Part shown: positions 1 through 64,000 of the stretch, piece after piece
How positions within the stretch are numbered: position 1 is the first letter of the stretch
Layout: each line of letters opens with the position of its first letter
DNA from: Ehretia macrophylla
Taxonomy: Eukaryota > Streptophyta > Magnoliopsida > Boraginales > Ehretiaceae
DNA length: 64,000 bases
Direction: 5' to 3'
Assembly (NCBI GenBank): GCA_037974665.1
Contig: CM075773.1
Coordinates: 31,568,853-31,632,852 of the forward strand
The notes under the pieces: model-generated
What the model was told of the DNA's origin: nothing
The model's database searches: none
The model's input: the letters and a program-made list of their open reading frames with translations, nothing else
Position numbers and translations under genes: made by a program

Positions 1-748
1 CCTTGCCCACATGATTATTGCTGGTGCAGATTATATGTTGATTCCTAGCAGATTTGAACCCTGCGGCCTCATTCAATTGCATGCCATGCGCTATGGAACA
101 GTAAGAATCTTTTGCACTTGTTTATCTTTCTTGTTGAATGCTTTTGTTCTCTATTAGATATCTCTCTAGTTTTATTACTGAAATTGATCATCCGTTCCTA
201 TTATGAACTTGTTGTATATAGTTGCCTATCTGTGCATCCACCGGTGGGCTTGTGGACACTGTGAGGGAAGGTTATACGGGGTTCCACATGGGAGCTTTCA
301 ATGTTGATGTATGTTAATCTTTGTCACTTTCCCCATTTACTTGATTGTTTACTTGGTATTATCTATAATGCATCTCTGATGCTTGTTCGGCTGTGATCAG
401 TGTGATGCTGTGGACCCAGCTGACGTGGTTAAGATAGTAACAACTGTTGCCAGAGCTCTTGCAATCTATGGTACTCTTGCCATGAAAGAGATGATCAAAA
501 ACTGTATGTCACAAGACCTGTCATGGAAGGTAAGCATTGTTATGAGCTAGCTTTCGGGGGAGAGATTCAGCTTGTTGTCTAAGGCACAATAAATAAGAAT
601 ATGATGATAATGATGATTTGTTGATGTGCAGGGCCCTGCTAAGAACTGGGAGATGATACTGCTGGGCATAGGCGTTGCGGGCAGTGAGCCTGGTATTGAT
701 GGAGAGGAAATTGCTCCGCTTGCAAAGGAAAATGTTGCTACTCCATGA
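1..748 (+). CDS. GBSS1: Granule-bound starch synthase, C-terminal four exons (5' part outside window)
   Basis: Glycosyltransferase family 5 enzyme that elongates amylose from ADP-glucose inside plastid starch granules. Exons read 1..100, 222..308, 401..529 and 632..748, all joined in phase 0 with GT-AG introns (frame starts at base 2). Visible motifs are the ADP-glucose/acceptor segment [18 protein letters not shown], then STGGLVDTV (the conserved STGGL loop), then DLSWKGPAKNWE and the tail [20 protein letters not shown] ending at TGA 746-748. That tail, with KENVATP, is the usual C-terminus of GBSS rather than of soluble starch synthases, so I call GBSSI; GBSSII is possible. The 5' exons, transit peptide and KTGGL motif lie upstream of base 1. 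No break is seen in the part present. Confidence 0.95.
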
Positions 749-896
749 GAGCTGCGCATTATTATAAATTAGTAGTAGCAGCAGCATCATGCATCATATC
801 ATATGATTTAAGTAAACTGCTAACGCATGAAAGTGAAGATCAATCATCTGGGTTCAGCAAGCCCTTGGAAAGCTGCTGTTGGGTTCTCATATACAT

Positions 897-902
897 AATA
901 AA
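897..902 (+). terminator. Polyadenylation signal AATAAA (proximal)
   Basis: AATAAA 149 bases after the GBSS stop codon. A second AATAAA lies at 1092-1097, so the 3' UTR is either about 170 or about 370 bases. Motif match only. Confidence 0.45.
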
Positions 903-1091
903 AGCTTGAATGCGGGTGAGCTTCATGCTAGCCTTTTGAAGGCGTTGGGCGAGGTGTGAATATATGACGATATTTTAGTAGAGTACGACATAGTAGTAGT
1001 AGTAGTAGTAGTTGAAGTCGTCATATCTAACAAATGCTATTTTTTCCTTCAAGGGGCTGCAAGTTATGTTCTTATGAGCCTTGTAAAGTAA

Positions 1092-1097
1092 AATAAA
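1092..1097 (+). terminator. Polyadenylation signal AATAAA (distal)
   Basis: AATAAA in an AT-rich stretch ending the likely GBSS 3' UTR, after a short TAG triplet run at about 990-1011. Confidence 0.4.
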
Positions 1098-1099
1098 TG

Positions 1100-2686
1100 A
1101 GAATTTCATATCACAAACTTTTCTTTGCCTTTCTTTCGTTCTTTTTTACTTGCACACTTGTTCGTCAGCGAAGTATGCAAGGATACTGCACATACATTAT
1201 CAATGGAGATAATGAAGCTTGTAGATCCATGTTCCCATCGCAAAAGTCAAAATATTCTAATCTCTAAATGATTCTCAATTTCTCTCTTTTCTTTTTTGGC
1301 CTACTTCTTCTGCTTGTTATAATAATATTTTTAAAAAATTCATGATTCCATATATGAACCCTCTTCAAATCGGGTTATTGCTAGATCAGTCTTTAGGGGG
1401 GAGAGTAAGGAGGATGAAATTATCTGTATGTGACAAGTTGGTTTTACACGAGGCACAAAAGCTATGATTGGAATAACAGGTTTAAAAAGTAGTATGAGAA
1501 GAGGACAGCAACACCCCTAATATAATACTAGTTGTGAATCATGTGGGAGTAGCAAACACTGCTGTACGTGTGCCAGCTAATAAGGGCTAATTGGAGATTG
1601 ATTTATCACCACAGGAAGCAGGAAGCAGGAAGCAGGAAGCAGGAAGCTTGAAGCTTCTATTGATATCCATATCATTGCCTCCTATTTTTGTCCTCCTTTT
1701 CCTTTTTCACGAAAACCAAAGAGATTGTAGAAATGGAGACCCATGTGACCTCTTCTGTCCATTTTACTCTACTTGGTTAATGAAAGCAGCCCCCACTTGG
1801 AATAGAACCCCACCCACTTCAGCCCAAAATCACCATGTTTTTATTTATTTAAAAAAAAAAAATTTAAATCGTACATTATACATCAAAATATGTTACTAAT
1901 AAAAATAAAATTAATTTTACAATCTTTCGCACTTATAACAAAAAATATACGACTAAATTAAAAGGTAAAAAGAAATCTTTCTTTCCATTTACCCCTTTCT
2001 TTAGCCTTCAAACCACTCTCTCCTCAGCTAGACTAGTTGATCCACTTAGACTAAACTATATGAAATGAAACTTTAATGATAATCGTGTTCATTAAAAAAG
2101 AAAAAAAAAATTGTAGAACATTATGTGGAGCTGGTATGTTGACCTAGCATCATTCATTCAATTGATTTTTTTGAATGGTGCAACGGTCGGATGAAAATAA
2201 TTTCCTTTTCCCATACTGGTAGGCTGCTAAGTGTAGTTTGTAAAAAGTTTGAAGATATTCCAAAAAAACAAAACAGGATCACTGTTTAGAATCTAACTAC
2301 TATTAGCGGAGGTTGTGCATCAAAAAGTACAACGGTGGAAGGACCAAAACTCAAAACTCAAAACTCAAAACTCAAAACTCAAAACTCAAAACTTAAAACT
2401 TAAAACTTCCTCCCCCTATTAATAATAATAATTAATAATTTAAGCAGAAGCCACAACCCACAACCCACAGGCGCCGCGTCAACACACTCTGCCTTACCCT
2501 ACTTATTTAATGAGGCTGTCAACAGTGTCAGATGTTGGCACCTAATCTAGCGGAACGCTGTTACTACTACTGCACATAAAAATTACGCCCATCTTTTAAT
2601 TCCCCCCGCCCCCCTCTCACTCACTCACTCACTCGCTCACTTTGGATACCCATTTGCTTGCTTGCTTGCTATACACTGCCGTGGCC
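1100..2686. other. Intergenic spacer GBSS to GH17, with two 7-bp satellites
   Basis: I find no gene. It holds a 7-bp tandem repeat GGAAGCA at about 1613-1647 and another, ACTCAAA/ACTTAAA, at 2345-2408. An open frame over 1591-1899 is only the translation of the first repeat plus AT-rich DNA. Bases 2460-2686 are the GH17 promoter and 5' UTR side, with a CTCACTCACTCACTC run near 2619-2636. Confidence 0.6.
2345..2408. repeat. 7-bp tandem repeat (ACTCAAA)n
   Basis: About eight to nine head-to-tail copies of a 7-mer; the last copies change to ACTTAAA. It lies about 280 bases upstream of the GH17 start codon. Confidence 0.85.
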
Positions 2687-4515
2687 ATGGGGATGTCAAC
2701 TAGAATCCACCATTCTCTACTGCTCTTCATTTCAGGTACACATAATACATATCCTCCTTTTTACAATTGTCTCTTTCTCTTTTTTCCTTTAGTTTGTAAT
2801 TATTAAAATATATATGTCAAATGGCAGCGGCGCTTGTATACTCTAGTAGAATGGAGAAGATGCAGGTGGAAAGTTCGGTGGGCATAAACTACGGGCGCAT
2901 AGCCGACAACCTACCCTCCCCAGAAAACGCAGTCCCTCTCCTCAAATCCATTGGTGCTACAAGAGTCAAACTCTACGACGCAGATCCCCGAGTCTTGAAA
3001 GCATTCGCCAACACAAATATACAACTCATCATCGGCTTAGGTAATGAATACTTATCCAAAATGGCACTAGACCCTGCTCAAGCCTTGTCCTGGGTCAAGA
3101 CCACCGTCCAGTGCCACTTACCTGCCACCAAAATCACCTGGATTGCCGGCGGGAACGAAGTCTTAACCACCACCACCACCACCACCTTCTCTAACGACTC
3201 TTCTTCTTCTTCTTCTTCACTCGCTTCTCACCTCCTCCCTGCTATGCAAAACATTCAAAATGCTCTCTCTAACCTCAACCTCCACCGCCAAGTTAGTGTC
3301 ACCACTCCTCACTCTTTAGCAATTCTTCAAACCTCTTACCCACCTTCAGCTGCCAAGTTTAGGCAAGACTTGGTTGATTGCATCCTCAAGATTGTAGCTT
3401 TTCATACTAAAACCGGCTCCCCTTTCTTGATTAATGCCTACCCATTCCTTGCTTATAAAGCTAATCCCAAACAAGTTTCACTCGATTTCGTTCTATTTCA
3501 AGCAAACAACTCTTCTTCTGCTGCAAATGGCATTATTCTTGACCCACTCACAAAGCTACGTTACGATAACATGTTGTTCGCTCAGATCGATGCCGTTCAT
3601 TCCGCTTTTGAAAAGATTGGCTGCAAACAAGTCTGCGTCCAAATCTCCGAAACTGGTTGGCCCTCCAAGGGTGACGCCGACGAGCCTGGTGCCTCGCCCG
3701 AAAATGCCAACAAGTATAATGCCAACTTGATTAAGCTTATACAGCAGAAAAGAGGCACGCCCATGAGGCCTAATGCCAATTTGAATATTTATGTCTTTGC
3801 TTTATTTAATGAGAATCTCAAGCCCGGCCCCACTTCCGAGCGGAATTTCGGCCTCTTCAAGCCCGATGCGACTCCGGCGTATCCTTTGGGTCTTGGTGGC
3901 ACCGCTCCTGTGAGTACTAGTAATACTACTGGCTCCGGTGACTCGTCGGACACACCGTCGCCGCCAAATGGGTATTTGTCCATTACTTCTAATACGGTGA
4001 GTTATGCATTTACTTGGGGAAATTTAATTGTTTACCGTAATATCCTGTGTCACATCTGTATTATAAAGTATGTATCTAATTTTGAATTTTTTTGTATTAT
4101 AAACAAAAATTTTAATATTTTAAGCCAATTAATTAAGTTTACTAGTCTGTCAATTTAGCTTTCATTAATAAAAATAAAAAAAAATAAAAAAAATCTTTTT
4201 TAATATGCTAATAGTAATCATTACATTTACAACTCCACAACTTTTAGATCGTTTCTCTTTTTCAAATTTACTTTAATATCGCATGATCTAAGCGGATCGG
4301 ATTAAAACATAAAAAGTAAAGTATTTAGGTATAATCTATTTTCTGTTTAAACATAAAAAGTGGCTAACTAGTTCTCATTCTGAAAATATGTGCAAATGTG
4401 CTTTTTGTAAAAAACCCAGGGGAGACTTTTTGTGCGTAGCGGCGCATTTGTGCTGGTCTTTAGCCTAGCAGCTTCAATTACTTTGACCATCTCTCAAACG
4501 CTAAAAGATAATTGA
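2687..4515 (+). CDS. GH17 glucan endo-1,3-beta-glucosidase with hydrophobic C-terminal tail
   Basis: Hydrolyses callose (beta-1,3-glucan) at the wall or plasma membrane. Model: 2687..2735, 2828..3996, 4420..4515, 437 aa, phases 1 and 0 kept, GT-AG introns. The first ATG (2687) gives a signal peptide with core SLLLFISAALVY that is only completed by splicing at 2827/2828; starting at the in-frame ATG 2821 would lose it. The GH17 barrel begins at VGINYGRIADNLPSP. The acid/base is E127 in AGGNEVL and the nucleophile E291 in QISETGWPSKGD, both present. A Ser-rich insert (about residues 136-145) lies just after the first. The last exon gives SGAFVLVFSLAASITLTI, the hydrophobic end expected of a GPI signal; there is no X8/CBM43 domain. 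The third exon is the least certain part. It resembles the Arabidopsis glucan endo-1,3-beta-glucosidase 11/14 type. Confidence 0.9.
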
Positions 4516-5376
4516 GAATATCCAAGGCCGTGAAGAAGAAGAAGAAGAGCATCCAAGCTATCATCAACAGCGATCGTTGGGCCACAACCTGCTACTATCA
4601 CATTATTTCAACACTTTTTTGTCTGCAGCTATGTGCTACTTTTTCTTATTTCTTTTCGCAGTGTTTTACGTTTCGTCTTTAGGAGGCTGATGCTGCTGTG
4701 TTGCTTTGTATGTTTTTTTAGGTAGATTAGTAGGTATCATGGACACCTTTTTATCTTTTTTTTTTTTTTTTTTTTTTTTTGTATTATTATTATTATGTTG
4801 TATATCTTTATCTTAGTTGAGGTAATGTAAGTATCTATTAATAACCCAATGAACACTACTACTGACTATCGTTCATTTTGATCTGAATAATATCCCTAAC
4901 AACAAACAAGGGTACTGGGAAAGAGGCTTTTTATGTCACCAATAAAGGCGGTGGGTCTCATCTATGCAAAGAAAAAATACTTTGTTGCAAAATTTTAGAC
5001 TATCAAAATTCACCAATGCAAAGTAAACAAGTAAACGTATTCAGAGAAAAGCTGCTTCGAAGGCATATGACTCTGTGACAAAACACTTTCCTGCAAAACA
5101 CTACTAACAAAACCAATGCAAAGTATTATATTATGTACACAGACTGAAACTCTTCACAATCACCCCTTATAGACAGACAACATCAACATATAACGTAAGT
5201 CCACCCACCTTGCCCTCCAACAATGCAGATATACCATCAAACGACAAGGCTGGATACGTCTGTCAACAATATCAAGTTGACCACCTAACAAAAGCAGTTT
5301 CCCAACCATCCATCACCTGTACATCCCTCCTCTTCATTTACTTTGTATTCCACACTCCAATCAACAATTAGAGCAA
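4516..5376. other. Intergenic, convergent 3' ends of the GH17 and PHD genes
   Basis: Contains the 3' UTRs of the two convergent genes and a long T run at about 4757-4780. No further gene seen. Confidence 0.6.
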
Positions 5377-8300
5377 CTAGGACCCTGTCTCATCCGAGCT
5401 GGCAGAGTCTTCAGTTTCATCTGGAGATGTTCCAACTCCTTCAATCTTATCTTCGCTGAACAGGCTTCCGCTGCTCGAATTAGATAATGAACCAATTTCA
5501 TCGTCACTGAGAATTTTTGCCCTACCCCTCCACCTAAGATCATTAACACCTCTTCCCTTTAGAGCTAATCGCCTGCGCTTCCGTGCTTGCCGCTTGCCCT
5601 TGGGGAACTCCTCCTGTTGTAACTCTAAACTTTTACTTCCACCATCATTCCCTCTTCTTTCTCTGCCGTCTCCATTATCACCTGATTCTGCACCAGAGGG
5701 ATCAACCTTGCGCCTCTTCCTACTTGCACTTGTCTGACCAAAAATCATCCAAATTTACACTCAATTAAAGCTGTTAAGCACATAAAGTATATTAGCAAGG
5801 TTAAGCATGCTCCTGGTTCCCAAAGCATCACACAACTTAGAAGCTAAAGAAATCAACAACTTATTGCTCCAATCTTTTATTTCGTTCCTCTGGTGCATAT
5901 GTGGGCTACATGCTGGGTAAAGGAAACCCCTCTCCCCAGAAGATGCTTGTCTATGCTTCTTACTGCCATATTGTAAGTCAAATGTATTCGGTCAAGATTA
6001 ATTATAGTCAGAAATGAATGATTTCAATTATTTCTGCAGTTGACTGTGAAAGGAGAGCAAGGGCATCACAATGGGACTCAGACCGTTCTTCTAACAATGT
6101 ATCTCCTTATCCAACACAAATTGGTTCTCTACACCTTCCACCTAAGCATGTCTTCATCCAGAGATTGTAAGACTTGGGAACAGAAAATTTTAAAACATTT
6201 CAGAGGAATTTGGGAAACATACCTTTGGACCACGATCAACCAAGCGAGCCCATTCACTTCTGTTCCTCAGGCAATCGAGAACAGCCTGTGAATGACTTGA
6301 ATACGCATAACGTTCCCCATTGTGCTTTCTTAGATGAGGCCAATCCTGCAGAGAGGTCAATCAACTATGAGCAGAAATAAGCGACAATATTATCTTATCT
6401 AAGCCAAGAAAGGAGCTATTCATAGAGAGAAGCAACTGGTATATCAAATCAAAGCACCCATACCGGTAGAACTGCATTGCAAAGTTCCTCATATGTCATG
6501 CGCTTGCCTTTGCTCATAATCTCAGCAATCAAACCTTGCGATCATTGAAAAATATACATCTCATTGCAGTACTCATAGCAATTTGATCCTTACAGGAAAT
6601 CAGGAACTTTGAAAAGAACAATTCTAGTTAAGTAAAAACCTGGTAAAGTGAGATGAGTAGGACGACCAACTGCTCCACTATCACCATCAGAGGCATTTCT
6701 TGGTGAATTTCGCGTAGAAGACAACTTAAACTCATTCACCTCAGTGGAGGAAGACAAACCACTACTAATAGTTGTGGACGCAGGAGGATTATTCTTTTTC
6801 ACCACAGGTGCATCTTTTGCCAATCCACTACCCACTTCTTTCTTGGTAAGAGGATGTATGGTGCATGCAGAATCTTGTCCTCCATGATCAGGAGACGGAG
6901 AAACTCTATCCATCTTCTTAGATTCATTGCCAACATCCCTAGAACTGTGTGAACCATCCTTTGCGGAATCCTTAGATTTTCTTCTGTTAGTCTGTAGATG
7001 TAGCAAAAGTATAACACTAACATTTGATAAAAGGTTTAAACAAGTCTTTTTAAGGTTCAGTCAAAATCGAAGAAAGCCAAGCAGCTTACAAAATTACAAT
7101 CTTTTCCTCCACTAGTAGATGTTCGCTTCATTAGCATGGTGGTCGCAGTTGGAGACGCTAACTGAGGTAAGCTACCAGCATGACGCATGCGCGGCACACG
7201 AGGAACTCTGGGAGAACTATTTAGTTCTTGATGCAACAACAATGCAAGCTGCTTAGCAGAAAGTAGAAAAAGATGAGTACCCTTTCCATTTCTCATTCTT
7301 GTTTTGTGTATGTTAGGAGGGGTTAGGTAGGAGGAGGGGGAGGAGGGAAAAAGCAGGGGGAGATACGAATTGGATGATGGCTATCCTATGCCCACCTCTT
7401 CATCACTTAGTGTTGTCAGAGGATTTGAAGACGCTGGAGGTTGCATATGAGATGTATTCACTTTTGACGAGTGCCTGGCACCAGGCTGGTCAGATTTCTC
7501 ACTTGTATGTGATAATATTGATCCTGAAGCTTTATTTTCTGCATTAGAGGCACCTGCAGTCTGTAATGAACTAGCAGACACTCCAGAACCTGGTGAACTT
7601 GGAGCCAATGATGCTTTAGAAGAAGAACGAAGTGCAGAATCTTTTGAATCTGATGAGCTTCTCCTGTAAACTGAAGCATGGGAAAACTTGGTTGACTGTG
7701 AAGTTTTTGATGCAGAACTAACAGATGATTTTGGAAGCTCTTTTGCAATTTTCTTTGACCTTTCACTCCTCTCTTCATCTCTAACTGCATCAGATGAAGC
7801 ATTTTCATTTTTGCCAGGATTGCCATCAGATATTCCGTTCTGTCCACTATTAGACCGAATTTGAATACTTGAAGACGAACGAATACCAGATGTAGAGGAT
7901 TTGGACATCCCAGAGGCTGATGTTGTTGAAGAGGATTTACCAAAAGATACTACCACTTTACGCTGGCTAGGATCAGCCAAAGAAGTTGCACCACTTGATT
8001 TTGATGTCTCTCCAAAAGCTTTTGAACTGTGTGTATGTGCTGATGAAATTTTCCTAGCTCCTAAAGAACCTTCTGAACCTGTTGACTCTCGCTTGGGTTG
8101 ACAATCACCTGCCGATTCATCAGTTTTATTTTTCTTATCATCACCTTCAGTAGTACTCTTATCCACCTCTTGGACTTTATGGTTACTAGCTTCTAAACTA
8201 GAAATGGGTGCATCATTCAATTTATCATGACCAGACAAGTTGTCTGCAGATATCTCCAGAGGCTGCTCCAAGAGTTTTAATGTATCCAGGTTTGCTTCGC

Positions 8301-10498
8301 TTAAAGGTAAACCCTCATCATTAGGGACGACTCGATTCTCATCAGATTCTGGTTGCACTTCAGCATTGGGTTCTGAAGAGGTAGTAATGGTGTAACCATT
8401 AGAACCATCAATATTTCGAGTATCTTTCATTTTTAGGCCAGCAACTGCGACATCTTCAATTATGAGCTCTGACTTCTGCAACTTGATTTCTATATTTCTG
8501 GATGAACCTCCTCCGATATCATTTGAACTACCATATGAACCAGTCACAACCTAATTTAATGGCAGATGATACCATTCAGAATGAAAGTATGGAAGAGCCT
8601 TCAGGTTCTTTCACTAAGAAAATAGAAATGGTCACAAATATGACTATATGGTCTTATTACTAACTTCAACATACATGAGAATGCATAATCATGTCACATC
8701 AAGCAGCTCAAATCAAACAAAAAGGAGACAGAGAACCCTAGTACCATAGATGCACTCTTCTCAACAAAGGGTCCTCTAAAAAAATTTTAAAAGAAGTACA
8801 GAGTAGTGCCATAAGAGTGTTTGCATCAGCTTGCTGACAAATTCTTGAGGGCAGTCCATATAAAATTACATCTGATAACAAAAGCAACCAGTTTTACATT
8901 AATGGCATCACAAATGCTATCTAATCTTAGTAAGAATTGCTGACACTGAGTTTAGGAGTGTCAAAATTCTAATGAAGAATAGTTAGGAGAATACAGAGTC
9001 TAAGTAACCAATTGATGAGAAATCAAATTTCTTCCTCTCATCTCTAGTTGATATTTTTCTTTAATTTTAGACCTATAAATTGGATGAGACACAAAGCTAT
9101 CAACAAATAAATTCATTCTACGGTTGGGTTAATAAATAACAAAGTTATATAAGACTTAACACTAGAATATGTAATACTTTTCCAGCACCAAGATTGCTTT
9201 TGAGGAAATAGGACTGACAAAAGACTTGATAGTTCTAACTTCTAACCAATAAAGCAAAAAGATACAGCAAATTTTGAAAGATGAGATAAGATATACCTCG
9301 TCTTTTATAGGCAAACTCCCTGAAGCAGCACCATTATTCGATAAGGGAGAATTTTCAATCTTCAAGGCAACTGAATAACCATAATTGTTTTCCTTTGGTC
9401 TTCCATTACATGTAGTTGAATCAAAAAGGGATGTTTCTAAACCATGCCCATCTGCAGCCCCATCCTTTTTGTCATTACCATCATTGTTTTCCCCAATTCG
9501 AGGACTATTTGATAAGTGATCAGCAGAGGTAGAATCCCTTGAATCTCCAGCTTTGCTAGTTTGAGTATTGGACACGACAACCATAGGGCCTCTGTCTTCA
9601 TAAAATTCCAATTGCTTTTCGTCACATGAGATTGTGAAAGCTAATGATATAGATAAAAAAAAAAAAAAAAAAAAGTCAACTAATGCACGTTAAGTGCTAG
9701 GAGATACTTGTTAACTATATTTATTCCAACATGATGGATAAGAAATGAAGTAAAAGAACATGTAAAATGTTAGCTGAAAACAGAAAGGAGATGAGTGATA
9801 AGTTTCATCAGATCACCTGTTCTGGATGCAAGTGTAGCTTTCTTATTGGAATCTTCTCCCATTTCAATTATTCTAGCTTTCTTCCTTTCACTAAGATCCT
9901 TGCACAGACCGGACTCCTCTTTCTTACGCTTTGCAGAGTTGGGGTCTTTTTTCACAGCATTCTGTACAAGGCTAGCATCCAAATCCTCAGCTTCCAACTT
10001 GTTCATCTGTTCTGGAGATGCCACCTTAGCACACTTATCATCCTCAGCTGGGCTTCTCGCAACAACTGAACTTGCCAAAGGAGTAGGTGACATATTATCT
10101 TTCGATAAAGAGAACAAGACGCCAGCAGTCTTTTCATTATCAGCAGTAATAGTATTGTCATTTTCTTCACCATTCCTCTTGTCGACCAACTCTTGTCCCT
10201 CCTGATCCCAGCATGGGAACTCCCTATACTGAAAGTTGAACTTTTTGGGGACATACCCAGTAGATTTCCACAATCGAGGAGTAAAGATGGAGGAGGACGA
10301 TGACAAGCCAGCAAACAAAGTGGGATCACCACCGGGAACTCCCTGTACGTGAACCCTCTCTTGAATGGGAATATCGGTCCAAAGCCTATAAGGCCTGGTA
10401 GAAGGGACACGGGAAGGATAAGGGTTGTCCATACGCAAAGTCTTGGTAGGCAATTCAACTAACAGCTGTGCAACCTCAGTTTCCTCAGCATCATTTCT

Positions 10499-10534
<36 letters not shown>

Positions 10535-10750
10535 ATTGTTCTTGGACTTACACTTATCACAAGCAAATGATTTATCAGTCTTGACATAGCGCGAGCAACG
10601 AGTGTGCACCCAGACACCACATTCATCACAATTGACCATCTCCTCTCCGTCGTCAAAATTGACACCACACACACAGTCCACCGTCCATGAACCATCCACC
10701 CAGTCATCGTGCGTATCAGTGATGGGAAGTCTATGCGACCTGCTCTTCAT
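5377..10750 (-). CDS. PHD-finger protein with C-terminal winged-helix-like plant domain
   Basis: Probable nuclear chromatin reader. Exons in + coordinates: 9817..10750, 9297..9640, 7396..8550, 7090..7248, 6640..6991, 6464..6534, 6223..6345, 5377..5733. Every donor/acceptor is GT-AG and phases match, giving 1164 aa. The N-terminus has a C4HC3 PHD finger of the CxCGxxxDDGxxMVxCDxC type (C26, C28, C41, C44, H49, C52, C64, C67), followed by an Asn run from an ATT microsatellite (about 10500-10533), then a conserved block VQGVPGGDP...YVPKKFNFQYREFPCW. The middle (about 430-810) is low-complexity Ser/Lys/Glu. Residues about 975-1046 (LPGLIAEIMSKGKRMTYEELC...DWPHLRKHNGERYAYSSH) form a conserved helical domain seen at the end of this plant family. 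The tail is basic then acidic (QARKRRRLALKGRG; SPDETEDSASSDETGS). The exon 4 acceptor could be 3 bases upstream. I do not recall a gene name; H3K4me reading is inferred from the PHD class. Confidence 0.88.
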
Positions 10751-10759
10751 ACCTCCAAA

Positions 10760-10783
10760 CTAACCCTAACCCTAACCCTAACC
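10760..10783 (-). promoter_or_regulatory. Telomere-like repeat (GGTTAG x4) beside the PHD-gene start codon
   Basis: Four tandem CCCTAA-type hexamers, 10 bases upstream of the ATG at 10750. On the gene's sense strand they read GGTTAGGGTTAG and so on. Short telo-box motifs (AAACCCTAA) are known in 5' regions of plant genes; this run is the 6-bp version, not the 7-bp plant telomere unit. Confidence 0.7.
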
Positions 10784-13700
10784 AAGTTATTATTCTCACA
10801 ATACAAGCCAATTTCTAATTCTAATTTTTTTTTTTTTTTTTTTTTTGCATCAAATACAAAACATTGAAACCATTGAGTTTTTACCGAATTAGCAACTTTC
10901 AGGTAATTGAATTTGAGAAAACGCGTACCTGAGATAATTTGAGCTGTTAATTACCTGAAAATGAAAATAAATAAATAAATTAAATAAAAAAAAAAAGCCA
11001 AAGAGTTTTGTTTTGTTAAAAGGAATGTTAACTGAATCGGCTTCGGCCCCAAAATATCGCGACTGTCCCAATTCTCAACGCAGCTACAATGGGACCCACA
11101 TGTTCTCAAGCCCATTGTTATAATTAATCCCGAAAGGGTCGATTAATAATATAATTCATGAGCACTTTGGGCTGGAGTGAGCTAGCCCATAATCTGACTA
11201 GCTGTAGTGTTTATTAGTCTCACTATGTTCGCTGCATGGGTGAGCCAGCCCATACCCCTGAAGGAGAATTGACATTCGAAAAAAAATCAAAAGTACTACT
11301 GTATTAGTAGCAGTCCGCAGGGGAGTCCATCATTGACGGGCGGAGGGAGAAGGGGTCTCCAAAAAAATAAAAATAAAAATTAAGTGAATTTTTTTATTAA
11401 AAAAAAAAGATTTGCCTCCTCCCCCAAACTAAAAGTAAAAACATTATACAAGTCTTTAAAAATATGAAGTTAGTTTGGTAGTTAGTCATAAATATATATA
11501 GATATGTTGATGTTATAGATTCAAGTCACCACAATTGCATACTTTTTTTTTTTCAATTTTGAGCTGCTTACTGCTATGTTTATTTCAATTTTTTTTGTTC
11601 TTTTTTTACATTGTACAAAAAAAAAAAAAAAAAAAAAAATCAACTCCTTAATTTTAAATTCATGATTCTACTCCTGATCAATAACGAATTTTCCAGGGGC
11701 ATGGTATTTTCAGAAGCCATGGCGTACCACCTTTTCTGGAATCCATTGCCACATCATCAAAAGTATTAGTAGCAGGGGAGTCCGACTCATACTATCCTCT
11801 GCAAGAATTAATAATAGACCATGTAAGGTCCAACACTGTGGAATTAATCTCAATCTCCTGTTTTGACCAAAAAAAAAATCTCAATCTCTTGTTGCACCCT
11901 ATAGAATGTTTTTTTTTTTTTGGTCGGGTAGTAATTTCATCCAAAACTGAGGTTACATCAACCTATCCCATAACCGGGCCAACACTAATCTTATAACTTA
12001 GTCCTGCCCAACAGACTAGGGTGGGCTTGATTGGCCCATAGACCGACGCTTTTTAGATTTTTTATGAAAGTAAAAATCCAAAAAAAAAAGTAGATAACTT
12101 TTTATCAAAGCAAATATATATATTTCATTTATTAGCCGATTATTGATTTAATATGCACCTAAAAGTAGGAAGTGAACTATCTTTGTGAAATGGTATTCTA
12201 TTCACACATATAAAAAAGAGAAAAAGACTTAAACAAAAATAACAATAACGAGCTTGCAAGAATTTTAGTTAATTCTAGCTAAGTCATGATTACTTCAAAC
12301 TCAAAAATAAATAGAAATTCTAGATTGATAGTGTAGATTTTACGCGAATCTACAATCAGGATTAAGCAGAACCGAAGACCATATGAATTCTTTTTTGTTT
12401 TAATTAGCGGGATGCTAACGAATTCTGAGCTTTTTTTAATCCCCCAATGGACAGAGATAGAGAGAGATGCAACGGCAGACGTGATTATAGCAGTCTCTAT
12501 ATTAATTGTGATTGATGTGTTGCTACAATGCAATGTCGTCGAATATGCACCTCTTAGTACGTCCTTGATTTTAATGGAAACTCTGGCTTCAAAATTAAGA
12601 TCTGGTTAAAATGGCTTAATTCAACTGTACTCATGTCGTCATTAAACGTCATATATATGCCGACTGTATATATGGAGCGTTACGATAAGATACTTGTTTA
12701 TCGTAACAAGTATGGTGAACGTACGTAATACATAAAGTCGATCTCGCAAATTCACCTACAACCTAGCTACTAAAGTGGTGTAACATGACAGATCAGGTGT
12801 TGGTTAGTAAAAGAAGTGGTTAGTTCGTCAATTGTTGGCTAAACTCATGATTAGATATAGAAATTTGGAAGACTCACGACTATATATGATTAGAGCTGAG
12901 ACATTGTGACCTCATAACGGAATTTATGTTAGTGCTGTTATTGTCCCTGTATATATATATATATATATTATATTATATGTTGGTGTGTGTATGCATGTAT
13001 ATATATATATATATACCCATAAATATATATTAGAGATGGAGAGACAGCAATCATCGCTCATCAGCAACATATATAGTAAGTTGGCAATGAGCAAGTGGCT
13101 AAAGGTATATGTTTGTAATTAAAAATCTTGGTCCTCCTATAATGTTTGGCTTTTATGATGTGTTGGCCACGTAAAAAAGTTAGTCGTTAGTGACTAGGGA
13201 AGTTACAAGGATGTACGTGCAGAAAAGTCCGCAAAGACCATCATACTCACAATTGACAATTTTCGTTTACATTCTTTTCCACTTATGTATGCAACTAATT
13301 TATTGGGTTTCGAATTAGCCAGGAGATTAACTTTATTTTTTTTTTCTAATTTTTAGAATCTGTTTTGATAATTAAATTTTATAATTAACTAGCCCAAGTC
13401 CCGTCACATCTCGAGAGAGTTATATATTCGAAAGTTTGACATTCTTAATGAGAGTTCAAAAAGTTTTATAGGAAGAATTTCCCTCATAAAAAAAACAAAT
13501 ATTGATCAGTGCAGCACTTCAAATATGTTGAAAATAAAGATGTTACATTTATAAAGATGGCCTATTTACAGCTAGAAAGTATAAATTTTAGTGACAATGA
13601 GAGATTCGCAAAACTAATAACAATTCTGAAAAGCAAAGTAAGCATTTAATTTTCGAAAACAAAGCTGAAAACAAACTAAGCTAACACATTATTTGAAAAC

Positions 13701-14859
13701 TTTAACATGATGTCATCATCAAACAGAGATCACCATGTATATAATAAACTCGAGTATTCTTCGTATGAAAATAAGAAATAGATTGTGTTCCTTATATTAT
13801 AGCCCTTATAGTTCTTTTAAGAGTTATAGTAGTGATCACATTTAGGGATGCTAGCTTATTCAACCCATGAATGAGCCGATATTGCATGATATGACCAGGC
13901 GCATGCATTTGATATATGCTTTGATCCATAAATAACTTCTAATCAGTCTCTGTATTGTGATTAATTTGTGGAAGCAACGAGCTTGGCTTTCGGATAAATG
14001 ATATGATCATGATTATACATACAGACATACATACAGACATGCATACATACATACATACATTATATATGGATAGATAGAGATAAGACATATATTCTAACTC
14101 TGTATATATGTTTGGCAAGTCTTGATTGATATATACAAAGAGCTCTCTTAGTACTAGTAAAACAATATATGTCAACGCGTCATGATGCGATGCCCTATAG
14201 TTAGTTGGTGTTGCAATGATCATAGAGAACAAAATTAAGTGGAATTAGCTAGGAGAAAAACACATCCTCCTACAACCTCTTTGTTATCTATCCACTCTTT
14301 AATTTCATTCTTCCTAATTCCCATGAAAGCACAATGCCTCCGACCCCATTTTCTCTCTCTCTCGCCTTCTTGTCCTCGTCAAGAAAATCTACGATGAATT
14401 CATGAATTAGAATGTACAAATTTAATTTGTAAAATAGTTGTTCGAGTTATTAATTATAGGCTGAATCTGAAACTAAATATTTTTATATTTTTATATTTTT
14501 ATATTTTTAGTGATGGTTGTCATTGATTAGACAAAAAAGAAAAAAAAAAAGACACAAGAATATTTAAACACATCTCTTATCAGGCTTATTTATTACAAAC
14601 GGCAAGTCCATTCGTTGCATGATGATGCCATACAGTATACTAGGTAGCAATAGTAAAGAAACATTTTAGAAACAAAGAATCATATATAATTAATTAATGC
14701 ATTACTTGGTCAGGTAAATACATGCAAGAAATATATTTACTAATAAGACATAAATGTATATATAAACAAAATTATGTACATACATATTTTGATCTAATTA
14801 AGTCATTGATATAACATAGAATGAAACACATATATATCCTTGTGGTTAGTTGCACAAGT

Positions 14860-14895
<36 letters not shown>

Positions 14896-15196
14896 TGAAA
14901 TGATAGTGGTGGTTTGAGAAGTGCTTTTCTTAGAGATTTTAAGGTCGAGGGTCACAGTTAGAGATGGAGGCATGCCCCCGCGTTTGGACTATGAAGGCTC
15001 TAACGTACCCATGTGTGGGTCCTAGCTCTTGTGGGACCTGCCGCCTTGGCCTTCTTCCTCTATTGGGCTAGGTGGTTGGTTCTTCTCGAAAGCAAAAGGC
15101 CCACTCCAAAGTACATTGTACACTATTGGCTATTGGCTATGACACCAAAACTTTTTCATGCATATATATTTTGGACCCTTCATGTTACTAACACGC
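10784..15196. other. Long AT-rich intergenic region
   Basis: No gene supported. Contains a direct repeat (core GTATTAGTAGCAG followed by GGGGAGTCC) at about 11301 and about 11763, A/T homopolymers near 10827, 11619 and 11910, TA microsatellites at about 12950-12970 and 13000-13014, an ACAT/ACAG run at 14021-14060, and a GA run at 14865-14892. The rightmost kilobase is probably the NAC promoter. Open frames here are short and AT-biased. Confidence 0.55.
14865..14892. repeat. (GA)n microsatellite in NAC upstream region
   Basis: About 14 GA units, 540 bases upstream of the NAC start. GAGA-type repeats are common in plant promoters and can recruit BPC factors; function here is inference. Confidence 0.8.
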
Positions 15197-15205
15197 TATA
15201 TAAAA
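15197..15205 (+). promoter_or_regulatory. Candidate TATA box of the NAC gene
   Basis: TATATAAAA 226 bases 5' of the NAC ATG, implying a 5' UTR of about 200 bases. A TA run at about 15308-15321 is an alternative. Confidence 0.4.
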
Positions 15206-15430
15206 CTATCATACTCCCTTGCCTTTTTGCGCGCGCACACACACACACCTTTTGTTTGTAATCAATCCTTCTTCACCCGTCAATTTCTTTTTTAATTTCA
15301 TTCTCCTATATATATATATATTTACTTACTTACTAGCTAGTTTCCTGGCGTTATTCTCAAAATTGAACAAAAAACCTTTGTTTGATCTGTTCTGACAAGT
15401 TAAGGCTATATAGCTATTGTGACGTAATTA

Positions 15431-17028
15431 ATGTCGTCGTCAGACAATATGAGTAGTGTAGCCGTAAATGTAAATGGTCAGTCGCAGGTGCCACCAGGTT
15501 TCCGGTTCCATCCCACGGAGGAGGAGCTTTTGCGGTATTACCTGAGGAAGAAAGTTGCCTACGAGAAGATTGATCTTGATGTAATTCGCGACGTAGATCT
15601 TAACAAGCTTGAACCTTGGGATATTCAAGGTAGTTTATTAATTTAGTCAACTTCTTCTTTTTTATGTTCCTTAATTTTCTTTATTGATTCTTGAATCCGA
15701 TTCAATCTGACATGAAACACGTATCTGTAAATTTTAATTATATATATATATATATATATAATCGGTGTGTGCAGAGACGTGCAGAATAGGATCGATGCCA
15801 CAAAACGATTGGTACTTCTTCAGTCACAAGGATAAAAAGTATCCAACGGGCACACGAACAAATCGTGCGACTGCTGCCGGATTCTGGAAAGCAACTGGTC
15901 GTGATAAAGTGATATATAGCAATTGTAAGAGAATTGGAATGAGAAAGACTTTGGTGTTCTACAAAGGACGTGCTCCACATGGACAGAAATCAGATTGGAT
16001 CATGCATGAGTATAGGCTGGATGACAACCCCAATGAGGCTAGTGTACGTAGCCCATATATCTTCTTGTTAATTAATTAATTTGCATGCTTTTCCTCTCAT
16101 CTCGTACAAATTAAAAGAAGTACTGAGACATGATATATATGTTCCATGTTTAACTAAACTCCCAGCTGCTGGCTAGCTATAGCTAGTGATATCACATCAT
16201 TGCTTCGAGTGTAATATATGTACACTAATGGTGGTATTAATATTGGCCTGTGTGAAACAGGTTTCAAACATAGGAGAAATATCAGCGCAAGAAGATGGCT
16301 GGGTGGTATGCCGTGTTTTCAAGAAGAAGAATTACCATAAAGCCCTAGAGGGTACCCAAGTAGCAGCATCCACCTTGATGGATACGAGGATTAATGTTAT
16401 GACCAATTCGAGCAACGATGGCGTTCTTGATCAGATACTGGCTTATATGGGGAGGTCGTGCAAGCAAGAACACAAGGAAACCAACATGAGTAGCATTATT
16501 ATCAGCAAAAACGAAAGCATGCAATTCGTCAACCCAATTAGCAATAACGAGCAGGGTGCTAAGTTTATGCACCTTCCTGGACTAGAGAACACGAGTATTC
16601 CGTCGCTAGGCTCACCTTTCACCCAAGATTGCTGCTTGAACGCCGCCGCCGCAGCCGCCGCCGCCGCATGTGAACAATCAGTTGATAGTATGGTGGTAGC
16701 AGAGCAACATCATGAAGCTTCTTGCAACACCAACTCGGTTGATTACCCAAAGATGAGTAGGCTAAGTGACTGGGTTGCACTTGACCGCCTCGTGGCTTGT
16801 CAGCTTAATGGACAGGTGGAGGCAAGCAAGCAATTACCTTACTATGGAGACCATGATGATGATGAGATGTTCTCTTTTCCTCTGGATCATCATGACACAC
16901 AATTAACGAACCCATGTTCCAATAAACCAAACCTATCCTCTCAAGTTTGTAACAGCGAGGTAGATATTTGGAGCTTTGCTCGATCATCATCATCATCCTC
17001 TGACCCATTAGGCCACTTGTCAATATAG
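15431..17028 (+). CDS. NST1-like: NAC transcription factor, NST/SND1 (secondary wall) type
   Basis: Nuclear DNA-binding activator; this clade switches on secondary-wall and lignin programmes in fibres and anthers. Exons 15431..15629, 15775..16043 and 16261..17028 join in phase (1, then 0) to 411 aa, the standard three-exon NAC layout. The NAC domain runs from residue 20 ([19 protein letters not shown]) through [46 protein letters not shown] and [19 protein letters not shown] to about 179 ([11 protein letters not shown]). These blocks match NST1/NST2/SND1 more closely than SMB/BRN. The C-terminus keeps clade motifs [24 protein letters not shown] and [17 protein letters not shown], plus a poly-Ala run (GCC/GCA repeat near 16640-16669). 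NST1 versus NST3 cannot be settled without a tree. Confidence 0.93.
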
Positions 17029-17527
17029 CACTACCTGTACTTATAATTAATACACCCCCTTTTATGTGTATATATATATGATCATATATACTTCCTAGCA
17101 AAAAAAAAAAAAAAAAATGATCATATATACTGTTATACTGTGTAGATTCTAGAGTCAAATTAATAGTGTTTGATCTTCATATCAATAATATATGAATAAA
17201 AAGGGAATGAATATCTTTGTTGGGTGTAATTTCAACCATAGTATCTTTACCTAATTTAATGCATATATATATATATGTTTTCTATTTCAGCATTATTGTG
17301 TACAATCATGTGATGATATCCGTATTAGGATTTAGGTCATGAGGCCTGGAGTGAGTGGTTAGTGCTATAAAGTTTGACAAATATATATGCATCACATGTT
17401 GATATGATAAAAAGGTAAGGATTTGGTTAGCCTTTTGCGATACTAGTCGTCCCGTCGTCCCGTCTTCAACTAGTTATTGCCGCAGGGCAGGGCGATTGAA
17501 GAGCCATGTCCACCGAATTTAATTAGA

Positions 17528-17566
<39 letters not shown>

Positions 17567-17583
17567 AGTAAAGATTCCATATA
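17029..17583. other. Intergenic, NAC 3' side
   Basis: NAC 3' UTR followed by AT-rich DNA; an A run at 17100-17117 with a short duplicated ATGATCATATATAC flank on each side, and a TA microsatellite at about 17532-17564. No gene seen. Confidence 0.5.
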
Positions 17584-17592
17584 TTATAAGTT

Positions 17593-18561
17593 GAGTAAAA
17601 CGTATCATATCTCTCTGTATTTTCATAAAGTTATATTATAAATCTTGTATTTTAAAAAGTCACGTTATAAATCCTGTGTTATAAAAAACGTTACATACAT
17701 GTCCCAAAATCAAATTCTGTTTAACTCTGTTAGTTAACCTTGTAAAAAGATAAAATTGTCCTCGTTTAAAGATAAATCCGTTAAAGGGGTATTTACAACT
17801 TTTTTGATATTAAAAAGGGGTATTTATCACTTTTTTAATATTAGAGAGAGGTATTTACAACATTTTTCATTTTGTAATATCAGAACCATATGCTAGTCTA
17901 CCTTCTAAGGAGATCTACAACCTTAAACTAATAAATATCATTTAATTAAAAGAATAAAAAAACGTATAGCTTATATAACAAAACATTGATGTCCACCATA
18001 AAAAATATAAATCTTATGCTTGAAGTTCAAAGTCATATTGCAACTAGCAATAATCGTACCTTCACTTAGAATCACGTTCTTCTACAAGTAGATTAAAATC
18101 TTTAAATCAGTACAAAATCAATTTCAAATCACTTTGAAATAGTTTTTCTTTCTAGGATTGTCAATTTTTTTTATTTTTTTATCTTTGAAGGGGCAATTTA
18201 CATCTTTATAAAAAAACATAGGAGTAATTAGAAACCTTATAAAAAACACAAGGGGTAATTTACAACCTTATTGAAAACACAAGGAGCCATTTACAACCTT
18301 ATCAAAAACACAAAGGGCAATTAGCAACTGATGTTAAAAAGGGTATTTTTGTCCTTGTGCATGTGTTTTAAAGCTTGATAAATGTCATACTTGCATTTCA
18401 AGCGTGTGTATTACACTCACGTTAAAATTGACAGAAAAATAGACGGCGGGGGGTTATATGCAACGTTTTCCATAACACAGGATTTATAACGCGACTTTTT
18501 AAAATACAGGGTTTATGATATAATTTTGTGAAAATACAAGAGGGTATAGTGCATTTTACTC
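17593..18561. mobile_element. MULE-like non-autonomous TIR transposon, 969 bp
   Basis: The ends are inverted repeats of about 115 bp: the left arm starts GAGTAAAACG and includes TTTAAAAAGTCACGTTATAA; the right arm read in reverse starts GAGTAAAATG and includes TTTAAAAAGTCGCGTTATAA. Flanks are TTATAAGTT (17584-17592) and TTAAAAGTT (18562-18570), a 9-bp duplication with one mismatch. Long TIRs plus 9-bp duplication are the Mutator-like signature. The interior has no transposase; it holds degenerate tandem units of about 30 bp (GGGGTATTTACAACTTTTTT; ACACAAGGGGTAATTTACAA). Confidence 0.85.
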
Positions 18562-18570
18562 TTAAAAGTT

Positions 18571-19210
18571 TGTCAACTTTTAGATGTTTATACGTAAGAG
18601 ACGACTAGATATACTATACATCTGGGATCTTTTTCCATTTCCTGGGGCCGGCGTCTGCATGTGTAAAACGTCCTTCTTCATATAGATTGAATCGGAAATA
18701 ATTAAGTGATATTTGATATGACGGCACCAAATATAATGCAGCAAGCATTGAGTCGTCATGTTCAGCTCAACACCATCCTTAACCCTAAATAAAAAAACAA
18801 AACTATCGTTCGAACTTAACACCATTCTGGAGGAACATATTCAGGATATATGGGTTTCTTTTTCTCATTTGAGATATGAGAGGCTTATGAAATATACAAA
18901 GAAAAACAAAAAAATAAAATAATTGGGTCCATTACAAGTATCCTAAAACCTATTATTTGACTTGTGAGTGGAAAATTTTATATTAGTTGAGGAGATCTAA
19001 ATGTATGTATAGAATTCTTCCATGTGTGGAATATTAATGGCTCCACTGGGTAAAGGATGATTCTTTTTCTTTTTAATTTGCTTTAATACTCGTCACTTGT
19101 GGCAGATTAAGCAGGGTGCTTGAGGCTTGATCTTAATTTTATAAACACCAACACATCCCTCTCTGGACTTAATTAAAACAAGAGCACTTTTGATAATCAA
19201 CCAACAATTA

Positions 19211-19255
<45 letters not shown>

Positions 19256-22200
19256 GAAAGGGAAAAAAAAAAGAATAACTTGAACGTGAAATGAGAAACC
19301 TATAATATTGTCTTTTTGTCACAGCATATTGATTTATTTGTGCAAAATTACTACCGCAGAATCAAATTCCATCTGGTATTTGGTCAGCAATGTACGTAGT
19401 AGCGTTTGGCACTTTCATGTGTTGTTGGTATTGCGCGCGGTCACAAAACTGTTTTTAGTAGGTACTATATATCTCTTCTTGAATGCAATGTTGAAAAGAA
19501 TCGTAATAGAATGATAACAAGATATGATCTCCTACGTAAATACATTGGAGACAACCTCTTTTTGTACCATATTTCCATCGTCGTCTATTCACCTAACTAG
19601 TTTCTGCAATGGAAGCATAATTTTGTCGTTGAAGTTTGGAAAAAAATGAGGTGGAGCCACTATTCCCCTTTTTCAGAAGACGATGGGCGATATATTTTCA
19701 ACGATATACTAAGATTTTCAACAAGAATCAAAGAAAAAAAAATTATTCCATCAAAAAAATAAGAGCAATGAGAGTAGTGAGAGAAATGGTTGATCTTCAG
19801 GATCTGTTCGAGACACAAGGCTCAGCAAATGTCGCATGAAATTGTGGGGCTTCATGACAGGTTATACCGACAGTCCCCACGCAGAAAACAAAGGATAATT
19901 TAAGCTATTCATATCCCACATTAACAATATTGCTTTTCACTCTGTAGTTGTAATGTGATTGGTTATTCCTTTGGACCTTGACATCTTTATCATAATTATT
20001 CGACACTATAGCTTCCCCCATTTTTCTTAATGAGGGACCCAAGGATGGGCCGTGGCGTTGCAGCCCCTCTGACCTGACAAAAAAAAAAAAAAAAACACCT
20101 TGGCATTTTAATCGTGTAAAATAACTGAATTCTCGTAATTTTACTAATTAATTTGAATCACCTCCACATAAATTATATATATCCCTGTAAAAGATATATA
20201 TTTAATTTTTAAAAAATAAATAAATAAATAAAGCCCCGGCTGGCGGCAATTTACATCCGTCACCGCCAATAGTCTACCCCAACTCATGTTGAAGTAACAT
20301 GATGTCATGCAATTCCCCCTAATGAAATGGGAAATTCTGTCAGCCATAGTTGTTTGGTTTGATTATATAAAAATATCATGCAGCTCGTGGAACATTATTT
20401 ATGAAACATCACGTCAATTACTTAAAAGGAAAGGTAATTGAAGTATAATCTATATATATTATTGTGACCAATATATAGTATAAAGCCAATGCTATTAAAA
20501 AATGATATCGAAATTAGGTGTCATTTGTCCCTGGAACCTGAAGTGGATGGCAGAAAGCAAATGAATTGAAAAATACTGCAACCCGACAATGAAATATAGC
20601 AATGCTCATACCGAACAATAAATAAATAAATAAATAAATATATCAGCATGCATAGAGGAGTAGCGAATCGTCCCGCAGTTTCTTTGTCCCTTTCACAAGT
20701 AATTATATATAACACCATCTTCAAAGGTGCATATTGGTTGTATTTGGTCATAGTTAATTGTCTCGATTTATAGAGATACTTTAGGAACAAGCTCTCTGAC
20801 TCTGGTTTGGCAGATTCAAATTGATTTCTATGGCACAACAAACTGGGAGTACTATATCATTCCTATTCCAATCGCCAATCATTACGACTGATCATATATA
20901 CGCATCAGATCAAAGTGCAGGACCAGAACCCACTCCTCTGCATTCATTTATACAGAAAACTTTCTCACAATTAGAGTCCGCCACAAATCAGGGAATTAAT
21001 TAGAAATAAAGCTAAAAGGGATAATGTTGAAAGTGAATTAATGTCACTCCAAAATAACTTGACATTAATCCGCCCCTAGTGAAAAAGCAACCCACAAGTT
21101 CTCCAACCCCAACCTCTACATGTTTAATTCCAAATTAAAAAAGATACCCGGCCCCATGCCTCAAATAATAAATTGAAAATTAATTCTCAGTCATGATTTC
21201 TTTTGTTCGCGTGTGGGGCGCACCACAATGACTAATCACCAAACCATAAATTGGGTTAGGTAGTTAAGGTCAAATTAAGTGCAAACGTAACATCTATGAG
21301 ATCTAGAGCCACCACCCATAAGTTGTTAGATGGAATATGGGCTGATATTACAAACTATAAGCCATCTGCATCTTTCGCAAACATGACACCACAATCACGT
21401 CTAATAAGTGAATAGCAAAGAAAAAATTACCTTCTAACTTCATTCTTTTTATTATTATTTTTAAAGTGGAAACTATTTAACGCCACATGATCCCAAAAGC
21501 ATGAGGTTGGCAACTACGCAAATAAAATAGTATTGGATCAATTCTGTAATTTAGAAATTTATTTATTGTTTGTATTCTTTTCCTATTCTTATACCTTGAA
21601 ATTTTATTGTTCAAATTTTGACAAGAATGTGTATTCTATCAACAATAATAATCAATTTTAGAATTAAACTTAATTAATTCATATTGATAAATAGATAATA
21701 CGAATAAATAATTTGTGATTTTAAGACTAGTTGAAAATAAGGGTGCATAAATAAATAACTTATGCTTTGAGCTTTTAATTTGAACACGAAAAAGAAGTTT
21801 AGATTAAAAAATACAGAAAAAAAAAAATTACCATGAAAAAGCTTGCCAGAAGAATAAAAGAAGCTACTCAATGAATGATGCAATGATATTCTCGTTGGTG
21901 GCTAAAGGAAAACCAATGTTAAGCAAGCAATGAAGTTGTGCAAATTTTCACGAGAATTTCGTCAAACACATGGTTGGCAGTCCATAATTTTGAGAAAAGG
22001 AAACTTAAGAAGTAATTTTAACTATGTGTCCCACATTGTCCCCAAATAGGCTTGCTTAGAATCAGAAAAATTGAATCCTTGTTGCCAAGATGTTATTCTT
22101 TGCCTAAAGGGAAAGCAAAATTACAAAGTTCCTCTTTTTCAAAAACAAAAAAAGCAAACAAGGTGAAATTACAAAATACCCTTCACCAGGCAAGGGGTGC

Positions 22201-22279
22201 TTGTACACACCCTAGTTAAAGCTTGGCTTTGCCTACACCCTCATGGTTGTTGGTGCAAACTATACATGGAACTTGTATA
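18571..22279. other. Intergenic region without supported gene
   Basis: AT-rich, with a TA microsatellite at about 19214-19253, TAAA repeats at 20216-20232 and 20618-20640, and an A run at 20078-20095. Open frames of 60-106 codons lie around 19308-19839 and 20521-21003 but I recognise none of them and none shows a family motif. Confidence 0.5.
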
Positions 22280-22288
22280 TTTTTTAAT

Positions 22289-22626
22289 GGAAAAGTTGTA
22301 CAAATAGTTCCTATTATTTCTCTGAAATTTTAAATTCATTGTTATTATTTAAAATTATTCAATTCAGTCACTATTTTTTTAAAAAAAATTCAAACTCGTT
22401 CATATTGTTCAAAATCTACAAATTTAGTCCTTATTATTTTTCAAAAAAATTTAATTTAGTCACAATTTTTTTAAAAATATTGAGGACTAATTTGATTTTA
22501 TATGAAAATAATAGGGATTAAATGAAAATTTTATAAGAAACAATAGTGACTAAATTAACTAATTTTGAACAATATGAATAAGTTTGAAATTTTGAAAAAA
22601 TAATAGATCTATTTTGCAACTTTTCC
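22289..22626. mobile_element. Fold-back (palindromic) MULE-like MITE, copy A
   Basis: Nearly the whole 338 bp is an inverted repeat: it begins GGAAAAGTTGTACAAATAG and ends with the complement, CTATTTTGCAACTTTTCC. Arms consist of degenerate units such as TTTAGTCCTTATTATTTTTC. Flanks TTTTTTAAT and TTTTTAAAT are a 9-bp duplication with one mismatch. No coding capacity. Confidence 0.75.
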
Positions 22627-22639
22627 TTTTTAAATTTAT

Positions 22640-23767
22640 AGTTTATCATTCCCACGAGGAACATGATTACTAACTACCTAAATTAATCTAACTTTAACTT
22701 TATTTGGACAACCAAAATTTGAGAGTTTGCAGATAAGAAGTAATAACTAAAATGCTTTTAAAATTAATACTAAACAAATTTGAAATCAATAAAAAGGATG
22801 AATCAATGATTTAAAAGTTTTAGGGTTTCCGACTTCACCAATATTAACCCCACTTGAATTCAACCACTTGAATCCCTTGAATTGAATTAATTAATGCCTA
22901 TTCCCTATGTTGCCAGCAATTTCACTAAGATGGTTATTAATATTTCTCAAGCATCAATAACATATCCCAATAAGCAAGCTAACTACATCTCTGTGATAAT
23001 TATAAACTTATGAAACTCATTAAGCGCTAGAAATTCAAGTGTTGCGCAAGATTTCATAAATATATCTATCTTATAATAATCTAACGGTATCACAAACGTG
23101 GTCTAATCTGATTATCACTTCTCAGTCTCAAACCAAACTACAAAACATGCAATTATTGGCCAGGCAATCACAAGCATTAAGTTCAGAATGAAATAATCAA
23201 CATATATTTGGAATAGTGCATCAATCAATCAAAAAAAATAGAATTCAATTGTTCTTAATCTGGCTACATCGTAGCCCTAGAATAAAAAAACTTAGAACAT
23301 CATAATGAAATTAAATAAAATCCAGAACATAGTGTAAATCATGATAAGAGAAGGAAGAAAAACTAGGATTTGGAGAAGATCGTGGTATAAGTCTGTCTCC
23401 GAATTGTTTTTCCATCTTCAACTCGTGAATTCTGGAGTTTTTGTCTTTCTGGAACGTTTCTTGCTTCCAAAGTCGGCTTCCCCTTTCTGTATCAGACGTT
23501 GCCTCTTATATTTGCTAGGGCTTCCTTTCATTAGTCATCTAATGAAAATACCCCTGGTAAGTTTCTACGACATAGTGCAGCTGCGCTATGGCTAGTCAGA
23601 TATCAATTCGCAGTCCAATGAAAATACCCCTGGTAAGTTTCTACGACATAGTGTAGCTGCGCTATGGCTAGTCAGATATCAATTCGCAGTCCAATGTTTT
23701 TCAAACTTTAAAATACATTCAGTCCTTGCTATCCTCTTCAATTTTTGCTCAGAAAACCAATCTTGCT
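22640..23767. other. Retroelement-derived, non-coding
   Basis: No gene. Includes a run GGCTACATCGTAGCCCTAG and other text typical of old plant LTR-retrotransposon debris, and a 76-bp tandem duplication listed separately. It continues on the far side of the solo LTR at 23768-26206. Confidence 0.4.
23541..23692. repeat. 76-bp perfect-period tandem duplication
   Basis: Copy one 23541-23616, copy two 23617-23692, beginning AATGAAAATACCCCTGG. I see a single difference (GTGCAGC versus GTGTAGC), so it is recent. A third copy starts AATG and is lost. Confidence 0.95.
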
Positions 23768-26206
23768 TGTCACGCCCTAACTCGACCCCTCCTATAACCA
23801 GTCAAGACGCAACGGAATTTCGGCAGTATAACGACAGTAAATAGGATACCGAGGTTCTAAACCAACCTCTATAGGACATCATACCTTAACTACATAAACC
23901 ATACAATAAACAAATCTTCAATAAATACAACATACATCATGACTATATTATACAATAATCATTTCTCGTTATACGCCTCCGTTTCAACATAAAACATAAA
24001 CCTTAATATACAATACAAAACATATTGAGCCAATCTAGCAACCTGATCATAAACAAAAGAAAGGCTACTAAGACAATATCAACTAATTCATTAACTTATC
24101 AACATCTTATACATTATAAACTACAAAGCAGATAAAAGTCTACTAAGTTAATTTACAAGATAATAAAACATGTACGACATCACGGATAAGACTCTGGAAC
24201 ATAGGACTTATCCACGTAAGGCACGTTTTCCACATTCTCCTCTTCAGGAGGCACGTACCCGTAATCTTACGAAAGTACACCTGTAAACATGCAATAATAG
24301 AGAGTGAGCTTATATAAAATAAGCCCAGCGAGGATCCGATAGATCTCGAGCAAGGTCTACTAAACTCCTTGGAATAATCCTTTGAGTCAGCAAACACACA
24401 ATACCATAAATAATACTATCATCATATAATTATATAATCATTCAATAAAGGATACTCTAGTTGGTGTAGCTCCATACGCCATCACGATCTCAACCATTCT
24501 TCTTATAACTCCCCATTACTCACACACCTGAGGTACCTCACTAGCCCCTCCCTCCATGACACCTCCGTCATGCGAGCTGGGGGTAGTCTCTGGCAGTCAT
24601 GCCGTTTTCAACCCAACAGCCCAACGCTGTCCGAGAGGTGGCACACACATACCAAGACTCCATAACAATCATCAATAATCAATCAATCATCAATCAATAA
24701 TCTGGGAGATCAGCAACAAAAGTGCCCGATTCCCGTACTCAATAATCAATCAATATAACATCAATATAACATCAATATTTAATTAAACAACAAACAACTA
24801 AGTTAGATGATAAAGTAGGCAATCTAACCGAACATGCATTAAACACACATTCAAACTCTAATTTACCCATCAACAACTCACAATTCAATCACTCAACCCA
24901 CACCCAATCAACTAAGGCTCAATCTAACATTTTAAAGAAAGACAACCTAAACTTCAATTAATCATATCTTACATTCTACTAATCCAAACAACTCCAAATC
25001 AGTTTCAAACACTCACCCATTCAACCATCTACATTAGCCCCCTCGGAAAACCACCATAACACCTCCAAATCATGCCCGATAACTCTAAAACCCTAAGGTG
25101 TCAAGGCTGAATTTTCCAGATTTTCACCCAAACATCATAATCGAAAATTCGGCATTACAACGGCGCTACCACGTAATTATCAAACATTTAGAAATCGACG
25201 GCAATCGATTCCGATCAACACAACTCAATTAAATCAATATTGAACAATTTAATCAAATTTAAATACACGGAAAATGAAAATTATGCTACAACCGATAAAA
25301 ACTCGTAGTATTACAGCTAAATGATCCCTAGCATGCAAGGAGTAATAATCTACCATCAGATTAGAATTCTAACGGTTCGATTTTCAATTCTATGCAAAAA
25401 TACAAAAGTTGAGTTTTGAGATCCAGAATTTTTCTCTCACCTTTGATGCGATATATGCCTAGGAATGCGTGCAATGCGTGCCCAACAAGCGGAATCCAAG
25501 TCAGCACGAAATTCTACAGACAAAACTAGGTTTTTCTTTGAAATTTTGTGTTGAAAACCTTGAAGAAAAGCTTGGCTATTCTCTCATGAACCTCTCGGCC
25601 ATATGTGTGAAAATGAAGGTGTTTTTGTGCTTTGCTTGTGTGTGTAGGTGATATAAGCTTCAAAGTCAACATTTTAAATAAAGTCAAAGTTAGTTTAAAT
25701 TAGTATTTTTGTGTTTTCTTGACTTTAATTGCATTTTCTTGATCACCAAAGTTCAAAACATTTATTCAACACCCAAACTAGCTCAAGTAAATTATTTTTA
25801 GGTGACAAGAAGTTTTACAATCCAACAATTTCACTCGAGTCGGCTTAAAACTCGATTTTCGCAAAAGTCGGTGTAAAAATCCTAATAAATTCTTAAGCCG
25901 ATTTTAAAACCGTTTTCATCAAACACATGTCTATTAAAGTCCGTGGACTAGGTCTAGAAGGGTTAAAAAGACCAGTTTCAAAATTTTAGCGGACGTGTTT
26001 CAAAAATACTATTCACTAAAAATCGACGATAAAATTTCTGACTTCGTTTTTGATGAAAATTTCATGAATGCACATTTAGCACGTATTAGGAGTATTGATA
26101 TCAAAATTATAACATTCTAGGCCCTATAGCACATAAACAGGTCATATGCACGCAAAACGAGACAAAGTACGTAAATCAAGTTAAAGCAGATAAGTGGGGT
26201 TTCACA
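23768..26206 (-). mobile_element. Solo LTR, family 'TGTGAGACCCC', 2439 bp
   Basis: Ends are TG...CA in either direction: it starts TGTCACGCCCTAACTCGACC and ends GGGGTTTCACA on the + strand. Both sides carry the perfect 5-bp duplication TTGCT (23763-23767 and 26207-26211). No gag, pol, primer site or second LTR lies next to it, so it is a solo LTR. It is homologous in reverse to 51024-53485 along its length, for instance the shared GGATTCCGCTTGTTGGGCA. The long LTR and terminal words suggest a Ty3/gypsy element of Tekay/Del type; sense strand is not certain. Confidence 0.88.
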
Positions 26207-26211
26207 TTGCT

Positions 26212-28075
26212 CATAAAAGTTACCCATGCCATAAAACCAATGAAAAACCCAAAAGATTGCCCAAAAATCAATCGAGAACTAACAAATATTAAGTAAAAAT
26301 GTGTTGAAAAAATATGTAAATAATTCACCCAACAAATACCCCAAAACTTAAACTTTGCTTGTCTTCAAACAAAAGAAACAACTTAGAGATTAAAGACTCA
26401 ACAAAATAACTTATAAAAGTTATATTGTGAGATAGTCAATTTTCCAGGACTTCAGTAGTAGTTTTCAAAACTCAACCTCAAGGGGCATTTCAAAAATCAT
26501 GAGCATCAAAAATATCAACTTCAAAATAGATTTCATCTTACTTCAAATCCCACAAGTGAGTGTGTGTATAGCCTCTCTCCCAATCAATTATACCCGGATG
26601 AGTTTATGCAAGCAAGTGAGTTGTTAATGTCGATCTTTTAGTGTTAATTCATTTAGAACTCCATAGGCTCACATTTCATGTCACTCTCTACTAATGTAGA
26701 TTAAACATAGCATCAAAGATCATTAGGACTTTATATTTGGTTATAATGTATGGCTAGAGTTAAGGTAGGATAATGGATATAAACGTATGGCTAAACTACG
26801 CGTATGCACGCAATCATTCTAGGATTTTCAATGGAGCAGATGCCAACTCTACTTCTCACACCCAAAAATTTATCAACACATCGCTTTTCTTTCTTCTTTC
26901 TTGTCACTTCCTCAACATTTATCCACAATATTTACAATAACACATAGAGCCCACATTCCCCTTAAACTTGCATTTTTACATTAAATACAAGAGGTGTGGC
27001 TCTTTTTCCTTTCTTTTCATTTTCTTTTCAAGATTTTTTTTTTTCAGCTTTTTTTTGTTTTTTTTTTTACTTTTTGTTTTTCGCATAAACAACAAGCCAT
27101 TTCACCCAGTCATAACACTTCTAATCCTTCAACACAAGCATGGCTCCAAATAATCCTCCTAGAATAATCACATGCTACGAGTAAAAAGGTCATTATTTTA
27201 GAAAATAAATTCGAGGCTAGAGATATTACTGGCTACACATAGAAAGAAAAGAGTAATTCAAGCTTAAAAGGGTGAACTGTGAATAATCGATTATTAATGG
27301 GTTGGCTTGAAAGGCTCAAACGATCCAAAGATGACCTAAATCATACCCTAATGCTATATAACCTAGATAACTTAGGATTTCGCCTCGAGTGATAATCAAG
27401 CAAGTTCTAAAGCCCTATGCTCATATATATATTTTTTTTTATTCACTTAGGCTCACCTAAATCTTCTCTAAGCAACAATATGACTAGGCGAGGCTAAGTG
27501 CGCAAAGTGTAGAGATTCTTAGTAAAACAAAGCTATTTTTCAATCAAACATCCTCAAGACTAAAATGTCATTCTATTCCACTCATCATCGGCCTACTTTC
27601 CCATCTTTCAACATCACTTTCAATAGTTTTTGGTTTTGTTTTCTATTTTTTTTTTTGAATGAAAGAAATGAACAAAACATTTGAAAATAAAGAGAAACAG
27701 ACTCTAAAGAGAACAAGTTAACACGGTAGACACCACATAAACCACCCCCAAACTTTAAAACGAGACATTGTCCTCAATGGCAATAATTAAAGAAAAGAGA
27801 ACAAAGGACTCTCATTACGTACAAGCAATTAAAATTTATCGCTAATTATTTTGACCAAATTTTTAGGGTTCTAATCACACAAAATCAACAATTAAAATTT
27901 ATTATTATCTCATAACTCATACTAATCTACTCTTATAACTGATTTCTATAAATTAGTCCTATTAATTTATATTGTTAGATATATCAAATCAGATACTAAT
28001 TAACTCATTCCTATAAATCAGCCACTAAGAAATATTTTTTATTTTTATACCCGCTTAAAAACAATGTAATTATAC
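26212..28075. other. Old retroelement debris
   Basis: No intact frame. Two signature strings, CCCCAAAACTTAAACTTTGC (about 26340) and CCCCCAAACTTTAAAACG (about 27745), resemble each other and are typical of plant Ty3/gypsy untranslated regions. T-rich run at about 27000-27080. Assignment to family is a guess. Confidence 0.4.
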
Positions 28076-28077
28076 AG

Positions 28078-28545
28078 CTTGTTTGGATTCACAATTTTAA
28101 AGGGAAGAAAAAGATGGAGAGGGAATAAAGAATCCCTCCATTTGTTTGGATGGCAATTTAAAACCAATTAAACGAAATGGAAGGGTTCCAAAACCCTTCC
28201 ATTTTATTTAATTGGATGGATTTTATAATCCTTTCAATTTGGGGTGTTTGGACGGGAAAGAAAAGGTTTGAACATAAAAGTCTTTTTTATCCCTACATAT
28301 CTCATGATTATAAAAATAAAAAAAGGTATTTAAGTAATTTTGCATTTAAAATTATCATTTTCATTTCCTTCCCTTCTCCAATCCAAACAAAAAATGATAA
28401 AATCTTTTCATTTTCTTTCCGTTATTATTTTTTTACAATCCAAACAAAGTAATTCCTTTCCTTTCCTTTCCTTTCTTTTCCTTTATTTTTTTCCTCCACT
28501 CTACTTTCATTTCCATTCCTCTGTGCAATCCAAACACTATGTAAA
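28078..28545. mobile_element. Candidate MITE with TTTGGATTG termini
   Basis: Starts GCTTGTTTGGATTCACA and ends TGTGCAATCCAAACACT, imperfect inverted repeats. Internal copies of TTTGGAT/ATCCAAAC recur at about 28145, 28245, 28380 and 28436, and ACCCTTCCATTTTATTTAAT is the inverted partner of an adjacent segment. Target duplication not clear, so class is open. Confidence 0.5.
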
Positions 28546-28936
28546 GCTAAGAAAAATGCGGGGGCATTACAAGTTATATTAAAATAAGTGAGTATAACAT
28601 ACACATTACGTCTATCAAGCAGGGGAAAGAAGGCCCCAAAACAAACACAGAGATTGTAGATGTTAAATTCTTGTTGTTGAAAGCCATACAAAACTTACCA
28701 CTTCCTGATCTCCTAGTCATTCAGCACCAAGAAGTTAAAACATTATTCCTTGGCACCATCTGGGCTGTGTTTTGTTTAATTACATTTTCTGTTCACCTCC
28801 GAAATAATCGAAAAATAAAATTTAGAAAAGAAGCATTAATTCTTTTAGTTAGAGACACCATAACATTGATAGAGTAGAGCAAAGCAAAGGACAAAAAAGT
28901 AAAGAGTCTCGATCGGTCATCTTATTACAATGAGAG

Positions 28937-29872
28937 CTAACTGCAAATGGGGCAGAGCACCAATCCATTCTCATTACAATGAGAACACCTTAGCACCACC
29001 GTTCTCCTCCCTTGCTGCAGCTTTGGATGTTCCATCACTATTTTACAACTGCCATTACATTTAAAACACGGCAAAAACCTTGCGCCACCACAACCATCGC
29101 ACACATTATAACCAGCTTTGTTCAACTTAGGCAAGCCTTGAAGCAAATCTCCAAGACCACCGCCTTGTTCCACTATCCTCATCACTTCCTCCGCTCCACC
29201 TATATACCTCCCTTTAATGAAAACTCTCGGTGGTATTAACGCATCACCACTGCTCTCTTTGCCCTTCAACAACTCCCTTAACTCATCTCTAAACCCTCTG
29301 TCCATGGATATATCTCTCTCGCAAATCGGAACCCCAAAGCCTTCCACTGCTGATCTAACGGCATTACATGCCTCATATGTCTTCCTTACACCCCTTAACG
29401 TCGTCGTGTAGATCACAACTTTGTTTTCACCATTTGGTGGGCAAATCTTTTCGAATTCATCAACTGAACAACACTTAACCGTATAAGAGCATTTTCTTGA
29501 AATAACTGGAGCTGCATCATTCACAACGGATTCACACGCATGATTAGCTGCTCTGGGATCAGCAAGATTTGGATTTGAGTTTTCCTTGTTGGATAGAGGT
29601 AAAAAACGAAAGCTATGATCAGGTGTAGGGGTGGAGTCAAGGCCAGCCATAAGCTCCCAAGAGTTGATGATTTCAGGCTTGAGAGGTGGGGTAGGGGTGG
29701 TAGTGGCAGAGTGGTTTAAGGAGGAGGATGGGGGTGTGGGAGGTGGATCGAGTGTCAAAAGGCCGTAAGTAGTGGAGGTGAGAGAGACAATGTGGTGACC
29801 AAAGGTGGTTGAGCCGCCGATCTGAGGGAAGTCTTCATCATGGCCGAGCAATGTAGATGAAACGCACCCCAT
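28937..29872 (-). CDS. Glutaredoxin-domain protein with C-terminal cysteine cluster (At3g28850/At5g39865 type)
   Basis: Intronless, 311 aa. I start at 29872 because this gives MGCVSSTLLG, the N-myristoylation-like start shared by this plant family; an in-frame ATG nine codons upstream (29899) would hide it. The N-terminal half is Pro/Ser/Thr-rich. A glutaredoxin fold follows at about residues 151-255 (KVVIYTTTLRGVRKTYEAC ... ERDISMDRGFRDELREL ... PPRVFIKGRYIGGAEEV). The usual CPYC/CCxC active site is replaced by TLRGVRKT, typical of this group, so disulfide reduction is doubtful. The end has CxxC pairs (CDGCGG, CFKCNGSC, CSHCNENG, CPIC) resembling a DnaJ-like zinc cluster. Membrane attachment and metal binding are inferred; exact role unknown to me. 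Confidence 0.93.
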   Translation of the reverse strand: MGCVSSTLLGHDEDFPQIGGSTTFGHHIVSLTSTTYGLLTLDPPPTPPSSSLNHSATTTPTPPLKPEIINSWELMAGLDSTPTPDHSFRFLPLSNKENSNPNLADPRAANHACESVVNDAAPVISRKCSYTVKCCSVDEFEKICPPNGENKVVIYTTTLRGVRKTYEACNAVRSAVEGFGVPICERDISMDRGFRDELRELLKGKESSGDALIPPRVFIKGRYIGGAEEVMRIVEQGGGLGDLLQGLPKLNKAGYNVCDGCGGARFLPCFKCNGSCKIVMEHPKLQQGRRTVVLRCSHCNENGLVLCPICS

Positions 29873-32321
29873 TTTTGTTGCCTCTTCGATGGTCAGCACT
29901 GAAACGGACTAGTGTAGAATGCAAGTGAGAGGAGGTGAAGAGTGTGTGTGAGAGTGAGGAGGAGAAAACTAAAAGAGATAATAGATGTGCTGCTGGTACT
30001 TGAGACTTTGGATACGAGACAAGAGACTTTATGAAAAGAAGGAGGAGGTGGGGGTGGGGATGGGGGGGAGTTCATTCAATTTTCAAAATCTCAAGTGTGG
30101 ATACTGTTTGCACGGGGGTGGGTGTTGGTGTTCTTAGCGCCACGCTCTGTCTCAGACCAAATTTTGATTTTTGAACAAAGCGGTGCACAGTAACTGCCAA
30201 AGTGGAGCCTCTTTCTGGTTTAGTTACCTTTTAACTGACACCTGAAATTCCATTTCTTTTTTTAAATAATAAATTCAATTCGAGTACGATCATCTTGATT
30301 TTTATTTAAAAATCATAAATCTCCTAATTTAGTAATATATTAGAAATTAAATAATAAAATTTGAGATAAAAATATCTAAATTCAAATTTCATTATCAAAT
30401 ATAATAAGTCTCTACCCTATTACATCCAACTTTTCAAATTCTTATTATCTAACGACTACATTATAATTACCTTTGATTAAGTTATTAGTTGGATTTAAAT
30501 TCTTCACAACCATTATTCACCAAAAAAATCTTGCTCACGTTAATTTTCTCTATAATTTTATGTAATAGATAGTTATCCGTACTCGTGCCATATGTCAACA
30601 AATACAATTAATAGATTAAATCAATCTTTTATACTAGCTTTATAACCATAGTTATATAGTATTAATGTTATGCCTCGATTTTAAAATCCCATACGCGCAA
30701 GTAAAACTAGTGTGATAGAATGGTATTCAAAACCAAGTTACTTGCCAGTGTGAGAGCTAAGTTATGAAGTATTAATGTCATGCACCGATTTTGCACTCTT
30801 TAATAAACAAATACTTATAGTCATCCAGTGTCATGGACAAATTATATATATTTCAAAGTTCATGTGAATAAGAGTTTGCCCCAATTCAATCGGGGGAGCG
30901 AATTAATTATAAAAGCACGAGTTTAATTAGTCAATTTATTAGTAAATAAGAAAAAATATTATCTAGATGGGTCAATAGATTGACTTTGAAACAAAGGGAA
31001 AATGTCTATTACCTACCTTTTATGTGTGTGTGGAAAGTAAAAATTAATTTTTTCCTTCTTATTTAATGAATTCTTGATGTCATGCAATTTTATGAGAGAG
31101 TGTGGGTAATTCGCAAAGTTCATAGGATTGTGTGAAATTTACCTATTAACTCATAGCTGGGCTGTCTCGAACAATTTAAAGGTTTTGGGGGATCATCTAA
31201 ATAGGAGTTTTAATAATTAGGTTTTTTCTCAATAAAAAAAACTCTAAATTTTATACTAAAATAATCACTTGTATAAAATGACATTTCTTCAATGTTCTTT
31301 CTCTTTATTAATTTTTTTTAAGCATCTTTCTTGGGCCTTAATAATTAGGCTTTATTAAGTCTATTGCATATAAAAACAATTAATAAAAAAAATGAATATA
31401 ATTAAAAAAATTAATTATTTCAAGTTAAAATATATATAAGTATGTAAATAATATCAAAATTTATAACATAAAAAAACAAAAAGAAGAGTTGAATGTATAT
31501 CTCTATGCTTTCTTTCTTGGGATAGCCTTACTTTCTTATATTATATGCAAAATTAATATCACAATAAACAAAAATCGTTTAAATGCTAGCCTTCAATAGT
31601 TGGACTTTCAATAGTTCAAAAATTGATTAAGTGCTGACCATTTGACCTTCTTTTACTAAGTTAATATTATTATTTTTTTTAATTTGGAGCTCCCAAGCTA
31701 AGGAGACCTTGGGCACAGACCCAAGCTGCCCTTAGCTTGGGCCGGCACTGACTCATTGAGAAAATGTCTATCACCCATTTCAAATGTGATTTTCTATTTT
31801 CTATCTTTTAACTTGGCATAATGTTCTGGCGTTTCATCTTGAAAAATTCAAGAATGCTTGTTTTCTAGCTTAATCAATGGTAATGATTTATGTCTATGAG
31901 TCAATAAACTGGTTGAAATTCTTTGATTTTCATTTTCCCTCGCTCTTCTCAAAAAATGGAAAAAAAAAAAAAAAAAAAAGAATCACTACAAAGTGATGTT
32001 TTTTTGGGTATATCTTAACGTGCCAAATGAACTCCTCACCTGACTGCTAATATGAAAGATCTAATCACCAATATTAACGCTAGATATTTCTATTAGGAAA
32101 AGATTATTATAGACTAGTGCAAAACCCTACTCTGAGCAAATTAAGTTTCCCTTTTTCTTTTTTTTTTGTTTCTTTTTTTTGCTGGGTAATTTATTCTGAG
32201 CAAAGTTGCTAATAAATTATGACAAGAAAATGGAATATGATCATATATGGTGGTTGTATTTGTGCATATACTCGAGTGACTATGCTGTTGACTTGAATGG
32301 ATATTTTGGGATTTGAAGTGT
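29873..32321. other. Upstream region of the glutaredoxin-like gene, then AT-rich spacer
   Basis: 29873-30100 on the minus strand is the CT-rich 5' UTR/promoter. The remainder is AT-rich with no gene or clear element; short A runs near 31961 and T runs near 32157. Confidence 0.5.
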
Positions 32322-32666
32322 TGTTGGCACCCTTTTGGTTTTAAAAGTACACCGAAATTCTCTGTGATTTGAAAAAACAGCAGACGTGCCCCTTCAGTCT
32401 CTTTCCATTAAGTTTTATAACATTAAATGTTAAATGACATAAATACCCTCAACTCTTTTTTTTGCTCTCTTTTCTCCTTTTTCTTTATATATATATATAA
32501 GACCAAAAAAATATATCATATATATATATACACACCACATTAGAAAAAAATAAAAAATAATATATAACATATATATCACACACCACATCTGAAAAAATAT
32601 ATATATATATATATACACACACCAAACCCAAAAAAATAGGATTATATATATATATATATATATATA

Positions 32667-34061
32667 GGGTAATTTTGATTCACACATCTTCCATTGTTAG
32701 TAAGTGTGACTCACACCCCACACTTTTTACAAACTTTGACTTAGACCCCTTATGTTGATAAATCAACAACTTTTCTGTTTGCAAGTTACTAAAGGACAAT
32801 TTTATCCCTGTTTTGCCAACCATTTAATAGCCAATAGTGGCATTTTTTTTTACTGGGTAAAAAATGTTATGTGATACTTCAATGCATGAAAATATCCTGC
32901 TTGGAAACCCAATCAATCATTGTGTAATTTACTAAATTAAACACACATGAAAAGACAAATATAGTGCTTGATGATCATTATACACAAAATTAAATCCAGT
33001 GCTTGAAATGGTTTTCTCATAAAAATACAGAAGATAGGTTTCCATTTACTTTAACTATATTAAATTTTCACAATAGATAAAGAGTGTACGAGGATATAAA
33101 CAATGATTTCCATTTAATTCCTTGCAATAAAACCCAATCCTCACTCAAGAACATTGATTACCCCTCTTATCCATAAAAAAATGAAAAGAAAATACTAGTA
33201 AAATCGAAAAAAAAAACTAAAGGAAACGCACATGCAGAAGAAAGAATTGTAAGAGTATATTGCATAGTATAAACTGAGAAATACTAGTAGACAGGAGCGG
33301 TGGTATATGAGAGTGAGCCGAGGCTACAGCCCCCACTGTCCCAAAAAAAATGTTAAAAATTTTATATATTTTTTAGGAAAAAAATTAATTAGCCCCCATT
33401 AAAAAAAAATACCTATATAGTTGAAAAATGATTTATTTTAGTTCTCACTGAGAAGAATTCCTGGATCCGTCCTTGCTAGTAGAATAATATTTCTCAGAGC
33501 TAGCCTTTACAAGAACAATATAAAAGTGACTTTTTCAAAAAAATTATGAGTAAAATAAAATGCAAAAGAAGAAAAAAATTAGGAAAACAATGTTCAACAC
33601 ACATGCAGTAATTAATCGCTTGACATTAAGGCTTGAAAATAGGCTTTTTACCTTTTTATTTGCATTTAAAATTGAATTTTAGTGCAGTTTTTAAAAGGTA
33701 GATAAGAAAGAGTGATTTTAGTTGATGAAGAGAGGAAAACGAGAAAACTCGTATAGAAAAGTAGTTCGTTGAGTAGGATAGTACAATTCTTCATCTTAGC
33801 TTGGACACGTGTCAGAATAAAATTAATTTCTTTTCCCTAGTCTGAATAGGTGCAAGAAAAGCATTTTGGTCCCCAACGAACCACTAGTATCTTTTCTCTT
33901 TTGTTCCTTTTTTTATTATCTACAAAATGACCGTTATACCCTTTTATAGATGAAAAGTTTAACAAAAATTTAACAGAAAGGGTCTGAATCAAAGTTTGTA
34001 AAAAGTATGGAGTGTGAGTCACACTTACTAACAATGGAAGGGGTGTGAATCAAAATTACCC
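32667..34061. mobile_element. Nested non-autonomous TIR transposon, 1395 bp
   Basis: Left end GGGTAATTTTGATTCACAC and right end GTGAATCAAAATTACCC are inverted; the match continues for about 125 bp (TCCATTGTTAGTAAGTGTGA on the left, its complement on the right). Both flanks are TA repeats, so the duplication length cannot be read. No transposase inside. It contains a hAT MITE. Confidence 0.82.
33292..33475. mobile_element. hAT-type MITE, 184 bp
   Basis: Flanked by a perfect 8-bp duplication CTAGTAGA (33284-33291 and 33476-33483), the hAT signature. Ends CAGGAGCGG and CCGTCCTTG are imperfect inverted repeats of the common plant hAT terminus CAGGGGCGGA. Interior is AT-rich with no frame. It lies inside the 32667-34061 element, so it is the youngest layer of the nest. 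Confidence 0.88.
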
Positions 34062-34375
34062 TATATATATATATATATGATACTGTGCTATTTGTTTTTT
34101 TGTTTTTTGTTTTTTTTTGTAGTTGTAAAGGATTTTTTTGTCAATTAGCCTTCATATTTTATTGAAAAAATTATTGAAATACAACCAAAGTTGCATGAGA
34201 GGCACATGTACCTCACATGCCTTTAAAACTAACGGATTTATTGACGGAGGGGGTTGTAGTGCTATGTTTTTAAAATCACAGGGGGTTCTGGTGTACTTTT
34301 GAAACCATAAAAGATTTTGCATACTTTAGACAAATTATAGAGAGTTACGGTGCTATTTACCTAAACGGAAAGATA

Positions 34376-37020
34376 ACCATTGCGAACTGCCAACTACCTT
34401 GCATCTTCATGGCACTAATTAAACTTTCAGAATTAAGCACCAACATGCAAATTTGTTTAAGAAACAGTTCACAACCCGACGTTTTTCCACCTAGTTGGAT
34501 CTATCTATTTACGTTATATATCAATTGCAAATTGGTAAATTAATTATCAATGAGCGTAAAGGTGATGATGATGATAAATCTTAAGTTTTAAAGTAGGGAA
34601 AAAAATGGAAAAAAGAAAAAAAAAAAAAAAAAAAAAGAAGAAGATTGCACAGGCACTTAATTACTTGCATTTATAAAGATAAAAGATTTAAGTCTCGACT
34701 TAAAAACATGCCTTCCACATTGATAATAACTAAATAAATAGAATTATTTTATAAATAATAAGAACGTTTAAATAGATGGTAACTTTAATTGGTATATTAG
34801 TTAAGCAATAGTAATAACATGTTAAATTTTGTAAAAGACAAGAAATGTACAAGATTAATAATATTGAAGAGTCGAGCATAAACAGAAACAAAAGTATAAA
34901 TAGTTATCCTGTATATTTGTAAACAAAGAAGAGAGAAGAAAATCCAAATTTGAAGCATTTGGTTTTGGGCCGGTGGTTTACTGAGGGTAGTTGTAAATGA
35001 TATTTTCCAAAAGCAAAGCCAGACCCAAGAATCAATCATGAAGTGATGGAATGGTTTGGTAAGCCTATAAAATATAAATGCGAACTCCATATTTATGAGA
35101 GTCGAACGGCCTGACACTAGATGCAAGAGCTTTCCCTTGGTTTATATTATTTTATTTGTTTCAATAAAACTTGTTGGGAATTGCTAGTTTAACTTATATA
35201 TTTTTATCCCCTAAAAAAATTACTGTTGGGAATGAGGACACACAAATTAAACACACGACAAGCCAACAAAATTGTGCTCATGTAGGCCGCAGGGTAGGCC
35301 AATACCTATGCAAGAATGAAAGGGAGGGCTGTTATTAATTTTTGGTTTTTGTTTTCTTACAAAACACTAGTTATAGAGAGTGGGTATATATGTTGTCGGC
35401 ATCTACACACTTGAAGATAGAGATAGATCAGTAAGTGGGCGCTTTTGTCAAACTTAAATTCAATGGGGATAAGTAGTATATCCTCTCAGGCCCAATGTAC
35501 GGGGAGGTTAGCTTGTCTCAGTTAATTTATATATAAGATGGTTTATATTTTAAAAATAGACCAAAGACTGAAGTGGCTTTTTCTTTTTATATATGAGAAC
35601 ATAGTAATAGTATACTTCCTAATAAGCTGCAGCTTTGTAGTTTAGGGGATTGATGAGCCATAAAATAACAATGTGAAGTTGCATAAATACAAAAGGCCAA
35701 AAAAGAAAATACAAAAGGCAAAAATCTATGTTGGCGGCCATAAAAAAATATAATGTGCGGAGTTGGGCCCAATACTGGACAGGGCTTCGGCCCGATGAAA
35801 GACTGGGCCAAGGATAAAGCCAAGGCCAGTTGACCAATTCAATAGGATCAGAAAAATGTCAACCTACTCATCCACATCGCATCTGGGAGCCCGGAAACTA
35901 TAGTCCATATATGTCCATTGTGGCACACAGGTTATTCTCAAGCTGCGGCTTTCTAGTTTAGGAGATAAAAGAGAGGTGATTTAGAAAGCTGCATATATAT
36001 TACCGGCCTTGAAAATTCTCAAATTAGTTATATAGTTATTAGTTCGTACTGTAGGACCGGTGCTGATTTTAATCCTCAACCTTAAAAAAAATGGAGCCTG
36101 TTTTGATTCCTTTTTTAAAGGATTTCAAATTAGCTTCTTATATATACATATATGCCCATAATGTATAGGGATGGACTCGAAATTCAACTAGGATTATTAA
36201 TCCAAAGGTGATTATCAAAGGGGAAATAGTTTTCTAATTCCCTATTATGCCTTATTTGTTGCCTAGGCAGTTCATGAAATAAATCCTTTTATGCAATAGG
36301 TATGAATAGAAAAATATCGGTTCATGTTTGACCTTAATTCCAATTAATGGCATGTAATATGGATTGAAGACTGCATTCAAATGTCTCAATTTATTTATAT
36401 ATAAGGATTTTGCCTATTTTATTATTATTATCTTTTTGGTGAAAGCCTTTCGAGCTTGAAATTACGATAAAAAGTTGTGCACTTGATTCCACTAGTCCAT
36501 ATATAGTTGAAAGAGAGCTTAAACGATGTATGAGTACTTCGACAAATTAAGAAAAATATGGCCTTAATTATTAGACGACATTAACCAGCTGGACCAAAAG
36601 TGCACAGTTGTAATATACTCAGGAGGTGACATAAGAGTCGCAAAAGTTTTCGCTTCTTTCATGTTTCAACTGACTTTTCTTTTTCTTTTTTTTTTTTTAA
36701 TGACCATGAAAACACTAATGGAAAGTCATTTTGATTTGCATTAATTAAAATCTAAATTCGAAAGATATGACTTTATCCGAAAGAAGTATAGTTCGAATTA
36801 CATGGACACAACGTCTCTATGAGTTATTTCTTGATGATACACTCCAAGATAAAGAAATTGATATGGTATTATATTATCGGGTTTATCATGGTGATCTATC
36901 TTTGGCATTTCATTAAGATCCTTACCCTGCATGTAAGACTTGATCTTCAAGTAAAAGAAATTAAAGCAAAACCAGAAGAATCTTTAAATTAAGGGAAGAA
37001 GAAAAAGATAATAAGTCATT
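34376..37020. other. Intergenic region without supported gene
   Basis: AT-rich. A run at 34616-34636. A short duplicated string (GCTGC-GCTTT-TAGTTTAGG) occurs near 35627 and 35942. A GGGCCCAATACTGGAC stretch near 35764. No domain-bearing frame. Confidence 0.5.
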
Positions 37021-37023
37021 GGT

Positions 37024-37447
37024 AAATTTTATAAACGGTTCTCATTGCTTTCACTCATTTTTAATTTTGTTCTTATTATTTCAAAATTGACGCATTTAGT
37101 CCCTAGAGATTGTAAAAAAATTCAATTCAATTTAACACTTAATGTTTACACTTTCTTTCAATTTAGTCATCATTGTCTTAAAAGTAACGTATTTAGTCTT
37201 CAAAATTTGCAAAAAAAAAATTTAGTTTAATCCCTGCAATATGTTACGTACCTAGCTAAACATAAAACTTTTTGGACTAAATTGAAACTTTTGTAAGCTT
37301 TGGGGACTAAGTACATTATTTTTGTGACAATAAGGATAAAATTGAAAAAAATATAAACATAAGGGACTAAACTCGTTACTTTTAAAATAATAAGGACGAA
37401 AATGAAAAAAAAAAAATTATCAACATTAATGAATATTTGTGAAATTT
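37024..37447. mobile_element. Fold-back MITE, copy B
   Basis: Left arm reads ATTTTGTTCTTATTATTTCA then GCATTTAGTCCCTAGAG; right arm contains the complements GGGACTAAACTCGTTAC and AATAATAAGGACGAAAATG. Centre near 37240. Same building units as copies A and C. I could not define a target duplication, so edges are approximate. Confidence 0.6.
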
Positions 37448-39339
37448 GTCTATATCTCATTACCAAATGACAATTCATTTTGTTTGAATTCAACTTTGAC
37501 AAAAGTTTTTTGGTGGCTAGCAAAGGGTACCAAGAAATCATCACACATGATCAGCCAATGTACTGACTCTAGTCATAAAAATGTTGGCCCGAAAACTTGC
37601 AGAACTTAAGCTGACATATCTGTACTACAGTTTCAGGGGAAAAAAATAGTTGACAGATGGATATGGAAGATATCTTGTCATATATATCATTGACATTGTC
37701 CAATTAAAGACGCTCAGGCTAAAGAGGAATCCATGGAGCAGAGATGCTATGCTGATGTTGACTCTACTAAAGCAATAAAGAGGGGGTGGTGAGACCAACA
37801 AATTAAGGCATTAAATGCATGGTAATGTATGATCGATGCCTCAGCTTCTGCAACTGATGACACAATGAAGAGAAGCGGGTCACCACTCAACCCCCTCAGG
37901 CTTGTCAGCCTTCTTGTCGTCGTCGATGGATGACCTTTTCAATTTTCTCAACTGTCCTCGTGCAACAGGCATAAAATGAACATGGAACAACGTCATCAAT
38001 CCATGGGTTGAAGTTTTCCTTTGTTTTTGGTTAAAACCCTAGCTAGTTGAAGATTGAAACATTCAGATATGTAGGAAAAACAAATTTACCTAGATCATTT
38101 AGCCAAAAAAAGAAAAACAAGTTTACCTAAAAGCATGTCTCTTTCGAAATCGTGATATTTTATGATATCAAATTATCCGAAGATAAACGGATCTCGACAA
38201 TGTGAAGACTTGTACATCCACAAGAATGAAGAAGTTCTTCAGATATATATATATCCTAAGTACAAAATTACAAGCAAATTAAATACATTGTGAAGAGACT
38301 ATTAGCTAGCAGTTATAACATATATATGCATATATGGATACATCTGAAGAGAAAATTTGCTAGGATTCCAGCTCAATATTCTGTATTATTCCAAACTGAC
38401 TCAAATTAAAACTGCAGGACCTGTATAAGATCAAGATTAGGGTTCATGATGATGTGAGCATTCAATCAGTTGGTAATGGCTTGCTTTTTCTTTATTATAT
38501 GTATTGTACGTACCCTTAAACAATATTATTCTGTCACGTTTCTTCAAGCAAATAGTATACAGACGCCAGCTTTACAAAGGTGTGTGAATGAATGTATTCA
38601 TATTTAAGTAAAAATGTAAAGGAATGCACCATAAAAAAAAATAAAAAATAAATAAAAAAAAGTGGAACAGCTGCTGGTAGATGACTTAATTAGTACAAGA
38701 GAATATGATTAAGCTTCACAAAACACGCTTGAAGAAGTCATGCATAACATGGATATGACTTAATACCAATGTGTTTATCATCAAGAAACAGCTTATATAT
38801 GTATAACTAGACAACGTTTTTATCATTCGAGTGATCAGTGGGTGGTGTACATGCCAGAATTAAGACATCATGCATGCTGACAACCATAACAAACAAAATA
38901 ATGACATAATAACCTGCAAGTTTCATATATAAATCAAGAAAGGTTGTGCTAAATTCACAGTAGTGGAACCATGCACCATTACCGCACAAGTACAGCAGGT
39001 TAATTAGAGCCAAATTTTTTTATAAAAAAAAAAAAAAAGAACAAGTAAAGATTAACCGTGTGATCTGACATTAACATAACATATCATATAGAAAGCTTCC
39101 TAATATATTCTCAGATGCGCACAGTGAAACCCTAATAAGATCAAAGGTTACTGAAAAAGAGAAAGAGTGTAAAAATATCATCTTGACATTTGTAAAGTCA
39201 ATCGAGGAAAAGGCTTGCAGATCAGCTAAGAGCAGAAAAGGACAGGGTAGATATATGCTTCTAGCCATCATCACAAAAATCAGCTTAATCGATTTAGTCT
39301 GACGACAAAAGTAAAGTGCAGCACAAAATCACAAAATTG

Positions 39340-39375
<36 letters not shown>

Positions 39376-39635
39376 TAAAACAATTACAAAGAGTAATGAT
39401 GTAACAATTATACTATCCTCTATTTCTGTGACACAAAAGTTGGACGTCAAGATTTTCATCATTGCTCCAATCTGCACTTGCCCAAAGATCTCAAGATATC
39501 CATCATTACTCCAATCTGCACTACAAAAAGTCAAAATAGCCTGGAAAAGCACATATATGGTTCATATATAGTTGAACAGAGCGCACCTTTTATGACATCC
39601 TTATTCATGGATCCAGTGTAAATGTCAACAGGAAG
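37448..39635. other. Region downstream of MIR166 (on its strand), no protein gene
   Basis: No recognisable coding frame. 37700-38000 is less AT-biased than its surroundings and includes CTTGTCGTCGTCGATGG, but I cannot assign it. TA runs near 38244 and 39351-39371; A runs near 38633 and 39027. Part may be primary MIR166 transcript. Confidence 0.4.
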
Positions 39636-39645
39636 CAACAATTGG

Positions 39646-39666
39646 GGGGAATGAAGCCTGGTCCGA
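39646..39666 (-). ncRNA. miR166: Mature miR166 (3' arm)
   Basis: Exact 21-nt match to the canonical plant miR166 sequence beginning TCGGACCAGG, on the minus strand. Confidence 0.96.
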
Positions 39667-39769
39667 GGCACTAACACATGATTCATGACACATAGATCCA
39701 TTAATGACAATATTTGAGATGATATATATATATTAATCATCTGCGGCATAAAGATCTAGCAGCTGGTAG

Positions 39770-39790
39770 CCTCGAGCCAGACAACATTCC
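39770..39790 (-). ncRNA. miR166 star (5' arm)
   Basis: 21 nt beginning GGAATGTTGTCTGG on the minus strand, matching the usual miR165/166 passenger strand. Confidence 0.9.
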
Positions 39791-39800
39791 CCTCAAACCA

Positions 39801-40572
<772 letters not shown>

Positions 40573-41088
40573 GGAAAATTTTCATATTTAGTCCCTATTG
40601 TTTACAAAATATTTCAGTTTAGTTCCTATTGTTTAAAATATATCGATTTAGTCCCTATTATTTTACCAAAAATTTTAATTTCGTCTCTGTTGTTTAAAAT
40701 ATTTCAATTTAGCCCCTATTGTTTCTCAAAAAAAATTAATTTCGTCCCTATTATTTTCAAAAAGTTTCAAATTCGTCCCTATTATTTTCAAAAAGTTTCA
40801 AATTCGTCCCTATTATTCAAGGACTAAATTGAAATTTTTTGAGAAACAATAGGGACGAATTTGAAACTTTTTAAAAATAATAAGGACGAAATTGAAACTT
40901 TTGAGAAACAATAAGGACGAAATTGAAACTTTTGAAAAACAATAAAGACGAAATTGAGAAATTCTAAACAATAGGAACGGAATTAAAACTTTTAAGAAAA
41001 TAATAAGAACTAAATTGAGCTATTTTAAATAATAGGGACTAAACTGAATTTTTTTATATATAATAAAGACTAAATATGAAATTTTCCC
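40573..41088. mobile_element. Fold-back MULE-like MITE, copy C
   Basis: A 516-bp palindrome centred near 40820. Left outer GGAAAATTTTCATATTTAGT mirrors right outer ACTAAATATGAAATTTTCCC. Arms are multiple degenerate copies of a roughly 35-bp unit (TTTAGTCCCTATTGTTT with TTTCAA spacers). Flanks TATACGAAA (40564-40572) and TATAAGAAA (41089-41097) are a 9-bp duplication with one mismatch. Confidence 0.85.
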
Positions 41089-41097
41089 TATAAGAAA

Positions 41098-43014
41098 TTT
41101 ATTTCTGAGCCACAATTTTTATCGCCGTATAGCTCTGGGAAAAGGAATTTCAACCCTAACAATAAAGATACTAGCTAGTGATTAATTATAATTGTGACGA
41201 AATTGATTGGCGCAAGAGTACTAATGCTCGTTTGTGTAGTTGAATATCGTGGGTAATATTGTAATTATGTGCACATTGCAATAAATGTGTCACATGAAAA
41301 AGGGGACCCTCGTGCAGAGCGTAACTTCATTTTCTAAGCTCGGTCGGGGTATAGTAATTAAAGAAGACACCATATATAGACAGAAGGACATTTTCAACAA
41401 ATTGTGATCTTCCCTTTCTAATTCATAGGATTTATTTATCACCCCATTTTGGGAGAGATGTTCACCTTTTTTCGGTTCATAACATTAATAATAATGAAAT
41501 AATAATACAAAAAGATATGGTCATACTATTTATTTTCAATAGTGGGATGATTGTTGCCGAGAAAAGAGATTTAATATAGGGTGAAGATAGATCAGTACGT
41601 ATAGATAGATCGAGTCAAACTAAGAGTGGATATATATTATGTATACGTAGTACGTCAACTTCTAGCCCTTGGGCAGGAATGGAAGTAATTAAAGTGTAGA
41701 GGGTTTCAATCCCTCCACATTAAAGTTGTTTGTGTATTGACCAAAAAGACTTCATCCAATTCTTATATATATCTGAATTAAATTCAATTTTTTCAAGGAC
41801 GAAGAAAGGTGTTATCTATTTACTTCTCTTTCTCGCATACCAAACAATTATAGTCTTAGGGATAGCCGTTGTTGGCCAACCTTATCTACCTTATATGGTT
41901 AAGCATATATTATTTCATATACTAGTCGTAATATTTGAAGAATTAGTTCATATTTACACCATGCATGCTATATATGAATCACATGCGTTCAAATTTCTAT
42001 ATTGAACTGAAATCTTATGGAGAAACCATCAGACCAAATTTCTAAATTGCTAACACAACAATGTTTACCATCAACCACAGAAAGAAAAAAAAAAAAAAAA
42101 AAAACAAGAATGTTTACCTCTATCTCTCTCGATTCGGTATGAATGTTGTTACCATACAATTAGATATAGCCAGTTCTCAACAACAAAAATCCACGACGAA
42201 TTTTTTATCATGTGCCCTTTTCAAGAAGATTGACCTAACCCACTCCACAAACACAAACTCACCCTTGATTTTGGCACCCCCTTGTCACTCTAATTGTTTA
42301 ATTTTTAAAATATGATCATTCCAAAGATCGATTAACTAGGTATTTGCTCTATTAATATGATTCTTATTTTAGATGTAAGAAGTCTCAATATTAACTTTTT
42401 AGATATTCAATATATTTTAAAAGTGATGTATATTGGTTGAGATCTCCTTTTGAAAAGAAAAAAAATAGACCTTACTTATTTCTATGACCATAGCATCTTG
42501 TGATTGTTAAAGATTCCATTTATCAATGGGAAAATGATTTGCTTTTATCACCTAGCTAAAAGTAAAGCCAGCAAAAGGTGCATGGAGTAGTTGAAAAGCG
42601 GAAAAGCAAGCTCGCTTTAATTTCGTGTAAAGCTTTTCTCAAAAACCAAAGTGGAACTTTGATTAATTTTAAGATTTTGAAGAGATAAGATTCTTTTTCA
42701 GACGACAAAAGAAAGTAGAAAATTAGATTCATAAGCCTAACGTTGTAAGTCATTGATGTTACAAAGTACAGACAAAGGGATACGTTGAATTTCGTGTGTG
42801 CGCCTTTTAGACTAGAGTCTAATTTTAGGTATTTGAAAATTTGAGCAACTTTTGGTTGTATGTTAGTGTTAGGCGTTTTTTGTTTGTTTAAGAATAACAC
42901 ACGTTTAATTATATATCTATTTGTTGATGCCAGATAACTCAATTAATGATTTTCAAATAAATACTCCTAATCAATCTATCAAATTCTGGAGCCTGTCTTT
43001 GCCAATAGCCACTA
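41098..43014. other. Intergenic region without supported gene
   Basis: AT-rich; A run at 42088-42104. Frames at 41730-42005 and 42556-42942 carry no recognised motif. Confidence 0.5.
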
Positions 43015-43019
43015 AAGGT

Positions 43020-43210
43020 TGTCGAAATAAAAACATGATATAAGAGAGCATGAAACTTGTATATGATTTATCAGAAAGGTGTATTACAAAGGTATACAAC
43101 ATGCCTATAAATAGGCTTAAGACTACTTGGTGTCCAAGACACCTATATATGGTAAGTAGTAGTACAATAGTAGTACAATCGAATAGTACAACTGTACAAC
43201 AATGTTAACA
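43020..43210 (-). repeat. Copia 3' LTR
   Basis: 191 bp bounded by TGTTAAC...TTCGACA on the element strand. It lacks the 9-bp deletion seen in the partner LTR around the AGTACAATAGTAGTACAATC stretch. Confidence 0.95.
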
Positions 43211-43222
43211 CCCCCCCTCAAA
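43211..43222 (-). other. Copia polypurine tract
   Basis: TTTGAGGGGGGG directly abutting the 3' LTR, the plus-strand primer site. Confidence 0.85.
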
Positions 43223-43223
43223 C

Positions 43224-46200
43224 TCAAGGTGGTGTGAATGACACGAGCTTGAGGTTGGAGATCAAATCCTGAAGACGGCCCGGGGGATGAGCTTTAGTAA
43301 AGAGATCTGCAAGCTGGGCAGCAGAAGGCGTGTAGTGGAGTTTCGTAGTGCCCTGAACAACATGTTGACGAATGAAATGGCAATCACACTCGATGTGGCG
43401 AGTGCGCTCGTGAAAAACATCATTGTGAGCAATCTGGATGGCACTCTGATTATCACAATGAAGTACTGTACCCTGAGGTTGAGAAACACCCATATCAGCA
43501 AGAAGCCACCGAAGCCAAATAACCTCTTGAGTAGCATCCGCAAGAGCACGATATTCAGCTTCAGTACTGGAACGAGCAACAACAGTTTGCTTTTTACTGC
43601 GCCAGGAAAGGAGAGAGTCACCAAGAAGGAAGCAGTACCCTGTCACAGAGCGACGATCGGTAGGATCACCAGCCCAATCGGCATCAGAATATCCATGGAG
43701 AACTAAGGAGGAGTTGACAGAGAAGAAGAGACCATGGAATAAGGTGCCTTTCAAGTAACGAAGTATACGAAGGACTGCAGCATAATGAGAAGTACGAGGA
43801 GCAGACATAAACTGACTGACCAAATGAACGGCATATGCAATATCAGGTCGAGTAACTGTGAGATAAATAAGACTGCCAACCAACTGACGGTACAGAGATG
43901 CATCTGGAAGAGGTGTCCCATCCATAGGAGTGAGGCGAATATTAGGATCTAGAGGAGTAGAAGCAGTCTTACTGTCTGTGAGACCTGCACGAGCAAGAAG
44001 ATCAGTGGAATACTTGGCCTGAGAAAGATAATATCCACTCGAATCGGAGGAGATTTCAATGCCCAAGAAATAACTAAGAATGCCAAGATCTTTCATCTCA
44101 AAATGTTGACTCAGAAACTGCTTGAGATCTGAAATACCAATCAAGTCATCACCAGTAATAATCATATCATCGACATACAGGAGCAACAAAATCATACCTG
44201 AACTAGAATGACGAATGAAAAGTGCAGAATCATGGTTACTAGAGATGAAACCAAAATCTGTGATAACTGAGCTAAACTTTGAGAACCAGGCACGCGGAGC
44301 TTGTTTGAGACCATAGAGAGCACGACGGAGCCGGCACACCTTATGAGGCGGATGATGATACCCTGGAAGAGGTTTCATGAAAACTTCCTCTGTAAGATCC
44401 CCATTAAGAAATGCATTTTTAACATCCATCTGAAATAACTTCCACTGTCTAACAGCCGCAACAACAATGAGTGTCCGAACAGAAGTGAGACGAGCAACAG
44501 GGGCAAATGTTTCTTCATAATCAATACCATACTCTTGAGTAAAACCCTTGGCTACTAAATGAGCCTTATACCTTTCAACGGAACCATCAGACCGAGTCTT
44601 AATTTTGTATACCCATTTGCAACCCATAGCATTTTTCCCGGAAGGTAGATCGACCAAATCCCAGGTATATTTATCTTCCAAGGCCTGCAATTCATCAACC
44701 ATAGCTTGCTGCCATAAAGGGTCAGAACGTGACTCACGATAGGTTTGAGGCTCATGAAGTGAAAGAATAGAGGCGAAACAATAATAATCAAGAAGACGGG
44801 GAGGAACAGATCTTACCCTGGTAGAGCGACGTAGAGAAGACTCAGGACAAGACTTGTCATCAGGCAAGGACTCATCAGAGGGGATAGTCTCTTCAGGAAG
44901 AGCCGTATCGGGTGCGGACTGAATGCTTGCATCTGTACTTGTGTCTGGACCTGTGTCACTGTCATCATAAGAAAATAAAGAGAGAGAAGAATCGGTAAAA
45001 TATGGGGTAGAAGGAGCATGCAGGAGAGAAAATGAGGATATTGAGGCAAACATCTTATTTTCCCAAAATATTACATGACGAGAGATACGAAGGCGTTTTG
45101 AGATTGGATCCCAACATCGATAACCCTTATGTTCAATACCATAACCCAAGAAACAACAGAGGCGGGATCGAGGCTCAAGTTTAGTACGCTCATGTAGGGG
45201 AAGCAAGACAAAACATGAACATCCAAAGATACGAAGATGATCATAAATAGGTGGATGACCATATAGACGTTCATAAGGGGTAAGATTATGGATTATAGGA
45301 GATGAGAGGCGGTTGATGGTGTGGACAGCAGTAAGAGCAGCTTCTCCCCAGAAGCGCTCAGGACAAGAAGCAGAGATGAGGAATGTGCGAGTGATATCAA
45401 GAATATGTCTGTGTTTACGTTCAGCCCGCCCATTTTGTTGAGAGGTGTATGGACAAGATCAATGTGAAATAGTGCCATGTTGACGAAGAAGAGCTAGAAT
45501 AAAGGACTCTTTATATTCCATGGCATTATCTGCATGGAGGACCTTAATACGTTGTGAGAATTGAGTGTAAACCATAGCAGTAAATTCAGAATAAATACGA
45601 GGCAACTCAGATTTATGATGCATGAGATATAGCCATGTAAAGCGAGAATAGTCATCAACAAAGATCACAAAGTACCGAGATCCCCCCATGGTGGGTGTAG
45701 GAGAGGGTCCCCAAATGTCAGAGTTGATTAAATCAAAACAGGCTGAAGATAAAGAGTCACTATTATTAAATGGTAAAGCAGATTGTTTGCCAAGTTAACA
45801 AGATAAGCAATCAAAAGTATCCAGAGAAACTTGTCCTAAGGAGCCTCTAGAGGCCAAATGTTTAAGTTTGTCGATAGAGGCATGACCTAATCTAGAATGC
45901 CATAAATGGAGAGAAGAAGAGGCTGGGGAGGTGGTGACTGATGCAGCAGTGCGAAGATGAGGCGGAAGACAGAGATGAACAAGCTCAAACAGTCTCCGAA
46001 CTTTACGGCCTATCCCAAGAACCTGTCCCGTCTGAGGATCCTGTACACGACAACCAGACATAGAAAAGGTGACGATTAGACCAAGCTCACATAATTGACC
46101 GACATAAATAAGGCTAAGGGTAAGGTTAGGGACAAGGTAAGTATTTGGAAAGGAAGCATGAGACGTAGAGACAGATCCTATGTGACTGACAGGTATGGAA

Positions 46201-47308
46201 GTGCCATCAGCAATACAAATGGAAGGGACAGACGAGTTAATGAGTTTATTGGTAAGACTATGGGCATCAAATGTCATATGGTTAGAACATGCAGAATCGA
46301 AATACCATGAGGACTTACCAGATGCAGCTGAGAGTGAAGTGGAAGGAGTATGACTAGTTAAAACCTGTTTAAGGATATCCTGAAGGTCAGCAACTGAGAT
46401 GGATGAAGAAGATGGGTCGTGGTGAGGAGTGGGAGAATCCTCTGCAGTAGTGGTGGCAGCAGAAGTGGCTGAAGTACTTGGGGCTTTGAAAGGACCACCT
46501 TTTGGTCGATTTCCTTGTGAATTTCTGTTAGGATTGCGAAAGCAGTCACTCTGATAATGACCAGGACCAGTTTTCTTACAAAAGGGACAAGTCCGATTTG
46601 GGCAGTTCAGAACCACATGACCAAGAAGATGACAATATTTGCATTCTTGAGAGGCTTGATTCTTTTTCGGAGCATGATTAGGGGTAGCAAGTACAATATC
46701 AGAAGACCGAGATTTACGAGAGTGAAGCCGAGTTTCTTCTGAGATAAGCTCTTGAACAGCTTGGTCAAGTGTAGGAAATGGGCTGCGATGAAGCAAGGAT
46801 GCACGAACAGGTTCAAAATCATCATGAAGGGCCATGAGAAACTGCACAAGACGGCTACGATCTCTCCAAGTTTCAAATTTAATAGCATCTTCGTTACAAT
46901 CCCAACTTGGCTCCGAGGCGGTAAGTTGATCCCAAATAGCGTGCATCTGTGACAGAAAGTTATTAATAGATTGCCCGGTTTCTTGCCGCATGCAGTGGCT
47001 AGCTGGTATTGATGGGCCCCTTCTGCAGCAGAATATCTTTTTGAAAGAAAGTCCCAGACTGCCTTTGTTGTGTCGAAGCATTCAAACTGAAGACTGATGG
47101 AGGTAACCGAGGTGTTACGAAACCAAGTAATAATTTGATGATTTTTGTTATCCCATTCTTCAAAGCGCTCAGCAAACTTATCTTCTGACTCCCCTGCTTT
47201 TTGTGTTGGTTCCTTAAGATCACCAGTGACAATTCTCCACAATTTTTGACCTTTGAGGAAGCTAGTCATTGCTTGAGCCCAAGGTACGTAGTTGGATCCC
47301 TCCAACAA
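43224..47308 (-). pseudogene. Ty1/copia gag-pol polyprotein, inactivated
   Basis: Gag begins near 47308 (GSNYVPWAQAMTSFLKG). A frameshift lies near 46990. Then follow a zinc knuckle CKYCHLLGHVVLNC (CX2CX4HX4C), protease YFDSACSNHM, and the GAG-pre-integrase LWHSRLGHASIDKLK. An in-frame stop sits near 45796, then integrase core FVDDYSRFTWLY, a second in-frame stop near 45460, and an open 660-codon stretch 45206-43224. That stretch has the reverse transcriptase (GCKWVYKIK, FQMDVKNAFLNGDL, LLYVDDMI with the YVDD catalytic pair) and the RNase H region (SWRSKKQTVVARSSTEAEY, HCDNQSAIQIAHN). The 660-codon part is intact but cannot be made as a polyprotein because of the upstream lesions. Confidence 0.95.
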
Positions 47309-47701
47309 AAAAGAGATTGGTTATGAAACATCCCCACGTTCCATTATATGGCCAAAACTGAATTTTAGAGTGAGAATCTCAAAAAACATACCGCAAAAAT
47401 GAATTCAGAGCACTGAGAAACCCTAGGAAGGGTCTGGTCAATCTTTTTTTTTTTTTTTTTTCAAAACAGCGGCGGAACTTCAACCGGCGCGTGGGGGCGC
47501 GTGCGGGACCGGATGGCAATGATTTTGGTGGTATTGGAAAGCTTGTGACGAGGCCTTTTTGATGGTGTAGCGCGTGTGGCAAGAGGGTGCAAAAACTGAG
47601 GTAAAAACGTACCTGAACAGATCCGCTTGGTTAAGGAATTTAATACTTTTTGTGATGGTTTTGAAACGATGAGGACAGTGGCACAGGCTACCAGGATGGT
47701 A

Positions 47702-47713
47702 GCTCTGATACCA
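47702..47713 (-). other. Copia primer-binding site
   Basis: TGGTATCAGAGC on the element strand, complementary to initiator methionine tRNA, starting immediately after the 5' LTR. Confidence 0.95.
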
Positions 47714-47895
47714 TGTCGAAATAGAAACAAGACATAAGAGAACACGAAGTTTGTATATGATTTATCAGAAAGGTGTATATTATAAAGGTATACAACATGC
47801 CTATATATAGGCTTAAGACTACTTGGTGCCCAAGACACCTATATATGGTAAGGAGTAGTACAAACGAAGAGTACAACTGTACAACAAAGGTAACA
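47714..47895 (-). repeat. Copia 5' LTR
   Basis: 182 bp bounded by TGTTACC...TTTCGACA on the element strand, next to the primer-binding site. Confidence 0.95.
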
Positions 47896-48149
47896 AAGGT
47901 GAAGTACACAACTAGTTTTCAAAACTTTTAATGCATGATATCACAATAATCGAGTTCATGATCATTTTGATGCATGTGAAGAAATTAATTTTACGTAGTT
48001 TTTCTTAATGCGGTCAAGAAACCCATAAACTGTTCATTCTAAGATATCATCTACTTATTGTCGAGAAAGAAAAAGTCCATCTACCTAAAAATATTGTATA
48101 GAGTTCAGATAAAGAACTCACGTGATGTCGAAATTTTAGATTCTAAAGC

Positions 48150-48780
48150 AGTGCACTGTATCAGGGCAATTTTCTATCCAACCTCAATTGTAGAAGGGGT
48201 GATGATAAATTTATAAGTGTGAGAGAAAGTCTTACCTCATAAATTTTAGTTTTTTGGGGTTGAGAAGGGTCAACACCACCTAATACTAGTAAAAAACCTA
48301 AGGTTTTAACAAATCTCCAATTGATTCGGAAGACACTGGGTTGATGATCATAAGCCAACCCAAGGTCCGATGTGTGGGGGAGAGATTGTTGGATTATCCG
48401 ATATCCATTATCTAAGGGTCTAGTGGTCAATTTACAAGTGAGATAGAAAGTCTCACCTCATGAGCTAGGTTTTAGGGTCGAGAAGGCCTAAGACCACCAA
48501 ATACTAGTGTCAAAGTCTAAAGTTTTACCAAATCTTCAGTTAATTTGCGAAAGACTGAGAGATGAAGAGCCTACCCATTACCTGATGTGTGAGGGAGAGA
48601 TTGTTGGGTTATCCAATATCGGTTGTGGAAAGGCTAGTTATTACTTTATAAGTATAAGTGGGAGCTTCACTTCATAAGATAATTTTTGAAGTTGAGAAGG
48701 TCCAAGACTATCTAAAACTAATATTAGAGCCCAAAATTTCAAAAAATCTCTAGTTGATTAGGGAGATATTGACTTGATAC
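48150..48780. repeat. Tandem TRIM-like units, about 215 bp each
   Basis: Three degenerate head-to-tail units. Units two and three begin TGTTGG(A/G)TTATCC at 48387 and 48602 (period 215); unit one begins about 48167 in decayed form. Each holds the LTR-like words CTCACCTCATGAGC and GAGAAGGCC-like text and ends with a purine-rich GATGTGTGGGGGAGAGA, like a polypurine tract. Weak relics of a TATCAGAGCC-type primer site occur. Unit three is split by the composite insertion and resumes at 54803. TRIM elements are non-coding mini LTR-retrotransposons; the label is by structure. Confidence 0.65.
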
Positions 48781-49234
48781 TGTAATGATCCTACATCGGA
48801 ATCTCACCCTTACAAGGGGTACTTCTTAAGTACAAGTGGTTCTCCCATCTAACAGACTAGTCTTTTGGGATGGGCTATTCCTTTGAGCTTAAGTTGTTAC
48901 ATTATTGGGCATATTTTGTTACTTTGATGCCTTCGTTGAGAGTGGCCTCCATAGCGGGTCGACTATAGGCTAGATTAAGGTGTGGTAAGTGTTGCACTGA
49001 ATACTGATAGGTGGGTGCAGCCGCCAAAAAAAAAAAAAAAAGGGCTACCGTTGGATCAGTGTTGATAGGCTAGCTCGACATGAACGTCAGCTCTTAATTT
49101 AAGGGGGATGGAATATAATGATCCCACATCGGAATCTCATTCTCACAATGGGTGCTTCTTAAGTACAAGGGGTGCTCCTACCTAACAGACTAGTCTTTTG
49201 GGATGGGCTCTTCCTTTGGGCTTAAGTTGTTACA
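48781..49234 (+). mobile_element. Second TRIM-like mini element with 121-bp LTRs
   Basis: Two direct repeats of equal length, 48781-48901 and 49114-49234, start TGTAATGATCCTACATCGG / TATAATGATCCCACATCGG and end AAGTTGTTACA. The 212-bp internal part ends in a purine-rich AAGGGGGATGGAA before the second repeat. The 30 bases after the second repeat (TTCTTGGGCTTATTTTGTTA) copy the start of the internal part, so this was a longer tandem LTR-internal-LTR chain, cut by the gypsy element. Confidence 0.75.
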
Positions 49235-49264
49235 TTCTTGGGCTTATTTTGTTACTTTGGTGAA

Positions 49265-49678
49265 TGTGATGAACGATCCTGATGCTTCATAGGTAGAGAT
49301 GCCCAAGGAAGATTCTAGCACAAATGCGGTTATGCTTCAGCACATGATTAACACACCGCAGCTGGGCAAAGGGCTCAATCACAAGTCATCACCAAAATAC
49401 CTTAATCAGTTGGTTACTAAATGAGAGCAACGTGACTAAAGTAGTATAAAGTGATCGATAAGCTCAATAGAAAGGGGATCATAAAATTGTTATAGAAATC
49501 TCTCAAAACACTTATCTCTTTCTCTCTTCTTGGAGTTAGCCAATTACTCAAAATATTGGTGTTATCTTTGTAATCCTGCTTTAATCTTCCTGTCAATTGC
49601 AATACAATCAGCTCCACTTCCTTTTAATTCTCTGCTTTCCAGTAGTGATTAAGCTTTTCTCTTAGTTTGATCATTACA
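49265..49678 (+). repeat. Gypsy 5' LTR
   Basis: 414 bp, TG...CA. Partner of 54389-54802. Includes TTGCAATACAATCAGCTC and the run TAAAGTAGTATAAAGTGATC that may be the core promoter. Confidence 0.93.
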
Positions 49679-49679
49679 A

Positions 49680-50555
49680 ATGTGCTTTCATTTTTCCGAA
49701 CACATGGAGGATGAAACCAGACTCAAAGTTATTGGTGGAACTCTCAAACAACAAGCTCAAATACTTGAATCTCTTCAATCAGCCATCAATGCACAACAGA
49801 AATCTTTGGAGCAACTTGCTCTTCAATACACTACTATTGAGGGAAAACTCAATCAAGTCATGCAAACTAGCAATTCGATGCAATCAGCTATTTCATCTCC
49901 ACATAAATCTATGGAGCAGTTGGGTTTACCGTGTACTGCTTTAGATGGTAAGCTCACTCAAGTTCTCCATTCTAACAAGTCCTATTCTTCTCACTCAGCC
50001 CCTCTGGCTCTATTTTTCTCGGTTCAATGGTTGTGATGCAATGGGTTGGTTGTTTAAAGCAAAACAATTTTGTGATTACTACGGAATTAACGATGCTCAA
50101 CAGTTAATGATTGCCTCATTCCACATGGATGGCATGGCTCTACAGTGGTATCAATGGTTTATTCGCAACAATCAAATTAGTTCATGGACTTAATTCAGGA
50201 GCGCATTGAAAATCAGGTTTGTGCCATTGGAATTCGAAAACCAATATGAATAATTGGCTAAACGGATACAAATATCCACTGTCACTGAGCATCACTCGGC
50301 CTTTGAAGTGTTAGCAAATTGCAGCACTAACCTCCCCAACGACTTCTTGGGTCATTGTTTCGCTTCAGGCCTACGAGCTGAAATTCAGAAAAAGGTTGCC
50401 TTCAGGCCTACTACCATGCATCAAGCCATCAGTTTAGCCCGTTTGTAGGAAACGAATTTGGAGACACTGCGACGTCTTCATTTTTGCAGCCTAGTTACCA
50501 AAAATCCAAACACTCATACCAACCTATACACCTAAACCAATACAAACACGAAATT
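49680..50555 (+). pseudogene. Ty3/gypsy gag remnant
   Basis: Begins after the LTR with MEDETRLKVIGGTLKQQAQI, a Gln/Leu-rich coiled-coil lead. A frame change occurs near 50020, then the retrotransposon gag core: AMGWLFKAKQFCDYYGI, QQLMIASFHMDGMALQWYQW, and NLPNDFLGHCFASGLRAEIQ. In-frame stops occur at about 50191, 50249 and 50446, so no Gag is made. The style is that of plant chromoviruses. No zinc knuckle remains; the frame runs straight into the PPR piece. Confidence 0.88.
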
Positions 50556-50640
50556 GGAGTTCATTATTGTTGATTTTTTATCGAAATTAGGTGGAATGGG
50601 TACTGCACGGAAGGTGTTTGATGCAATGACGGAACGAAGT
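50556..50640 (+). pseudogene. Captured pentatricopeptide-repeat (PPR) gene fragment
   Basis: About 28 codons read VDFLSKLGGMGTARKVFDAM then TERS. The pattern (Y/F)SKxGxMxxARKVFDxMxER is the classic plant PLS-type PPR repeat and is foreign to any retrotransposon. Too short to name the parent. It abuts gag on one side and an unassigned segment on the other. Confidence 0.72.
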
Positions 50641-50819
50641 TCGGTGTATTTGAAAGGTGATATGATAAAGGTGAAGGGGTTACTAAATCATCCTTCGTGG
50701 ATTCCGTGGAGTATGTATTTGAAAGTGAGGAAAAAGGGTAAGATTAGGATTTTGATGGGTATACAACTGAAGATGCTTAGCGATCCAAGGAGGGTTGACT
50801 TTGTGGCTAAAGGCACATA
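50641..50819 (+). pseudogene. Captured segment of unknown origin
   Basis: In frame with the PPR piece up to a TAG at 50818: includes GDMIKVKGLLNHPSW and KVRKKGKIRILMGIQLKMLS. I do not recognise it. It may be a third host-gene fragment or decayed internal sequence. Confidence 0.45.
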
Positions 50820-53800
50820 GACAATAAAATTCTATAGTGATGAGGAGTTGTATAAGGACCGTATGATAGCTTTGAGGAAGCGTGTTGAAATCGATTCTAT
50901 GTCCGCCATTGTCTTTTGCCCTTATGATCCTTCAAACTTTAAGCAATTTCTTAAACGGCTAGGGAACATAAGTGCAGCCTTGGCAAATACTTATTACAGA
51001 GTTGAAGGAAGAAGAGTTAAACCTGTGAGACCCCATATTTTGTTTTTATCTCGATTTGCGTGTTTTGCCTTGATTTGCGTGATTTGACCTATTTATTTGT
51101 TATATGAGTTAGAATGTGTTAAATATCTGATTTATATTCCTAATACATGCTATGTGTGCATTCATTAAATTTTCATCAAAATCGGCACCAGAAATTTTAT
51201 CGCCGGTTTTAGTGAATAGTATTTTGAACACTTGTCCGCTAAAATTTTTACAGGGGTGTTTTAAATATTTTAAAACCTAGTTCTCGGGGATTAATAAACC
51301 CGTGTTTGATTAAAACGGATTTTGAATTTTAAAGATTTTTACACTTTCTTTTGCAAGAAATTGAGTTTTAAGCTGACTCGGGTGAAAATGTTTGAACGTA
51401 AAACTCTTTGCCACCCAAAATATATTATCTAGAATTAGTATAAGTGTCAATTTAGTGTTTGAGCAAGAAATAGTCAAGAAAATGACTTAAAAGACTAAAA
51501 AATACTAAAAAATAAACTAAGAAATAGTCAAGAAAATGACTTTGAGCTATATTGCATCAACACACATTAAAAGTTCACAAAACATATTCATTCTACACAC
51601 ACATTACTTAGAAGAAGGAGAGAAAAATAGAGAGAAAAATTCAAAGGTTTTCAAAGCAAAATTCACTTGAAAACCTAGTTTTTTTATGTAGTTTTTTGAG
51701 CCAAGTTGGATTCCGCTTGTTGGGCAGGCATTGCACGCATATCTAGGCTTGTTTCAAATCGAAGGTGAGAGAAAAATTCTAGATCTCAAATGTCATTTTT
51801 TATGTTTTTGCATATAATTGAATTTTGAACCGTTAGAAAGTTGAATTGATGTTATATTATTGCTCAGTGCATGCTAAGGATCGTTTATATGCGTTTATAT
51901 AAGATTTGAACCGTTGTAGCATGAATTTTATTTTTCAGGTATTAAAAATTGAGTATTTTGCTATTTGTTGAATAAATGTTGTTGTGGTGGTTGGAATCGA
52001 TTGATGTTAGCTTGTAAAAGTTTGTTAAATACGTGGTAGTAATGTTGTAATGCCAAAATTTTGATTGTGATGTCAGTGTAAAAGTCCGAAAATTTCAGCC
52101 TAGGTGCATTGAGGTTTTAGGGTTGTTGGCTTGATGTGGATGGTTTATGGTTGGTTTCCAAGGGGGTGAATGTTGTTGATTGAGTAGGTGAGTGATAGAA
52201 ATTGGTTTGGAGGTTATTGGATTGGTAGAATGTAAGTTATGACTTTGAGAAGTTCGGGTTGTCTTTCTTTAGAATGTTGATATATGCCTTTGAATGATCG
52301 GGTGGTATTTGAGTGATTGAATTGTGAGTTTTTGATGGTTAGATTAGGGTTTAGTTGTGTGTTTAATGCATGTTAAGTTGGGTGGCCTACTTTGTCATAT
52401 AACTTAGTTGTTTGTTGTTAATTAATTAGTTGTTGTTATGTTGTTGAATTGATGATTATCGATTGATTATTGTTGAACCGGGAGATAGACAACCTACTTT
52501 GTTGTCCTCCTATGATAATTGATTATTGATGAATCGGGAGATAGTCAACAGAAAATATTGTCCTTTTGTGAATGAATGTTTATTTTTATTGCTGAGTCTT
52601 GGTATATGTGTGCCACCTCTCGGGCAGCATCGGGTTGTCGGGTTGAAACTGGCATAACTACTATAGACTACCCCCAGCTCGCATGACGGAGGTTTCATAG
52701 AGGGAGGGGCTAGTGAGGTACCTCGGGTGCGTGAGTAATGGGGAGTTACAAGAAGAACGGTTGAGATCGTGATGACGTTTGGAGCTACACCAACTAGAGT
52801 ATCCTTTATTGATTGGTCATTATAGTTAATGTGCTTATATTGTTATTGATGATTGTTGTGTGTTTACTGCTCAAAGGATAATTTCCAAGGAGTATAGTAA
52901 ATACTATTAGAGATCTATCGAATCCTCACTGGGCTTGTTTTATATAAGCTCATTCTCAATTATTGCATGCATACAGGTGTTACCGATCCAGATTAAGGGT
53001 ACGTGCCTCCAGAATAGGATTATGTGCCATATGTGGATGAGTCCTACGTGCCAGAGTCTTGTCCTTGATTTATGATGTTGTACGCTCTTGTTATATTGTA
53101 TATTAAACTTAGTTGTTATGTATTTATTTAGAAGTTTATGTTATATAAGATGTTGTAAAGATAATGGATCAAAAGTTGCTAGTTTAGTGGTTATGTTTTG
53201 GAATATGATTAGGCTACCGGATTGGTTATAATCTATTTTGTGAATGTATATTATATAGTAAATGTATGATGTTAGAACAGAGGCGTATAACCTATGGATG
53301 CAATGGTAAAGAATGTTTATTGTATATTGCGGCTGTGTTGTTAATTGTTGAATAATTGTGGAGTTGGATGTATGAATTTCAAAGAGGTTGGTTTAGAGCC
53401 TCGGTGTCCTAATTACTGTCGTTATAATGCCGAAATTCCGTTACGTCCTGACTGATCGTAGGAGGGGTCGGGTTGGGGCGTTACAAAAGCACATCTTGAA
53501 AAGAGGAGCTCAAGTTCGATGGAGTTGTATGTTCTCTATTGTTTTAAAGTTGTTGTATTTTCAGCATTTCGTAGAGATTGGGTGGAAGCTTTGAGGCTAT
53601 ACAAGGATGGATATCACGCACTGTGGGAAAGGGTCGGGATATCAACACAATTGCCTCCGATTCAACGTTTAGTGGAGATTAAGGTTGTTGCAGATCAATT
53701 GCATCTTAAGATTGCAACTTTGCTATTACAGGGTGGAAAACTTGGAGAAGCAATCACATGGTTCTGCTAACACAATCCTTCTTACAGAAATCTTACGGGC

Positions 53801-54026
53801 ACACCAGAAGTTATTTTTCTTCATTGGAAATGGTTGCGCCACCAATTTTTGGTATTTGCTGAACTGTTCTAGTCAAGCTCTACGACTATACAAAATGTTG
53901 CACATATAGTTTCAGGTATTGTAGATAAACCTACAGAATGGGAATATTATTTAGCTTATTATTATGAGTTAGCAGCTCAATACTTGAAGGAGAAGAGTTC
54001 ATTTTTACAACTTATGCTAGCTATGT
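50820..54026 (+). pseudogene. Captured TRAPPC11 (foie gras domain) gene fragment, split by a solo LTR
   Basis: Part one, 50820-51023: ELYKDRMIALRKRVEIDS ... LANTYYRVEGRRVK. Part two, 53486-54026: AHLEKRSSSSMELYVLYCFK, RRDWVEALRLYKDGYHALWE, LPPIQRLVEIKVVADQLHLK, LLQGGKLGEAITWF, then after a stop at 53767 and frame shifts NPSYRNLTGTPEVIFLHW, AELF, WEYYLAYYYELAAQYLKEK. These match the order of the plant TRAPPC11 homologue (TRAPP vesicle-tethering subunit). Removing the solo LTR rejoins the frame exactly at RRVK-AHLEKR. No intron is visible across what are usually several exons, so an RNA intermediate is likely. Several lesions rule out a functional product. Confidence 0.85.
51024..53485 (+). mobile_element. 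Solo LTR, family 'TGTGAGACCCC', 2462 bp
   Basis: Starts TGTGAGACCCCATATTTTG and ends GGTTGGGGCGTTACA. Flanks AAACC (51019-51023) and AAAGC (53486-53490) are a 5-bp duplication with one change; the coding context shows AAAGC was original. Full-length reverse homologue of 23768-26206, with which it shares GGATTCCGCTTGTTGGGCA and GTGAGAGAAAAATTCT. It inserted into the TRAPPC11 piece after capture. Confidence 0.9.
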
Positions 54027-54388
54027 CACCACATAATGGTAAAGTTGATAGGAGCGTTGACTATGTAGGGGCTTTTAATGGTCAGGTTGCTTACAAGTTG
54101 GAATTGCCACCAACTTCTAAAAGTCATTCCGTGTTACATATTTTGTTGCTAAAAAAGGTCAAAGGAGATATCTCTACCATGGTACCCCTTCCTGACCAGT
54201 CCTCAAGCTCGGCTCCAATTCACAAGCTTGCTGCAATTTCAGCTCAAAGGAGTATTCAAAGGATAGGGTACCCTGTCAACCAGGTTGTAATTCAATGGGA
54301 GGACTTACCCATCAAGGATGCATCTTGGGTGGATGAACAACAACTTAAGAACCTTGAGGACAAGGTTCTCATTGACGGGGGAAAGCAA
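54027..54388 (+). pseudogene. Ty3/gypsy integrase C-terminal remnant with chromo-like end
   Basis: Reads GQVAYKLELPPTSKSHSVLH then LLLKKVKGD (the integrase tail VAYKLxLPP...HPVFHVSxLKK), then VNQVVIQWEDLPIKDASWVD, the chromo-like domain (xVLxQWxxLxxxxASWE) that marks plant chromoviruses. The frame runs into the 3' LTR. All catalytic pol parts upstream are missing. Confidence 0.88.
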
Positions 54389-54802
54389 TGTGATGAACGA
54401 TCCCGATGCTTCACAGGTAGAAATGCCCAAGGAAGATTCTAGCACAAATGCGGTTATGCTTCAGCACATGGTTAACACACCGCATCTGGGCAAAGGGCTC
54501 CATCACAAGTCATCACCAAAATACCTTAATCAGTTGGTTACCAAATGAGAGCAACGTGACTAAAGTAGTATAAAGTGATCGATAAGCTCAATAGAAAGGG
54601 GATCAAAAAATTGCTATAGAAATCTCTCAAAATACTTCTCTCTTTCTCTTTTCTTGGAGTTAGCCAATTACTCAAAATATTGGTGTTTTCTTTGTAATCC
54701 TGCTTTAATCTTCTTGTCAATTGCAATACAATCAGCTCTACTTCCTTTTAATTATCTGCTTTCCAGTAGTGATTAAGCTTTTCTCTTAGTTTGATCATTA
54801 CA
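54389..54802 (+). repeat. Gypsy 3' LTR
   Basis: 414 bp, partner of 49265-49678, preceded by a purine-rich GACGGGGGAAAGCAA. Confidence 0.93.
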
Positions 54803-54990
54803 GATGCTGAGTAACTCAAAACCCGATGTGTGCGGGGGAAATTGTTGGGTTATCACACATTGGGTGCAGAAGTGGTTGATAATCAATTTTAAAATATAAG
54901 GGAAAATTTCGCCTCATGAGCTGTCCTCTGAGATTGAAAAGGCGCTAGACCACCTAACAACTAGACCCAAAAGATCCTGGCCCACATTCT
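54803..54990. repeat. Resumed third TRIM-like unit
   Basis: CCCGATGTGTGCGGGGGAAA followed by TTGTTGGGTTATCACACATT and CGCCTCATGAGCTGTCC copies the unit at 48150-48780, so the composite split an existing array. Confidence 0.65.
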
Positions 54991-55612
54991 TTAGGCAAAT
55001 GAAATGAGTAAATTAAAGGTTTGTTTAATTAATTCAAATTTTTGACAATTAAAAGTACTTTCCTGTAAGTTTAGAAATTTAAACTAACATATTTGGTCTA
55101 TTTTTGAAGAACCTCTAGGTAAAAACTGAACCTAAAAAAAACTAACAATTTTTTTTAAAGAAAATAAGAAGTTTCAAATTGAAACTTTTCAATGCTAAAT
55201 TGTTTTTTTTTTTTTTTTTTTTTGTGTGTGTGAAATGCCATCTCCCACCTTGACTTGTGGAACCGAGACCTAGTATTGCAAATTAAATGACATTTTTGTT
55301 TTTCGAGTTACGTTTTCTCCTTGAAAGATCATTCTGAATAATATTAGGGAATAGGGACTTCCATGGCGTTGGTTGATTGTCATAATTAAGAGCGAGCTAG
55401 CTATTACAATTTACAAATGGACTTTGCATGTCATACTGCATGGAGGCTTATTTGAAACTTAACTCCCAAGCCTGTGCATATCCCATGGGGTCGCACAATT
55501 AATTATTGGAACATTGGTTTTGGCAAAAAGCAGTCTTGCGTTGATCAATTTCTTGAACTTTTGCAAAGATTATATCAGTTTCGTGTGTCCTTTTTGTTAT
55601 GGATTTAGATGT
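54991..55612. other. Spacer without gene
   Basis: AT-rich; T run at about 55204-55223. Nothing recognised. Confidence 0.5.
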
Positions 55613-55620
55613 TATTATAA

Positions 55621-56716
55621 TGGGAATAAGACATCCAAGCCCTTAACATTTTAGCATTGGGACACTCAGGTCCCTCAATTTTTAAAAACCTCTTGGGAGG
55701 TCTTTCACCAAAGGGTAATATGGTCTTCTTCTAAAATAATTGAATAAAAAAAATAAAATAATTTCAAACTAACTTCATAAATTTAATATATTATACACCC
55801 ACCTAAAAAAAATAGCAAATTACAAACTCACTCTATCACCTCCATTTACACTACCACCACCACCACCATCATATACAAACCCACAACTTCACCATTAATA
55901 CCACCTACTCCACCCTCCACCATTAACATCACCACCACCACTACATACATTTAAATTTTAACATACCTATTTATGAACTTCAATCCAACCATTAACATCA
56001 CCATCACTACACCACATACATAGCCCACGAACACCAACTCCACAATCACCACCCATCAAGTCCAACTCTAATGTTAACCACAACACAAATACGACCATCA
56101 ACACCAACTCCACCATCAACACCATTGCTACCAAATACACATTAACAACCCCCATCCCAAAAAATTGTATCCCCTACACCCCGCCCCCTCAACCCATCTC
56201 AATCTCTCTACCCTCATCCCCAACCCGTTGTTGCAGCCCCACCCACAACGACCAACCCCGAAACCATGAATCTGTATGTGTGTGGAGATTAGTTTTTTGT
56301 TTTTTTTTTGTTTTTGTTTAAGGTGTGTATAAATTAGTTTTTCTTTTTGTTTAATGTGTGTATAAATTAGTTTGTATGTACATATGGTGTGTGGTGGGGT
56401 TGGTGATAAAGTAGTGGGTTTGTTAATATGGCGGTGGAGATGGTGTTGGTAGTGGTGATGGTGGTGGTGGTTGTGGTTGTTAAAATAAGTTTGTAATTTG
56501 TTAATTTTTTGGGGTTATTTTTTTATTATTTTGGGTGTACGTATAATTTATTAAATATATGAGGTTAGTTTTAAATTAACATGTTTTTTATTTATTTAAT
56601 TAGTTTGAAAAGACCAAATTACCTTTTGGTAAAGGACCTCCCAAGAGATTTTTAAAAACTGAGAGACCTAAGTATCCCAATACTAAAATGTTGAGGATTT
56701 GGATGTCTTATTCCTA
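55621..56716. mobile_element. Long-TIR (fold-back) transposon, 1096 bp
   Basis: Inverted arms of well over 200 bp: left GGGAATAAGACATCCAAGCC and AAAAACCTCTTGGGAGGTC, right their near complements. Perfect 8-bp duplication TATTATAA at 55613-55620 and 56717-56724. The inner arms are ACC/ATC triplet runs on the left and GGT/GAT runs on the right, so the hairpin extends into low-complexity DNA. The loop (about 56150-56300) is C-rich. No transposase. An 8-bp duplication suggests hAT, the very long arms suggest MULE; class open. Confidence 0.85.
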
Positions 56717-56724
56717 TATTATAA

Positions 56725-57983
56725 CAAGTAGGATCAATATTAATTATAAATAAACTGACGATGCTTGCAATTAATTGATCTTTAAATTTAATATTTTCAA
56801 AACTATTTTATTAAAATATTGTATTACGAAAAACATTATGTTATAATTCAAATATAAAGTAGGACAGAGAAAATTTCGATGAGTCTGGGATGCCACGTCT
56901 GCGTCTCAACTATCTCGTGTGCACACGGGCTAACACAAATTTGTACAATGGCATGTATATATCTCCATACTTTTGCCAATTGCCCATATGAAACGAAACC
57001 AGAAAATTCTCAAACCACGTCGGTACGTTTATTTGTCAATTCAACGTAGAGGTGGCCGGCTGGCTGAATGCACTTTGATTAGATTAGATATCGTGGTTTT
57101 GTCCCAGACGCAACCACCCACTAGTCCGGCTACTTTCAAATGGACTTGATATATATTTTTATCTATATAACGTGTCAAACTCACTTCTCTTTTAAAGTTG
57201 ACGTGAGTTTCCTCGCAATCACATCCTTCCTTATTCCTTTAGCCCCACCCCCCACATGCTAGATATTCACCCCCCTCAACTCTATGTAATCTTGATCGAT
57301 GTTGTTACTCATCTTTCTAATTTGGGTACAAAGTACACATATTCCAATATTTCCATGGGTGCGAATTATATATATATCTTGACTAAATATGGCATATTTT
57401 AAAGTTTGATCGACATCAATTAATTACAAGCAAAATTAAGTATCCACATATAATGTAATATGATTATTATATTTATATATCATCCTGTGTTTATATATGA
57501 TACCTGCATATGAATTGTTTATATATAATAACTTTTTGGCTATCTTAGATGCAGATCATTAATGTACTAATTATCAAACATATATATATCATCTATATAG
57601 CGCAAGACGCAAACATATTATTTTATTATGTAAAAATATTTCCTTCTTATTTAATCCCTCCCTATATTTCACTTTTTTTTTAAATAATGCATTTTAATGA
57701 TTTTTGTTGAATTTAATGAAATTAGTAATAAAAGAGAAATTAATTTTTAGAAATATTCTAGGTATACCCTAATAATGAGTCACATATATATAACTTTGGG
57801 ATACTGAGATGTGTTTTAAAAACCTATTATTATAGAGCAAAGATACGACTGAGCTAAGGTCCCACCAAATTATAAAATTATGAGATAGATATATACGCGT
57901 CTAGCTAGCTAGGTTTGGAAAGACAGTATTTAAGTAGAACCAACTTCGCTAAACAAAAAGCTTATAATAAATAATCTAGGAAA
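56725..57983. other. HD-Zip upstream region
   Basis: AT-rich spacer and promoter; TATTTAAG at about 57927 is a possible TATA box 57 bases before the ATG. No other gene. Confidence 0.45.
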
Positions 57984-58359
57984 ATGTTTAGTAGGAGAGA
58001 AATACCTTCCGGATTTGGGAGGATTCAAACTTTTCTGCAAGAAAAGCTGGACGCCGAGCTGCAATATTCAATGCCGAGCACCAGGAACAACAGCAGAGGA
58101 AGATTCAACGATGAACAGATTAAGTTATTGGAGACCATGTTTGAGACAGAGTCAAGACCGGAGCTGCGCATGAAACAGCACTTGGCTAATAAGGTTGGCC
58201 TACAGCCTCGCCAGGTTGGTATATGGTTCCAGAACAAAAGAGCTAGATCAAAGTCGAAGCAAATTGAGCGAGACTACACCACGCTTAAGATCAGCTACGA
58301 TAATCTTGCTACAAAGTTTGACAACCTGAAGAAAGAAAATCAATCCCTGCTCATCCAGG

Positions 58360-58397
<38 letters not shown>

Positions 58398-58779
58398 TAG
58401 CTGATCATAATATATTTGATGAACATGTATGTAAGTTTGTTGTATTGTAGTTTATTTTATTTAGCAAGACAACTAATTAGATATATATATATATATATAT
58501 TCACATGACCAACAGCTACAGAAACTACAAGATGAATTGGCCGAACATGGTGGGGAAAAAGACCGTGAGAAGAAAGATAACGCGCTAGAAACTGATCACG
58601 GCCTGACTTCATTAGCTAAATTAGAAAATAGTGAAAAAGTAGTGGACTGCTTGGAGAAGGAAACCGATGTTCCGAACATAGACATTTGTTCTTTAACTTC
58701 AGTTCACAGTGGATGCAACTTTGCGTCTAGTAGTTTTCTTGAAAATTATTCAAGCTCTAGTTGGCAATGGTGGGAGTAA
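57984..58779 (+). CDS. HD-Zip class I transcription factor (ATHB-7/ATHB-12-like)
   Basis: Nuclear homeodomain-leucine zipper protein; class I members bind CAATNATTG dimers, and the ATHB-7/12 branch responds to ABA and drought. Exons 57984..58358 and 58516..58779 join in phase 0; 212 aa. Homeodomain at about 38-94 ([15 protein letters not shown] ... [17 protein letters not shown]), followed directly by a zipper with heptad leucines ([31 protein letters not shown]). The end is acidic and finishes SSSSWQWWE, like the aromatic motif of class I proteins. The usual Trp after KRAR is Ser here (KRARSKSKQ). The intron is 157 bp and full of TA repeats. Class call is firm, subgroup less so. Confidence 0.9.
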
Positions 58780-59719
58780 ATAGTAATAGTAGGCCTCATG
58801 AAATATTTTGCTCAAACGACGTTATCGTGAAAATGTCAGTTCTACAAGCAACAGTCCTGATGATATCACATCAGTGACTGTGCAAGAAGAAGATATATGA
58901 GCTCTAGCTATATATATCTGTGTGTGTGTGTGTGTGTGTAATGGCATGAGTTAATGATCACAACCATGGTACGTACGTAGTATGATGGCTGATTCAAAGA
59001 TTTTGTAATGTTTATTGCAGTGTTTCTGCCTCATTGGTTGTTGGTCTTATCGATCGATCTCCTTTTCCGTGCATGGTCCAACAGATTGCTGATTGATTAA
59101 AAAGACCGACAATTAATTGTCTTTTTTTTTTTTCTTTTCTTTTTTGGGTGGAGGGCGGCTGGTCATGTTGGTTCTTGTAGAAAAGGATCTGCGGCTTATA
59201 GTCACAAAACACTGAAACAAGAAAAGCTCTCATCCCAAGATATATAGATGCTTTAATTAATTAGTCCCATCCGTTGATTATATATATATAAATATATATA
59301 TACAAGGGAAAATGACTTTATAATAGATTCAATCTTAATTAAACGGGATTTTTAATTCGTAGTTACGTTAGTTCATTATAAGTATTAATTTTGTCAAGGT
59401 AGTTAGTAGTAAAGCATTCCATGATATATTATCCTCTGTTGCAAGCGTGTGTGGCAGGATTAATAATTACTTAAAATTACCAATTAGGTCTTGATTTATA
59501 ATTATTAATTAGGATTATTTACAACATCCATTATATATTATTACCCTAGCTCAATCATATATATATATATATATATATATAATTATATCATGATATATAT
59601 ATAGATCAGGTTCATTACAATAATTAAGTATCGATCAGGGCCACAAATTAAAAACATACTCTGCAAGTACTTAATATATATTTATTTACATGTAGAGTGG
59701 TAGGGGAGCAATATTAATA
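58780..59719. other. Intergenic between convergent HD-Zip and MGL genes
   Basis: HD-Zip 3' UTR with a GT microsatellite at 58919-58939, T run near 59123, TA runs near 59280 and 59562. No gene seen. Confidence 0.5.
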
Positions 59720-62346
59720 TTATTGCATTCTTGAAAGTGCCTTTTCGAGCTGGGTCCATTTCTGGTCAAGGGTTCCGGTATATCCGATAGACATTCTGAC
59801 CAGGCCTGCAGAAATCCCAGCCATTGCCTTCTCTTCCTCGTTCATTTCACTACTGGTGCTGCTGCCAGAGCAGGACATGAGGGTCTCGTAGTAGCCCAAA
59901 CTCACAGCCATGAACCCAAACTGAGAACAGTTTTGTAAAACATTCATAAATCTGTTTGCCCTTTCCTCTGTTTCCATATCCACACATAATATCCCACCGT
60001 ATCCATACTCTTTATTTGCCATGGACTTGAGTATTTGATGATCGGGATGATCTTCGAGCCCAGGGTATATGACTTTCAGCCCAAGTTTCTTCTCCCTCGT
60101 GGCGTCCGCCACTGCCCGGCTGCAGTGCTCCTTCCTTCTCAGCCCCAAGTGAGGAATCCTCTCTGAAAGTTCAAATGCCACCTTTGCATTCATAGTTGGT
60201 CCTAGTAGCATTAGAGTCCCTTGATGAAGATCCATCATTGAGTTCACAAGGCTTGCTGGACCACACACAGCCCCTGCATATAATAAGCACAACCTACAAT
60301 TAATTGTTAATATATATATATATATATATATATTGTTATATTTCTTTAATAACAAATCAATATTATATGTGGGTCCTAGCTAAACTATTGAAGATAAGTA
60401 AATATATAGTATAATATATTATATATATCAACAAATTAATTAGATTTTCCTCATGATCTTAATTTGTCTTAATTAATATAAAAATTTATAGAAAGGATCT
60501 AACTTATCTCTCTGTATTTGTTTATTCGATATATAGGACTCAACCGAAGACGACAATTCCAATAAGAATCTCAGCACATGGATCATGATCTAAACATCTC
60601 TCTTTCCCATACCTTAATAATACTCGAATAGTATATATACACAATTAAATAATTGTAGTTGGTGCTATTGCGGATGCCACACACGTTGCATCGTCTTACA
60701 CCACTTACCAGGACAAGAAAAGAGACACCCACACGGCTTTAATTTGGCGTCACCACATAACACAAAAGTGTTTGGTACACACTGTCCCAAGATCCTTGTG
60801 ACTTCAAAATAATCAATTGAATCTAATTATAAACGAATCTTAGAAAATATAATAATATATGTCCTCTACCACTTTAGATATCATCTTACTTACATGGCCG
60901 GATATCTTTTTTTTTTTTCTTTCTTTTCTTTATGTTTTTGTCAATTAAAGTCTTTATTACTTTAAATTCATATTACCTTTACCCAAATCTACTAACAACG
61001 AAATAGTTGTCTAGAAACGCTCAAGAGTTGAGTTGAGTGGAGTAATGGATAATGATGTGTTATAATAAAAAAATTTTGAATTTATACTACGATTTTGATT
61101 TTTATTATAAAAATAAAAATAAAAATTATCATTAATTAAGAATGGATTGGAAACCAAATTAAGGGGTACAAAACCAATTTGTAGAAAGGGGACAGGGGAC
61201 ATCAAACCCCAGCCAAGTTAGCCCACATGATCAAAGGGCCCTATTTGCGATTCTCGTGATCTAAATAATCTGGATGAATCAGCGATATTATTATCCCTCC
61301 CCAAGAAAAAGAATATTGTTGATCTATACTATATATTAAACACGTACAAAAGTGCAATAGTATTCATGATCATGTGTCAAAAATAGCACGGTGTTTTACT
61401 AGTTAAAACCTTTTACATCCAAAGGATTATTGGTAATTTCACATTCATCAGACCTAGATCATTAGATAGATAAATCAATCGAGGAGTCCAAAGACACGCG
61501 TACGGTTACGTAAACATAAGACATGCATGAAGAAGAAGACAAATGAACGATCAAGAAAAAGAAACCCACACCTGCAATGATGTCGGCCCCACCGCTAATA
61601 TACTTGGAAATACTATGAACCACAACGTCAGCACCCAACCTCGCCGGCGACAAAACCATCGGAGCAAAAGTATTGTCAACCACAACCATCACCCCTTTGT
61701 CATGGGCTATCCTACACAGCTCCGGCACATTAGCCACCGTTAAGGTAGGGTTAGACATAGACTCAAAATACAACACCTTGGTTTTCCCTTCCACAATCGC
61801 TTCCTTCACCTTGTTATAATCTTTGATATCCACGAACGTGGTTGTTATATTGGATGTCCTTGGCAAGAAATGTGATAACAAGGCGTGAGTCCCACCATAA
61901 AGGGTAGAAGAAGCCACCACGTGTCCACCGGAGCTGCAGAGTTGAAGCAACACAGAGGAGATAGCTGACATGCCTGAGGCAGTGCAATAAGCCGCCTCGG
62001 TGCCTTCCAAGGCAGCCATCTGGCGGCTGAGGTTGAGCACCGTAGGGTTAAAGTGCCGACTATAGATAAAAAAGTCACGGTCAGGGCCAAGCTCGCCGGA
62101 GAACATGCGGCGCATGGTTTCAGGCTCCATGACGGTGAAGGTGGCGGAGGCTTCAATGGACATGTTGACGCCACCATGCTCGCCAAATTCGTGGCGGACA
62201 TTGGCTAACGCGGAGGCAGGATCTTCCCATGTCTTTGTGGGTTTTTTAGCCATGATAAAATCATCACGGTCCCAATCATCAGAGCCTGGCCGCTTTTTGT
62301 AGGCTGGAGGGATTGTAACACTTTTGTTGATGCCTGTATCAGCCAT
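59720..62346 (-). CDS. MGL: Methionine gamma-lyase
   Basis: Cytosolic PLP enzyme that splits methionine into methanethiol, 2-oxobutanoate and ammonia, feeding isoleucine synthesis. Exons 61572..62346 and 59720..60273 (minus) join at phase 1 across a 1298-bp intron; 442 aa. Motifs in order: NVRHEFGEHGGVNMSIEASA, GELGPDRDFFIYSRHFNPT, ASTLYGGTHALLSHFLPRT, VVVDNTFAPMVLSPA, then HSISKYISGGAD with K248 as the PLP lysine, ERIPHLGLR, YGGILCVDMETEE and LGYYETLMSCSGSSTSSE. All active-site parts are present and length is normal. I start at 62346 (MADTGINK): a TATA box at 62456-62463 puts transcription start near 62430, excluding in-frame ATGs further upstream. Two-exon structure matches the Arabidopsis gene. 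Confidence 0.95.
60274..61571 (-). other. Large intron of methionine gamma-lyase
   Basis: GT-AG intron of 1298 bp, AT-rich, TA run at 60311-60331. No nested gene or clear element. Confidence 0.75.
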
Positions 62347-62455
62347 TAATCCTATATTAATTATACGTAAATTTGCTAGTTTTACAAAAAACGAAGAACA
62401 GAGTTTTTTCGGTGGGTTTTGCGATGAGCTATGGATGGTCGTGTCTATGCCCATG

Positions 62456-62463
62456 TATTTATA
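62456..62463 (-). promoter_or_regulatory. TATA box of methionine gamma-lyase
   Basis: TATAAATA on the minus strand, 110 bases upstream of the ATG at 62346. It fixes the probable start and 5' UTR of about 80 nt. Confidence 0.6.
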
Positions 62464-62892
62464 GCGCTTTTTTTTCCTAACTGTACAATAAATTTTTTTT
62501 TTTTTTTTCTTTTTCAACTAGTCTGACTTTTACAAATGAATGTGCTTGGAAATATGCACGTGAATGGTCAGTGGTTATTAACTTCTTATTTTTATAACTT
62601 TATAATATTATTATAAAAAATTATATATTTCTAACTAGAGTGTATCCGGTCGGTCTTTCAGCCACTGGGCCACGTCCAGATGCATTCTTTGAATTTTCAT
62701 TGGACTTTAATTTAATGTGATAATTAATTAGTGTCGATATTAATTTGTATATATATTATTAAACATTAACATATATACGAGAAACATTAGTAAAAACGTT
62801 TTGACAATGTGATTGCAGAATCCATTAATTCATCTTTTATGGTATCAATTAATCCCCGCATGCATCTTTGATCTTTCACTTTTAATTTCATG

Positions 62893-62927
<35 letters not shown>

Positions 62928-64000
62928 TATATATATATATATATGATATATATGATCTATATAGATATCCATGTCGTCTACAATTTCCTGCACGACAGTC
63001 CGGGTACGACACGTTTCTCACATGCATGCACAAAGCATTTCGTACGTTTTATATCTTTTCCCATTACTCTAATTAAGACGATCGAGCAGATTCTTTTAAT
63101 ATATTGTGGATTAAGTGCTTCAATTGTTTAATTTATCGTTAAATGCCACAAACAACATCTTTGCTATATTTTACAATATATTTACATATGCGATGACGAT
63201 CGATGGAGGATAAGGACGTCCTACGCATACTATTTAGGTAGCCTGTTTGCTAACGACGACTAACTTTCTTGGCCAATCTTAACATTTCTTATCTTCCTAT
63301 TTACCAACTTGATTTGACTAATCTATTCTATATTCTGGAGCTATTGGATCATGTGCGGAATTGCCTTTGCTTTAGTGGGTCTACAAACCCACTAACCCTA
63401 ATTCTTTTTAAAAAATAAGATATTTTAAAAATATTTTTAAATTAAAACATCCAGTAATTAGTTTTTATTAAAAAAAAATTATTTATACATAAATGTTAAA
63501 TTGTATGACTTTAATTTTATTGAACAAAACTCCCGAATCATTCTTTACTAAATACAAACAATCATATTGAAATGAGCACAACCCATAATTATCTTTATTA
63601 ATTTTGGGTGAATTTCTTTTTCAAAAGCGATCGAAGAGAATTAAAGTGGCAAAACATTTTAGTCATTCTAATAAATTAATGCTGACTAACCAATAAGCCA
63701 ATTTGGAAGTAGTTGTCTTAGCTTGTCCCTATTAATGAGCTATTGCATTCAAGACTTATTACTTGATAGGAAAAATTCTTTCTTGCTTCATTTTCTAGTA
63801 CTGTTTTTAGCCTTTTTTTTATTATTATTGTTGTTTCTTATTTGAAACCTTATCCATGTTGTACTCACAAAAAAATACAAAATATATATATATATATATA
63901 TATTTTAAATAAAACTAATGATGACGATAAGGAAACTCCAAAACTTCACTCTCCCTCCATCATTTTCTGGTTCTGATTGAAAGTGACAATATCACTAGTC
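62464..64000. other. Upstream spacer to window end
   Basis: AT-rich with a TA/GATA microsatellite at about 62896-62944 and another at 63884-63902. No gene or element recognised. Confidence 0.5.

Follow-up and report, generated by a model that had tools for sequence, protein, structure and literature searches.

An LTR retrotransposon of Ehretia macrophylla carrying TRAPPC11 sequence captured from spliced RNA, and its putative links to multi-gene mosaics in the same genome

The capture of host-gene sequence by LTR retrotransposons is documented in several plants, as illustrated by maize Bs1, an LTR retroelement described in the passages drawn on here as carrying pieces of three host genes and a hybrid ORF (PMC13317346). 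In a maize survey, 425 LTR elements were reported to contain gene fragments, but no element combined fragments of two or more standard nuclear genes under the conditions applied (PMC2774510). Counts of genes captured by LTR elements are given for rice and sorghum (PMC3726574). LTR elements have driven retroduplication of NLR genes in pepper and other plants, sometimes with two or three genes within one element (PMC5664825). A paper on flax mentions that a 10.5-kb insertion in an LTR element of soybean mixes non-coding and resistance-gene segments, and its phrase ‘multiple gene fragments’ refers to Pack-MULEs (PMC3544724). For animals, LTR-mediated retroposition through template switching at microsimilarities has been described, with repeated switches considered possible (PMC5408686).

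Here we describe an element located in a 64,000-nt window of E. macrophylla contig CM075773.1 (GCA_037974665.1), to which all coordinates refer (Table 1). Taken jointly with the mechanism proposed below, we hold with high confidence that this is a non-autonomous chromovirus-type LTR retrotransposon in which gag is followed by a PPR-derived module, a fragment of DEM/CYPRO4 and an intron-free fragment of TRAPPC11, and these in turn by the terminal part of pol. An earlier reading of the window, made from the letters alone (the sequence-only reading), had proposed that most of pol was swapped for PPR and TRAPPC11 pieces. The core of that proposal stands, but the host pieces number three, and DEM/CYPRO4 had been missed.

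Table 1. Features of the element, in window coordinates
Feature	Position	Strand	Remarks
Whole element	49265-54802	+	paired LTRs, gag, host-gene pieces, pol end
5′ LTR	49265-49678	+	414 bp, TGTGATG...ATTACA; aligned to 3′ LTR
Post-LTR stretch, expected place of primer-binding site	49679-49705	+	AATGTGCTTTCATT in window copy
Degenerate Ty3-type gag	49706-50535	+	weak Pfam matches; 80% DNA identity to part of L023/L024 gag
PPR-derived module	50550-50718	+	approximate boundaries; PPR-like words read by eye
DEM/CYPRO4 (DUF7135-VID27 gene) fragment	50719-50848	+	82% to gene on C13
10-nt spacer TGTATAAGGA	50849-50858	+	continues as in mosaics L050/L051, unlike DEM gene
TRAPPC11 fragment, first half	50857-51025	+	exon blocks of TRAPPC11 gene in L020
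Nested later insertion	51026-53484		2459 bp; TGTGAGACC...GGGGCGTTACA; TG...CA ends
TRAPPC11 fragment, second half	53485-54074	+	Foie-gras_1 match; gene introns missing
Pol end: integrase C-terminal SH3-like part and chromodomain	54075-54388	+	ends in purine-rich GGGGGAAAGCAA
3′ LTR	54389-54802	+	414 bp

Structure of the element and its copies

The two LTRs are identical at 398 of 414 positions in a gap-free alignment (17 differences in 420 over a slightly longer stretch) and both carry TG...CA ends, in agreement with the matched 414-bp pair that the sequence-only reading had recognized. When used as a query, the window LTR yields 36 matches in the genome, of which 25 show at least 90% identity. 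The stretch that follows the 5′ LTR reads AAGGTGCTTTCATT in eight of nine other readable copies, and TTGGTGCTTTCATTG in two of the mosaics discussed below (C5 and C6). A canonical tRNA-Met primer site is not apparent after the 5′ LTR; AATGTGCTTTCATT was matched to no tRNA, and a tRNA scan found none. The sole match in an Rfam search of the whole window is MIR166.

The order gag-PPR-DEM-TRAPPC11-pol end is common to 12 copies, the window copy included, some of which are truncated or interrupted. Two readable LTRs are present in nine copies outside the window, corresponding to six sites; three copies on C14 are counted as one insertion because they share flanks. Exact 5-bp target duplications (GTTTG, TAGGA, TAAGC, GATGG and CTCCG) mark five of these sites, which comprise seven copies, and at the sixth, a tandem pair on C2, the outer flanks agree at four of five positions (TTGTC/TTGTT). 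These readings, and those of reading frames given below, leave out the interrupted copies on C12 and on C14 at 7.68 Mb, the latter of which shows no 3′ LTR in the stretch examined. Further copies with the same PPR-TRAPPC11 joint, for which the sequence-only reading had suggested a search, do exist, and target-site duplications flank the majority of those that could be read. We conclude that the chimera transposed as one unit.

Pfam matches for the window gag, which is broken, fall below the cut-off (Retrotrans_gag, E 0.04; Ty3_capsid, E 0.094), and the gag of relative L026 matches Ty3_capsid with an E value of 1.7e-9. The window pol end likewise scores below the cut-off (SH3_Tf2-1, 24.9 bits; Chromo, 17.6 bits). 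It shares 82% DNA identity over 269 bases with L022, whose counterpart region reaches 26.6 bits for Chromo (cut-off 25.1). This relative carries RVP_2, RVT_1 and Chromo above the cut-off, with rve and RNase H below it, and its likeness to the window element (80-82%) is confined to portions of the LTR and of the pol end. A further relative, L025, has RVT_1, Integrase_H2C2, rve and SH3_Tf2-1 above the cut-off. Because the order protease-RT-RNase H-integrase-chromodomain is absent from the window element, which retains only the integrase/chromodomain end, we call it a non-autonomous derivative rather than an autonomous Ty3/gypsy chromovirus member. Among the relatives read, with gag not used as a query, none proved to be an autonomous member of the window element's own family.

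Sources of the host-gene pieces

The TRAPPC11 piece matches Foie-gras_1 at 23.6 bits (cut-off 23.3). In a genome search in which all 14 candidates were scored, 12 copies of this piece were recovered against a single exon-split TRAPPC11 gene (L020). Across the captured stretch the gene contains four GT-AG introns (86, 546, 1146 and 541 bp), none of which is present in the element copies. TRAPPC11 was therefore captured from spliced RNA, as the sequence-only reading had suggested from host parts that lie on the element's strand and show no introns. No poly(A) tract was seen by eye at the 3′ border of the piece, and none is expected there because the template switches would be internal. PDB searches with two TRAPPC11 pieces gave no match.

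The order gag-PPR-unassigned part-TRAPPC11-pol end given by the sequence-only reading holds, but the unassigned part is mostly a later insertion. The TRAPPC11 span also had to be redrawn as two halves, with its right border at 54074 rather than 54026. These halves abut in all 11 other copies, and the empty insertion site was read in three. The insertion is flanked by a near-duplicated target (AAACC/AAAGC), has a diverged relative on the minus strand of the window (23767-26207), and matches L017 at 78% over its first 725 bases. Judging by its own ends, its flanks and these two diverged relatives, it is probably a solo LTR. The idea that this 2.46-kb middle part is a captured gene was rejected, as it is absent from the 11 other copies.

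The DEM piece scores 22 bits for DUF7135 (cut-off 27), and the parent gene on C13 reaches 258.6 bits for DUF7135 and 129.2 bits for VID27. Splicing is not shown for this piece because it lies within one exon of its gene. No Pfam PPR domain matches within the window and no PPR parent gene was found. Parts of 50570-50758 match at least 27 further places in the genome at 78-88% (best 40 of 137 candidates scored), which makes inheritance from another mosaic element a likelier source of the PPR piece than fresh capture from a PPR gene.

Related mosaics and their reading frames

By sequence likeness, the PPR-DEM module appears to link the window element to other mosaics in the same genome. Twelve mosaic loci were read, and their further host pieces include FPGS, RNR, HSP90, CCT-gamma, NB-ARC, tubulin, ANTH, YTH and CSN4, with five tool-named host families occurring within 2.2 kb at L047. 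LTR pairs were read for C5 and C6 and, at eight module places (C5, C6 and L030 included), are inferred from match positions. L032-L036, L046, L047, L050 and L051, where both LTRs were not seen, are putative elements. The cargo of the C5 mosaic corresponds to an FPGS gene in seven exon blocks and an RNR gene in three, which are contiguous at three element places; the six FPGS and two RNR inter-block gaps are absent from the mosaic, the spliced state being judged from exon blocks rather than splice borders.

Reading frames in the mosaics tend to extend from a gag-like start through several cargo pieces, as evident by frames of at least 440 codons in eight of the 12 loci read. For six mosaic pairs (pair C6/L033 was not used), raw dN/dS is 0.47-0.83 by NG86, a method that ignores transition bias and whose ratios tend to be low. 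In the window family, one of nine copies retains a frame of 717 codons that connects gag with the pol end, the other eight being broken. Copy-copy dN/dS of the TRAPPC11 piece is 0.85 (55 pairs; the two-part window copy was not used), and its stops differ among copies.

Proposed origin and comparison with described systems

We propose that host mRNAs were packaged along with element RNA in the particles formed by an autonomous relative. There, reverse transcriptase would have switched from gag RNA to a PPR-DEM RNA that was already chimeric, next to TRAPPC11 mRNA and finally to pol RNA again, presumably where short sequences are shared. The product would have retained its LTRs, gag and the pol end, and its later movement may have relied on enzymes that relatives with pol, similar to the broken ones in L022 and L025/L026, provided in trans. 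Template switching is supported by shared stretches at some joints: FPGS and RNR meet at an exact 8-nt overlap, ATTCTTGG, that is present in both parents, and the DEM gene has 26 nt in common with mosaic L051 exactly where the window element leaves DEM, although part of this may be DEM-derived in L051. At the DEM-TRAPPC11 joint, the shared sequence amounts to a few nucleotides only.

An unlikely but not trivial alternative is that the window family took PPR, DEM and TRAPPC11 mRNAs directly, one after another, such that the likeness of PPR-DEM modules reflects independent reuse of the same genes. The adjacency of DEM and TRAPPC11, found in the window family only among the matches listed, fits this order of events. 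However, the PPR-DEM joint region resembles at least 27 other places, of which L030-L037 were read, and DEM is followed in the window element by the same 10-nt spacer as in other mosaics; independent choice of identical break points is improbable. Gene pieces are also widely captured in plants at the DNA level (PMC13317346, passages as above), and Helitron- or Pack-MULE-like capture or ectopic recombination followed by LTR mobilization might be considered. We rejected such an origin as very improbable, because introns are gone wherever tested (four in TRAPPC11, plus the exon-block gaps of FPGS and RNR) and because the elements are bounded by LTRs and 5-bp duplications.

It is also rather improbable that coding selection acts on the in-frame chimeras as host retrogenes, with LTR elements serving only as their carriers. 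The surviving 717-codon frame and the ratios of the six mosaic pairs would be in keeping with such selection, but those ratios are of a kind that tends to run low, and the copy-copy value of 0.85, the varying stops and the eight broken copies speak against it. Finally, the window copy has flanks (GTGAA/GATGC) without a matching target-site duplication, as might be expected if two unrelated LTR insertions had by chance come to surround unrelated debris. The likelihood of this is negligible, and it was rejected because the same order recurs in 12 copies on several chromosomes and most two-LTR copies have matching duplications.

Returning to capture by reverse-transcriptase jumps, we tentatively extend it, with somewhat less than even confidence, to one chromovirus-derived lineage acting as an exon-shuffling machine. 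Fusion of spliced fragments from numerous unrelated host mRNAs would recur among its non-autonomous members, and partly built mosaics would pass between element families. Those that spread would mainly be members with one frame from gag-like start through cargo to pol end, owing either to nonsense-mediated decay of frame-broken RNAs or to a fusion protein that aids the element. If so, the lineage would be a continuing source of multi-domain candidate genes. Two questions become directly testable: by what steps a plant reverse transcriptase assembles chimeras from several mRNAs, and whether RNA surveillance determines which of them can spread.

Pack-MULEs and Helitrons shuffle several genes as seen here, but are DNA elements without LTRs, and they usually retain introns. 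Judged by title, none of the papers listed on microhomology deals with multi-gene mosaics of this sort, and none of those listed on TRAPPC11 with retrotransposons concerns plants. As far as the passages cited at the outset describe them, the captures in maize, rice and sorghum are likewise gene fragments inside LTR elements, intact ones in those species, but the maize survey differs in that several host genes occur per element here. The pepper NLR case shares spliced mRNA in LTR elements, mostly non-autonomous there; it amplifies whole gene families, whereas the present mosaics join short fragments of unrelated genes. The soybean element similarly combines several host segments, and the passage that mentions it is silent on splicing and frame. 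The mechanism proposed for animal retroposition is the same, but the passages on it describe incorporation of cellular mRNA, not multiplying many-gene mosaics.

Like Bs1, the present system comprises LTR elements that combine parts of two or more host genes and have a hybrid ORF. Unlike Bs1, as described in the passages cited, it involves other genes, a chromovirus-type pol end and a PPR-DEM module that recurs beside many cargoes. With respect to spliced pieces of at least two host genes in sense, as in the Bs1 type, the window element shows TRAPPC11 only, and the C5 mosaic shows FPGS and RNR. Large surveys, in the passages cited, treat gene capture by LTR elements mostly one gene at a time, whereas the dozen mosaic loci read in this one genome each combine as many as five host families named by the tools. 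Two captures besides that of TRAPPC11 are shown to be spliced, exact microhomology marks one joint, and frames are often kept. Although LTR gene capture is known from Bs1, recurrent and mostly in-frame multi-gene mosaics are a new form of it.

The window element and its copies

Features in the window
Feature	Position	Strand	Details
LTR element	49265-54802		two 414-bp LTRs, 16/414 positions different
DEM piece	50719-50848		82% to C13 gene
Nested insertion	51026-53484		starts TGTGAGACC, finishes GGGGCGTTACA; flanks AAACC/AAAGC
Diverged relative of the 2.46-kb insertion	23767-26207	minus	73-75%
Direct repeats, 147-nt and 73-nt	48346-49262 and 54803-54930		element nested among them
MIR166 precursor	39641-39797	minus	Rfam RF00075, 80.6 bits

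The interior of the element runs from a degenerate Ty3-type gag through a PPR-derived stretch, a DEM/CYPRO4 stretch and TRAPPC11 into the last part of pol with its chromodomain, all in the sense direction, as the sequence-only reading had held for the host pieces. Matches to gag, SH3, Chromo and DUF7135 fall below Pfam cut-offs, and Foie-gras_1 lies just above. The LTR pair has a K2P of 0.040; with 1.3e-8 per site per year, a rate applied in PMC5664825 that may not fit this plant, its age comes to ~1.5 million years.

Capture from spliced RNA had predicted that the TRAPPC11 piece would lack introns, and this is borne out by the gene on contig C2, where the captured stretch spans four GT-AG introns (86, 546, 1146 and 541 bp) that are all missing from the element. 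The pieces carried by the copies measure 711-754 bases, compared with 751 bases for the joined exons of the gene, and are 88-90% identical to it. Their stop codons vary between copies, and dN/dS from simple NG86 counts is 0.85 on average between copies (55 pairs) and 0.63-1.01 between copies and gene. Taken together, these values and the copy-specific stops show that the piece evolves nearly neutrally. Upstream of the matched exons, at about 3821-4298 of the sequence read around the gene (L020), a repeat is 76-82% identical to the window element's left flank.

The host genes originally named, PPR and TRAPPC11, both stand, and a third had been missed. Its parent on C13 has a 583-codon frame that matches DUF7135 at 258.6 bits and VID27 at 129.2 bits, and we take it to be the gene named DEM and CYPRO4. 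The DEM piece lies inside one exon of this parent and is uninformative on splicing. Most of what had been described as an unassigned piece is a later insertion, as evident from its absence in all 11 other copies, in which both TRAPPC11 halves abut at that point (empty sites read in three). Judged by its ends, its flanks and two diverged relatives, this nested insertion is probably a solo LTR; a diverged relative of its first 725 bases is present at locus L017.

The genome carrying the window (1.58 Gb, 20 contigs) was searched with the TRAPPC11 piece, which yielded 12 full-length places at 92-100% plus the exon-split gene place on C2. Further copies of the PPR-TRAPPC11 chimera had been proposed as a check, and the 12 places indeed carry the parts in the same order, with exceptions that concern completeness. 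The C12 copy and the C14 copy at 7.68 Mb are interrupted by other sequence, with no 3′ LTR seen in the latter; gag is incomplete in one C2 copy, and in the C17 copy the opening bases of the TRAPPC11 piece go unmatched. Two C2 copies (L014/L015) stand in tandem with a common LTR (LTR-interior-LTR-interior-LTR) and outer flanks TTGTC/TTGTT.

Identical 5-bp flanks bound seven of the ten copies with two readable LTRs; the window copy, also among these ten, has no matching flanks, for which its right flank, resembling the 73-nt repeat by eye, may be the reason. Three C14 copies (about 6.1, 6.6 and 7.0 Mb) have the same flanks and therefore represent a segmental triplication of a single insertion. 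The flanks thus indicate that the finished chimera inserted at six sites outside the window. LTR K2P ranges from 0.022 to 0.064 across copies, and two LTRs have no partner in the 3-3.5 kb read around each. On C19, a gag-bearing relative (L023) has its interior split by an opposite-strand copia-type element, judged by eye from frames.

Mosaics sharing the PPR-DEM module

A query with 50480-51025 matched the PPR-DEM part at 27 or more places beyond the window family (40 of 137 candidates scored). The DEM search gave 16 places outside the family, three of which were examined (L045, which is the gene itself, plus L046 and L047), and six places match just 35 bases at the spacer, two of which were examined (L050 and L051). 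Twelve mosaic loci were read: eight from among the 27 module places (L030-L037), and L046, L047, L050 and L051, which were reached via DEM or spacer. Together with L041 and L042, these loci form a guild of many-host-gene mosaics with the PPR-DEM module in common, a finding bigger than that of the window element itself. Ten of the twelve have a cargo match above cut-off or in PDB, one is named by identity and one has a weak match alone; cargo seen by eye only (permease, SNF4-like, DFR-like) is outside these counts.

Cargo and reading frames of the twelve mosaic loci (frame tally: codons within open stretches of 50 or more, 11 loci)
Locus	Cargo	Longest frame (codons)	Codons by frame
L030	MutS III	511	863/259/223
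L031	97-98% copy of L037	460	
L032	P450 below cut-off (21.5 of 22.8)	216	662/57/0
L033	CCT-gamma, chaperonin-60, chitinase-domain	619	741/457/59
L034	NB-ARC	500	652/154/87
L035	NB-ARC	440	771/228/125
L036	further PPR piece; DEAD 25.9 bits, cut-off 26	270	488/458/98
L037 (C5)	RNR large subunit, FPGS, HSP90; DnaJ piece below cut-off	751	1086/131/65
L046	DUF7135, E1-E2 ATPase; tubulin below cut-off	209 (sense strand)	449/331/50
L047	EF-hand, tubulin, DUF7135, ANTH, YTH	617	600/52/0
L050	SPO22	467	467/64/0
L051	CSN4, PPR	197	390/0/0

In the C5 mosaic the LTRs measure about 290 bp and agree at 99.7% of positions, the 5-bp flanks are TTCTG/TTCTG, and the pol end is chromovirus-like by eye. Its LTR occurs at 29 genome places, and 8 of the 27 listed module places lie between such LTRs. 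The FPGS parent is split into seven exon blocks on C18 and the RNR parent into three on C2, and at three element places these blocks are contiguous, which is a second proof of spliced capture. The FPGS piece (query 1-156 or parts) recurs at seven more places, five of them between LTRs of the C5 type.

Reading frames

Among the nine window-family copies with readable interiors, one has a single 717-codon frame that spans gag, the PPR module, DEM and TRAPPC11 and enters the pol end, stopping before the chromodomain; the longest frames of the other eight are 118-291 codons. Frames of at least 440 codons are present in 8 of the 12 mosaics. One frame dominates in eight of the loci tallied, dominance is weaker in L033, and L036 and L046 have no dominant frame. 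In L047, five host families share a single frame. Antisense open stretches also occur (263 codons in L046, 255 in C5).

Random joining should keep the frame at one-third of joints, so long in-frame runs in the mosaics look unlikely by chance, although joints common by descent count only once. With a seventh pair left out, six mosaic pairs give raw dN/dS values of 0.47-0.83, which points to weak or no amino-acid constraint. Keeping a frame open where the protein itself is not strongly constrained would fit avoidance of nonsense-mediated decay.

Joints, mechanism and known systems

We infer that host RNAs were co-packaged, that the pieces were joined through template switching, and that the products would be mobilized in trans through pol-bearing relatives such as L022 and L025/L026. 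Intron loss, LTRs, target duplications, recurrence and the FPGS-RNR joint support this route; at that joint, ATTCTTGG (8 nt) is present exactly in both parents. At the window element's exit from DEM, 26 nt are common to the DEM gene and mosaic L051; in L051, part of this stretch may itself be DEM-derived. The TRAPPC11-pol joint reads ATTGGTCAGTTTGCT in the gene and ATTGGTCAGGTTGCT in the C17 copy, with the pol parent known from a diverged relative only. Switching at microsimilarities has been reported in animals (PMC5408686).

Among the open-licence full-text papers listed, no title reports such multi-gene LTR-element mosaics. Among known systems, Bs1 carries three host pieces (PMC13317346); of 425 maize elements bearing fragments of genes, no element was reported to hold more than one standard gene (PMC2774510); pepper has LTR elements with two or three genes, and its NLRs are retroduplicated (PMC5664825); and PMC3544724 refers to a soybean element made up of mixed segments. 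PMC7264820 reviews additional ORFs and transduced genes of plant LTR elements, in which the transduced genes usually lie in gag/pol sense, as they do in the window element.
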